Assembly: GCA_011048835.1 (NCBI GenBank)
Contig: DSDF01000067.1
Coordinates: 1-37,544 of the forward strand
Source: Methanoculleus sp.
Lineage (GTDB): Archaea > Halobacteriota > Methanomicrobia > Methanomicrobiales > Methanomicrobiaceae
DNA: 37,544 nucleotides
Reading direction: 5' to 3'
How positions within the stretch are numbered: the stretch's first letter is position 1; each line of letters starts with the position of its first letter. The translations under genes and the position numbers were made by a program. This document shows positions 1-37,544 of this stretch, piece by piece. The notes beneath the pieces are model-generated. The model did not search any database. It was not told the origin of the DNA and worked only from the letters and a program-made list of their open reading frames with translations.

Positions 1-326
1 GAGAGCCCCGCATCCTTCAGATCCTGCGCGATAGGCGCGAGGAGCGTACCGTTGGTGGTCATCGACGATTCCATGCTCTCCGGCACCGACGCGACGATAT
101 CCACCAGATCCCGCCGCAACGTCGGTTCGCCGCCGGTGAACTTCACGCTCGTCATGCCGAACCCGGCGGCGACGCGGAGAATTTCCGCAATATCGTCTGC
201 GCTCATCTGTGCTTTCGGGGCAACCTCTCCCTCCGCATGGCAGTATGTGCAGCGGAGATTGCATGCCGGTGTCAGGCTGATCCTGATATTGGTGACTTTT
301 CTCCCGTAGGAGTCTTCAAGCAGCAT
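1..326 (-). CDS. moaA: GTP 3',8-cyclase MoaA, N-terminal part (cut by window edge)
   Basis: Only the first 108 codons lie in the window. The protein is a radical SAM enzyme that would convert GTP to 3',8-cyclo-GTP, the first step of molybdopterin/tungstopterin synthesis in the cytoplasm. The 4Fe-4S binding motif C22-x3-C26-x2-C29 sits in the archaeal MoaA context CNLRCTYCHAEGE, followed by the GGEP SAM-binding motif near residue 66. The ATG at 326 is preceded by the purine-rich AGAGGACCGAGAG, and the start overlaps the rlmE stop by 11 bases, so the two are probably co-transcribed. Molybdo- or tungstopterin is needed by formylmethanofuran dehydrogenase and formate dehydrogenase in methanogens. 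The family call rests on the visible N-terminus; other radical SAM families are less likely given the CHAEGE context. Confidence 0.85.
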   Translation of the reverse strand, partial: MLLEDSYGRKVTNIRISLTPACNLRCTYCHAEGEVAPKAQMSADDIAEILRVAAGFGMTSVKFTGGEPTLRRDLVDIVASVPESMESSMTTNGTLLAPIAQDLKDAGL

Positions 327-912
327 CTCTCGGTCCTCTGAAATTCTTTGCTATCACGTATGCTTCAGTGCTCCCTTTTCGCGTTGCTTTTGTGCGGTAC
401 ACGCGCACCGACCGGAACCGCTCCCTCACCTCGGCGAGGAAGTCATCGAACTGCTCCCCCTGAAATGCCTTTACCACAAAATTGCCACCCGGCTTGAGAA
501 TGGTGCAGCAGAATTCAAGTGCGTCTTCAGCCAGGCCGATCGATCGCGCCTGGTCATAGCTTTTGTGGCCGGAGAGCTTCGGGGCGGCATCGCAGACGAC
601 CACGCCAACCTCCCCGGCATGGGAGCAGATACTGTCCTGCACCGCCTGCCGGGTGAAATCGCCGGTAATGGTGAGTGTGTCCTCCACGCTTGCGATGGGG
701 TTGAGATCGACGCCGATGACCGTTCCTTCCGTGATCTCCCGCAATACCTGCAGCCAGCTGCCCGGTGCCGCCCCGAGATCCACGACATTGTCGTCCGGCC
801 GGATCAGCTGGAACCGCCGCTGAATGTCAAGGAGCTTGTATGCCGCACGGGAGCGGTAACCTTCGCTCTTCGCCCTGCGGTGATACCGGTCCCGCCCCCA
901 CTGTGAACCCAT
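316..912 (-). CDS. rlmE: 23S rRNA (uridine-2'-O-)-methyltransferase RlmE/FtsJ
   Basis: This 198-residue SAM-dependent methyltransferase of the RrmJ/FtsJ family is expected to 2'-O-methylate a uridine in 23S rRNA. The SAM-binding loop GAAPGS is at residues 47-52 and the K-D-K-E catalytic tetrad is K26 (AAYKL), D108 (CDAAP), K148 (VVKAF) and E183 (STEAY). An upstream in-frame start at 957 exists, but the family start is MGSQWGRDRY, so the ATG at 912 is preferred. It shares a 109-base divergent intergenic region with pcn; an AT-rich TATA-like stretch on the minus strand around 966-978 could serve as its promoter. moaA follows with an 11-base overlap. Confidence 0.9.
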   Translation of the reverse strand: MGSQWGRDRYHRRAKSEGYRSRAAYKLLDIQRRFQLIRPDDNVVDLGAAPGSWLQVLREITEGTVIGVDLNPIASVEDTLTITGDFTRQAVQDSICSHAGEVGVVVCDAAPKLSGHKSYDQARSIGLAEDALEFCCTILKPGGNFVVKAFQGEQFDDFLAEVRERFRSVRVYRTKATRKGSTEAYVIAKNFRGPRDAA

Positions 913-965
913 ATTCGTCGAGTACCTCGTGTCCGGCAATGCACCGATGCGATGCAAAATGCCAG

Positions 966-978
966 ATATTATTAAAAA
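966..978 (-). promoter_or_regulatory. Candidate TATA box for rlmE-moaA
   Basis: On the minus strand this reads as an AT-only stretch (TTTTTTAATAATA). A start site about 25 bases downstream would fall near 945, giving a short leader before the rlmE ATG at 912. Called by eye. Confidence 0.4.
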
Positions 979-992
979 ATATGGTCATATAA

Positions 993-1000
993 TTTATAAT
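993..1000 (+). promoter_or_regulatory. Candidate TATA box for pcn-priL
   Basis: TTTATAAT lies about 25 bases upstream of the pcn ATG at 1022. A second candidate, CATATAAT at 985-992, would place the transcript start near 1012 and leave the AAGGGGT ribosome-binding site (1011-1017) in the mRNA, which fits better with its presence. Confidence 0.5.
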
Positions 1001-1021
1001 ACACTTTGTTAAGGGGTAATG

Positions 1022-1765
1022 ATGTTAAAGGCAGATATTGACGCGGATATTTTCAGGGAAACCATCGATGTGATATCGGCCCTCGTGCCGGAATGCAGGC
1101 TTCACGTCGGCGAGAGCGGAATACGGACCCGCGCGGTGGACACCGCGAACGTCGCCATGGTCTCCATCGAGCTCTCGGCAGATGCGTTCAATTCCTTTGT
1201 CGCCACCGAGACGGAGCTGGGGATTGACATTGCCAAGATGAAAAACATCCTTGGAATGATGGGCAAGGGCGATATCCTGAAGATGGAACTGCCGGATGAG
1301 GGACATAAACTGGAGCTTGCCTTCGGGGGCTACAAATACTCCGTCACCCTTCTCGACGTGAATACCATCAGAAAGGACCCGAACCCGCCGACCATTAACC
1401 TCCCTGGCACGGCGGTGCTCTCCGGGTCCTCGCTCAACAACGCCGTCAAGGCGGCGGCGGTCATATCAGACAAGATCGCACTCGGGATCGATCCCGATGC
1501 GGGCATCTTCTACATGGAGGCAGAAGGCGATACCGACCACATCCGCCTCGATCTCGGCGGCGATGACCTGATCAGCCTGGAGGCGGCACAGGCGCGTTCG
1601 CTCTTCTCCCTCGACTACTTAAAAGACATGGGGAAAGTAATGAGCAGGGCCGAGAAGGTGGAGGTCCACCTCGGCATCGACCATCCCGTTAAATTCTCCT
1701 TTGCAATTGCCGAAGGGAACGGACAGGTGGAGTACCTGCTCGCTCCCCGCATCGAGGCAGATTGA
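1022..1765 (+). CDS. pcn: DNA polymerase sliding clamp (PCNA)
   Basis: This 247-residue protein is the archaeal PCNA, a homotrimeric ring that tethers replicative polymerases, FEN1 and ligase to DNA. Family landmarks are the N-terminus MLKADIDADIF, the interdomain-type region DVNTIRKDPNPPTINL near residues 117-132, and the C-terminus EYLLAPRIEAD typical of euryarchaeal clamps. An ATG at 1019 directly precedes; 1022 is chosen because it matches the family start and is better spaced from AAGGGGT at 1011-1017. The stop overlaps the priL start by one base (TGATG), so clamp and primase large subunit are translationally coupled. Confidence 0.95.
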   Translation: MLKADIDADIFRETIDVISALVPECRLHVGESGIRTRAVDTANVAMVSIELSADAFNSFVATETELGIDIAKMKNILGMMGKGDILKMELPDEGHKLELAFGGYKYSVTLLDVNTIRKDPNPPTINLPGTAVLSGSSLNNAVKAAAVISDKIALGIDPDAGIFYMEAEGDTDHIRLDLGGDDLISLEAAQARSLFSLDYLKDMGKVMSRAEKVEVHLGIDHPVKFSFAIAEGNGQVEYLLAPRIEAD

Positions 1766-2796
1766 TGGCAGTGCGGCTGGAACCTGAAGATTTCGCAAAA
1801 TACCCATTTTTAGAAGAGGCGCAGGATTTCGTTCGCGCCAGAGGATATACCCTTGAGAAAATCCTCACGTCGAGTTCGGGGAAAATCATTGCCACGAAAG
1901 CAGTCGACAGGATCATTGCCGCACTTTCATCAAAGCTGAGGTTCGATGATACCATCAAACTCGAGTCGGTCGAAAAGGAGATATTGAGCTACTCCATCGC
2001 ACGAATCCTGGTCGTATGCATCAATAACCGCACGATCACCGAGAAACTGATGCACTACGAATCCGACCGCGTGCGCTATTTTCTGCACCGGGAATTGACG
2101 GACGAGCGGGGAGACCCGGAGAAAAAGCGCATTATCATGGAAAAAATCGGGATCACACCCGACCAGGAAGCGCTCCCGGTGAACGCGTACGTGGAGCTCG
2201 CCGCAGGGCTTCGGGACGACGCATGGCGCCTGGTAAACAGGGACATCCGGAACGGAATGGTCAGGATACACCCGGAAGAGATCGAATCCATTGTACGGGA
2301 AAAACTCCGGATCATCCTGCAGAAAAAGCTGCCGCGGGAGGTCCCGGAAGAGCTCTGCTCCCGGGTGCAGCCGCTCATCGACCGGATCACGAAGGCCAAC
2401 CAGGAGCACATCCTGGAAAGCTACGGCGATATCGAAGAGGGGTGCTTCCCGCCCTGTATCACGGCGCTGATTGCCGCCGTGGCGTCGGGCGCCAATATCC
2501 CCCATACGGGCCGATTCGCCATCACCGCGTTTCTCCATACCATCGGCATGCACCCTGCCCAGATCGTGGAGGTATTCTCCCGGGCGCCTGACTTTGATCT
2601 CTCCCGGACGGTCTACCAGGTAGAGCATATCTCCGGCAGGAGCGGTACCGAATACACGCCCCCTTCCTGTGCGACCATGCGCACCTACGGCCTGTGCGTC
2701 AACCGGGACGGGTGGTGCGAGCATGTGCACCACCCGCTCTCCTATTACCGCGACCGGAAGAAGAAAGAGCTGAAAAAATCAGAACCCTCGGCTTAA
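1765..2796 (+). CDS. priL: DNA primase large subunit PriL
   Basis: The 343-residue protein is the regulatory, Fe-S-containing subunit of the archaeal/eukaryotic primase, which with PriS makes primers for replication. Four conserved cysteines expected to hold the 4Fe-4S cluster are visible: C231 (FPPC), C302 (PPSC), C311 (GLC) and C318 (GWC), the last three in the context typical of PriL C-terminal domains. The ATG at 1765 overlaps the pcn stop; a TTG at 1762 is also in frame but unnecessary. priS is not in the window. The 3' end overlaps by four bases with the stop of a small convergent gene (2793-2972). Confidence 0.93.
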   Translation: MAVRLEPEDFAKYPFLEEAQDFVRARGYTLEKILTSSSGKIIATKAVDRIIAALSSKLRFDDTIKLESVEKEILSYSIARILVVCINNRTITEKLMHYESDRVRYFLHRELTDERGDPEKKRIIMEKIGITPDQEALPVNAYVELAAGLRDDAWRLVNRDIRNGMVRIHPEEIESIVREKLRIILQKKLPREVPEELCSRVQPLIDRITKANQEHILESYGDIEEGCFPPCITALIAAVASGANIPHTGRFAITAFLHTIGMHPAQIVEVFSRAPDFDLSRTVYQVEHISGRSGTEYTPPSCATMRTYGLCVNRDGWCEHVHHPLSYYRDRKKKELKKSEPSA

Positions 2797-2972
2797 ATCG
2801 TTTTGGTGCCCACCCAGACGCCTGCCGCACTCATCACCAGAATGAAGACCGCGATGGCCGCAATGTAGGCAAATCCCGTCTCAAGCCCCGTAAGCGGGAG
2901 CACAATCAGGCACGCCAGAAAAATGAACAGGCAGGCGATGGCCACTGCGCTGTCAAGAACCCATCCTTTCAT
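2793..2972 (-). CDS. Small two-helix membrane protein
   Basis: A 59-residue frame starting MKGWVLDSAVAI encodes two hydrophobic segments, about residues 8-28 and 33-53, separated by a short TGLETG turn, ending in VGTKTI. It fills the gap between priL and the HD-domain gene on the opposite strand and its stop overlaps the priL stop. No strong ribosome-binding site is visible before the ATG. The continuous membrane-like hydrophobicity pattern argues for a real gene rather than chance; no family is recognised. Confidence 0.6.
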   Translation of the reverse strand: MKGWVLDSAVAIACLFIFLACLIVLPLTGLETGFAYIAAIAVFILVMSAAGVWVGTKTI

Positions 2973-3074
2973 CCGGCAAGATATTGTCGCTCAAGAGGTA
3001 AATTCCTATCCATACAAAGCCTCTCGCCGCGAGAACAACGGGACCGATCGATTTTTGGGGGATGGGGGGAGAAC

Positions 3075-3632
3075 ATGTGTGCAATGGACAGAGAGGACGC
3101 GCGTGTACTGCTCAAGGCGTACGTGCATGACGAGTCGCTGATCAAACACTGCCTCGCGACCGCCGCGGTCATGAAAGCTGCCGCCGGGTATCTCGGCGAG
3201 GATGCCGCCAGATGGGAGATCATCGGCATCCTGCACGACATCGATTTCGAGCAGGTAGGGGAGGACATGGAGCGCCACGGCATTGAAGGAGAGCGGATAC
3301 TGCTCGAGCACGGGGTGGACGCAGAGATCGCCGCAGTCGTGAAGCGGCACAACCACATGCTCTTCGGCGGCTACGAATCGCCTGCAGAGATCGCGTTGCA
3401 GGCGGCAGACAGCGTCTCCGGGCTGATCATCGCCTGTGCTCTTGTAAAAGGAGGTGAGCTGACCGCCGTCACGCCGAAAACGGTGAAGAAGAAATTCAAG
3501 GAGAAGAGTTTCGCCGCCGGATGCGATCGGGACCGCATCAGGTCGATCGAGCCCCTCATCGATCTTCCTGCCTTCTACCAGCTCGCCATCGACGGGCTTA
3601 TCACCATCAGGGACGAACTGGGGCTCGCCTGA
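3075..3632 (+). CDS. HD-domain (HDIG-type) predicted phosphohydrolase
   Basis: This 185-residue protein belongs to the small archaeal HD superfamily. The metal-binding signature appears as ILHDIDFE near residues 53-60, preceded by the first conserved histidine in SLIKHC (about residue 22) and followed by VKRHNH (about 92-97). HD proteins are metal-dependent phosphohydrolases or nucleotidases; the substrate cannot be told. The ATG at 3075 follows GGGGGGA at 3064-3070; an ATG at 3084 is an alternative. It ends 22 bases before the ThiN-domain gene and may be co-transcribed with it. Confidence 0.82.
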   Translation: MCAMDREDARVLLKAYVHDESLIKHCLATAAVMKAAAGYLGEDAARWEIIGILHDIDFEQVGEDMERHGIEGERILLEHGVDAEIAAVVKRHNHMLFGGYESPAEIALQAADSVSGLIIACALVKGGELTAVTPKTVKKKFKEKSFAAGCDRDRIRSIEPLIDLPAFYQLAIDGLITIRDELGLA

Positions 3633-3654
3633 GCTTTCGGAGGTGAAGGGAAGA

Positions 3655-4212
3655 ATGGTATCGGAAGAAGAACAGGAGGGCATCGTCAGGGAGCTCAACC
3701 ATGCACTCTCACTTCTCGTCGAGCACATGGATCCCGCACTGATACCCGAAGTGGGCTCCAATATCGTTTACGCCCTCCCCGGCGCAACGGAGCCCGGGCA
3801 GGTGGCAGGGGTCTTCGGCAGAATTGTGTCCCTCAAAGGGCGCGTCCACCCGGTGGGAGAGGTCGGGTTCGGGGCGAGCGACCATATCGCCCGTGTCGCC
3901 CTCACCGCAATGCGGTTTGAGCCGACGGTCCGCAGCGCAGCAAATATACGCTTTTCCGAGGAGACGGTGGAGCTGCAAAAAAGCCTCCTCTTCGAAGTAT
4001 GCGAATTCGACCGGACCAAAGAGCCGCCCGGCGTCAAAACGATGGACTGGGGCGTTGCGTTCTGCTGCAGGGAGGGGGTGCCGGATGCCATCGTGGATCG
4101 CGGCGCGATCGGCAAGGAGCCGATGATCCGTATCCTTGGCGAGGATCCGGAACAGGTAGCACGCAATATTATTAAGCTGTCAGGGCGCATTAAGAATACA
4201 ACTCTAGGATAG
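3655..4212 (+). CDS. Stand-alone ThiN domain protein (thiamine-phosphate synthase family)
   Basis: The 185-residue protein is essentially a whole ThiN domain, recognised by GEVGFGASDHIARV (about residues 68-81) and the C-terminal block VDRGAIGKEPMIRILGEDPEQVA (given here only as the key motifs DRGAIGKEP and ILGEDP). ThiN in archaea is found fused to ThiD, where it joins HMP-PP and thiazole phosphate, or fused to a helix-turn-helix domain in the ThiR repressor. Here about 45 residues precede the ThiN core (starting MVSEEEQEGIVRELNHALSL), which could be a degenerate or short helical DNA-binding module. The ATG at 3655 follows GAAGGGA; a GTG at 3643 is also in frame. Enzyme versus regulator is unresolved. 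Confidence 0.8.
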   Translation: MVSEEEQEGIVRELNHALSLLVEHMDPALIPEVGSNIVYALPGATEPGQVAGVFGRIVSLKGRVHPVGEVGFGASDHIARVALTAMRFEPTVRSAANIRFSEETVELQKSLLFEVCEFDRTKEPPGVKTMDWGVAFCCREGVPDAIVDRGAIGKEPMIRILGEDPEQVARNIIKLSGRIKNTTLG

Positions 4213-4218
4213 GTCTCC

Positions 4219-4410
4219 ATGGGAATCAAACCGACGTATATCAAGACTCTGAGCGAGGAACTCCTGGCCAAGCACGGCAAAAGGTTCGGCAAAGACTTCG
4301 AAGAAAACAAACAGGCTGTCTCCGAAGTTACGGTTATCGAGAGCAAACGGGTCAGAAACCGGGTTGCAGGCAACATCACGAGACGGGTCAACCGGAAGAA
4401 ACACCGATAA
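4219..4410 (+). CDS. rps17e: Small ribosomal subunit protein eS17
   Basis: A 63-residue basic protein beginning MGIKPTYIK and containing the RVRNRVAGNITRRV core of archaeal S17e, a small-subunit component shared with eukaryotes and absent from bacteria. Length matches the archaeal family. It starts six bases after the ThiN-domain gene, so the HD, ThiN and S17e genes form a probable operon. A hairpin begins immediately after its stop. Confidence 0.95.
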   Translation: MGIKPTYIKTLSEELLAKHGKRFGKDFEENKQAVSEVTVIESKRVRNRVAGNITRRVNRKKHR

Positions 4411-4447
4411 CACGGTGAATGTCCCGCACATTCCCGCCGGTGCCGTG
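4411..4447 (+). terminator. Hairpin directly after rps17e
   Basis: GAATGT (4417-4422) pairs perfectly with ACATTC (4428-4433) around the loop CCCGC, and CACGGT (4411-4416) can pair with GCCGTG (4442-4447) with one wobble, across an asymmetric bulge. It begins at the base following the stop codon. It lacks a T-run, so it may be a transcript-end stabiliser rather than a terminator. Confidence 0.45.
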
Positions 4448-4729
4448 GGTCAGGGGCAGCATCGAATAGAGGGCCGATTCAGGACATATTTTTTCCAACC
4501 GTGGCACGTGAGCGGCACGCATGTGGCTGTGCATGCCGGACGCATGGTTGGTCCACCTCCGTTGCGTTGCCATGCACCCGGCACGGATGATGCGGCAGAT
4601 CCACCGGCGATCCCGTATGTCCGGAAAGGGTGCGGTGGCAGCGGGTATCGAGTCTCCGGCGCTTCCCTGTCCATGAAAACAGAACTTTGATACCTTTTTG
4701 AATGATGAACGAATAGTATTCATACCCAT
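4448..4729. other. Non-coding stretch between rps17e and dapA leader
   Basis: I see no credible gene here on either strand. The plus-strand frame that continues from the S17e region has no family features. The segment 4681-4729 is AT-richer and contains TGAAT (4699-4703) and ATTCA (4718-4722) as an inverted pair plus AATAGTATT (4712-4720), a weak TATA-like element that probably belongs to the dapA promoter. Confidence 0.5.
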
Positions 4730-4822
4730 GGGGATCCTCCGCGGATGCAGTTGCCGAACACGGCATCGATCGCATTGCGGAGCTCCCCTGAGGTAGACAC
4801 CTTCCGGGGTGCGAACAAGGTG
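4730..4822 (+). promoter_or_regulatory. Structured 5' leader upstream of dapA
   Basis: Nested pairing is visible: GGGG (4730-4733) with CCCC (4785-4788), CTCCGC (4737-4742) with GCGGAG (4777-4782), and an inner hairpin TGCCG-AACA-CGGCA (4752-4765). A separate stem CACCTT (4798-4803)/AAGGTG (4817-4822) lies just before the ribosome-binding site CAAGG (4826-4830). This is a candidate cis-regulatory RNA for the lysine genes; it does not have the order of conserved segments of the lysine riboswitch, and no known class is recognised. Confidence 0.4.
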
Positions 4823-4831
4823 ACACAAGGC

Positions 4832-5707
4832 ATGTTTCAAGGCGTTCTTCCTGCAATAATTACCCCGTTTCAGGATACTCCCGAACGGGATCTTGACATC
4901 GAGGGGCTCAGGTCGAATATCAGGTTTCTTCTCTCGCAGGGGATTCACGGCATCGTCCCCTGCGGCTCGACCGGCGAATCGGCCACGCTCACGTTCGAAG
5001 AGCACGAGGCGGTGATCGGGGAGACAATCGATGTCGTCGACGGCAGGGTGCCGGTGCTCGCGGGGACGGGGTCCAATAACACCGCGGAAGCGCTCCGCTT
5101 TACAAAGGCCGCGAAGGATCTGGGGGCGGACGGCGTGCTCGTCATCAGCCCCTACTACAACAAGCCGAACCGGTCGGGGCTGATCAAGCATTACACGGCG
5201 CTTGGCGATCTCGATATCCCCGTCATCCTCTACAATGTGCCGGGAAGGACCGGCCAGAATCTCCTCCCGGATCTCGTCGCCGAACTCGCCGCCCACCCGA
5301 ATATCGTCGGGATCAAGGAGGCCAGCGGCAACATCTCTCAGGTATCGGACATTCTTGAAAAAACGCGCGACGAGGACTTCGTGGTGCTCTCGGGCGACGA
5401 TGCAATGACGCTGCCCATCCTCGCTCTCGGAGGCGACGGCGTCATCTCGGTGGCGGCGAACATCGTCCCGCGGCTGATGGCGGAGATGTACGATTCTTTC
5501 GGAGCCGGCGACCTTGAGGCGGCCCGGCAGCTCCATTTCCGGATGGGTCCGCTGTTCCGGGGTATGTTCATCGACACCAATCCCATTCCGGTGAAAACTG
5601 CCGCAGGCCTGCGGGGCATGGCGGCAGGACCGGTCAGGCTGCCGCTCGACGGCCTTGACCAGCCGAAGATAGAAGATCTGAAGAAGGTGCTGGCACACTA
5701 TGACTAG
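4832..5707 (+). CDS. dapA: 4-hydroxy-tetrahydrodipicolinate synthase DapA
   Basis: The 291-residue TIM-barrel aldolase condenses pyruvate with aspartate semialdehyde, the committed step to diaminopimelate and lysine. Visible active-site features are GSTGE at 45-49, Y134 in LYNVPGRT and the Schiff-base K162 in GIKEASG. Upstream sequence is open in the same frame, but the family start is MFQGVLPAIITPF, and length then matches typical DapA. dapB overlaps its end by eight bases, and asd, which makes the substrate, lies two genes downstream. A structured leader precedes the gene. Confidence 0.95.
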   Translation: MFQGVLPAIITPFQDTPERDLDIEGLRSNIRFLLSQGIHGIVPCGSTGESATLTFEEHEAVIGETIDVVDGRVPVLAGTGSNNTAEALRFTKAAKDLGADGVLVISPYYNKPNRSGLIKHYTALGDLDIPVILYNVPGRTGQNLLPDLVAELAAHPNIVGIKEASGNISQVSDILEKTRDEDFVVLSGDDAMTLPILALGGDGVISVAANIVPRLMAEMYDSFGAGDLEAARQLHFRMGPLFRGMFIDTNPIPVKTAAGLRGMAAGPVRLPLDGLDQPKIEDLKKVLAHYD

Positions 5708-6461
5708 GGTGGTGATCTGCGGTGCGATGGGCCGCATGGGCATGACCATCGGCCGCCTTATCGATGAATCGGACGACCTCGAGCTCGCAGGCGGCGTCGA
5801 TGTCAGACCGGGTGCGTTCTACGGCGTCGAAATCGCCGCAGCATCAGAGATCGACGCCTTTCTCGAGCAGGTCGCGCCCGATGTCCTCATCGACTTCACC
5901 ATTGCGCACGCGGCAGTGGAGAACATCAAAGCCGCGGCCCGGCACAGGACCGCACTTGTCGTGGGGACGACCGGGTTTAGCCCGGAGCAGCGTGCCGAAA
6001 TCGAGGCTGCAATCGAGGGAGCGGTTCCTGCGGTCATTTCAAGCAATTTTTCCGTGGGAATGAATATCTTCTGGCGGCTCGTCCGCGATGCGGCACGACT
6101 CCTCGGCGATTATGACATCGAGGTGATCGAAGCCCACCACCGCTATAAAAAAGACGCCCCGAGCGGCACGGCAACAACCATTCTCCAGATTATCGAGGAG
6201 GAGGCGGGAAAACGGCAGAAAGTGTACGGCAGGGAAGGGGTGACGGAGCGCAGCAATGAGATTGGTGTCCATGTCATCCGGGGAGGCGATATCGTCGGCG
6301 ACCATACCGTTCTTTTTGCGGCAAACAACGAGACCATCCAGCTCTCCCACCAGGCATTCGACCGTGCGGTGTTCGCCCACGGGGTGCTGCGGGCGGCGCG
6401 GTGGGTGCCGGAGCAACGACCCGGCATGTATTCGATGGATGATGTGCTCGGCCTCTCCTGA
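5700..6461 (+). CDS. dapB: 4-hydroxy-tetrahydrodipicolinate reductase DapB
   Basis: This 253-residue NAD(P)H-dependent reductase carries out the step after DapA. The nucleotide-binding loop GAMGRMG is at residues 8-14, VVGTTG near 87-92, and the catalytic motif EAHHRYKKDAPSGTA near 144-158 includes H146-H147 and K150. The ATG lies within the last codons of dapA, indicating translational coupling. The rest of the lysine pathway is not present in the window. Confidence 0.95.
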   Translation: MTRVVICGAMGRMGMTIGRLIDESDDLELAGGVDVRPGAFYGVEIAAASEIDAFLEQVAPDVLIDFTIAHAAVENIKAAARHRTALVVGTTGFSPEQRAEIEAAIEGAVPAVISSNFSVGMNIFWRLVRDAARLLGDYDIEVIEAHHRYKKDAPSGTATTILQIIEEEAGKRQKVYGREGVTERSNEIGVHVIRGGDIVGDHTVLFAANNETIQLSHQAFDRAVFAHGVLRAARWVPEQRPGMYSMDDVLGLS

Positions 6462-6535
6462 ACAGCACGGCACAGAATTGGATACATCGAAACCTATTTT
6501 ATCTCTTTTTCCGAGAATAAATAGGAGAGAAACGA

Positions 6536-6709
6536 ATGGTAGCAGTAGTTGACAAGGAAAAATGTACCGGCTGTGAGACCTGTGTCGATGTGTGCCCCTC
6601 GGCAGCAATTACCATGCAGGACGGCATCGCAGTCGTCGACCCCGAACTCTGTGTGGACTGTGAGACCTGCGTGGAAGAGTGCCCCTCAGAAGCCATCCAC
6701 ATGGAATAG
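6536..6709 (+). CDS. 2[4Fe-4S] ferredoxin
   Basis: A 57-residue protein with two CxxCxxCxxxCP motifs, CTGCETCVDVCP and CVDCETCVEECP, each binding a 4Fe-4S cluster. It is a small, acidic cytoplasmic electron carrier. AGGAGAGA (about 6523-6530) gives a clear ribosome-binding site before the ATG. The TATTTTATC element at 6495-6503 would be a plausible promoter for a start near 6525. It sits between dapB and asd on the same strand, with gaps of 74 and 44 bases, so it may be its own transcription unit. Clostridial-type ferredoxins of this size are common in methanogens. Confidence 0.93.
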   Translation: MVAVVDKEKCTGCETCVDVCPSAAITMQDGIAVVDPELCVDCETCVEECPSEAIHME

Positions 6710-6753
6710 AGAACAAATCTTTTTTAACTCACACGCGGTAATAACTTCAATCC

Positions 6754-7773
6754 ATGATCAATGCAGGAGTGCTAGGTGCCACTGGTGCGGTGGGACAGCG
6801 CTTCATCCAGTTACTTGCAGAACATCCCTGGTTTGACCTTCAAGTAATCACCGCATCAGAACGCAGTGCAGGAAAACGCTACCGGGACATCGTGAACTGG
6901 CGACTTGATGTGCCGTTCCCCGAGCATGTCGGAGATCTCGTCGTGCAGCCGACCACGGTGGACGCGGTCAGAAATCTCGATATCGTCTTTTCCGCCCTTC
7001 CCGCGGATATCGCAACCAGCATCGAGGACGATAGTGCCCGGGCGGGTGTGGCGGTGTTTTCCAACGCCGCATCACATCGTATGGACAATGACGTGCCGCT
7101 TGTCATCCCCGAGGTGAACCCCGACCACCTCGGGTTGATCGACGTCCAGCGGGACCGGGGAAGAGACGGTTTTATCGTCACCAATCCCAACTGCTCGACA
7201 ATTGTACTCGCACTCGCCCTTGCACCCCTGCGGTCCTGTGATTATTCCACGGTGCAGGTTGCAACCATGCAGGCGATTTCCGGGGCCGGGTTCGAGGGGA
7301 TCCCCGCAATGGTGATCTACGAGAACGTGGTCCCCTTTATCGGCTCCGAAGAGAAGAAGATGGAGACGGAAACCCTGAAAATCATGGGTTCGCTTTCAGG
7401 CGATGCGATCGAACCCGCACCGTTTTCGGTGAGTGCCAGCTGCCACCGTGTCCCGGTGATCGACGGGCACACCATGGCGGTGTGGATCGATGCAAAGGAA
7501 TCCGTTGACGAGATAAAAGACGCATTCCGGTCATTCGTCCCCCCGTTCAGCGGACTTCCTCTGCAGCCTGCAAAATCAATCGAGCTCTTCGAACAGCCCG
7601 ATCGCCCGCAGCCACGACTCGACCGGAACCGCGGGAGGGGCATGACCGTCTCGATCGGGAGGGTTCGGGAGGGAGTGCGTTTCATTGCTCTCGGACACAA
7701 CACCATCCGCGGGGCGGCCGGTGCGTCGGTCCTCAATGCGGAGCTGATTGCGTCGAAAAAGAAGTATCTCTGA
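6754..7773 (+). CDS. asd: Aspartate-semialdehyde dehydrogenase
   Basis: The 339-residue enzyme reduces aspartyl phosphate to aspartate semialdehyde, which feeds DapA and the homoserine branch. The NADP-binding loop GATGAVGQ is at 8-15, the catalytic cysteine is C147 in NPNCST, and SCHRVPV follows around 230. The sequence is of the archaeal/fungal type rather than the bacterial one. The ATG at 6754 has no strong ribosome-binding site and may be close to the 5' end of the transcript. albA begins 13 bases after the stop. Confidence 0.95.
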   Translation: MINAGVLGATGAVGQRFIQLLAEHPWFDLQVITASERSAGKRYRDIVNWRLDVPFPEHVGDLVVQPTTVDAVRNLDIVFSALPADIATSIEDDSARAGVAVFSNAASHRMDNDVPLVIPEVNPDHLGLIDVQRDRGRDGFIVTNPNCSTIVLALALAPLRSCDYSTVQVATMQAISGAGFEGIPAMVIYENVVPFIGSEEKKMETETLKIMGSLSGDAIEPAPFSVSASCHRVPVIDGHTMAVWIDAKESVDEIKDAFRSFVPPFSGLPLQPAKSIELFEQPDRPQPRLDRNRGRGMTVSIGRVREGVRFIALGHNTIRGAAGASVLNAELIASKKKYL

Positions 7774-7786
7774 TGGAGGGTGAGTC

Positions 7787-8062
7787 ATGTTAAAGGATAA
7801 TACAGTGTTCGTCGGAAACAAACCGGTCATGAACTACGTGCTGGCAGTGGTAACCCAGTTCAACAACGGGGCGGGAGAAGTTGCCATAAAAGCAAGAGGA
7901 AAAGCAATTTCGCGTGCGGTCGACACAGCGGAAATCGCACTCAACCGATTCCTCGAAAACGTTGACAAAACGCAGATCATCACCTCGACGGAGATGATTG
8001 ACACGGACAGCGGGAAGACGAATGTCTCAAGCATTGAAATCCTTCTGACACAGAAACAGTAA
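7787..8062 (+). CDS. albA: DNA/RNA-binding protein Alba
   Basis: This 91-residue protein is the archaeal chromatin protein Alba (Sac10b family), a dimer binding DNA and RNA. The family core [13 protein letters not shown] (residues 9-21) contains the nucleic-acid-binding lysine K12, and the second block is [13 protein letters not shown] (about 34-46). It follows asd by 13 bases with GGAGGGTG before the ATG, so it may be read through from asd and also driven separately. A strong GC hairpin lies 46 bases after its stop. Confidence 0.95.
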
Positions 8063-8108
8063 GAGCAATCGTCAATTTTCCATCTGACCGGTCGGATCGG
8101 CGGCGAAC

Positions 8109-8129
8109 GGCGACGGGCATGCCGTCGCC
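8109..8129 (+). terminator. GC-rich hairpin after albA
   Basis: GGCGACGG (8109-8116) pairs perfectly with CCGTCGCC (8122-8129) around a five-base loop GCATG. A pyrimidine tract TTCCCTTCTC follows at 8141-8150. This would suit the end of the asd-albA transcript. The rest of 8063-8335 holds no gene that I can support; GATATATCA at 8305-8313 is a candidate TATA box for the next gene. Confidence 0.5.
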
Positions 8130-8304
8130 CGCATCCTGCCTTCCCTTCTCAGTCACCATGGCGGCGTCAGCTCCCCCGTTGCCCGCCATGCACCGGGTGC
8201 GCCGGAGCGCATGGATACGGCCCGTCTCGTATCGACACAATACCCTCATTCCCTGATCCAACGGATATATCGCGCCGGATAATGGCATGGCGCCGACCAG
8301 AAAA

Positions 8305-8313
8305 GATATATCA
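8305..8313 (+). promoter_or_regulatory. Candidate TATA box for secreted protein gene
   Basis: GATATATCA is centred about 27 bases before the ATG at 8336, which would make the transcript leaderless or nearly so; no ribosome-binding site is visible before that ATG. Confidence 0.45.
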
Positions 8314-8335
8314 AATCCACCATAAGATCTATGCC

Positions 8336-8782
8336 ATGCAACAATGGTCACTCGTCGTGGTCATCCTCCTTCTGAGCGGAGCCGTGACACCGGCGATGGC
8401 CGCGGATACCGGCCGATACAGCTACATTACCGTAGAACAGGTCGATATCTATCTCGTTAACGACAAAGCAACCATCGATATTTCCTATAAAATCGATGAC
8501 GGGATCCAGTTCATCGTCCTCCTCCTCGGGAAGTCCGATCTCAGGAACAAACTTGAGTATATCGTCGACTACAACGGGGCAGAATTCAAAAAGATCGAGC
8601 TGAACCATGCAGTGCTGGAGATAGAAAACGCATCGATCGATTATAATGACGGCTCGTACTGGTTCCCCGAGCATGAGTTCGGGATTATGCTTCCGCGGCT
8701 CGTCGTCACCACACCCCAGGTGAAAAAGGAGTTTGCCAACACCAGCGTGCTTCCCACGGGTGTTGGACATTTCAAGGTCTGA
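8336..8782 (+). CDS. Small secreted protein of unknown function
   Basis: The 148-residue product begins with a classic signal peptide: MQQW, a hydrophobic core VVVILLLSGAV and a cleavage-type AMA-A near residue 23. The mature part is rich in beta-type segments and acidic residues, with no cysteines, no second membrane span and no lipobox. An upstream in-frame ATG at 8282 would put a basic extension ahead of the signal peptide, so 8336 is preferred. It is likely exported and soluble in the pseudoperiplasm or attached to the S-layer. No family is recognised. Confidence 0.75.
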   Translation: MQQWSLVVVILLLSGAVTPAMAADTGRYSYITVEQVDIYLVNDKATIDISYKIDDGIQFIVLLLGKSDLRNKLEYIVDYNGAEFKKIELNHAVLEIENASIDYNDGSYWFPEHEFGIMLPRLVVTTPQVKKEFANTSVLPTGVGHFKV

Positions 8783-8803
8783 GGGACTTTTTCCCTGTTT
8801 TTT

Positions 8804-9931
8804 TCATGCTTCATTCTGCAGCGTGGCCATGGAATAGGTGCCCAGCCACTGGTTGATGACCCGCTGTATGTAGATTCCCAGAAACGCACAGCCGAGTCCG
8901 CCGAGCGTGGAAAAAATGATTGTGCGTACCCCGTCATCCTCGGCAAACGGGAATCCGTTGATACCGCTGATGGAGAGGGTGTAGACGCTCGCTCCATACG
9001 CGATGATCCCGATGGCGAGGAGGAAAAAGGGAAGCACGATGACTTTTGCCAGGTTTTCAGGTTCGTTGAGAAAGGTGTCGATGATCTTCCCGCCCGATGC
9101 GACGAGACTCGCTACGATGAACCAGGAAACCGAACCGTACAGAAACAAAATGGCGTAGAAGAAAAGCCCTGCCTCTGCTGCATACCATTCCATGAGGCTG
9201 GTCAGCCCCATCACCACCCCCACGACGATCAGCAGCAGCGAGGTGATGTAGGCAACAAACGTTATCCTTCCGCCCCGAAAGGAAGACCGGAGTGCATGGA
9301 ATCCGTAGGTGAAGACCTCGTCAATGCCGAATCCCTTGAAGAGCAGGTATATCCCGATCACGCCCACCACGGCGATGATCGCACCCTCGGGGTACCCGAG
9401 CATGTAGGCGACGGCGTACAGGAGCATTCCAAGCCCGACGGGCACGAACACCTGTTTCGAGATCTTGGGGTCGTCGAAGAGTTTCTTGAGGATGTAGTAG
9501 GTCCCTTCGAGGTTGGGCATCTGGTTGACAATCACGCGCTGCACACCGTCCACGCGGATTCTCGATTGGATGATGGGGAGGATGAATTCATCCTCTGCGC
9601 CGTCGGTGACGAGAATGCACCGGTCGGCGCCGGTCTGCGCGACCAGATCCCCGAGATCGCCGGCGATTTTGCGGTCCCCATCCAGCATCTGATGATGATC
9701 ACCGCTGATAATCGCCACGACAACATCCTCGCCCTTTGCAGAGAGATCGTCGAATAATTTCAGTGCCTGGAAGATCGCATTGATGTCCGAATCCTCCGGA
9801 TCCATCAATCCCAGGACATTCGCTGCATTGAGACAGCACTCGCGCCCGATGACGGGGCTGGCAATACCGCCCTTGAACCCAATATCGTCGTCACGGTCAA
9901 CGCATAAGATCAACGTCGGGCTATTCGGCAT
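8804..9931 (-). CDS. DUF373 family membrane protein
   Basis: This 375-residue protein matches the archaeal DUF373 family. The N-terminal 140 residues look like a soluble alpha/beta domain (starting LILCVDRDDDIG and containing VVAIISGDHHQ and RCILVTDGAEDE), and the remainder carries about seven hydrophobic segments. The soluble part has conserved acidic patches that could bind metal or nucleotide, but no activity is known to me. TTG at 9934 immediately precedes the ATG at 9931, which is preferred. It lies 58 bases downstream of the coiled-coil gene on the same strand. Confidence 0.85.
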   Translation of the reverse strand: MPNSPTLILCVDRDDDIGFKGGIASPVIGRECCLNAANVLGLMDPEDSDINAIFQALKLFDDLSAKGEDVVVAIISGDHHQMLDGDRKIAGDLGDLVAQTGADRCILVTDGAEDEFILPIIQSRIRVDGVQRVIVNQMPNLEGTYYILKKLFDDPKISKQVFVPVGLGMLLYAVAYMLGYPEGAIIAVVGVIGIYLLFKGFGIDEVFTYGFHALRSSFRGGRITFVAYITSLLLIVVGVVMGLTSLMEWYAAEAGLFFYAILFLYGSVSWFIVASLVASGGKIIDTFLNEPENLAKVIVLPFFLLAIGIIAYGASVYTLSISGINGFPFAEDDGVRTIIFSTLGGLGCAFLGIYIQRVINQWLGTYSMATLQNEA

Positions 9932-9989
9932 CAATTAAAAAATGACCTCAAATCTATTAAATCGTTGCTGACCGTGATGTGCAAAAGAA

Positions 9990-10850
9990 TTATATGAGTT
10001 TTGCCCGCTGGAGCAGGAGGATATCGTCGGTCGTGAGCTTCTCGCCGCTCCGGAAGAGCTGGAATACCCGTTCGGCCTCTTTGCGGACTTCTTTCTGTTC
10101 CCGGGTGATCCGGGTCTTCTTGGTTTTCTTGCGCAGCCCGCCGATGACCTTGTCGTAGTCCCGAAGCTCCTTCTGGCAGGCGATGAACTGGTTGTGTTCC
10201 GCATCGGCAGATTCCTGCGCCTCCACGAATTTCTTGTGCATCTCGTCGGCCTCTTCGCGCGATTTGTCGGCATTGCGGTAGCACTCAACCATCAGGTCGT
10301 GGTGTTGCTGGGCGAGATCCGCCACCTCAGTAACCCTTGCGTGGATATCGGATGCCTGTTTGCGCAGGTCACGGGCTTCCTGGAGCTTGGTGCGCATCTC
10401 CTTGTTCTGTTCGAGCTCGGCTTCCTGCTCCCGCACAGATGATTTCATCTGCTTGATCTTTTCGATCAGCTCGCGCTCTTTGTCGGTGCTGATGACCTCG
10501 GTCTGCTGGCGGAACTCCATGTACTCGATCTGCTTCTGGATCTCCTTGATCCCGCGAGTCTTGATGCTGCCGTGCTCCTTTTTGAATTTGTCAATATCTT
10601 CAAAAAGCACGTTCGCCTGGTCATTCAGAACATTGCGCTCGTCTTTGAGCTTCTGCACTTCGTCGTTGTTTTTGTCCCGGAGCTCTTTGTGCTTCTGCGC
10701 CTCTTCCACACATTCACGGGTCTGGTTGTTGAGAGTGTTGCGCTCCCGTGCGTACTGGCTCGCAAGGGCGTTCAACCGGTTTCTCTCTTCTTTGTGCTTC
10801 TCAGAATCAGTAAGGATCTTTTTTCGTTTATCAATCAATTCGTTCAACAT
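9990..10850 (-). CDS. Archaeal coiled-coil protein (COG1340 type)
   Basis: The 286-residue product is almost entirely charged helix with heptad-like spacing, from MLNELIDKRKKI to a C-terminal segment LTTDDILLLQRAKLI. It resembles the uncharacterised archaeal coiled-coil family COG1340, which is widespread in euryarchaea. A GTG start at 10883, preceded by AAGGACAG, would add 11 residues; the ATG at 10850 fits the family start MLNEL. It is transcribed in the same direction as ftsZ, which lies about 500 bases upstream, but a T-run and a promoter between them suggest its own transcript. Confidence 0.8.
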   Translation of the reverse strand: MLNELIDKRKKILTDSEKHKEERNRLNALASQYARERNTLNNQTRECVEEAQKHKELRDKNNDEVQKLKDERNVLNDQANVLFEDIDKFKKEHGSIKTRGIKEIQKQIEYMEFRQQTEVISTDKERELIEKIKQMKSSVREQEAELEQNKEMRTKLQEARDLRKQASDIHARVTEVADLAQQHHDLMVECYRNADKSREEADEMHKKFVEAQESADAEHNQFIACQKELRDYDKVIGGLRKKTKKTRITREQKEVRKEAERVFQLFRSGEKLTTDDILLLQRAKLI

Positions 10851-11117
10851 GCTCAACCAATCCTTGAACTCGATACCGCCCACCTGTCCTTCGGGAAGAG
10901 GGGAATGCGGCGAATGCAGAGCGCTCTGTCATCGGAGGCAGAGATGAGTGGAAAATGCCGGAGAAAGAGAGTGCGTGTTCTTCAGGCTGTTCAATGTTCA
11001 ACCGACGCTACCTTTCATGATCCGGGCAATCCTCGTGTTTCTGGCCCGATTGCTGTATCTCCCGGTTATCCCGAAGGGATGTACAGTAATTTCTATTATT
11101 CAAATGTTATCCGGCCT

Positions 11118-11127
11118 ATTAAGTATT
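11118..11127 (-). promoter_or_regulatory. Candidate TATA box for coiled-coil/DUF373 genes
   Basis: On the minus strand this reads ATACTTAATA preceded by CGAA, which resembles a BRE plus TATA box of methanogens. A start near 11098 would give a leader of about 250 bases. Confidence 0.45.
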
Positions 11128-11209
11128 TCGGATTCCAGGCACGGTTTTCCGCCGACACCGAAGCGCGTGCATCCGCGTGCGCACCCGCCAGAGCCCGGGG
11201 AAGATCGCT

Positions 11210-11216
11210 AAAAAAA
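11210..11216 (-). terminator. T7 run downstream of ftsZ
   Basis: Seven consecutive T on the minus strand, 146 bases after the ftsZ stop and just ahead of the next candidate promoter. Archaeal terminators are often simple T-runs. Confidence 0.35.
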
Positions 11217-11361
11217 GAGATGCGGTGCGGTATTGGTGAGATGGCCACGAAGAGGCAGTGTGGAATTGATATGGGAGGTGGGGGCCCATCTCATGTGCCG
11301 GAATTGCCAATCACCGCGTATGTGCTGAAACTTCAACCTCTTGGAGTGTCGTGCGACACCT

Positions 11362-12498
11362 TTACATCTGGTCGATCAGTCCGCCGCTGGTGGCATCCAT
11401 GGCCGACCTTCGTCCTGCGGACTGGAAACCGCCGAAATTGCTGCGGGGAGCGGGCTCGGCAATCCTGCTGCGGTGGCTGAGGATCTGTGCGCTCTTGACG
11501 CCGGTCATGATCGCCATCACGCGGACCCTGCCTTCGTACTCGCTGTTGATCCGCGCGCCCCAGATGACGTCCGCATGCGGGTCGAGTTCGTAGGTCAGCG
11601 AACTGGCGATTTCCTCTGCATCCTGCAGCGCAAGGTCGCTGCCGCCGGTGATGTGGATGAGCGCACCGGTCGCGCCGCGGTAGTCGATGTCCAGGAGCGG
11701 GTGGTTGAGGCACTCGTGAACGACGCTCTCTGCCTTGTTCTGCTGCTTGCTCTCGCCGACGAGCATGACTGCGACGCCGCCCTTGCTCATGGTGGCGCGG
11801 ACATCTGCGTAATCGATGTTAATGAGCGACGGCTCGGTGATGGTCTCCGAAATGCCCTTGACCGTCTCTGCGATCAGCTGGTCCATGACGGAGAACGCCT
11901 GTCCGAGGGGGAGATTGGGCACGAAGCTCATCAGGCGGTTGTTATCGAGCACGATGACGGAATCCGCAGCATTCGAGAGCGCCTCGAGCCCCTCTTCCGC
12001 GCGGAGCAGGCGCGCCTTTTCGACCTGGAACGGATAGCTGACCATCCCGACGACAATGGCGCCCTGCTCTTTTGCGATCTGCGCGACCACGGGGGCTGCA
12101 CCGGTGCCCGTGCCGCCGCCCATGCCCGCGGTCACGAAGACAAGGTCTGCGGATTCGAGCAGGTTCTCAAGCGTTGTGCGTGCCATTTCCGCCGCACGCT
12201 TTCCAACATCGGGAAAGCCGCCCGCACCGAGCCCCTTGGTCAGTGACTTCCCGACGAGGACGCGCTTGTCGGCCTGGATCATCTCCAGGTGCTGCTTGTC
12301 GGTATTGACGGCAATGGTCTCGGCGCCCTTCACCTTCATGTGATAGAGCCGGTTGATGGTGTTGTTACCCGCACCGCCGCACCCGACGATCACGATACGC
12401 GGCTGTCCTGAAAACGTTTCGTCTTCTCCGAAAAGATCCTTGTTGGTCAATTTTTCCTGTTCGGAATAATCAAGAGCCTTTTTGATAATGTTCTGCAT
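11362..12498 (-). CDS. ftsZ: Cell division protein FtsZ
   Basis: The 378-residue tubulin-family GTPase polymerises at mid-cell to form the division ring. Key motifs are GGAGNN (41-46), the tubulin signature GGGTGTG (117-123) and the T7-loop sequence NIDYADV (217-223) that completes the GTPase site of the neighbouring subunit. The C-terminal tail is short and ends SGGLIDQM. The ATG at 12498 is preceded by AGGAGGGTTTTG, a near-ideal ribosome-binding site; an upstream start at 12519 is not needed. Its partner upstream is a 58-residue ribbon-helix-helix gene ending 10 bases before the ftsZ start, as in the cdrS-ftsZ2 pair of haloarchaea. Confidence 0.96.
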
Positions 12499-12508
12499 CA
12501 AAACCCTC

Positions 12509-12685
12509 CTACACCTCAAATGAGATTTGTTCGCTGTCTCTCAGTACACGGTGAGCGTGTTTCTCGATGAGTTCCCGGACAGCGTATCGCACGGCCTCGG
12601 ATACGGTCGGAAACTCGCCTGCCTCGACCAGCTTCTCAAGCATGGACACCTGCTGGGGGGGGAGTCGGATCGTGATTCGCTTCAT
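12509..12685 (-). CDS. cdrS: Ribbon-helix-helix regulator next to ftsZ (CdrS-like)
   Basis: This 58-residue protein starts [16 protein letters not shown], a beta-strand that would pair in a CopG/RHH dimer and contact the DNA major groove, followed by helices [22 protein letters not shown] proteins are dimeric transcription factors. In haloarchaea the short RHH protein CdrS is encoded immediately before ftsZ2 and controls it and other division genes; the same arrangement here supports the name by position and size, though orthology is inferred. The ATG at 12685 follows GGAGAACATGG. Three TCAGAC/GTCTGA sites between the promoter and the ATG could be its own operators. Confidence 0.82.
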
Positions 12686-12698
12686 CCATGTTCTCCGT

Positions 12699-12771
12699 GT
12701 CTGACGATTGGCAGCTTTTTGTCTGTCGCATGTCAGACGCTTGACATCCTTACGACTGACCCAAATCAGAC
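12699..12771. promoter_or_regulatory. Repeated TCAGAC/GTCTGA sites in the cdrS leader
   Basis: GTCTGA at 12699-12704, TCAGAC at 12733-12738 and TCAGAC at 12766-12771 are spaced about 33-34 bases apart. The middle one forms an inverted repeat with GTCTG at 12721-12725, and the last is part of CTGA-CCCAAA-TCAG (12756-12769). They lie between the predicted start of transcription and the cdrS ATG, a suitable place for autorepression. Confidence 0.4.
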
Positions 12772-12790
12772 AAGCATTCATATTCAGGCA

Positions 12791-12801
12791 TAATATATAA
12801 A
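12791..12801 (-). promoter_or_regulatory. Candidate TATA box for cdrS-ftsZ
   Basis: On the minus strand this reads TTTATATATTA, a near-consensus archaeal TATA box. Transcription would start near 12771, giving a leader of about 85 bases before the cdrS ATG. Confidence 0.6.
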
Positions 12802-12880
12802 CATTATTAATTGTGATGATCACCTGCGCACAATCATTTTATGGCGGAATACTCTATATTTTTAAAAAAGGAGTCTCACC

Positions 12881-13879
12881 GTGAGAAAAGATATTCCGCA
12901 CAAAGTGATACACGGCGACAGGATTCTAAGGCTGAGGGAGATCACCGGTAAAAATCTTCTCGATTTTGGCGCGAACCTCAATCCGTTCCCTCCCGAAATC
13001 GGGTGGATCCCTGACGCTTCCATGCTGGCATCCTACCCCGACGACAGTTACCACCGGCTCAAAGAGGCCATCGCCCACCAGATTGCGCGGGATATCGAGG
13101 AGATCAGCGTCGGCAACGGATCGGTCGAGCTTATCAGATCCTTCTGCTATGCAGCCCTGTCTGCAGGCGACGGGGTGTATATCCCCCACCCCACCTTCGG
13201 GGAATACCTTGTTTCCGCCCGGCTCGCAGGTGCCGGAGAGGTCGCCGATCCGGCGGATGCGAAGGTGCGGTTTCTCTGCAATCCCAACAACCCCACAGGA
13301 TCGCTCCTTTCACGGGACCGCGTCATCGACCTGCTCCGACAGGCCGAACGTTACGACCAGATACTCTGCATCGACGAGGCATTCATCGATCTCGCCGACC
13401 CGCACCAGTCGGTCATTGACATCGCATCACCCCACCTCTTCGTGCTCAGGTCGCTGACCAAATCGTTCGCCGTCCCCGGCCTGCGGGTCGGATTCGGGTG
13501 CGGGGACGCGGATCTCGCGTCAGCGATCGAGACGATACGCCCACCGTGGACGGTCAACAGTTTCGCCGAGGATTTTGCGGTCCGCTGCCTGGCGCGGAGC
13601 GACGACCTTGCGGCGTCGAGAAGGGCCATCACCGCAGAGCGGGAATGGTTGACAAATGCGTTCGACGCACTGGGCATTGCCCACCGCCCCTCGGCCACGA
13701 ACTTCATCCTGCTGGATCTTGATGAGCCCGCCGCGGATCTGGCCGGCCGCCTCCTTGCCCATGGCGTGGTGGTCCGTGACTGCGCGTCGTTCGGAATCCC
13801 GCAATCCATACGGGTGGCGGTGCGAACCCGCGAGGAAAACCGGCAGCTCGTCGGGGCACTGGAAGCATGCTTGCGCTGA
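12881..13879 (+). CDS. cobD: L-threonine-O-3-phosphate decarboxylase CobD (aminotransferase fold)
   Basis: The 332-residue PLP enzyme has the fold of histidinol-phosphate aminotransferase: CNPNNPTG at 133-140, CIDEAF near 163-168, and the PLP lysine K194 in SLTKSFAVPGLRVG. The N-terminal FGANLNPFPP (29-38) is typical of CobD rather than HisC, and the gene overlaps cobY by 13 bases, so decarboxylation of threonine phosphate to aminopropanol phosphate for the cobamide side chain is the likely role. The start is GTG with AAAGGAG at 12867-12873. Cobamides are essential in methanogens for methyl transfer by Mtr. HisC activity cannot be excluded from sequence alone. Confidence 0.8.
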   Translation: MRKDIPHKVIHGDRILRLREITGKNLLDFGANLNPFPPEIGWIPDASMLASYPDDSYHRLKEAIAHQIARDIEEISVGNGSVELIRSFCYAALSAGDGVYIPHPTFGEYLVSARLAGAGEVADPADAKVRFLCNPNNPTGSLLSRDRVIDLLRQAERYDQILCIDEAFIDLADPHQSVIDIASPHLFVLRSLTKSFAVPGLRVGFGCGDADLASAIETIRPPWTVNSFAEDFAVRCLARSDDLAASRRAITAEREWLTNAFDALGIAHRPSATNFILLDLDEPAADLAGRLLAHGVVVRDCASFGIPQSIRVAVRTREENRQLVGALEACLR

Positions 13880-14457
13880 TTATGGCCGGAGGCGGCGGCA
13901 CCCGCCTCGGGATGGGAGAAAAACCGCTCGTCACCATCTGCGGCAGGCCGATGGTAAGGTACATCATTGAAGCATTCGAGCAGGCAGGTCACGAGGCGGT
14001 CGTGGTCGCATCGCCAAAGACGCCCTTTACCAGGAACTGGTGCACGGCACACAGCATCCCCTTCATCGCCGCGGGGGGGAGAGGCTATGTCGAGGACCTC
14101 ATCGAGGCGGTGGAGGAACTCGGGGAATGCGCCCCCCTGTTCACCTGTGTTTCCGACCTCCCGTGCCTCACTCCCGGGATCATCGCCCGCATCGGCGAGG
14201 AGTATGCACGATCCGGCAACGACGCCCTATCGACATGGGTTCCCCTGAGCATCTGCCGGCAGTACAACTGCCGGACGAGCTATGTCGAGCGCATCGGCGG
14301 GAGAGAGGTATGCCCCGCAGGCATCAATATCCTGCGCGGGGATCGCATCGCCGTAGAGCAGGACGAAAACAAACTCGTCATCACCGATCGCCGGATCGCC
14401 TTCAACGTCAACACGCGCGAAGAGCTGCAGGCCGTCCGGCGGCACCTCTGCCGCTGA
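13867..14457 (+). CDS. cobY: GTP:adenosylcobinamide-phosphate guanylyltransferase CobY
   Basis: This 196-residue nucleotidyltransferase begins MLALIMAGGGGTRLG, the NTP-binding loop of the MobA/GlmU fold, followed by EKPL and the metal-binding-type CVSDLPCL near residues 98-105. CobY is the archaeal, non-orthologous replacement for the CobU transferase and activates cobinamide phosphate with GTP. Length equals that of characterised archaeal CobY. The start lies 13 bases inside cobD. A long tail NKLVITDRRIAFNVNTREEL is consistent with CobY. Confidence 0.88.
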   Translation: MLALIMAGGGGTRLGMGEKPLVTICGRPMVRYIIEAFEQAGHEAVVVASPKTPFTRNWCTAHSIPFIAAGGRGYVEDLIEAVEELGECAPLFTCVSDLPCLTPGIIARIGEEYARSGNDALSTWVPLSICRQYNCRTSYVERIGGREVCPAGINILRGDRIAVEQDENKLVITDRRIAFNVNTREELQAVRRHLCR

Positions 14458-14566
14458 AAGCCGGCCCCGGCCTCCCGGAGGATGCCGATGTCGAAGTATA
14501 CTCCGTTGTTTTGCGAATGCCGGTCTACCGGTACAATAAGTCATATTAGGGAGCATCACCGACGTA

Positions 14567-15826
14567 ATGGGTATGGAGCGAAGCCGGGAATTCGAGCTCG
14601 AGGGCCATATCATCGACTCGGGGATCCTCACCCAGATTTTTGACAAGATCATGGATATGGGCGGTGATTTTGAAACCACGCAGTTCGACATTGGAAAGCG
14701 TAAAACCGATCCCAGTTACGCACGCATTGCCGTCACCGCCCCCGACAAGGCAAGTCTCGACGCCATCATGAGCGAACTGCACCGCCTCGGTGCCCGGCTG
14801 CTCGAAGTGGAGGATGCACGGCTCGAAGCCGCAGAAGCAGACCGTGTCGTCCCGAAGGGCTTCTATTCGACGACCAACCACCCGACGTATGTGAAATGCG
14901 CCGGCGCCTGGACTCCCGTGGAGCGCATCGAGATGGACTGCCTGATCGTGGTGGACAGGGAGGAGCGAAGCGCCGTCTGCACACCCATGTCAAAACTGAA
15001 AACGGGCGATTATGTCGTGATGGGCGAGGAAGGCGTCAGGGTGGTTCCCCCGGAGCGCCCCCGGAAGGTCAGCACCTTCGAGTTCATGCACGGCACGGTC
15101 TCATCGGAGCGTCCCAGCGAGACCATCATCGCACAGATCGCCCGCGAGATGATCGCCCTGAAAAAGCGGGGCGGCAAAATCGGCGTCGTGGGCGGCCCTG
15201 CCATCGTGCATACGGGCGCTGCGCCGGCACTCGCCGAGATCATCAGGAACGGGTACGTCGACGCCCTCTTTGCCGGCAATGCCCTTGCAACCCATGATAT
15301 CGAGTACAATATCTTCGGGACCTCCCTCGGGATGAACCTGGACACGGCAACGCTCGTCACCGCAGGGCACAAGCACCATATCTACGCCATCAGCGAGGTG
15401 ATCAGGGCCGGTTCGATCCGCGACGCGGTTGATGCGGGCATCATCGGGTGCGGCATCATGTACGAGTGCGTAAAAAACGATGTGCCGTTTGTCCTTGCAG
15501 GCTCCATCCGCGACGACGGGCCCCTCCCCGACGTGATCACCGACGTCATGGAGGCGCAGGACGTGATGCGCGAGTACCTGCGGGATCTTGACATGGTCAT
15601 CATGATCGGCACCCTCCTGCACTCGGTGGCGATCGGCAACTGTCTTCCCAGTTATGTCAAAACCATCTGCGTGGACATCAATCCCGCATCGGTCACCAAA
15701 CTCATGGACAGGGGCACCCACCAGGCGATCGGGGTCGTGAGCGACGTGGGCGCGTTCCTCCCGCTCCTCGCAAAACACCTTCGCGACCAGGACTGGAAAA
15801 ACGGCTCCGGGGATTTCACCGGGTGA
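14567..15826 (+). CDS. TIGR00300-type ornithine cyclodeaminase / LOR-SDH-like protein
   Basis: The 419-residue product is the archaeal family related to the C-terminal half of LOR/SDH and of cyanobacterial AgrE. The first ~100 residues are a small ferredoxin-like domain (SREFELEGHIIDSGIL onward); the later part has a Rossmann-like region with GGKIGVVGGPAIVHTGAAP near 200 and IVMIGTLLHSVAIGNCLPS near 345. A methanogen member has been shown to be an ornithine cyclodeaminase converting ornithine to proline; I transfer that role with moderate confidence. TACAATAAGTCATATTAG upstream is AT-rich and could be the promoter; AGGGAG at 14548-14553 is far from the start. ATG at 14573 is an alternative. 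It is convergent with the next gene, with an 11-base overlap of the 3' ends. Confidence 0.78.
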   Translation: MGMERSREFELEGHIIDSGILTQIFDKIMDMGGDFETTQFDIGKRKTDPSYARIAVTAPDKASLDAIMSELHRLGARLLEVEDARLEAAEADRVVPKGFYSTTNHPTYVKCAGAWTPVERIEMDCLIVVDREERSAVCTPMSKLKTGDYVVMGEEGVRVVPPERPRKVSTFEFMHGTVSSERPSETIIAQIAREMIALKKRGGKIGVVGGPAIVHTGAAPALAEIIRNGYVDALFAGNALATHDIEYNIFGTSLGMNLDTATLVTAGHKHHIYAISEVIRAGSIRDAVDAGIIGCGIMYECVKNDVPFVLAGSIRDDGPLPDVITDVMEAQDVMREYLRDLDMVIMIGTLLHSVAIGNCLPSYVKTICVDINPASVTKLMDRGTHQAIGVVSDVGAFLPLLAKHLRDQDWKNGSGDFTG

Positions 15827-16802
15827 GGGGCATGCAGTAGGGCCTCTCGCCGGCGAGCACGAACTCCCACTCTTCTTTGCACCGGCATTCGGTTTCCATC
15901 AGCGCGGCAAGAAGATCGCGGTCCCCTGAAAGGGAATATTCCCGGATCCCCCTGACGATATCGAAATCGCAGGACCCGCAGTTGTGCGGCCCGCGTTTCT
16001 TTCCTCCCCCGACCGGGTCGCAGGAAACGTGTACCGGCGCCGCTGCGAGGACCGCCAGAGCGCTCCAGAGATAGGGGGGGCGGTACATCCCCCTCTTCCA
16101 GTAGTACTCCACATCGGTGCGGTTCTGCACCGTGCAGAGGTTCATGGAGATCATGTCGGAGACCGGCGCCGCCTCCTCGATGGAGCGCTGCATGTCGTCC
16201 ATCGCTTCCCGTTCGGTCAGGAACGGGGGCTTCATCATCAGGTAGGTCTTCATGCCCGCGCCCCCCGCTCTCGCCGCCGCGACCGCATCGTGGAAATCCC
16301 GCAGGCGAAACCCCTTGTCGATGCACTTTTCCCGGATGAAATCACTGGTGGTCTCAAGGCCCGTCGCCACGTACAGCGGGCAATCCCACGAACCATCATC
16401 AATGAGTTCGCGGCCCTCGCGTATCGCCCCGGGAGCGACGTACTCGGGCCGCGTCTCGGCAATGACCAGTTTACCCCGAAAGCCCGCGAGAATCGCCCGG
16501 CGGGCGGATGCAGGCACCTCATCCGCATCAAAAAAACTGCCCGAGGTGAAGATCTTGACCATCTGGTAATCCGACTGCGGATACTCTCGCTGCACCCACG
16601 CCATCTGCGCTACAAGTCGCGTGGTGAGGTCCGCCGGGGCCATGGGGGGATAGCGCTCGTGGCGGTAGCCGCACATCCGGCAGCGGTTCCACGAACACCC
16701 GCCGGTCTTGAAGATCACCGTCAGGCAATCGAGCACGGATCCACGGTATACATCCTTTCCTTTCCAGCATGCGAGTGGTTTCTCGTTGAAAAAAGATATC
16801 AT
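15816..16802 (-). CDS. Archaeosine biosynthesis radical SAM protein RaSEA
   Basis: This 328-residue radical SAM protein carries the cluster-binding cysteines C36, C41 and C44 in GGCSWNRCRMCGYRHE, a C-x4-C-x2-C pattern related to Elp3-type enzymes. Further conserved parts are VKIFTSGSFFD (about 82-92) and VIAETRPEYV (about 112-121), and a C-terminal cysteine set HNCGSCDFD that may bind zinc. With ArcS it converts lysine-modified preQ0-tRNA to archaeosine at position 15 of archaeal tRNAs. ArcS and TGT are not in the window. The ATG is only 27 bases from the divergent cell-surface gene, so its promoter may lie inside that gene's 5' end or it is leaderless. Confidence 0.85.
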   Translation of the reverse strand: MISFFNEKPLACWKGKDVYRGSVLDCLTVIFKTGGCSWNRCRMCGYRHERYPPMAPADLTTRLVAQMAWVQREYPQSDYQMVKIFTSGSFFDADEVPASARRAILAGFRGKLVIAETRPEYVAPGAIREGRELIDDGSWDCPLYVATGLETTSDFIREKCIDKGFRLRDFHDAVAAARAGGAGMKTYLMMKPPFLTEREAMDDMQRSIEEAAPVSDMISMNLCTVQNRTDVEYYWKRGMYRPPYLWSALAVLAAAPVHVSCDPVGGGKKRGPHNCGSCDFDIVRGIREYSLSGDRDLLAALMETECRCKEEWEFVLAGERPYCMPLTR

Positions 16803-16829
16803 TAACAGTATAGTAGTTGACGTTTGTTC

Positions 16830-17930
16830 ATGAAAAAGATCGCCTGTCTGTTGATTGTCGCACTGGCCCTGGCGGTACCGTCAGCAGCCTATCTCATCAA
16901 CTGCGACTGCCCGACAGAGCTCTCTGTCGGTGAGACGCTTGCACTATCCGGCACCAGCAATCTCCCCCCGGGGTTCACCACCGATATCGTGCTGTACCGG
17001 GGAGCACGGGAAATCGAGCGACAATCCTTCACCATCCAGGATGGTGGCGAATGGTCGGTTGCGTTCGAGACGGCAGGACTGCAGGGTGGCGTCTACAAGG
17101 TCGAGATCGAGGAGAAGACGCTGTATGTCGACCGCGAGTATATCCGGTACGAGTTCGGCTCGAGTTCCGATACGCTGAAGGTGATCACGTTTATCGACCG
17201 TTCCGGTGAGATCGCCGTCACCTCGCCCCTCGTCCAGGGCTTTGCCGACACCCTCCTGATCGCGGGAACGATCGAGAAAAAGCCGAATTCCGCGGTGAAA
17301 ATCGGTGTCGTCGGACCGGCAGGAGCCGTATTCGGCCCGGCATATGTGGCCACCGATGCCTCCGGTCGTTTCACGGCGGACGTGCAGATCAGCGAGACCG
17401 GGCCCTATGAGGTCACCTTCTCCGATGCGGGCGGCCTGATCACCACGGAAACGTTCACGGTAAAGGGAGCGACGGCACCGCCGACCACGCAGCCGACCTC
17501 CGCTCCTGCGATCTCCATTGTCGAGGCCACAGCAGATGCTTCAAGAGAAAATCCAGCATTTTTTGCGGTGGCTACGCAGGACGGCGGGGTGCGCATCACC
17601 ACCTCCGCCGGGGTCGACTGGGTGGTCGAGTACGTCGATGAAGACGGCACGCTCAAAAAGGTCAACACCCAGGGCAGACTGAACCCCGAGGAGGTCCGCC
17701 TGTCCGCACAGGGGGGGACCGTGTACCTCAAAGTGTATCCGGTGCGGTTCAATGACGAGGAAACGGTGACTATTTATGCCGAAAATGTTGATTCGGTTAC
17801 GATAGCGCCCGAAGCGGCACACATCTTCGGTGATGCCCCCGAGGCGACATCCACACCGGAATCGCCGCTCCCTGCCGCCCTCGTGCTCCTCGCAGTCGTT
17901 CTTGCCTGCCTGATGTATTTCAGGAGATAA
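16830..17930 (+). CDS. Cell-surface protein with C-terminal membrane anchor
   Basis: The 366-residue product starts MKKIACLLIVALALAVPSAAYL, a signal peptide, then two or three beta-rich modules (about 22-105, 115-212 and 230-335), with a Thr/Pro linker PPTTQPTSAP near 218-227. It ends with a proline/serine stretch, the hydrophobic span PAALVLLAVVLACLMYF and FRR, a typical stop-transfer anchor. This layout is common among S-layer-associated proteins of Methanomicrobiales. TTG at 16824 is also in frame, but the ATG at 16830 starts the signal peptide cleanly. Binding role is unknown. Confidence 0.8.
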   Translation: MKKIACLLIVALALAVPSAAYLINCDCPTELSVGETLALSGTSNLPPGFTTDIVLYRGAREIERQSFTIQDGGEWSVAFETAGLQGGVYKVEIEEKTLYVDREYIRYEFGSSSDTLKVITFIDRSGEIAVTSPLVQGFADTLLIAGTIEKKPNSAVKIGVVGPAGAVFGPAYVATDASGRFTADVQISETGPYEVTFSDAGGLITTETFTVKGATAPPTTQPTSAPAISIVEATADASRENPAFFAVATQDGGVRITTSAGVDWVVEYVDEDGTLKKVNTQGRLNPEEVRLSAQGGTVYLKVYPVRFNDEETVTIYAENVDSVTIAPEAAHIFGDAPEATSTPESPLPAALVLLAVVLACLMYFRR

Positions 17931-17934
17931 CACC

Positions 17935-17941
17935 TTTTTTT
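17935..17941 (+). terminator. T7 run after the surface-protein gene
   Basis: Seven T follow the stop codon by four bases and precede the tRNA gene by 26 bases; a simple archaeal T-run terminator is likely. Confidence 0.45.
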
Positions 17942-17967
17942 ACCCCGGACCGCAAACACTTATGGGA

Positions 17968-18052
17968 GCCGGGATAGTCTAGTCCGGTAAGGCGGTGGCC
18001 TTGAAAGCCACTGGTGCTCGGCACCTCAGGAGTTCAAATCTCCTTCCCGGCG
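17968..18052 (+). tRNA. tRNA-Ser (anticodon UGA)
   Basis: The acceptor stem GCCGGGA (17968-17974) pairs with TCCCGGC (18045-18051), with discriminator G at 18052. The anticodon stem GTGGC/GCCAC encloses the loop CTTGAAA with anticodon TGA, the T arm is AGGAG-TTCAAAT-CTCCT, and a long variable arm (GTGCTCGGCAC) marks a class II serine tRNA. No intron is visible and CCA is not encoded. Confidence 0.96.
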
Positions 18053-18263
18053 CTTCTTTTCATTGTAAATGATCCATGCAGTGCACTGTTGCTGCATTCA
18101 GGACGCAGGGACATCTTTCCCGCACCGGTGCGATGAAACCGGGCGCCGCACGCCGGATTCGCTCCGGTTGAGGGTGCCAGCATGTGCGCTCTTTCGAAGA
18201 TGAAAACCATCCTGGCATAGAATTGAAAGATATTACAAATTGCCTATCAATATATGTAAATAG

Positions 18264-18272
18264 TTATATAAT
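18264..18272 (+). promoter_or_regulatory. TATA box for the coiled-coil operon
   Basis: TTATATAAT is centred 25 bases before the ATG at 18293, and no ribosome-binding site precedes that ATG, so a leaderless transcript is predicted. The rest of 18053-18263 holds nothing I can name. Confidence 0.6.
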
Positions 18273-18292
18273 ACAAGATGTATCTCTAGTCC

Positions 18293-18700
18293 ATGGAAGG
18301 AATCGGCCTCAAAGTACAGGTGCGGGCCGTACCCAGCCGCGGCAGGGTGAGGGTACACGAATCCGTGCTCGGAATGCTTGAAATCGAACAGGGAGACACA
18401 ATCGACCTCTACGGTGAACCTGACGTGAAACCGATGAGCGTGAGCGTCTACGCTGATGCGATGGTGGAAAAGGGTGTCGTCAGGATGGATGCCGGCGACA
18501 TGGAGAAGCTGGGACTGCGGGAAGGCTCCGTGGTTACCGCCCGAAAAACGCCCACGCTTACCGAAAAATTCAAAGCGGCCACGGCAAAAACGACGCAGAG
18601 CGTCGGGGAAGGCGTCAGTTCGGTGTCAAAGAAGATCGCCGGGAAGAAGGAGGAAGCCGGCGAGCCTGAAACAACACCAATGCAGAAGAAGAAGGTATGA
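18293..18700 (+). CDS. Double-psi-barrel (Cdc48-N/VAT-N-like) protein with basic amphipathic tail
   Basis: The 135-residue product has two similar halves, GRVRVHESVLGMLEIEQGD (about 17-35) and GVVRMDAGDMEKLGLREGS (about 61-79). Each is a strand-helix-LGxxxGD unit, as in the double-psi beta-barrel of the VAT/Cdc48 N-domain. No AAA ATPase domain follows; instead residues 88-120 form a Lys/Thr/Ser-rich helix with hydrophobic residues every three or four positions (L, F, V, V, V, I), suited to lie on a membrane, and the end is strongly basic (MQKKKV). It is the first gene of a six-gene cluster, 12 bases before the next. Function unknown; an adaptor or membrane-surface binder is a guess. Confidence 0.75.
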   Translation: MEGIGLKVQVRAVPSRGRVRVHESVLGMLEIEQGDTIDLYGEPDVKPMSVSVYADAMVEKGVVRMDAGDMEKLGLREGSVVTARKTPTLTEKFKAATAKTTQSVGEGVSSVSKKIAGKKEEAGEPETTPMQKKKV

Positions 18701-18712
18701 TGGAGAGAAGCC

Positions 18713-19090
18713 ATGGCATTACCGGTGAATGATTCTGTCATCTATGCCCTCCTCATCTTCGTCGGACTGATCATCATCTATTTTATCATCAAAGAACTGC
18801 GCATATGGCGCAACCAGCCGCGCCTTGCCCAGATTGATCTGGACAGGGAGAAACTGGACCTGATCAGGTCTGAGATGAGCATGCGGGACGAGCCTTACAG
18901 CAAGCTCTCCGACGAAAAACTGGGAGAACTGCGCACGTTAGAGGCTGAAAACGCCGAACTCGAGACCGATATCTTCGGCAAGCAGAAAACGGTTGAGAGC
19001 AGAATTCAGCGGCTGGAAAACCAGGTAAAGGACAGGAAGTACGACAAAATGCTGGATCGCATCCGCGAAGAGGAAATCAAACTGAGGTGA
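18713..19090 (+). CDS. Membrane-anchored coiled-coil protein A
   Basis: This 125-residue protein has an N-terminal membrane span, VIYALLIFVGLIIIYFII (about 9-26), followed by positive residues (K, R) that suggest a cytoplasmic C-terminus. From about 40 on it is charged helix with heptad-like spacing, including LSDEKLGELRTLEAENAELE. The ATG follows GGAGAGAAGCC. Its stop overlaps the next start (GTGA). It resembles the fourth coiled-coil protein of the cluster in layout. No family is recognised. Confidence 0.8.
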   Translation: MALPVNDSVIYALLIFVGLIIIYFIIKELRIWRNQPRLAQIDLDREKLDLIRSEMSMRDEPYSKLSDEKLGELRTLEAENAELETDIFGKQKTVESRIQRLENQVKDRKYDKMLDRIREEEIKLR

Positions 19091-19401
19091 ACGGTGTGTA
19101 TTCCACGGTATATGGAAAGGGACACAAACGAGAATTGCCGGCAACTGACATCTCCCGGACTCCTTCAATCTCCGAAGAACGGCTCCCCACGCTGGAAAAG
19201 CGTCTGGATCGGTATTTCGATACGCACATGCAGGCCATCGTCGATGAATGGGGGCTGGTCACCGCCCACGACCTCGCGGTCTTCGAAAAGAGGCTGGAGG
19301 ATATCAGCAGGGAGATCAAAGGGCTGGAATCCGGAAGAGACAGGCTTGAACAACGCGCTTTGGCTGTCGATGCAGCACTGAAGGAGGTAGAGCAGTCATG
19401 A
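19087..19401 (+). CDS. Coiled-coil protein B with YxD-DEW motif
   Basis: A 104-residue soluble protein starting with GTG, overlapping the preceding stop by four bases. After a polar N-terminal 30 residues it is helical and contains YFDTHMQAIVDEWGLVT at 43-59, a motif shared with the next two genes, followed by a charged coiled coil (residues about 60-100). The stop overlaps the next ATG (ATGA). Presumably cytoplasmic. The start codon is uncertain; a later start would keep the motif. Confidence 0.75.
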   Translation: MNGVYSTVYGKGHKRELPATDISRTPSISEERLPTLEKRLDRYFDTHMQAIVDEWGLVTAHDLAVFEKRLEDISREIKGLESGRDRLEQRALAVDAALKEVEQS

Positions 19402-19622
19402 CGGGCATGGATTCGTACATGGACACCTACCTCGATAGACGCATGGCATCCATCATGGACGAGTGGCAGCTCGCCACGCGGTTCGAAACAGCTGACATCG
19501 AACACCGGCTCAGGGTCATCGAGGACGATATCCGGTCGATGGACGACTTCGAGAAGATGGCGGATGTGAAACTGACCGACCTCGAGAATCGGATCGAACG
19601 GCTGAAGGAGGCGAAACAGTGA
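19398..19622 (+). CDS. Coiled-coil protein C with YxD-DEW motif
   Basis: The 74-residue protein is nearly all helix. The shared motif, YLDRRMASIMDEWQLAT, is at 11-27 and a coiled coil DIEHRLRVIEDDIRSMDDF follows. It overlaps both neighbours by four bases, which argues for coupled translation and fixed stoichiometry. It looks like a shortened copy of protein B. Confidence 0.78.
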   Translation: MTGMDSYMDTYLDRRMASIMDEWQLATRFETADIEHRLRVIEDDIRSMDDFEKMADVKLTDLENRIERLKEAKQ

Positions 19623-19969
19623 CCGGCCTGGAAGTTCTTCTCGTCATTCTCGTCATCGTCATCATCGCCCTGATAGCGTTCTTCCTCTACTACTTCTTCC
19701 GTGGATCTTCAGGACCGATTTCGCTCTCGCGTCCCATGGAGAGCCGCGTGGATCTGTACCTCGACCGGCGCCTCGATCAGCTGATGGAAGAATATTCGCT
19801 GATCACGAAACCGAAATTAAATACGTTCAAGGCGGAAAAGGCGACAGAACTCTCGGAAGATGAGCTGAAGGTCGAGAGGCTGAAGCGATTTCGTGACGAG
19901 ATGACCGCAACACTGTCAGAGATGGAGAAGCGATTGGATGTTCTGGAAGCGGAATCCGGGGTCGATTAA
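19619..19969 (+). CDS. Membrane-anchored coiled-coil protein D with YxD-DEW-like motif
   Basis: This 116-residue protein starts at GTG overlapping the previous stop. Its N-terminus is a long hydrophobic span, LEVLLVILVIVIIALIAFFLYYFF (described here as residues 4-27), then RGSSGP. The shared motif appears as YLDRRLDQLMEEYSLIT at 47-63, and a charged coiled coil follows, with LSEDELKVERLKRF near 76-90 that echoes LSDEKLGELR in protein A. So this one combines the anchor of A and the motif of B and C. Cytoplasmic C-terminus is inferred from the charges. Confidence 0.8.
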   Translation: MTGLEVLLVILVIVIIALIAFFLYYFFRGSSGPISLSRPMESRVDLYLDRRLDQLMEEYSLITKPKLNTFKAEKATELSEDELKVERLKRFRDEMTATLSEMEKRLDVLEAESGVD

Positions 19970-20234
19970 GAGCCCGGGGGCGGGAGGGGAGAAGGACCTG
20001 TTTTTCCGCCTGAAACGGGAGATCACTCCCATCCGCCCGCAGGGAGACCTCCCCCTCCGTGATCAGGGCAGCTTTTCCCGGTACACCTGTGAACTCTGTA
20101 CCACTCCGGCACCTCTCGCCGAGCTGAAGCAATGCGTCCTCTGCGGCAGATGGGCATGCAGTTCGTGCTGGACACAGGAATACTATGTCTGCAACGCATG
20201 CAACGGCGTACTACGGCTTCACCTGCTCAAATGA
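19938..20234 (+). CDS. FYVE/RING-like double zinc-finger protein
   Basis: The 98-residue product ends in a cysteine-rich module with C51-x2-C54-x11-C66-x2-C69-x4-C74-x2-C77-x7-C85-x2-C88. The eight cysteines in four CxxC pairs, with CG after the second pair, follow the spacing of cross-brace zinc fingers such as FYVE domains. The first 45 residues are polar and probably flexible. The ATG at 19938 lies within the end of protein D (32-base overlap); no later start exists before the zinc finger. No lipid- or ubiquitin-related role can be claimed from the fold alone. It closes the six-gene cluster. Confidence 0.72.
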   Translation: MFWKRNPGSIKSPGAGGEKDLFFRLKREITPIRPQGDLPLRDQGSFSRYTCELCTTPAPLAELKQCVLCGRWACSSCWTQEYYVCNACNGVLRLHLLK

Positions 20235-20362
20235 TACCCATCACGGTCGCCTTCTGACCGGTCCCGGGGCGGGCTGCCGGAGAGGGGAGACCACCGTTCT
20301 CCCTTTATTCTTCCCGCACACAAATCACGCCATTGCGTGAGAATTACACTGATCCAATCAAT

Positions 20363-20400
20363 GTATTAATGTATCTGGCAGGAGAAAGTAGTACTGCCAG
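20363..20400 (+). promoter_or_regulatory. hypC promoter with dyad over predicted start site
   Basis: GTATTAATGTAT at 20363-20374 is a candidate TATA box, placing transcription near 20393. A perfect seven-base dyad, CTGGCAG (20375-20381) and CTGCCAG (20394-20400), flanks that point with 12 bases between, a position suited to an operator or an early hairpin in the leader. Confidence 0.45.
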
Positions 20401-20412
20401 GTGAAGGAACCC

Positions 20413-20637
20413 ATGTGTATCGCAGTACCGGCTGAAGTGCTGGAAATCAAGGAAGGAAACATCGGCGTGGTCGATTACGGTGATCTCAGGCAGGAGGTGC
20501 GTCTGGATCTGGTCGATGTTGAAGTGGGGGAATTCGTGCTCGTCCATGTGGGCTTTGCCATCCAGAAACTCAGCAGAGAAGAGGCGCTGGAAACGCGTGA
20601 ACTGTTCCGGCAGTTCTACGCGGCGATGGAGGAGTGA
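20413..20637 (+). CDS. hypC: Hydrogenase maturation chaperone HypC
   Basis: A 74-residue protein starting MCIAVPAEVLEI: the N-terminal cysteine right after Met is the HypC signature used to carry the Fe(CN)2CO precursor with HypD. The start at 20413 follows GAAGGA at 20404-20409; an in-frame GTG at 20401 would displace the essential MC start. The stop overlaps the hypA start by one base. HypD, HypB and HypF are not in the window. Confidence 0.95.
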   Translation: MCIAVPAEVLEIKEGNIGVVDYGDLRQEVRLDLVDVEVGEFVLVHVGFAIQKLSREEALETRELFRQFYAAMEE

Positions 20638-20984
20638 TGCACGAATACAGTGTCGCCTATGATGTATATGCCACGGCGAAACGGGCGGCAGACGAGCATA
20701 ATGCAACGGAAGTCAGGAAAATTTTCGTCGATGTCGGCGAAATGACGATGGTCAACCCCGAGCAGGTAAAATTTCTTTTCGATGTCATCCGGGAAGAAGA
20801 CCCCGTGTTCCACAACGCCGTACTCGAGTACAGGCAGGTGGCCGTCAGGGTCAGGTGTGCCTGCGGGTACGAGGGAGGCGAATATTTTGTCTGCCCCGGG
20901 TGCGGGGGATTGCCCGAGGTCATCGCAGGCAGGGAAATTGTCGTGACCAATATCGAGATCGAAGTTGATGATGATGAGAGTTAA
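20637..20984 (+). CDS. hypA: Hydrogenase nickel incorporation protein HypA
   Basis: The 115-residue metallochaperone begins with M-H-E, the nickel-binding start of HypA, and contains the zinc site C74-x-C76 ... C86-x2-C89 (RCACGYEGG, FVCPGCGG). It delivers nickel to NiFe-hydrogenases such as the F420-reducing and Ech/Eha types of methanogens. The GTG at 20634 is in frame, but the MHE start at 20637 is required. It overlaps the start region of hypE. Confidence 0.95.
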   Translation: MHEYSVAYDVYATAKRAADEHNATEVRKIFVDVGEMTMVNPEQVKFLFDVIREEDPVFHNAVLEYRQVAVRVRCACGYEGGEYFVCPGCGGLPEVIAGREIVVTNIEIEVDDDES

Positions 20985-21969
20985 CCTGATGCACGGAGCC
21001 GGCGGGGAAGTGATGGGAGAGCTGCTCCAGACATTGACAAAATTTTCCCACAACAACGCAGGGGGCATCGGGCTCGAATCGCTTGATGACGGCGCGGTGA
21101 TCCCGATCGGGGGTATCAATCTCGTGTTCACGACAGATTCCCATGTCGTTCAGCCGATATTCTTCCCCGGCGGCGATATCGGCCGCCTCGCGGTGTGCGG
21201 GACGATCAACGATCTTGCCGTGATGGGAGGGCGACCCATCGCCCTGTCGTGCGGGATGATCCTCGAGGAGGGGTTCGAGGTAGCGGATCTGGAGCGGATT
21301 GTCCGCTCGATGGACGAGGCGCTGGGGGAGTGCGGCGCATCGCTGGTGACCGGCGACACCAAGGTGCTCGAACGCGGGGCACTGGACAAGATCGCGATCA
21401 ACACAGCCGGAATCGGCATCGCCGAGCGGCCCATCAGGGACAACGGCCTTATGGTCGGCGATGCGATCATCGTCAGCGGGACGATCGGGGACCACGGCAT
21501 GGCGATCATGTGCCACCGCGAAGGGTTCGACCTCGGCGAACAGATCACTTCCGATGTCGCACCCCTCTGGCCGATGATCGAAACGGCGCTGGGCGCAGGC
21601 GAGATCCATGCGATGAAAGACCCGACCCGAGGTGGATTTGCCAATGCCATCAACGAGATGGCGCACAAAAGCGGCGTGGGCGTGCGCATCAGGGAAGAGG
21701 AGTTTCCCATCCGAAGAAGCGTACAAAGCGCCTCGGAGATGCTGGGCATCGACCCCCTCGAGGTGGCAAACGAGGGCAAGGTGATCATGGGGGTCGCCGC
21801 TGAAGATGCGGAATCGGTGCTCAAAGCGCTCAGGTCACACCGCTACGGGCGGGATGCGGTGATCGTCGGGACGGTGACCGGCGGCGGCCATGTGATCATG
21901 GAAACCGGGATCGGCGGCGAACGGTTTATCGAGGCTCCTATCGGCGACCCGGTGCCGCGGGTCTGCTGA
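20968..21969 (+). CDS. hypE: Hydrogenase maturation protein HypE
   Basis: This 333-residue enzyme of the PurM/SelD fold dehydrates the carbamoyl group on its C-terminal cysteine to make the cyanide ligand of NiFe-hydrogenases. It ends in PRVC, the required terminal cysteine, and has the family motifs HGAGGE near the N-terminus, MVGDAIIVSG and MKDPTRGGFANAINEM. Three successive ATGs (20968, 20971, 20974) make the exact start uncertain. It overlaps hypA by 17 bases. Confidence 0.95.
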   Translation: MMMRVNLMHGAGGEVMGELLQTLTKFSHNNAGGIGLESLDDGAVIPIGGINLVFTTDSHVVQPIFFPGGDIGRLAVCGTINDLAVMGGRPIALSCGMILEEGFEVADLERIVRSMDEALGECGASLVTGDTKVLERGALDKIAINTAGIGIAERPIRDNGLMVGDAIIVSGTIGDHGMAIMCHREGFDLGEQITSDVAPLWPMIETALGAGEIHAMKDPTRGGFANAINEMAHKSGVGVRIREEEFPIRRSVQSASEMLGIDPLEVANEGKVIMGVAAEDAESVLKALRSHRYGRDAVIVGTVTGGGHVIMETGIGGERFIEAPIGDPVPRVC

Positions 21970-22095
21970 ACGGCGAAACCGGCAGGGCAGTCTTTTTTCC
22001 CGCCGGGGAAGGGCCCCGGCGCGGGTGCATCCCATCTCCCGCGGACGGAGCAGGGGGATATATCATGCGGCATGCCAAATTGAGACCGTTAACCA

Positions 22096-22563
22096 ATGGA
22101 GCCGAAGGACCGAACGGATGAGTGGGACAGCGTGCGCATCCTGCGTGTCAGTTCATGGGACGCAGGAGAGATCGCCGATCTCTACCGGGAAGGAGGGTGG
22201 TGGGATGAGATTTGGGATCCCACCCGTCTCGATAAGCTCATCGAAGGGAGTTTTCTCTTCGTGGTCGCCGTCGACACTGCGACGGGCAAGGCGATAGGGA
22301 TGGGCCGGGCGATCTCGGACGGCGTATCAGACGCCTATATCCAGGACCTCGTGGTGCGGTCGTCAATGCGGGGGAAGCGCATCGGGAGGCGTATCCTTGA
22401 CAGGATAGTCGAAGAGTGCCTTGCCGCGGGTCTGGGATGGATCGGCTGTATTGCCGAGCCGGGCACAGACGGATTCTACCGGGGAGCGGGGTTTGCACCG
22501 CTGGACGGCCATGTACCCCTCCTCTATGGCACACGGAGCCGCTATGATGCTGCATCTCGATGA
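22096..22563 (+). CDS. GNAT-family N-acetyltransferase
   Basis: The 155-residue protein has the GNAT core: a strand AIGMGRAIS, then AYIQDLVVRSSMRGKRIGRRILDRIV with the acetyl-CoA loop RxxGxxG/A-type RGKRIG near residues 92-97, and a last block FYRGAGFAPLDGH. The acceptor is unknown. A TATA-like ATATAT at 22058-22063 precedes it. Its end overlaps the DUF2156 gene by 20 bases. Confidence 0.85.
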   Translation: MEPKDRTDEWDSVRILRVSSWDAGEIADLYREGGWWDEIWDPTRLDKLIEGSFLFVVAVDTATGKAIGMGRAISDGVSDAYIQDLVVRSSMRGKRIGRRILDRIVEECLAAGLGWIGCIAEPGTDGFYRGAGFAPLDGHVPLLYGTRSRYDAASR

Positions 22564-23449
22564 CTTCCAGCCGGTTACACTCAAGGACAGGGATACCTTC
22601 CGGCGCATCCAGCGAAAGTATCCGCCGGTGCACAGCGACAACACCTTCACCAATATGGTGTGCTGGAACCATTACGCCGACTACCGCTATGCGCTCGTGG
22701 AAAGAACCCCGGTCGTTGCCACTACAATCGACAACGAGACCTCGTTTCGGATCATGGCGGGTCCGGTCAACCATGCCGTTCTCAAACAGGTGCTCTCCCT
22801 TGCCGCGCGCGCGGGGGGAGAAAATGCATTCTACCTTTTTGGCGAGAAGGCAAAAGAGGTGTTCGAACGGCGCTTCTCCGCAACACCCGCCTATCCGGAC
22901 AGAAACTTTTTCGATTACGTGTACGCAACCGCCGAGCTCGCCACCCTTCCCGGCAAAAAATATCTCTCCATCCGGCGGCACCTGAACAGGTTCAGGAGCA
23001 ACTGCATCTATGACGTCGAGGCAATCACGGCCGACAACCTTCCAGACGTGCAGGAGTTTCTTGAAAAATGGTGCATATGGAAGGAATGCGATGAAAATCC
23101 CGTACTTGGCAACGAAAAGGGGGCGGTCATGTTCGCCATGGACCATTTTTTCGCACTGGACCTCTCGGGGCTGCTTCTGCGGGTTGACGGGCAGGTTTCC
23201 GCGATGGCCGTTTATGAGATGCTCGACCGGGACACGGCCGTGGTGCATTTCGAAAAGGCGCTCCCCGACTGCCCGGGGATCTACAAGGGCATCAACCAGG
23301 AAACCGCACGAACACTCTTTGATGAGGCCCGTTGGATCAACAGGGAATCGGACCTCGGGGTCCCCGGCCTCCGGGAGGCAAAACTCCGGTACCACCCCAG
23401 TCATTTTGTTGAAGTTTATTATGTGAAAAGAGACGAGATCAGGGTATAA
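22544..23449 (+). CDS. DUF2156 protein (lysyltransferase-type GNAT fold)
   Basis: The 301-residue product matches DUF2156, the domain also found at the C-terminus of phosphatidylglycerol lysyltransferases (MprF). Blocks seen include YPPVHSDNTFTNMVCWNHY near 27-45, KKYLSIRRHLNRF near 138-150, and FEKALPDCPGIYKGINQE near 240-257. There is no membrane domain, so this is a soluble transferase of two GNAT-like halves; the substrate is unknown. The ATG pair at 22544/22547 follows CGGAGCC. Translation is coupled to the GNAT gene before it, and pyrC starts four bases after it. Confidence 0.85.
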   Translation: MMLHLDDFQPVTLKDRDTFRRIQRKYPPVHSDNTFTNMVCWNHYADYRYALVERTPVVATTIDNETSFRIMAGPVNHAVLKQVLSLAARAGGENAFYLFGEKAKEVFERRFSATPAYPDRNFFDYVYATAELATLPGKKYLSIRRHLNRFRSNCIYDVEAITADNLPDVQEFLEKWCIWKECDENPVLGNEKGAVMFAMDHFFALDLSGLLLRVDGQVSAMAVYEMLDRDTAVVHFEKALPDCPGIYKGINQETARTLFDEARWINRESDLGVPGLREAKLRYHPSHFVEVYYVKRDEIRV

Positions 23450-23452
23450 ATC

Positions 23453-24805
23453 ATGAGACGCAGGAATGCATCCGGGGATAGAGACACCCGGGAGAGTCGA
23501 TCGGACATGGAGGTGCAGGGAGGCGAACTCCTGCTGAAAGGTGCGCTGCTCCCGGGAGGGAGGAGAGCGGACATCCTCATCGCCGCAGGAAAGGTCATCC
23601 ACGTGGGCGCAGGGACCCGGGCGGAGGAGGTCGTCGACTGCTCGGGCCTGCTCTGTCTTCCCGGCGCCGTCGACATGCACGTCCACATGCGCGGCGGCGG
23701 CCAGGCCCACAAAGAAGACTGGCGCACGGGGAGCATGAGCGCCCTTGCGGGCGGGGTCACCACCGTGGTCGACCAGCCGAACACCCTCCCGCCCCTCACC
23801 ACCGAAGACCTCTTCTCGGCGCGGGTGCGGGAGGCAGCGGCAGCCTGTCTCTGCAACTTCGGGGTCAACGCCGCGGTCACCCCCGCTGCCGATATCGAGG
23901 GGATGTGGAAGGCGGGAGCGCTTGCCTTCGGGGAGACCTTCGCCGCACCGTCGAGTTACGGCGACGCCGTGGGCATGGGGGATCTCCGCATCCTCATGGG
24001 ACGTATCGCCGCACTCGGCGCACCCATGACCGTCCATGCGGAGGAAAGCCTTCCCGGTGTCGATGCAACCCTCGCCGCGCACGATGCCCTGCGCCCGGCT
24101 CACGGAGAGCGGAAAATCGTGGAGGAGATAAGCAGGATGCGGCCACAGACCCTTTCCCTTCACTTCTGCCACCTCTCATCCGCCGGATCGGTCGATGCCG
24201 CCCGGGGGAGCGTGGAGGCAACACCCCACCACCTCTTTCTCTCCCGGGAACGGTTCGCGCCCACCGATGCGCGGGGAAAGGTCAACCCGCCGCTGCGCAG
24301 CGATCCGGAACGAAAACGCCTCTGGTCACGCTGGGACCGGATCGACGTCATCGCATCCGACCATGCGCCCCACGCCCTCGCGGAGAAGGCGGGGGAATTC
24401 TCCGCCGCACCCTCGGGAATCCCCGGGGTCGAGACGATGATGCCGCTCCTGCTTGCGGAGGTGTACAGGGGGACCGTCACCCTCGCATCCCTGCTTGCAA
24501 AGACCGTCCATGCCCCGGCGAGGATCCTCGGCATAGAGGCCCCGGGGTTTTCGAAAGGGTGCCGGGCGGATTTCGCACTCTACCCGAAAGAAGCCTCGTC
24601 CATCCGGGGAGACCTGCTCCACAGCAAAGCGGGGTGGACGCCCTACGAGGGCATGCAGGCCGCGTTCCCCGTCACCGTGATCGCCGGCGGGCACCTCGCC
24701 CTGCAGAAGGGGGAGTATGCCGGGATACGGGGCGCGTGGCTCCCGGGACGTGGATATATATGCGAAGGCGACGTACATGTACATGCCGATACAGCACATC
24801 TATAG
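23453..24805 (+). CDS. pyrC: Dihydroorotase PyrC (class I type)
   Basis: The 450-residue amidohydrolase closes carbamoyl aspartate to dihydroorotate in pyrimidine synthesis. Metal ligands are visible in DMHVHMR (HxH), VHAEE, LHFCHLSS and ASDHAPH, in the expected order. ATG at 23453 is used; an ATG at 23507 (MEVQGGELLLKG) fits the usual family start and may be the true one, giving 432 residues. pyrE is also in the window, about 7.4 kb away. Confidence 0.92.
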   Translation: MRRRNASGDRDTRESRSDMEVQGGELLLKGALLPGGRRADILIAAGKVIHVGAGTRAEEVVDCSGLLCLPGAVDMHVHMRGGGQAHKEDWRTGSMSALAGGVTTVVDQPNTLPPLTTEDLFSARVREAAAACLCNFGVNAAVTPAADIEGMWKAGALAFGETFAAPSSYGDAVGMGDLRILMGRIAALGAPMTVHAEESLPGVDATLAAHDALRPAHGERKIVEEISRMRPQTLSLHFCHLSSAGSVDAARGSVEATPHHLFLSRERFAPTDARGKVNPPLRSDPERKRLWSRWDRIDVIASDHAPHALAEKAGEFSAAPSGIPGVETMMPLLLAEVYRGTVTLASLLAKTVHAPARILGIEAPGFSKGCRADFALYPKEASSIRGDLLHSKAGWTPYEGMQAAFPVTVIAGGHLALQKGEYAGIRGAWLPGRGYICEGDVHVHADTAHL

Positions 24806-24986
24806 GTCCCCGGGTGATCGATTGGCAGATGCCTGGATATGAACTTCGGGACAACCCAGGTATGCGACAGGCAACGCCCGGCAATGGGTAAAAACAGGTG
24901 AAGAACGGCGCCAGCCACTCGTGATCCATGTTTGTTAATGCCGGGCGACACCCTTTTCATGACGTTCGCCGTACGGAGAACCGCCC

Positions 24987-25313
24987 ATGTTCGCACAGGC
25001 CATACAGGAGGACGAAACTGGCGCAATCATTTCGCTTGACGTGAGTCCGGGAGCCAGGAAAGACCGTTTTCCGGCCGGATACAACGAATGGCGGAAGAGC
25101 ATCTCGTGCCAGATTCGGGCGCCCCCGGTCGAAGGCAAAGCAAATAAGGCAATTCAGGCGGCAGTCGCGTCTGCGCTCGGCGTGCCGAAGGCGGATGTCG
25201 CCATCATCAGCGGCGCCACATCGTCACAGAAGCGCGTCAGGATTGAGATGATGACAAAGGACGAGGTGATCGCACGGCTTTCCCCCGCCTTTGCACCCGG
25301 GCACGCACCCTAG
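24987..25313 (+). CDS. DUF167 (YggU/UPF0235) family protein
   Basis: This 108-residue protein shows the DUF167 core: VSPGARKDRF near 19-28, IRAPPVEGKANKAIQ near 43-57, VPKADVAIISGATSSQKRVRI near 66-86. The family is a small alpha/beta fold found in all domains of life; function is not known to me. The 181 bases upstream hold nothing definite; there is no clear TATA box. Confidence 0.9.
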   Translation: MFAQAIQEDETGAIISLDVSPGARKDRFPAGYNEWRKSISCQIRAPPVEGKANKAIQAAVASALGVPKADVAIISGATSSQKRVRIEMMTKDEVIARLSPAFAPGHAP

Positions 25314-25433
25314 CCATGCTGCAGCGCGGAGGGTGTACGACAGGCCGTCACCCGCTGCCCGTATTCCCCTGAGACGTCCTTTTTCCTAAAATAGCCTTTA
25401 TTGCGATTTTTTACGGCGCAGAGTGATGAATCG

Positions 25434-25443
25434 ATTTAAATAA
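25434..25443 (+). promoter_or_regulatory. Candidate TATA box for dnaG
   Basis: ATTTAAATAA would start transcription near 25464, giving a leader of about 74 bases that includes the hairpin at 25499-25518. Confidence 0.45.
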
Positions 25444-25498
25444 TTTTAGCAACTATAGACATCTGACCTATGTTCAGGTTTATCATGCTTTGTATTCA

Positions 25499-25518
25499 CC
25501 ACCGCGACTGCACGGTGG
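25499..25518 (+). promoter_or_regulatory. Hairpin just before the dnaG ribosome-binding site
   Basis: CCACCG (25499-25504) pairs with CGGTGG (25513-25518) around an eight-base loop, four bases before GGAGG (25523-25527). It could modulate initiation at the TTG start of dnaG. Confidence 0.4.
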
Positions 25519-25537
25519 GATCCGGAGGCGATGATTA

Positions 25538-26770
25538 TTGTACTCACCAGAAACTACGAAGTATCTTATTCACGTGCACCTTGAAGCAGAGGGGGTGGTC
25601 GAGAAATCCGACGTGATCGGGGCAATATTCGGCCAGACCGAAGGATTACTCGGCGAAGACCTTGATCTGCGCGATTTACAGAGAACGGGAAGAGTGGGCA
25701 GGATTGATGTACAGATCGCAAGCAAAAAAGGAGAGACCAGTGGCGAGATCCTGATCTCTTCCTCCCTTGATAAGGCGGAAACGGCCATCCTCGCAGCATC
25801 GCTTGAGACCATCGACCGCGTCGGCCCCTGCAATGCACGGGTCGCCATCGAGAAGATCGAGGACATCCGCATCACCAAACGGCGCATCATCATCGACCGG
25901 GCGAAGGAGATCCTCCTCGAGCGGTTTGACGAGGGGGCCATCGACTCGAACGAGCTGATCGACATCGTCAGGGAATATTCCCGCATTGAAAAGGCAGGTA
26001 CGATCGGGGAGGAAAAACTCCCTGCAGGGCCAAACGTGATCGATTCCGATGCCATAATTGTGGTGGAGGGGCAGGCGGATGTGGTCAATCTCCTCAGGTT
26101 CGGGATCAAAAACGCGGTTGCGGTGGAGGGGACAAAGGTCCCCGCAACGATCATCAACCTCTGCGAGAGCAAGACGGCGACCGCGTTTCTCGATGGCGAC
26201 CGCGGCGGCGATCTCATCCTTTCGGAACTGCTCCAGGTTGCGGACATCGATTATGTGGCGATCAGCCCCCGCGGCCGGAGCGTCGAGGAGATGACCCGGA
26301 AAGAGATCGTCAAAGCGCTCCGCAACAAGGTGCCGGTAGAATTTGTCGCCGAACAGCAGGCGGATATGGGGAAACAAAAAGATGCGAACCAGAAAAGCAT
26401 CCCCCGTCCCGTCCCGGTCGGCGAGGACATCAGGCACTCACGTGCCGCTGCCGTGGTCCGAAAGAAACAGGATGCCGGCCAGCCTTACGGGCCGAAAACC
26501 CTCGTTGACCATGCCGCCGCCGTCAAGGGCACCACGAACGTTCGTTTTCTCTCATCAGGCTACGATATGGTGAAGGAAGCGCACATCGAGGATCTGGAAA
26601 AGGAGATCGAGGCGCTGGAGAATGAAGCCGTCGGCCTCGTGACCGACGGGATCGTGAACCAGCGCCTGCTCGATCTGCTGACCGCGCAGGGGTTTGAGTA
26701 CATTGCGGCGCGTGACTTTCAGGGTATTATAAAAAAGCCTGTGTCGGTCAAGCTGCTGAAAATACCATAG
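25538..26770 (+). CDS. dnaG: Archaeal DnaG (primase-like Toprim protein)
   Basis: The 410-residue protein is the archaeal DnaG, a Toprim-domain protein that associates with the RNA exosome and Csl4 and can act as a primase. The Toprim motifs are IIVVEGQAD (E177) and LDGDRGGD (D219, D221 region). The start is TTG, encoding the family N-terminus MYSPETTKYLI, with GGAGG ten bases before. An ATG at 25531 is in another frame. After the Toprim domain, residues about 270-345 are polar and likely flexible, followed by a helical C-terminal domain. Confidence 0.95.
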   Translation: MYSPETTKYLIHVHLEAEGVVEKSDVIGAIFGQTEGLLGEDLDLRDLQRTGRVGRIDVQIASKKGETSGEILISSSLDKAETAILAASLETIDRVGPCNARVAIEKIEDIRITKRRIIIDRAKEILLERFDEGAIDSNELIDIVREYSRIEKAGTIGEEKLPAGPNVIDSDAIIVVEGQADVVNLLRFGIKNAVAVEGTKVPATIINLCESKTATAFLDGDRGGDLILSELLQVADIDYVAISPRGRSVEEMTRKEIVKALRNKVPVEFVAEQQADMGKQKDANQKSIPRPVPVGEDIRHSRAAAVVRKKQDAGQPYGPKTLVDHAAAVKGTTNVRFLSSGYDMVKEAHIEDLEKEIEALENEAVGLVTDGIVNQRLLDLLTAQGFEYIAARDFQGIIKKPVSVKLLKIP

Positions 26771-26790
26771 ATAAATAATTTTTGTGAAAA

Positions 26791-26800
26791 TATATTTATA
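26791..26800 (+). promoter_or_regulatory. Candidate TATA box for UPF0058 gene
   Basis: TATATTTATA, a near-consensus box, would start transcription near 26821, 30 bases before the ATG at 26851. Confidence 0.55.
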
Positions 26801-26850
26801 CATACTTCTGCAAATTGTGATTATCCAAAGTGATTCGCGGAAGTGGTTGT

Positions 26851-27135
26851 ATGCATAAAGAAGAACTGATTACCCTGCACCAGATCATGGCTGAGATCAA
26901 AGACTTTTTTGAACGCACCGAAGCAAATGCATCCTTCTCCGATTATTACAATCTCAAGGTCGAACCGACCCAGATCCATAAAAGCAAAATGGAGCACAAA
27001 CATGCCATCTTCGTGCTCGGAAAAGATATCGCAAAGGGCATGAACGGCGTGGAATACTCGGCCACGTCACGAACTGCGGCGAGAATGCAGGAACTTGCCG
27101 AAAAAACCCAGAAAGAGATAGAATATCTCCATTAA
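26851..27135 (+). CDS. UPF0058 family protein
   Basis: This 94-residue helical protein starts MHKEELITLHQIMAEIKDFF and matches the small archaeal UPF0058 family. It contains EPTQIHKSKMEHKHAIFVLGKDIA in the middle and a helical end. The family is common in euryarchaea and of unknown function. GTG at 26830 is in frame, but the ATG gives the family start and follows AAGTGG weakly. Confidence 0.88.
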   Translation: MHKEELITLHQIMAEIKDFFERTEANASFSDYYNLKVEPTQIHKSKMEHKHAIFVLGKDIAKGMNGVEYSATSRTAARMQELAEKTQKEIEYLH

Positions 27136-27148
27136 AAGAGTATTGTAT

Positions 27149-28024
27149 TCATTGCTCTCCGGGCTCATTCTTTCCATTCTTTTTTCGTTTCCTGAACCGG
27201 TAGACGCCATACAATCCTCCGCCGACCAGGATCAGGGGGAGCAGCAGGAAGAAAACGATGATAATTGCATCGACCGTGAAGAGGAAGGCTTCAATTGCCG
27301 CATTGAACACGGCAGCGAAGTCGTGGCCGATGCCGGTGCCCACCGGGGTGGGTTCCCGCAGGCTCACCGTGATCGTCGCCAGATCGATACGGTTGTCAAA
27401 GTACCGTAACCTGCCCGTGATACGCTCGATTTCGACCTGGACACGCTCCATCTCGACCTGAACGCGGAGGATGTCCTCGACCGTCTCGGCCGTCTCCATG
27501 ATGCGGGAGTACTGCTCGTACTGGTGCTCCAGTGCGGCGAGGCGCGCCTGCAGGTCGACGTACTCCTCGGTCACCTCCTGTGCGTTGACCGTCTGGCTTC
27601 GCACTGTCCCGAGGGTCCGGATATGATCCATCGCCGCATCAAACCCGTCCGCAGGGATGCGAAGGATTACCGTGGCGTACGCGCTCCCGGTGCCGGGAAC
27701 GCCCGCATTCGTCGAGGACACGTATCCTCCCTGCCGTGCGCCGATGCTCTCGAGATCCTCAAGGACTCCTTCGAAATCGGAGACTTCGAGGCTGACTGTT
27801 GCGGTCCTGATGATTTTTGCATCGGACGCAGAACCGGCCCCGGGAAATGCCTCCGCCGCTTTCCGGTCATACGCGGCCGGGACGGCGATTTCCTGAGAAC
27901 TGCCGGCAGTCCCGGTAGAGAAGTCGGATACAGAGAAATCACCTGCAGAAGGAACGGAGAGGCACCCGCAGGAGCAGATGAGCACACCCAGAAGCGTGAG
28001 GATACCGAGCACTCTTGATCGCAT
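27149..28024 (-). CDS. DUF4349 lipoprotein
   Basis: The 291-residue protein starts with a lipoprotein-type signal (MRSRVLGILTLLGVLICSCGC) and has a DUF4349 core: IIRTATVSLEVSDFEGVLEDL near 69-89, a VILRIPADGFDAAMD segment, and a long coiled coil EEYVDLQARLAALEHQYEQY. It ends with a membrane span IIIVFFLLLPLILVGGGLYGVY and a basic tail, so it is anchored at both ends. Function unknown. An upstream in-frame start at 28087 would bury the signal, so 28024 is chosen. Confidence 0.85.
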   Translation of the reverse strand: MRSRVLGILTLLGVLICSCGCLSVPSAGDFSVSDFSTGTAGSSQEIAVPAAYDRKAAEAFPGAGSASDAKIIRTATVSLEVSDFEGVLEDLESIGARQGGYVSSTNAGVPGTGSAYATVILRIPADGFDAAMDHIRTLGTVRSQTVNAQEVTEEYVDLQARLAALEHQYEQYSRIMETAETVEDILRVQVEMERVQVEIERITGRLRYFDNRIDLATITVSLREPTPVGTGIGHDFAAVFNAAIEAFLFTVDAIIIVFFLLLPLILVGGGLYGVYRFRKRKKNGKNEPGEQ

Positions 28025-28044
28025 GGGAAAAAATGGCACAGAAT

Positions 28045-28056
28045 GATATAAATACT
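28045..28056 (-). promoter_or_regulatory. Candidate TATA box for the DUF4349 gene
   Basis: On the minus strand AGTATTTATATC is centred about 26 bases before the ATG at 28024, which predicts a leaderless transcript. Confidence 0.5.
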
Positions 28057-28131
28057 CACCTGAAACTACGAAAAAATTCGTAATCATGAATTCCGGGCCA
28101 TACAGGGGATTTTGATCTCCCGCCTGCCCCG

Positions 28132-28929
28132 TTACCGATCGCAGCGGATCTTCTCCTGCTCGACGAGATAGCGGGCAAGAAGACGGGGGATGGGCACGTC
28201 CATACAGTGCCAGTTGGGCGTGCCGTTGACTTCGAGCACGGTAAAGCCACCCTCGTGCATCAGGAGGTCGACGCCGCAGTAGTCGATCCCGATGGCGCGT
28301 GCTGCGGCGCCGGCGATCGCCGCCATCGCCACGGATACCGGCACCGCCCGCCCCGCGCCTCCCTGGTGGATATTGTGAGCGAACCCGTCCGATCGGCGCT
28401 CGATAGCACCAACGGCTTTCCCGTCGATGACAAAGACGCGGAAATCTCGGTCGTTTTCGATATATTCCTGCAGGTAGAAGGGAGGGGCGGGGAGATCTTC
28501 GGGCGAGGTGAGCGGGAAGATGCCGTTGCCGTCGTAGCCGTACAGGGGTTTGTAGACGACCGTGCCGTGGCGTTCGATGAACGATTCCGCTGCAGGAAGA
28601 GAGGACGTGAACAGGGTGTCGGGCGTTGCGACGCCGGCTTTGAGGAGCAGTCCCGTGGTCCGCGCTTTGCTGGCACAGGTGGCGATGGCGTCGGGCGCGT
28701 TCACGACCCTGTTGTCCATGGCGAGAATATTGAGCAGCTCAAACGATGCCGGGTCCTGCCGCATCCCGCACACCCAGATCAGCTCGCCCCGCAGATCGCC
28801 TGCAAAGGGATCGATGCGCTCGAGATCGAGGTAGCGCCACGATGCCCCGAGCCGCATGAGCTCCGCGGCGACCATGCCCGTGGAGTTGTCGTCCGGCGTG
28901 TCGGTCGGTTTTTGAATGATGTGGATCAT
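28132..28929 (-). CDS. RimK-like ATP-grasp amino-acid ligase
   Basis: The 265-residue protein has the ATP-grasp fold of the RimK group: VVYKPLYGYDGNGIF near 123-137 (ATP-binding lysine and Gly loop), FYLQEYIENDRDFRVFVIDGK near 150-170, and the metal-binding end GVDLLMHEGGFTVLEVNGTPNW near 218-239. In methanogens such enzymes add glutamate to tetrahydromethanopterin (MptN) or coenzyme F420 (CofF), but the sequence does not let me choose. The ATG at 28929 starts MIHIIQKP; upstream in-frame sequence has no family features. It is divergent from the OCD-family gene. Confidence 0.8.
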   Translation of the reverse strand: MIHIIQKPTDTPDDNSTGMVAAELMRLGASWRYLDLERIDPFAGDLRGELIWVCGMRQDPASFELLNILAMDNRVVNAPDAIATCASKARTTGLLLKAGVATPDTLFTSSLPAAESFIERHGTVVYKPLYGYDGNGIFPLTSPEDLPAPPFYLQEYIENDRDFRVFVIDGKAVGAIERRSDGFAHNIHQGGAGRAVPVSVAMAAIAGAAARAIGIDYCGVDLLMHEGGFTVLEVNGTPNWHCMDVPIPRLLARYLVEQEKIRCDR

Positions 28930-29114
28930 GTCGGTATGCCACGCTCCCTGCGTCGGTGGTGTGGAGTGATTCTCGCATACCACCATATGGCTGTCAGGGC
29001 AAAAAAGCATCCGAAACTGCCATGCATCCCGGCATGCACCTTCAGGTGAGGCTCCCCGGTCCCGCGGGGACAATTCGATACACACTTTTTTGAAAAACGA
29101 TTACATAGTCTCCT

Positions 29115-30050
29115 ATGCACTACTACCATCATCCCGAATCCGGGCTTTCTTTTGATGCGATCATCTCCACCGTCGAAGAAGCGTTTGCCGAACACTGCAG
29201 GGGCAATGTGCAGATGCCTTCGAAAGTCTACGTGACGTTCGATGCGGGGGACTTCAGGACCATGCCGGCATACATTCCCGGCCTCGACATTGCGGGGGTA
29301 AAAATCGTCAACGTGCATCCCGGCAACCGCACGCGGGGGCTCCCCACCGTGATGGCGCTCACGGTGATCATCGATGCGGAGACGGGTGAGCCCACAGCGC
29401 TCCTCAATGCGACCGATCTGACCGATTTCCGGACCGGTGCGGCAGGGGCGATCGCCACAAAATACCTCTGCCCGAAACGCGAGATCGTGCTGGGGCTTGT
29501 CGGGAGCGGAAGGCAGGCGGAAACGCAGCTGGAAGCCATTGCGAGGGTATGCGACATCAGCGAGATCCGTGTCTGGAGCAGGAAGGAACGCAACCAGGAA
29601 GCCTTCCTCTCCCGGTATTCACAGTACGAGGGAACGGCAACGTCCCTCGAACAGACATGCGACTGCGATGTGCTGTGCACCACCACCCCTTCCACCGCTC
29701 CTCTCGTGAGCGACGAGTGGGTTTCCGAAGGGACACATATCAACGCCATCGGTGCGGATGCACCGGGAAAGCAGGAGCTCGACCCCGCCATTCTCGCACG
29801 GGCCCGGGTGTTCATCGACGATTACGAGCAGGCGACCCATTCGGGAGAGGTCAACGTCCCCATTTCGCAGGGGCTGTATTCGCCCGCCGATATCGCCGGG
29901 ACGCTGGGAGAGGTGGTATGCGGGAAGAAAGGGCGGAACAGCGACAGAGAGATCACCATTTTTGATTCAACCGGCCTGGCCCTCCAGGATCTGGCAATCG
30001 CAAAAATAGCCCTGGAAAACGGCGATGGGCTGGATCTGCCCTTCCCCTGA
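29115..30050 (+). CDS. Ornithine cyclodeaminase/mu-crystallin family (archaeal alanine dehydrogenase type)
   Basis: This 311-residue NAD(P)-binding protein matches the OCD/mu-crystallin family. Motifs are MPSKVYV near 36-42, NVHPGNRTRGLPTVMA near 71-86, LTDFRTGAAGAIATKYL near 100-116, and the dinucleotide loop LVGSGRQAETQLEA near 128-141. The archaeal members studied include an alanine dehydrogenase; others are ornithine cyclodeaminases, so the substrate is open. It starts at ATG 29115 without a clear ribosome-binding site. Confidence 0.85.
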   Translation: MHYYHHPESGLSFDAIISTVEEAFAEHCRGNVQMPSKVYVTFDAGDFRTMPAYIPGLDIAGVKIVNVHPGNRTRGLPTVMALTVIIDAETGEPTALLNATDLTDFRTGAAGAIATKYLCPKREIVLGLVGSGRQAETQLEAIARVCDISEIRVWSRKERNQEAFLSRYSQYEGTATSLEQTCDCDVLCTTTPSTAPLVSDEWVSEGTHINAIGADAPGKQELDPAILARARVFIDDYEQATHSGEVNVPISQGLYSPADIAGTLGEVVCGKKGRNSDREITIFDSTGLALQDLAIAKIALENGDGLDLPFP

Positions 30051-31532
30051 TCAACTCATTTCTTTGCGATCGGGTGCAGGGATCGGCCGGGAGAACGTTT
30101 TCCAGACCTCCTCCCTGTGCACCGGACCGCTATTATAGGCACAGAAGGGTATCAAGCGTCCGTCCGGCGTGGCGTAGTGGATGCAGCACCGCTGTACCCG
30201 TGCGAGATCATAATTATAGTTGTCCATGAAATGCATGGTGCCGATAAAGAGGGCATTCCAGTGGAAATCCTTTAATGCCTTGAAATCCTGGTGAATCAGC
30301 GTTGAAGCCAGCAGTTTCCAGAAGGTTGTGGTGCTCCCGGTCTCGGAACCTTTCAGCGAGGTGTGCATCTGGCGGACGCCGTCGAGCAGTGCCATGTACT
30401 TATTGAGGGAACCGCTCTGGTTGATGTGTTCGGCAATCGCGGAAATGGCGTCAAAAAACTTATTCACATCAAGCATCCTGTTGATGGGCACCAGCCCCTC
30501 CTCGGTCACGAAGACGTAGGTGGCCGCCCCGCAATGCTGGTGGGTGGTGAACCGCACCTGCGGTTTTCCGGTATAGGCCTCCACCAGATCGGAAATCGGG
30601 ATCACGCAGGGGACAGGGAAAAAGTAGTCCTTTCTGACGGCGCCGCCGGTCTGGAACTCGATCCTCTCCGCCAGATCGGGAATGGTGACCCGCTCCTGCT
30701 GGATATTCTCGTCATTCGCCGCGCCGGTGAACGCCACCGGCTGGAAATTCACGCCGCGCACCGCCTGGATGTGGTTCGCGGCGAACTTGATGATCGCGCC
30801 GACCTCATGATCATTCCTGCCGTTGATCACGGTGGGTACCAGCACCACCCCCATCTCGATATCGCAGCAGTTCTTCACCGCCCTCTCGTGGACCGCGATC
30901 TGGGGATTGGTCGCTTTTGTCACGCCGTCGAAATGGAGATAAATCGTGCTGAGACCCGCATCTTTGAGCTCCCGGGCATAGCCGTTGTTTCTGGCGATAT
31001 TGACCCCGTTGGTGGCAAGCTGCACCTGTGAAAAGCCCACCTCTTTTGCCATGCGAATGAGATCGAAGATATCATCGCGCATCGTCGGTTCGCCGCCCGA
31101 AAACTGCACCGCAGGGGCGGGCACGGGTTTCTGGGACCGGACCATCCGCATCATCTCGACGATCTGGTCGAAATCCGGTTCGTACAGGTACCCGCAGGCG
31201 CGTGCATTTGCAAAACAGAAATCACAGTTCAGGTTGCACCTGTTCGTTACATCGATATTTGCCAGCAGCGTTCCCGATGCATGGTTGTTGCAGAGCCCGC
31301 ATGCATGGGGGCACTCATCGGCACTCGCATGCCGCTGAGGGTTTTTGACGCCGTTTCCGATCGACTCAAATGCCTCGAAACGCCGGTACATCTTCGCATC
31401 AGACCAGTAGAGGTGCTTGAATTCGCCGTGGTCCGGACAGGTCCGGGAAATCCATACCCTGCCATCCTCTTCGGTCACGTCAGCAGGGAGTGTTCTGGCA
31501 CACACAGGACATATACTCTTTGTCTTTTTCAC
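30051..31532 (-). CDS. tes: Tetraether lipid synthase Tes (MJ0619-type radical SAM)
   Basis: The 493-residue protein matches the MJ0619 family, now assigned as the radical SAM enzyme that joins two archaeol-type chains into tetraether (GDGT) lipids. The radical SAM motif is C99-x3-C103-x2-C106 (RCNLNCDFC), with further Fe-S-type cysteines C8, C11, C32 and C74, C78, C81, and the C-terminal block CCIHYATPDGRLIPFC typical of the family. A start at GTG 31532 with GAGAGG seven bases before it is preferred over TTG 31547. It is divergent from carS, another lipid gene. An older proposal for this family was methyl transfer on methanopterin. Confidence 0.9.
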   Translation of the reverse strand: MKKTKSICPVCARTLPADVTEEDGRVWISRTCPDHGEFKHLYWSDAKMYRRFEAFESIGNGVKNPQRHASADECPHACGLCNNHASGTLLANIDVTNRCNLNCDFCFANARACGYLYEPDFDQIVEMMRMVRSQKPVPAPAVQFSGGEPTMRDDIFDLIRMAKEVGFSQVQLATNGVNIARNNGYARELKDAGLSTIYLHFDGVTKATNPQIAVHERAVKNCCDIEMGVVLVPTVINGRNDHEVGAIIKFAANHIQAVRGVNFQPVAFTGAANDENIQQERVTIPDLAERIEFQTGGAVRKDYFFPVPCVIPISDLVEAYTGKPQVRFTTHQHCGAATYVFVTEEGLVPINRMLDVNKFFDAISAIAEHINQSGSLNKYMALLDGVRQMHTSLKGSETGSTTTFWKLLASTLIHQDFKALKDFHWNALFIGTMHFMDNYNYDLARVQRCCIHYATPDGRLIPFCAYNSGPVHREEVWKTFSRPIPAPDRKEMS

Positions 31533-31581
31533 GAAAATGCCTCTCAAATATACGAATTGTGATTCCCTTTCGTCTTTTTCG

Positions 31582-31591
31582 ATACTTTAAT
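31582..31591 (+). promoter_or_regulatory. Candidate TATA box for carS-pyrE
   Basis: ATACTTTAAT lies about 34 bases before the TTG start of carS, so the leader would be only about 8 bases. The tes promoter should lie in the same 87-base gap, but I cannot place it. Confidence 0.4.
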
Positions 31592-31619
31592 GCTCCTATT
31601 CTAACAAACCAATGAAGTA

Positions 31620-32174
31620 TTGATTGGTAATTCCCTTCTTATAGATTATGCTGCCGGTGCACTCCTGACCGCACTCTGGATCATGATCCCGGCGTATGTG
31701 CCAAATCCCATCGCCGTGGTCGCGGGGGGAGGCACGCCGATCGATCTGGGCACAACCTTCCGCGACGGCAGGAGAGTGCTGGGCGACGGGAAAACATTCC
31801 GGGGATTGTTTGGGGGCATTCTGGGGGGGATCCTTGCAGGAATCCTGCTCATCTGGCTCGAAGGGATCCTTGGATTCAGCATTCACACCCTCTCCTCGGT
31901 GGTGCTGCTCGCCACCGGCGCATTGATCGGCGATCTCGTGAAAAGTTTTTTCAAGAGGAGATTGGATAAAAAGCGGGGAGAGAAATGGTTTCTTGCGGAC
32001 AGTTACGATCTGGTCGCCGGAGCGCTCTTCATGGTCGCACTCTTCGACCTCCCCTGGCTGACCGCACATATCACCCTCCCAGTGGCGTTCTGGATTATCG
32101 TAGCAACACCGCTATTGCACAGGGGAGCAAACATCATTGGATACCTTGCAGGAATGAAGGATGTTCCATGGTAA
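31620..32174 (+). CDS. carS: CDP-archaeol synthase CarS
   Basis: The 184-residue membrane protein activates digeranylgeranylglyceryl phosphate with CTP, supplying CDP-archaeol for phospholipid head-group attachment. The family signature YVPNPIAVVAGGGTPIDLG near 26-44 and DGRRVLGDGKTFRG near 49-62 are clear, and five membrane segments are visible. No ATG fits: ATG at 31611 meets a stop after three codons; the TTG at 31620 is the best start and keeps the first membrane segment. It overlaps pyrE by seven bases. Confidence 0.9.
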   Translation: MIGNSLLIDYAAGALLTALWIMIPAYVPNPIAVVAGGGTPIDLGTTFRDGRRVLGDGKTFRGLFGGILGGILAGILLIWLEGILGFSIHTLSSVVLLATGALIGDLVKSFFKRRLDKKRGEKWFLADSYDLVAGALFMVALFDLPWLTAHITLPVAFWIIVATPLLHRGANIIGYLAGMKDVPW

Positions 32175-32680
32175 ATGATATCGCAGAACTACTGGTCCGC
32201 TGCGGCGCCATCGAGTTCGGGGACTTCACGCTGGCATCGGGAGCGAAAAGCAGATACTACGTGGATATTAAAACCGCCGCCACGAATCCGGATCTGCTGG
32301 AAGCGATCGGCGATGCCATCGCCGCCACGGGTGATTTCGATGTGGTTGCCGGGGTCGCGGTGGGAGCGGTGCCGATCGCCGTGGCAGTCTCTCTCGCAGC
32401 CCGCAAACCCTACGCCATCATCCGGAGGGATGAAAAGGGGCACGGCAAATCAGGGAACATCATCGGGGATGTGGCAGGAAAGGAGGTCCTTCTGGTTGAA
32501 GATGTGACAACCTCCGGCGGCAGTGTTCTCTACGGCATCCGGTCCCTGCAGGATGCCGGGGCGCGGATACGGCGGGTGGTCTGCGTTGTAGACCGGGAAC
32601 AGGGCGCCGATGCAGCGCTGCGGGACATCGGGATCGAATTGACCGCACTGGTGAAGGCTTCGGACATTCTCACCCAATAA
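32168..32680 (+). CDS. pyrE: Orotate phosphoribosyltransferase
   Basis: The 170-residue protein starts MVNDIAELLVRCGAIEFGDF and has the PRPP-binding motif VLLVEDVTTSGGS near 108-120, plus FTLASGAKSRYYVDIK near 20-35, the standard OPRTase N-terminal motif. It converts orotate and PRPP to OMP, after pyrC in the pathway. The ATG lies inside the end of carS, coupling a lipid and a pyrimidine gene, which share CTP/UMP supply only loosely. Confidence 0.95.
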   Translation: MVNDIAELLVRCGAIEFGDFTLASGAKSRYYVDIKTAATNPDLLEAIGDAIAATGDFDVVAGVAVGAVPIAVAVSLAARKPYAIIRRDEKGHGKSGNIIGDVAGKEVLLVEDVTTSGGSVLYGIRSLQDAGARIRRVVCVVDREQGADAALRDIGIELTALVKASDILTQ

Positions 32681-32716
32681 TCAATTTTTTTACGCCATAA
32701 CGACATACTACTGGAC

Positions 32717-34003
32717 ATGAAGATACTTGTCGTCGGTGGTGGAGGCCGAGAGCACGCAATCACCACGGCACTTTCCCGCAATCCGGATGTGCACCTCTAT
32801 TCGGTCATGGCAAAAACCAATCCCGGCATTGCCGCTCTTGCCAGGGAAGTGTTCCTGGCGAAAGAGACACGAGTGAAGGAAATAACCGATTTTGCAATAA
32901 CATCAGGAATCGATTACGCGGTTATCGGTCCCGAAGCGCCCCTTGAGGCGGGCCTGACAGACAGCCTGGAGAGCAGGGATATCGCGTGCATCGGTCCGGT
33001 GCGTGCTGCCGCACGCCTGGAGACGGACAAGGGGTTCTGCCGGACGATGATGGAAAAACACGGGATCGCCGGTTGCCCCCGGCACCGGATTTTTGCCGCT
33101 TGGGAGGATGCCTGTGATTTCATCGATGCGTATGACGGTGACCTCGCCATCAAGCCCATCGGGCTGACCGGCGGCAAGGGTGTCAGGATCATGGGCGAGC
33201 ACCTTGACCGGGATGGTGCAAAGGAATACGTCCGCTCGCTCGGCGGCGATGTCGTGCTTGAAGAGAGACTGATCGGGGAGGAATTCACCCTGCAGGCGTT
33301 CGTGGACGGCTCGCACCTGGTCCCCATGCCGCTCGTGCAGGACCATAAACGGGCTTTTGAGGGTGATGTCGGGCCGAATACCGGCGGTATGGGGTCGTAT
33401 TCGATGGCGGACCACCGGCTGCCGTTTGTATCCGCCCGGGACTACGACCAGGCCCTTACCATCATGAAGGACGCGGTCACGTCCATGTACCACGAGGGGT
33501 TCCCCTACCGGGGCATCCTCTACGGCCAGTTCATGAACACCGCCGAAGGGCCCAAGGTGATCGAGTTCAATGCCCGCTTCGGCGATCCCGAGGCGATGAA
33601 CGTCCTCTCCCTCCTCTCCTCCGATTTCACGGAGATTATCTGCAGGATGGTCGAGGGATCCCTCTCCGCCTCCTCGGTGACGTTCGAGCAGAAGGCATCG
33701 GTCTGCAAATATATTGTACCCGAGGGCTACCCGGAAGCCCCGAGATCGGGGGAGCCGCTCGGTATCGGAGATACGGGTGCTGCACTGCGCTACTATGCTA
33801 ACGTTGTCGAGCAGGACGGCAGACTCTACACCCAGACCTCGCGCACCCTCGCATTCGTTGGCCTCGGCGATACCCTTGAAGAAGCGGAACGCGTGGCCGA
33901 AGCAGCGGCGGCGGCAGTGCGCGGCGCAGTCCGTCACCGCAGGGATATCGGCACGGCGGATCTGCTGCAGCAGCGTATCGATCATATGAGGGAACTGCGA
34001 TGA
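32717..34003 (+). CDS. purD: Phosphoribosylamine-glycine ligase PurD
   Basis: This 428-residue ATP-grasp enzyme makes glycinamide ribonucleotide in purine synthesis. Motifs include [11 protein letters not shown] at 4-14, [11 protein letters not shown] near 74-84, GGKGVRIM in the ATP-binding region, [11 protein letters not shown] near 215-225 and [13 protein letters not shown] near 281-293. It starts 36 bases after pyrE. Its stop overlaps the argF start (ATGA). Confidence 0.95.
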
Positions 34004-34926
34004 AACGAGACCTCCTCTCCATCCTCGATCTCTCGAAAGAGGAGCTCGAATCACTGCTGGATAGTGCGGCCTCGCTGAAAGCATCGAGAGCGGGCGGCGA
34101 ACCGGCCCCCTATCTCCCGGGGCGGACGCTCGGCATGATATTCGAGAAGGCCTCCACGAGAACCCGCATCTCGTTTGAGGTGGGCATGTACGAGCTGGGC
34201 GGAACCGCGCTCTTTCTCAGCAGCCAGGATCTGCAGCTCGGCAGGGGCGAGGAGATACGGGACACCGCACGCGTCCTCTCCCGGTATGTCTCCGCGATCA
34301 TGATCCGGGCTTACCGGCACGACACCATCGAAGAAATGGCCCGGTATGCGACAATTCCGGTCATCAACGCCCTGAGCGACAGGGAGCATCCCTGCCAGCT
34401 GCTCGCCGACATCCTCACGCTCCGCGAGCACTTCGGGGCTACCGAGGATCTCACCGTTGCGTGGGTGGGAGATGGAAACAACGTCTGCAACTCGCTCATA
34501 CTCTCATCCGCACTGGCCGGCTATGCAGTGCGCGTCGCCGCACCGGAAGGCTACCTTCCGCCGGCAGACCTGGTGGAGGAGGCGGCCGCACGCGGGGGCC
34601 GGGTCTCGATCGCCGCCACCCCCCGCGACGCCGTACGCGACGCCGACGTGATCTACACCGACACGTGGACTTCAATGGGCAGCGAAGACGAACAAAACGA
34701 ACGCGTATCCGCATTTGCCGGATATACCGTGGACCGGGATCTTGTTGACGAGGCGGCGGACGATGCCGTCGTGTTGCACTGCCTGCCCGCACACCGCGGC
34801 GAAGAGATCACGGATGACGTGATGGAAGGAGAAAAGAGCCTGATCTGGGACCAGGCGGAAAACCGGCTCCACGCACAAAAAGCGCTGCTTGTCCGGCTTA
34901 TCGGGAAACAGGAAACGCTGGATTAA
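34000..34926 (+). CDS. argF: Ornithine carbamoyltransferase
   Basis: The 308-residue enzyme makes citrulline from ornithine and carbamoyl phosphate. The carbamoyl-phosphate loop STRTR is at 52-56, with DREHPCQ near 127-133, DTWTSMG near 224-230 and the catalytic [10 protein letters not shown] near 263-272. It overlaps purD by four bases. Its stop overlaps that of the convergent small gene by three bases. Confidence 0.95.
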
Positions 34927-35159
34927 TCCTCCCCGATATATTCCTCTAATTTTTTGAACACGTAGGTTTCCACTTCCTCGACCACCGGTCTCGACCCCCG
35001 AAAGGCGAGCAGTTCCCTGACGTCGCCCTCCATATTCGCATAATAGAGGCGTTCTCTGCGAGACACCAGCTCCACATCGAAATTTTTCAGCACGTCGGCG
35101 ATGATCGTCCGGGGGGTTCCCGGCGGAATCAGCATATCAAATTTTTCTTCTTCTGCCAT
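34923..35159 (-). CDS. Small protein next to methanogenesis marker 14
   Basis: A 78-residue acidic protein starting MAEEEKFDMLIPPGTPRTII. It is predicted soluble and alpha/beta: FDVELVSRRERLYYANMEGD in the middle and a helical, acidic end [17 protein letters not shown] gives a strong ribosome-binding site. It starts 14 bases after the marker 14 stop, so the two are an operon and their functions are likely linked. An in-frame upstream start at 35267 would overlap that gene and is rejected. No family is recognised. Confidence 0.8.
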   Translation of the reverse strand: MAEEEKFDMLIPPGTPRTIIADVLKNFDVELVSRRERLYYANMEGDVRELLAFRGSRPVVEEVETYVFKKLEEYIGED

Positions 35160-35173
35160 GGTATGTTCACTCC

Positions 35174-36667
35174 TTATTTGCCAATTTTTATTCTCCGGCC
35201 CATAATGCACGGGCCACCCCGGACTCCGCCGATGGGATTCTTCGGTTTGCCGAGCGAGTTCATGCACCGCCCCATGAGGGCGGCACCGCGGGCAAGGCCG
35301 TCATCCACGAACACCACATGATCCTCGGGGTGTTCATAAATGCCTCTCTCGGCGATTCCATCGAGAATGATCTGCGGTTTTCGTCCCGAAATCGCCGCCC
35401 TGCCTGTAAATCCGATGGATGAATTCGGCGGCACAAGGCCCTCGCCAATCGCGACATCGATCAGGCGCAGCGCCATGCGCGCACAGACGTGATCGACGAC
35501 CTCATTGAGCATGCCCATGCCATAGTTCTCATATATTTCAGCCCCGATCTCCTTAAGTTTGTCTGCGTCGCTGTTATTCACACCGCAGTCAGAGCCGATC
35601 ATCGCCACCCCCGATTCTTTTGCGATATCGGCAAATACCGGAACGCGACCGAAACGCTTCCTCTCTGGCGGCACGATGCGGATATCGATATGCGAATGGC
35701 ACCGCTCCTCATACTCATGCACAAGAGAACTTTTCTTCTTTGAAAAAGGACTGATTTTGCTTTTTTCTCCGAAGATGTCCAGCGCTGTTCCTGTGGCATC
35801 CGAAACCAGCCCGGTCCCCCGCACGATTGCATCGGGGATGGCACCGGCAAGGCCGCAGAAATTGCCGATTGTTTTTGCAAACGGTGTGGGCGCATCCTTC
35901 GCCACGTCACTGGTGATACGCCCGTCGAGCGTCGTCCCGAAGTCGATGGATATGCATGGATTCCTGAAGTCGACGGTCGTCCACTTGGCCCCTTCCTTGA
36001 TCCCGGCCATGGCCAGCTCCCCTTCCATCTCGTTTGCCACCATTTCGACGCCCGAGCTCCCGATGGGCGGGGAAACACCGGCAACCGTGCCGCAGAACGT
36101 CACCCTGTCGGCAAAGCTGAATTTCTGGAGCCGCTTTGGAAGGTTCTCGATGGACATGGGCGGTGTCATCTTTTTGGGAGGGACGCCCGCGTCAAGACAC
36201 CCGTTGGCAAGCGCGATGACGAAATCCCCCACCTGGTCCGGAGACTCCATCGCTGCCACGACGCCCGTGCTCCGCACCACGAAATCGAGGTCGTCCTTGA
36301 TGCTCAACCCTGCTTCCCGGTGGCACTGGAGAAGGGTATCCTTCACAAGTTCGGTGACCGATTCGCGGGTAATTGGCGTCCCCACAAGCGTTTCCCCGAA
36401 CACCTCCTCGCCGGGTTTGGGCGGCCGTACATCCCGGCTCATGCTCACCGTTTTATGGATAATAAAACACCGCCCTGTTTCCAGGTTGGTCCCGGTCAGG
36501 ATACATTTGGTGGTGGTATTTCCCATTTCAACAGATGCGACGATGAAATAGGGTTTGACACGATATTCAGGCATTCTCATACCGGCACCGGTTCCGACAA
36601 ACGGGGGAGGGGGGCTCTCCACAATATTTGGTTTTAACTTTCGGAACCGGTCAAAAAAACCACACAT
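35174..36667 (-). CDS. Methanogenesis marker protein 14
   Basis: The 497-residue protein matches the TIGR03285 family, found only in methanogens and of unknown function. It has an actin/hexokinase (ASKHA)-like start, VEMGNTTTKCILTG near 50-63, a second phosphate-like loop SIDFGTTLDGRI, and late glycine-rich segments IGFTGRAAISG and VFVDDGLARGAALMG. This arrangement suggests an ATPase, possibly a reductive activator. The first 35 residues (MCGFFDRFRKLKPN then a proline run) look like a tether. A TATA box at 36692-36699 lies 25-32 bases upstream of the ATG, so the message is leaderless; a start at 36715 would precede the promoter. Confidence 0.9.
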   Translation of the reverse strand: MCGFFDRFRKLKPNIVESPPPPFVGTGAGMRMPEYRVKPYFIVASVEMGNTTTKCILTGTNLETGRCFIIHKTVSMSRDVRPPKPGEEVFGETLVGTPITRESVTELVKDTLLQCHREAGLSIKDDLDFVVRSTGVVAAMESPDQVGDFVIALANGCLDAGVPPKKMTPPMSIENLPKRLQKFSFADRVTFCGTVAGVSPPIGSSGVEMVANEMEGELAMAGIKEGAKWTTVDFRNPCISIDFGTTLDGRITSDVAKDAPTPFAKTIGNFCGLAGAIPDAIVRGTGLVSDATGTALDIFGEKSKISPFSKKKSSLVHEYEERCHSHIDIRIVPPERKRFGRVPVFADIAKESGVAMIGSDCGVNNSDADKLKEIGAEIYENYGMGMLNEVVDHVCARMALRLIDVAIGEGLVPPNSSIGFTGRAAISGRKPQIILDGIAERGIYEHPEDHVVFVDDGLARGAALMGRCMNSLGKPKNPIGGVRGGPCIMGRRIKIGK

Positions 36668-36691
36668 AATAGTCGTTTTTTTTGTTGAAAA

Positions 36692-36699
36692 CTTTATAC
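36692..36699 (-). promoter_or_regulatory. TATA box for marker 14 operon
   Basis: The minus strand reads GTATAAAG, centred 28 bases before the ATG at 36667. Confidence 0.55.
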
Positions 36700-36807
36700 C
36701 TTTCGATTTACGCAAATTTTCGCCACGACCCCATACAACCGGAAGGATGCCGCATCATCGACCCGGGAGGTGTCAGGAACCAGGGCACCGGGCAGTTACC
36801 GACGCCC

Positions 36808-37092
36808 TCAATCTTCCAGGCCGATGACCCGCACCGTGACCAGCTGAAAAAAGCCCACGGCATAGACAAACCATGTGGCAAATGCAAAAAGGCCGGCGAA
36901 TGTTTTAGAGAGCCCGAGAGAGGAGAGAAAGAGGGGGAGCTGAACGGTACTCTGTACCAGTCCGGCGGCAACCGCATCGGCGATGCCTGCCTGTCCCCCC
37001 GTGCCCACAACCGCAACCAGTCCCATCCCGCACAGGATGCTTACCAGTAGATTGAACAGCAAAAGCAAGAGTGCCGCGATGTAGGTTTTCAT
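36808..37092 (-). CDS. Small membrane protein, three predicted spans
   Basis: A 94-residue protein starting MKTYIAALLLLLFNLLVSILCGMGLVAVV (key start MKTYIAALLLLLFN) with hydrophobic stretches about 4-28, 35-55 and 63-88. GGGAGATCGG precedes the ATG at 37092. A TTG at 37146 would add 18 polar residues. No family is recognised; it is upstream of the marker 14 operon on the same strand but with its own apparent signals. Confidence 0.65.
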   Translation of the reverse strand: MKTYIAALLLLLFNLLVSILCGMGLVAVVGTGGQAGIADAVAAGLVQSTVQLPLFLSSLGLSKTFAGLFAFATWFVYAVGFFQLVTVRVIGLED

Positions 37093-37421
37093 CGGCCCGA
37101 TCTCCCGGAAGCGCTGGATGGAGGAGTCCTGCAACCCTCCCGTCAAATACCCACCGGTTCCGTTCTCTGAAGGAATTGTTATCGGCTGGTATGAAAAACG
37201 TTCTGCACGTATGCAGAGTACCCACCGGAACTGGTGGCGCGCCTATAACCGTTTTTCATGCTCATCAATGAGCCGAAGGATCATGGCGCCCTCTGCAGGA
37301 ATCGTGTCTCACGATATCTGTGACGGGGGGGTTCACTCCCGGTCCCCCGCTCTATGAGAATACGCTGGTTCGGGGGCTTATCGCCTGCGGGCACGAGTGC
37401 AACGAGTGTGAGAAAAACGGA
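37093..37421. other. Non-coding stretch before the tandem repeat
   Basis: No gene is supported. It contains the palindrome GCTCAT-CA-ATGAGC (37260-37273) and a GC hairpin CGGGGG (37324-37329)/CCCCCG (37344-37349). An ATG at 37354 opens a plus-strand frame through the repeats to the window edge, without a ribosome-binding site. The segment 37391-37421 (GCACGAGTGCAACGAGTGTGAGAAAAACG) looks like a degenerate copy of the following repeat. Confidence 0.5.
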
Positions 37422-37544
37422 GTTCTTCGATGTGCGAGCGAAGCGAGATGGAGAAGAACAACGTTCTTCGATGTGCGAGCGAAGCGAGATGGAGAAGAAC
37501 AACGTTCTTCGATGTGCGAGCGAAGCGAGATGGAGAAGAACAAC
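37422..37544 (+). repeat. 41-base tandem repeat, three full copies, runs off the window
   Basis: Three identical 41-base units begin at 37422, 37463 and 37504 (GTTCTTCGATGTGCGAGCGA ... GAAGAACAAC) with no spacers. Each unit starts with GTTCTTC and ends near GAAGAAC, which are reverse complements, and contains GAGCGAAGCGAG. The array continues beyond the window, so total copy number is unknown. Confidence 0.95.

Follow-up and report, generated by a model that had tools for sequence, protein, structure and literature searches.

A conserved six-gene cassette of Methanomicrobiales and its possible role as a membrane-surface scaffold

What holds six small, closely packed archaeal genes together, and what might their products do? 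The genes in question lie in a 37,544-nucleotide stretch of Methanoculleus sp. DNA (contig DSDF01000067.1, assembly GCA_011048835.1), here called the window. A preliminary description made from the letters of that DNA had seen in them an operon resembling a membrane scaffold. Here, we follow the cassette through other archaeal genomes, take its proteins apart domain by domain, and weigh the roles that could account for them.

A compact cassette behind one probable promoter

All six open reading frames are found on the + strand of the window, at 18293-20234. The features to which we refer below are as follows.

18264..18271, + strand: TATA-like box TTATATAA, 21-28 nt 5' of gene A; from its sequence and its enrichment over 64 loci
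18293..18700, + strand: gene A, 135 aa, a double-psi beta-barrel (DPBB) followed by an 11-residue-periodic tail; from CDC48_N, DPBB matches in the PDB and lag-11 periodicity
18293-18556, + strand: the DPBB of gene A, about residues 1-88
18557-18697, + strand: the tail of gene A, from lag-11 periodicity over 65 relatives
18713..19090, + strand: gene B, 125 aa, a predicted N-terminal membrane span (about residues 8-27) and a helical coiled-coil part; from hydropathy over relatives and its conserved place in slot 2
19087..19401, + strand: gene C, 104 aa, a predicted soluble coiled coil with a YFDxHMxxIxxEWGL module; from alignment and profile-profile paralogy to D and E
19398..19622, + strand: gene D, 74 aa, the module common to C, D and E in its smallest form; paralogous to C and E
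19619..19969, + strand: gene E, 116 aa, a predicted membrane span (residues 3-28) and the same module; from an AlphaFold2 model, hydropathy and 22 of 60 relatives
19938..20234, + strand: gene F, 98 aa, a Prok-RING_2 zinc finger with FYVE-type cysteine spacing, the finger at about 20088-20201; from PF14445, the cysteines, AlphaFold2 and Foldseek

The gene overlaps that the preliminary description had pointed out are present: 4 nt each for B/C, C/D and D/E, and 32 nt for E/F, with a gap of 12 nt between A and B. These junctions recur elsewhere. Specifically, in 64 complete loci, the 4-nt overlap is kept 43 times at C/D and 43 times at D/E, and the 32-nt overlap of E/F 26 times. Across the same 64 loci, the best match to the TATA-like TTTATATA averages 5.7 of 8 positions before gene A, versus 4.0-4.3 before each of the other genes. 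The enrichment before gene A only is in line with the earlier proposal of one promoter for six genes; the box 5' of gene A is probably that promoter, and the six frames apparently constitute one transcription unit.

Upstream of the cassette lies a tRNA-Ser gene (17968-18053), and, 363 nt upstream of the cassette, a surface-protein-like frame occupies 16824-17930. In 14 of 75 loci, a relative of the latter is the cassette's immediate upstream neighbour; it shares the cassette's orientation in the window's clade and has the opposite one in Methanolinea-type loci. The downstream frames, read by eye, we take to be hypC, hypA and hypE.

Six genes that stay together

Scanning about 85,000 prokaryote species with an alignment of gene F, we obtained 74 loci; the scan requires exact peptide motifs, such that remote relatives may escape it. 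The loci come from Methanoregula, Methanolinea, Methanospirillum, Methanogenium and other Methanomicrobiales, from two Theionarchaea, and from one Altiarchaeota metagenome-assembled genome (MAG). Among the 75 archaeal loci that include the window, 64 carry the genes in the order A-B-C-D-E-F. Of the remaining 11, contig ends truncate eight, frameshifts split two, and one is rearranged. In this last locus (L142, Altiarchaeota), the order is B-C-D-E-F-A: gene A has moved to the end and all six genes are kept. Gene B occupies slot 2 at every locus with enough sequence. Conservation of all six genes in order at 64 loci excludes chance.

Co-occurrence in a set of 60 relatives points the same way. 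The gene E protein, PF14445 (gene F) and the gene A profile match the same 22 genomes, which span 10 genera and three of six family codes. Each of the 22 has the six genes in a single order on a single strand, with gene B frameshift-split in one. The gene A profile gave two further weak matches, both to Cdc48-sized frames. As stand-alone copies of gene A, the 60 relatives offered only such frames (E 5e-5 to 6e-4) and one degenerate second copy (G012:C16:3324-3545) that has four stop codons, in a genome with an intact cassette elsewhere. The cassette is thus patchy between genera, yet whole wherever sequence suffices. The check proposed earlier, whether the six genes stay together in other Methanomicrobiales, has a positive outcome, and the scattered or absent orthologues named as the outcome that would speak against it did not appear. 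We consider it almost certain that the six genes form a single functional module.

Strong PF14445 matches are confined to Methanomicrobiales among 394 genomes of the order's phylum, and they occur in one of 29 genomes of the Altiarchaeota locus's phylum and in two of 115 genomes of the phylum of the Theionarchaea loci. The two Theionarchaea MAGs have genes 3' of the cassette in common, which speaks against simple contamination. Weak Prok-RING_2 or gene F profile matches elsewhere (at most 32 bits) were judged to be generic zinc fingers from their low scores and partial coverage. The scan of viral contigs found no viral relative of gene F.

Flanking genes change from locus to locus: none of their families is found at more than 15 of the 75 loci, and a general seventh gene, sought at these flanks, was not found. 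Both Theionarchaea MAGs carry an extra coiled-coil gene with a membrane span directly after gene F, possibly a lineage-specific seventh member.

L136:6276-6752 and L137:1215-1766, same strand as the cassette: extra coiled-coil gene after gene F, Theionarchaea MAGs

In Methanogenium cariaci JCM 10550 (L141:4277-6330), frameshifts split genes B and F and gene A has extra glycines, probably through assembly errors. Beyond the rearranged Altiarchaeota cassette, a Yip1-domain membrane gene lies on the opposite strand (L142:3956-4300).

Gene A: a barrel, a periodic tail and, in some relatives, a sensor domain

The N-terminal half of gene A had been described as a Cdc48-N-type double-psi barrel, and our searches concur. 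In Pfam, the window's protein matches CDC48_N with E=2.9e-8 and 34.2 bits, just under the curated cut-off of 35.1. Single-sequence and profile searches of the PDB return designed and natural DPBBs, Cdc48 and VAT; the top profile match, to a repeat protein, is driven by the tail. The Pfam search found no second N subdomain, no AAA ATPase and no further domain in the 135-residue protein; the first two were not found in its relatives either.

The tail is periodic. Over 65 relatives, its residue identity is 0.243 at lag 11 and 0.230 at lag 22, against 0.08-0.14 at the other lags from 3 to 21. In most relatives sampled, an amphipathic moment appears near 98 degrees, consistent with an amphipathic helix of low hydrophobicity in which K, G, A, T, V and E abound. 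Relatives also show some similarity to the Apolipoprotein family (best E 7.6e-7, which falls short of the family cut-off). The window's own tail is short and weakly amphipathic (p=0.09). Hence the "basic amphipathic tail" of the preliminary description needs amending: amphipathicity fits most relatives and is weak in the window, and the tail is better called an 11-residue-periodic helix.

In ten relatives, a C-terminal TrkA_C/RCK_C domain, above the Pfam cut-off of 27 bits, completes gene A; the Pfam search did not find it in the window's copy. The TrkA_C form is clustered, requiring three changes on a tree versus 9.5 with shuffled labels; the tree was built without gene A and its root is unsure, such that it does not tell gain from loss. 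A diadenylate cyclase is encoded in 38 of 40 carriers, and its copy number does not track the TrkA_C form. A seeming link between that form and extra diadenylate cyclases in 10 genomes was gone once 30 more were added.

The C-terminal residues differ between the two forms. Where TrkA_C is missing, a Leu preceded by D, E, N or G closes 40 of 57 gene A proteins (as in KDL, KEL or KDEL), compared to 3.6% of background frames, and none of ten TrkA_C-form proteins ends in [DE]L. The window's protein ends in KKKV. The Leu ending is possibly a docking tail. In one Theionarchaeon, a DUF389 membrane-protein gene lies 19 nt before the open frame of a TrkA_C-bearing gene A, a possible hint of a transport or ion-related client.

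L136:3132-3644: DUF389 gene, Theionarchaeon
L136:3783-4730: gene A with TrkA_C, same Theionarchaeon

Genes B to E: two predicted anchors and three paralogues

Only two of the six proteins appear to enter the membrane. Averaged over relatives, the best 19-residue Kyte-Doolittle value is 2.8 for gene B and 3.0 for gene E, and the same analysis gives no strongly hydrophobic stretch in A, C, D or F. Each of B and E has a single hydrophobic stretch, in agreement with the membrane spans first proposed. Both stretches are N-terminal and followed by basic residues; given the positive-inside rule, the helical part would be cytoplasmic. For gene E, the AlphaFold2 model has helices at residues 3-28, 41-60 and 64-113 (mean pLDDT 76.8). 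With the hydropathy of B and E, the model accords with the earlier picture of single N-terminal anchors with helical remainders. A Foldseek search with the gene E model returned no match.

By sequence comparison, genes C, D and E are paralogues. Their profiles match one another with 98% probability and E-values of 1e-12 to 1e-14, while reversed controls give about 1%, and a YLDRRxxxIxxEWxL-like module is common to all three. Iterated HMMER grouped gene B with them, which would make it a fourth paralogue; profile-profile comparison did not support the union. DUF7310 homology of gene C was likewise set aside, with a single member matching at E=0.002, far under the cut-off.

Gene F: a Prok-RING_2 zinc finger, probably FYVE-like

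Gene F belongs to a known domain family. It matches PF14445 (Prok-RING_2) with E=9.1e-28 and 96.6 bits, well over the curated cut-off of 22.4. The family is presumably based on the 2011 work of Burroughs, Iyer and Aravind. The eight cysteines, arranged C-x2-C-x11-C-x2-C-x4-C-x2-C-x7-C-x2-C, had been recognised as a module from the window's sequence; in 71 relatives, seven of them never vary and the eighth is present in at least 90%. We take their spacing to be that of FYVE fingers.

Structure prediction suggests the same affinity. The AlphaFold2 model has pLDDT of at least 90 at 71 of 98 residues. Its best Foldseek matches in the PDB are mainly FYVE and PHD domains, with probabilities of 0.91 for CARP2, 0.77 for EEA1 and 0.69 for a RUN-and-FYVE protein, all at E above 0.1. 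The direct comparison with Pfam FYVE gives E=0.21. A FYVE-like fold class is no more than likely, because a profile search of PDB sequences gives a weak TFIIE match only (E 0.0009). In 18 aligned relatives, (L/I/M)(R/K)QC replaces the phosphatidylinositol 3-phosphate (PI3P) motif R(R/K)HHCR at the third cysteine, and thus classic PI3P binding is not expected. Of the FYVE/RING-like finger first proposed, the FYVE-like spacing and structural matches stand, if only at E above 0.1; the finger belongs to an existing family and lacks the PI3P motif.

A possible scaffold for membrane proteins

How might these parts work together? We infer that the six proteins come together in one structure on the cytoplasmic side of the membrane. 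Proteins B and E would be single-span anchors with the N terminus outside and the C terminus inside. One helix-turn-long-helix module would have given rise to C, D and the cytoplasmic part of E, and B could combine with them into a heteromeric helical scaffold. Gene A would be peripheral, held at the lipid surface by its 11-residue-repeat helix in the manner of synucleins, perilipins and apolipoproteins, and its double-psi barrel would be a docking domain beside the scaffold. The reading of 11-residue repeats as lipid-surface helices draws on work on those three protein groups (PMC8064757). In some lineages, gene A may be switched by its C-terminal RCK_C domain acting as a small-ligand sensor, with c-di-AMP or ions as candidate ligands; in BusR, RCK_C acts as a switch upon c-di-AMP binding (PMC10243994). 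Gene F would serve as a zinc-finger adaptor. The notion is that the cassette specifies a membrane-surface scaffold, tuned by a ligand or by stress, that organises client membrane proteins. We regard this as the likeliest role and give the whole account a probability of roughly 0.45, slightly short of even odds.

Several points weigh against reading the cassette as a membrane device of this kind. The gene A tail in the window is short and weakly amphipathic, and that copy has no TrkA_C. Moreover, 11-residue repeats also occur in LEA proteins, which need not bind membranes. The flanks of 75 loci revealed neither a client nor a general genomic partner.

A bolder form of the scaffold account, which we hold to be distinctly unlikely, is a second-messenger-controlled archaeal membrane coat. 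In this self-contained six-protein machine, duplicated anchors would hold on the inner membrane both a FYVE-type finger and a protein with a perilipin-like helix, the latter sensing a ligand in some lineages. The two would shape or sort the membrane, with part types otherwise associated with eukaryotic endomembranes.

Alternative explanations

The foremost rival is membrane-protein quality control: the scaffold would collect faulty membrane proteins, and A and F would be adaptors that pass them to the cell's Cdc48 or proteasome. The Cdc48-N-type barrel, the RING/FYVE-class finger and the membrane anchors all suit such a pathway. Nonetheless, we judge it unlikely, as gene A is a barrel in which neither the second N subdomain nor the ATPase domain was found, no protease, ATPase or ubiquitin-like gene is a general neighbour in 75 loci, and Cdc48-sized relatives exist in non-carriers too.

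Anchored coiled coils could also build a polar scaffold for the archaellum or for chemosensory arrays, and a few gene C relatives show weak FlaC_arch similarity (best E 4e-4). This reading is quite improbable. Archaellins are encoded in 58 of 60 relatives, nearly all non-carriers among them, and thus the cassette is at least not required for the archaellum; being equally common without the cassette, archaellins do not mark the archaellum as a required partner. Nor are archaellum genes general neighbours in the 75 loci.

More doubtful still is a storage-granule coat, in which a phasin-like gene C would act with a perilipin-like gene A. In its favour are the perilipin-like tail and a weak resemblance to Phasin, seen for 11 of the 24 relatives of gene C (best E 2e-5). 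Against it, two of six proteins are membrane-anchored, and a class III PHA synthase is present in one of 60 relatives, a non-carrier. The synthase, sought with the class III model, is absent from every carrier in that set, a result that bears on PHA granules only.

The family name Prok-RING_2 invites the idea of a ubiquitin-like conjugation unit with gene F as its E3 ligase. We find it scarcely credible: the cysteine spacing and fold matches of gene F are FYVE/PHD-like rather than RING-like, the six proteins include no E1, E2, ubiquitin-like or JAB domain, and no flanking gene is conserved in more than 15 of 75 loci. For antiphage defence, the six window proteins gave no PADLOC family match at E 0.01.

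Finally, that six unrelated genes are neighbours by accident is a reading for which we found no support beyond the diversity of their domain types, and it is already contradicted by content and order that stay invariant while the flanks vary, by the L142 rearrangement that keeps all six, and by A, E and F being present or missing together across 60 relatives.

Relation to known systems

The preliminary description had assigned the operon no recognised function. For the system, this judgement stands: a six-part system with this make-up matches no known kind among those tested. For the parts, it does not, as gene F is a member of PF14445, a family already known in Pfam, and gene A of relatives carries TrkA_C. 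The open literature yielded no paper on the six-gene cassette; an earlier remark in the 2011 domain survey is conceivable. That an invariant six-gene unit is kept whole while its surroundings change argues strongly, in our view, for a cellular machine not yet described. The cassette is testable, because several cultured carriers exist, among them Methanospirillum stamsii and Methanogenium marinum.

Genes A and F have counterparts in systems of known kind. Gene F belongs to Prok-RING_2; that family, however, is one domain without a six-gene system or fixed order, and gene F spacing is FYVE-type rather than RING-type. With FYVE and FYVE_2 (Slp/rabphilin) fingers, gene F shares the cysteine spacing, a glycine after the fourth cysteine and its best structural matches, all above E 0.1, and it has (L/I/M)(R/K)QC in place of RRHHCR. 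The N-terminal half of gene A is the same barrel type as the Cdc48/VAT N domain and other DPBBs. Unlike Cdc48 and VAT, gene A has the barrel only, with neither an ATPase nor a second N subdomain, and continues into a tail of 11-residue repeats, followed in relatives by TrkA_C. That tail has the 11-residue periodicity of perilipin, synuclein and apolipoprotein helices, although the window's version is short; the likeness is no claim of sequence homology, and lipid binding is putative.

KtrA, CpaA and BusR are RCK_C/TrkA_C sensors, and ten gene A relatives likewise possess a C-terminal TrkA_C. BusR joins RCK_C to its effector domain through a long coiled coil (PMC10243994). Gene A differs from these sensors in having no RCK_N, channel or DNA-binding domain, and the window's copy differs further in having no TrkA_C. 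The three-domain gene A of relatives, in which a small-ligand sensor of known type follows the putative lipid-surface helix, provides a concrete biochemical entry point into the cassette.
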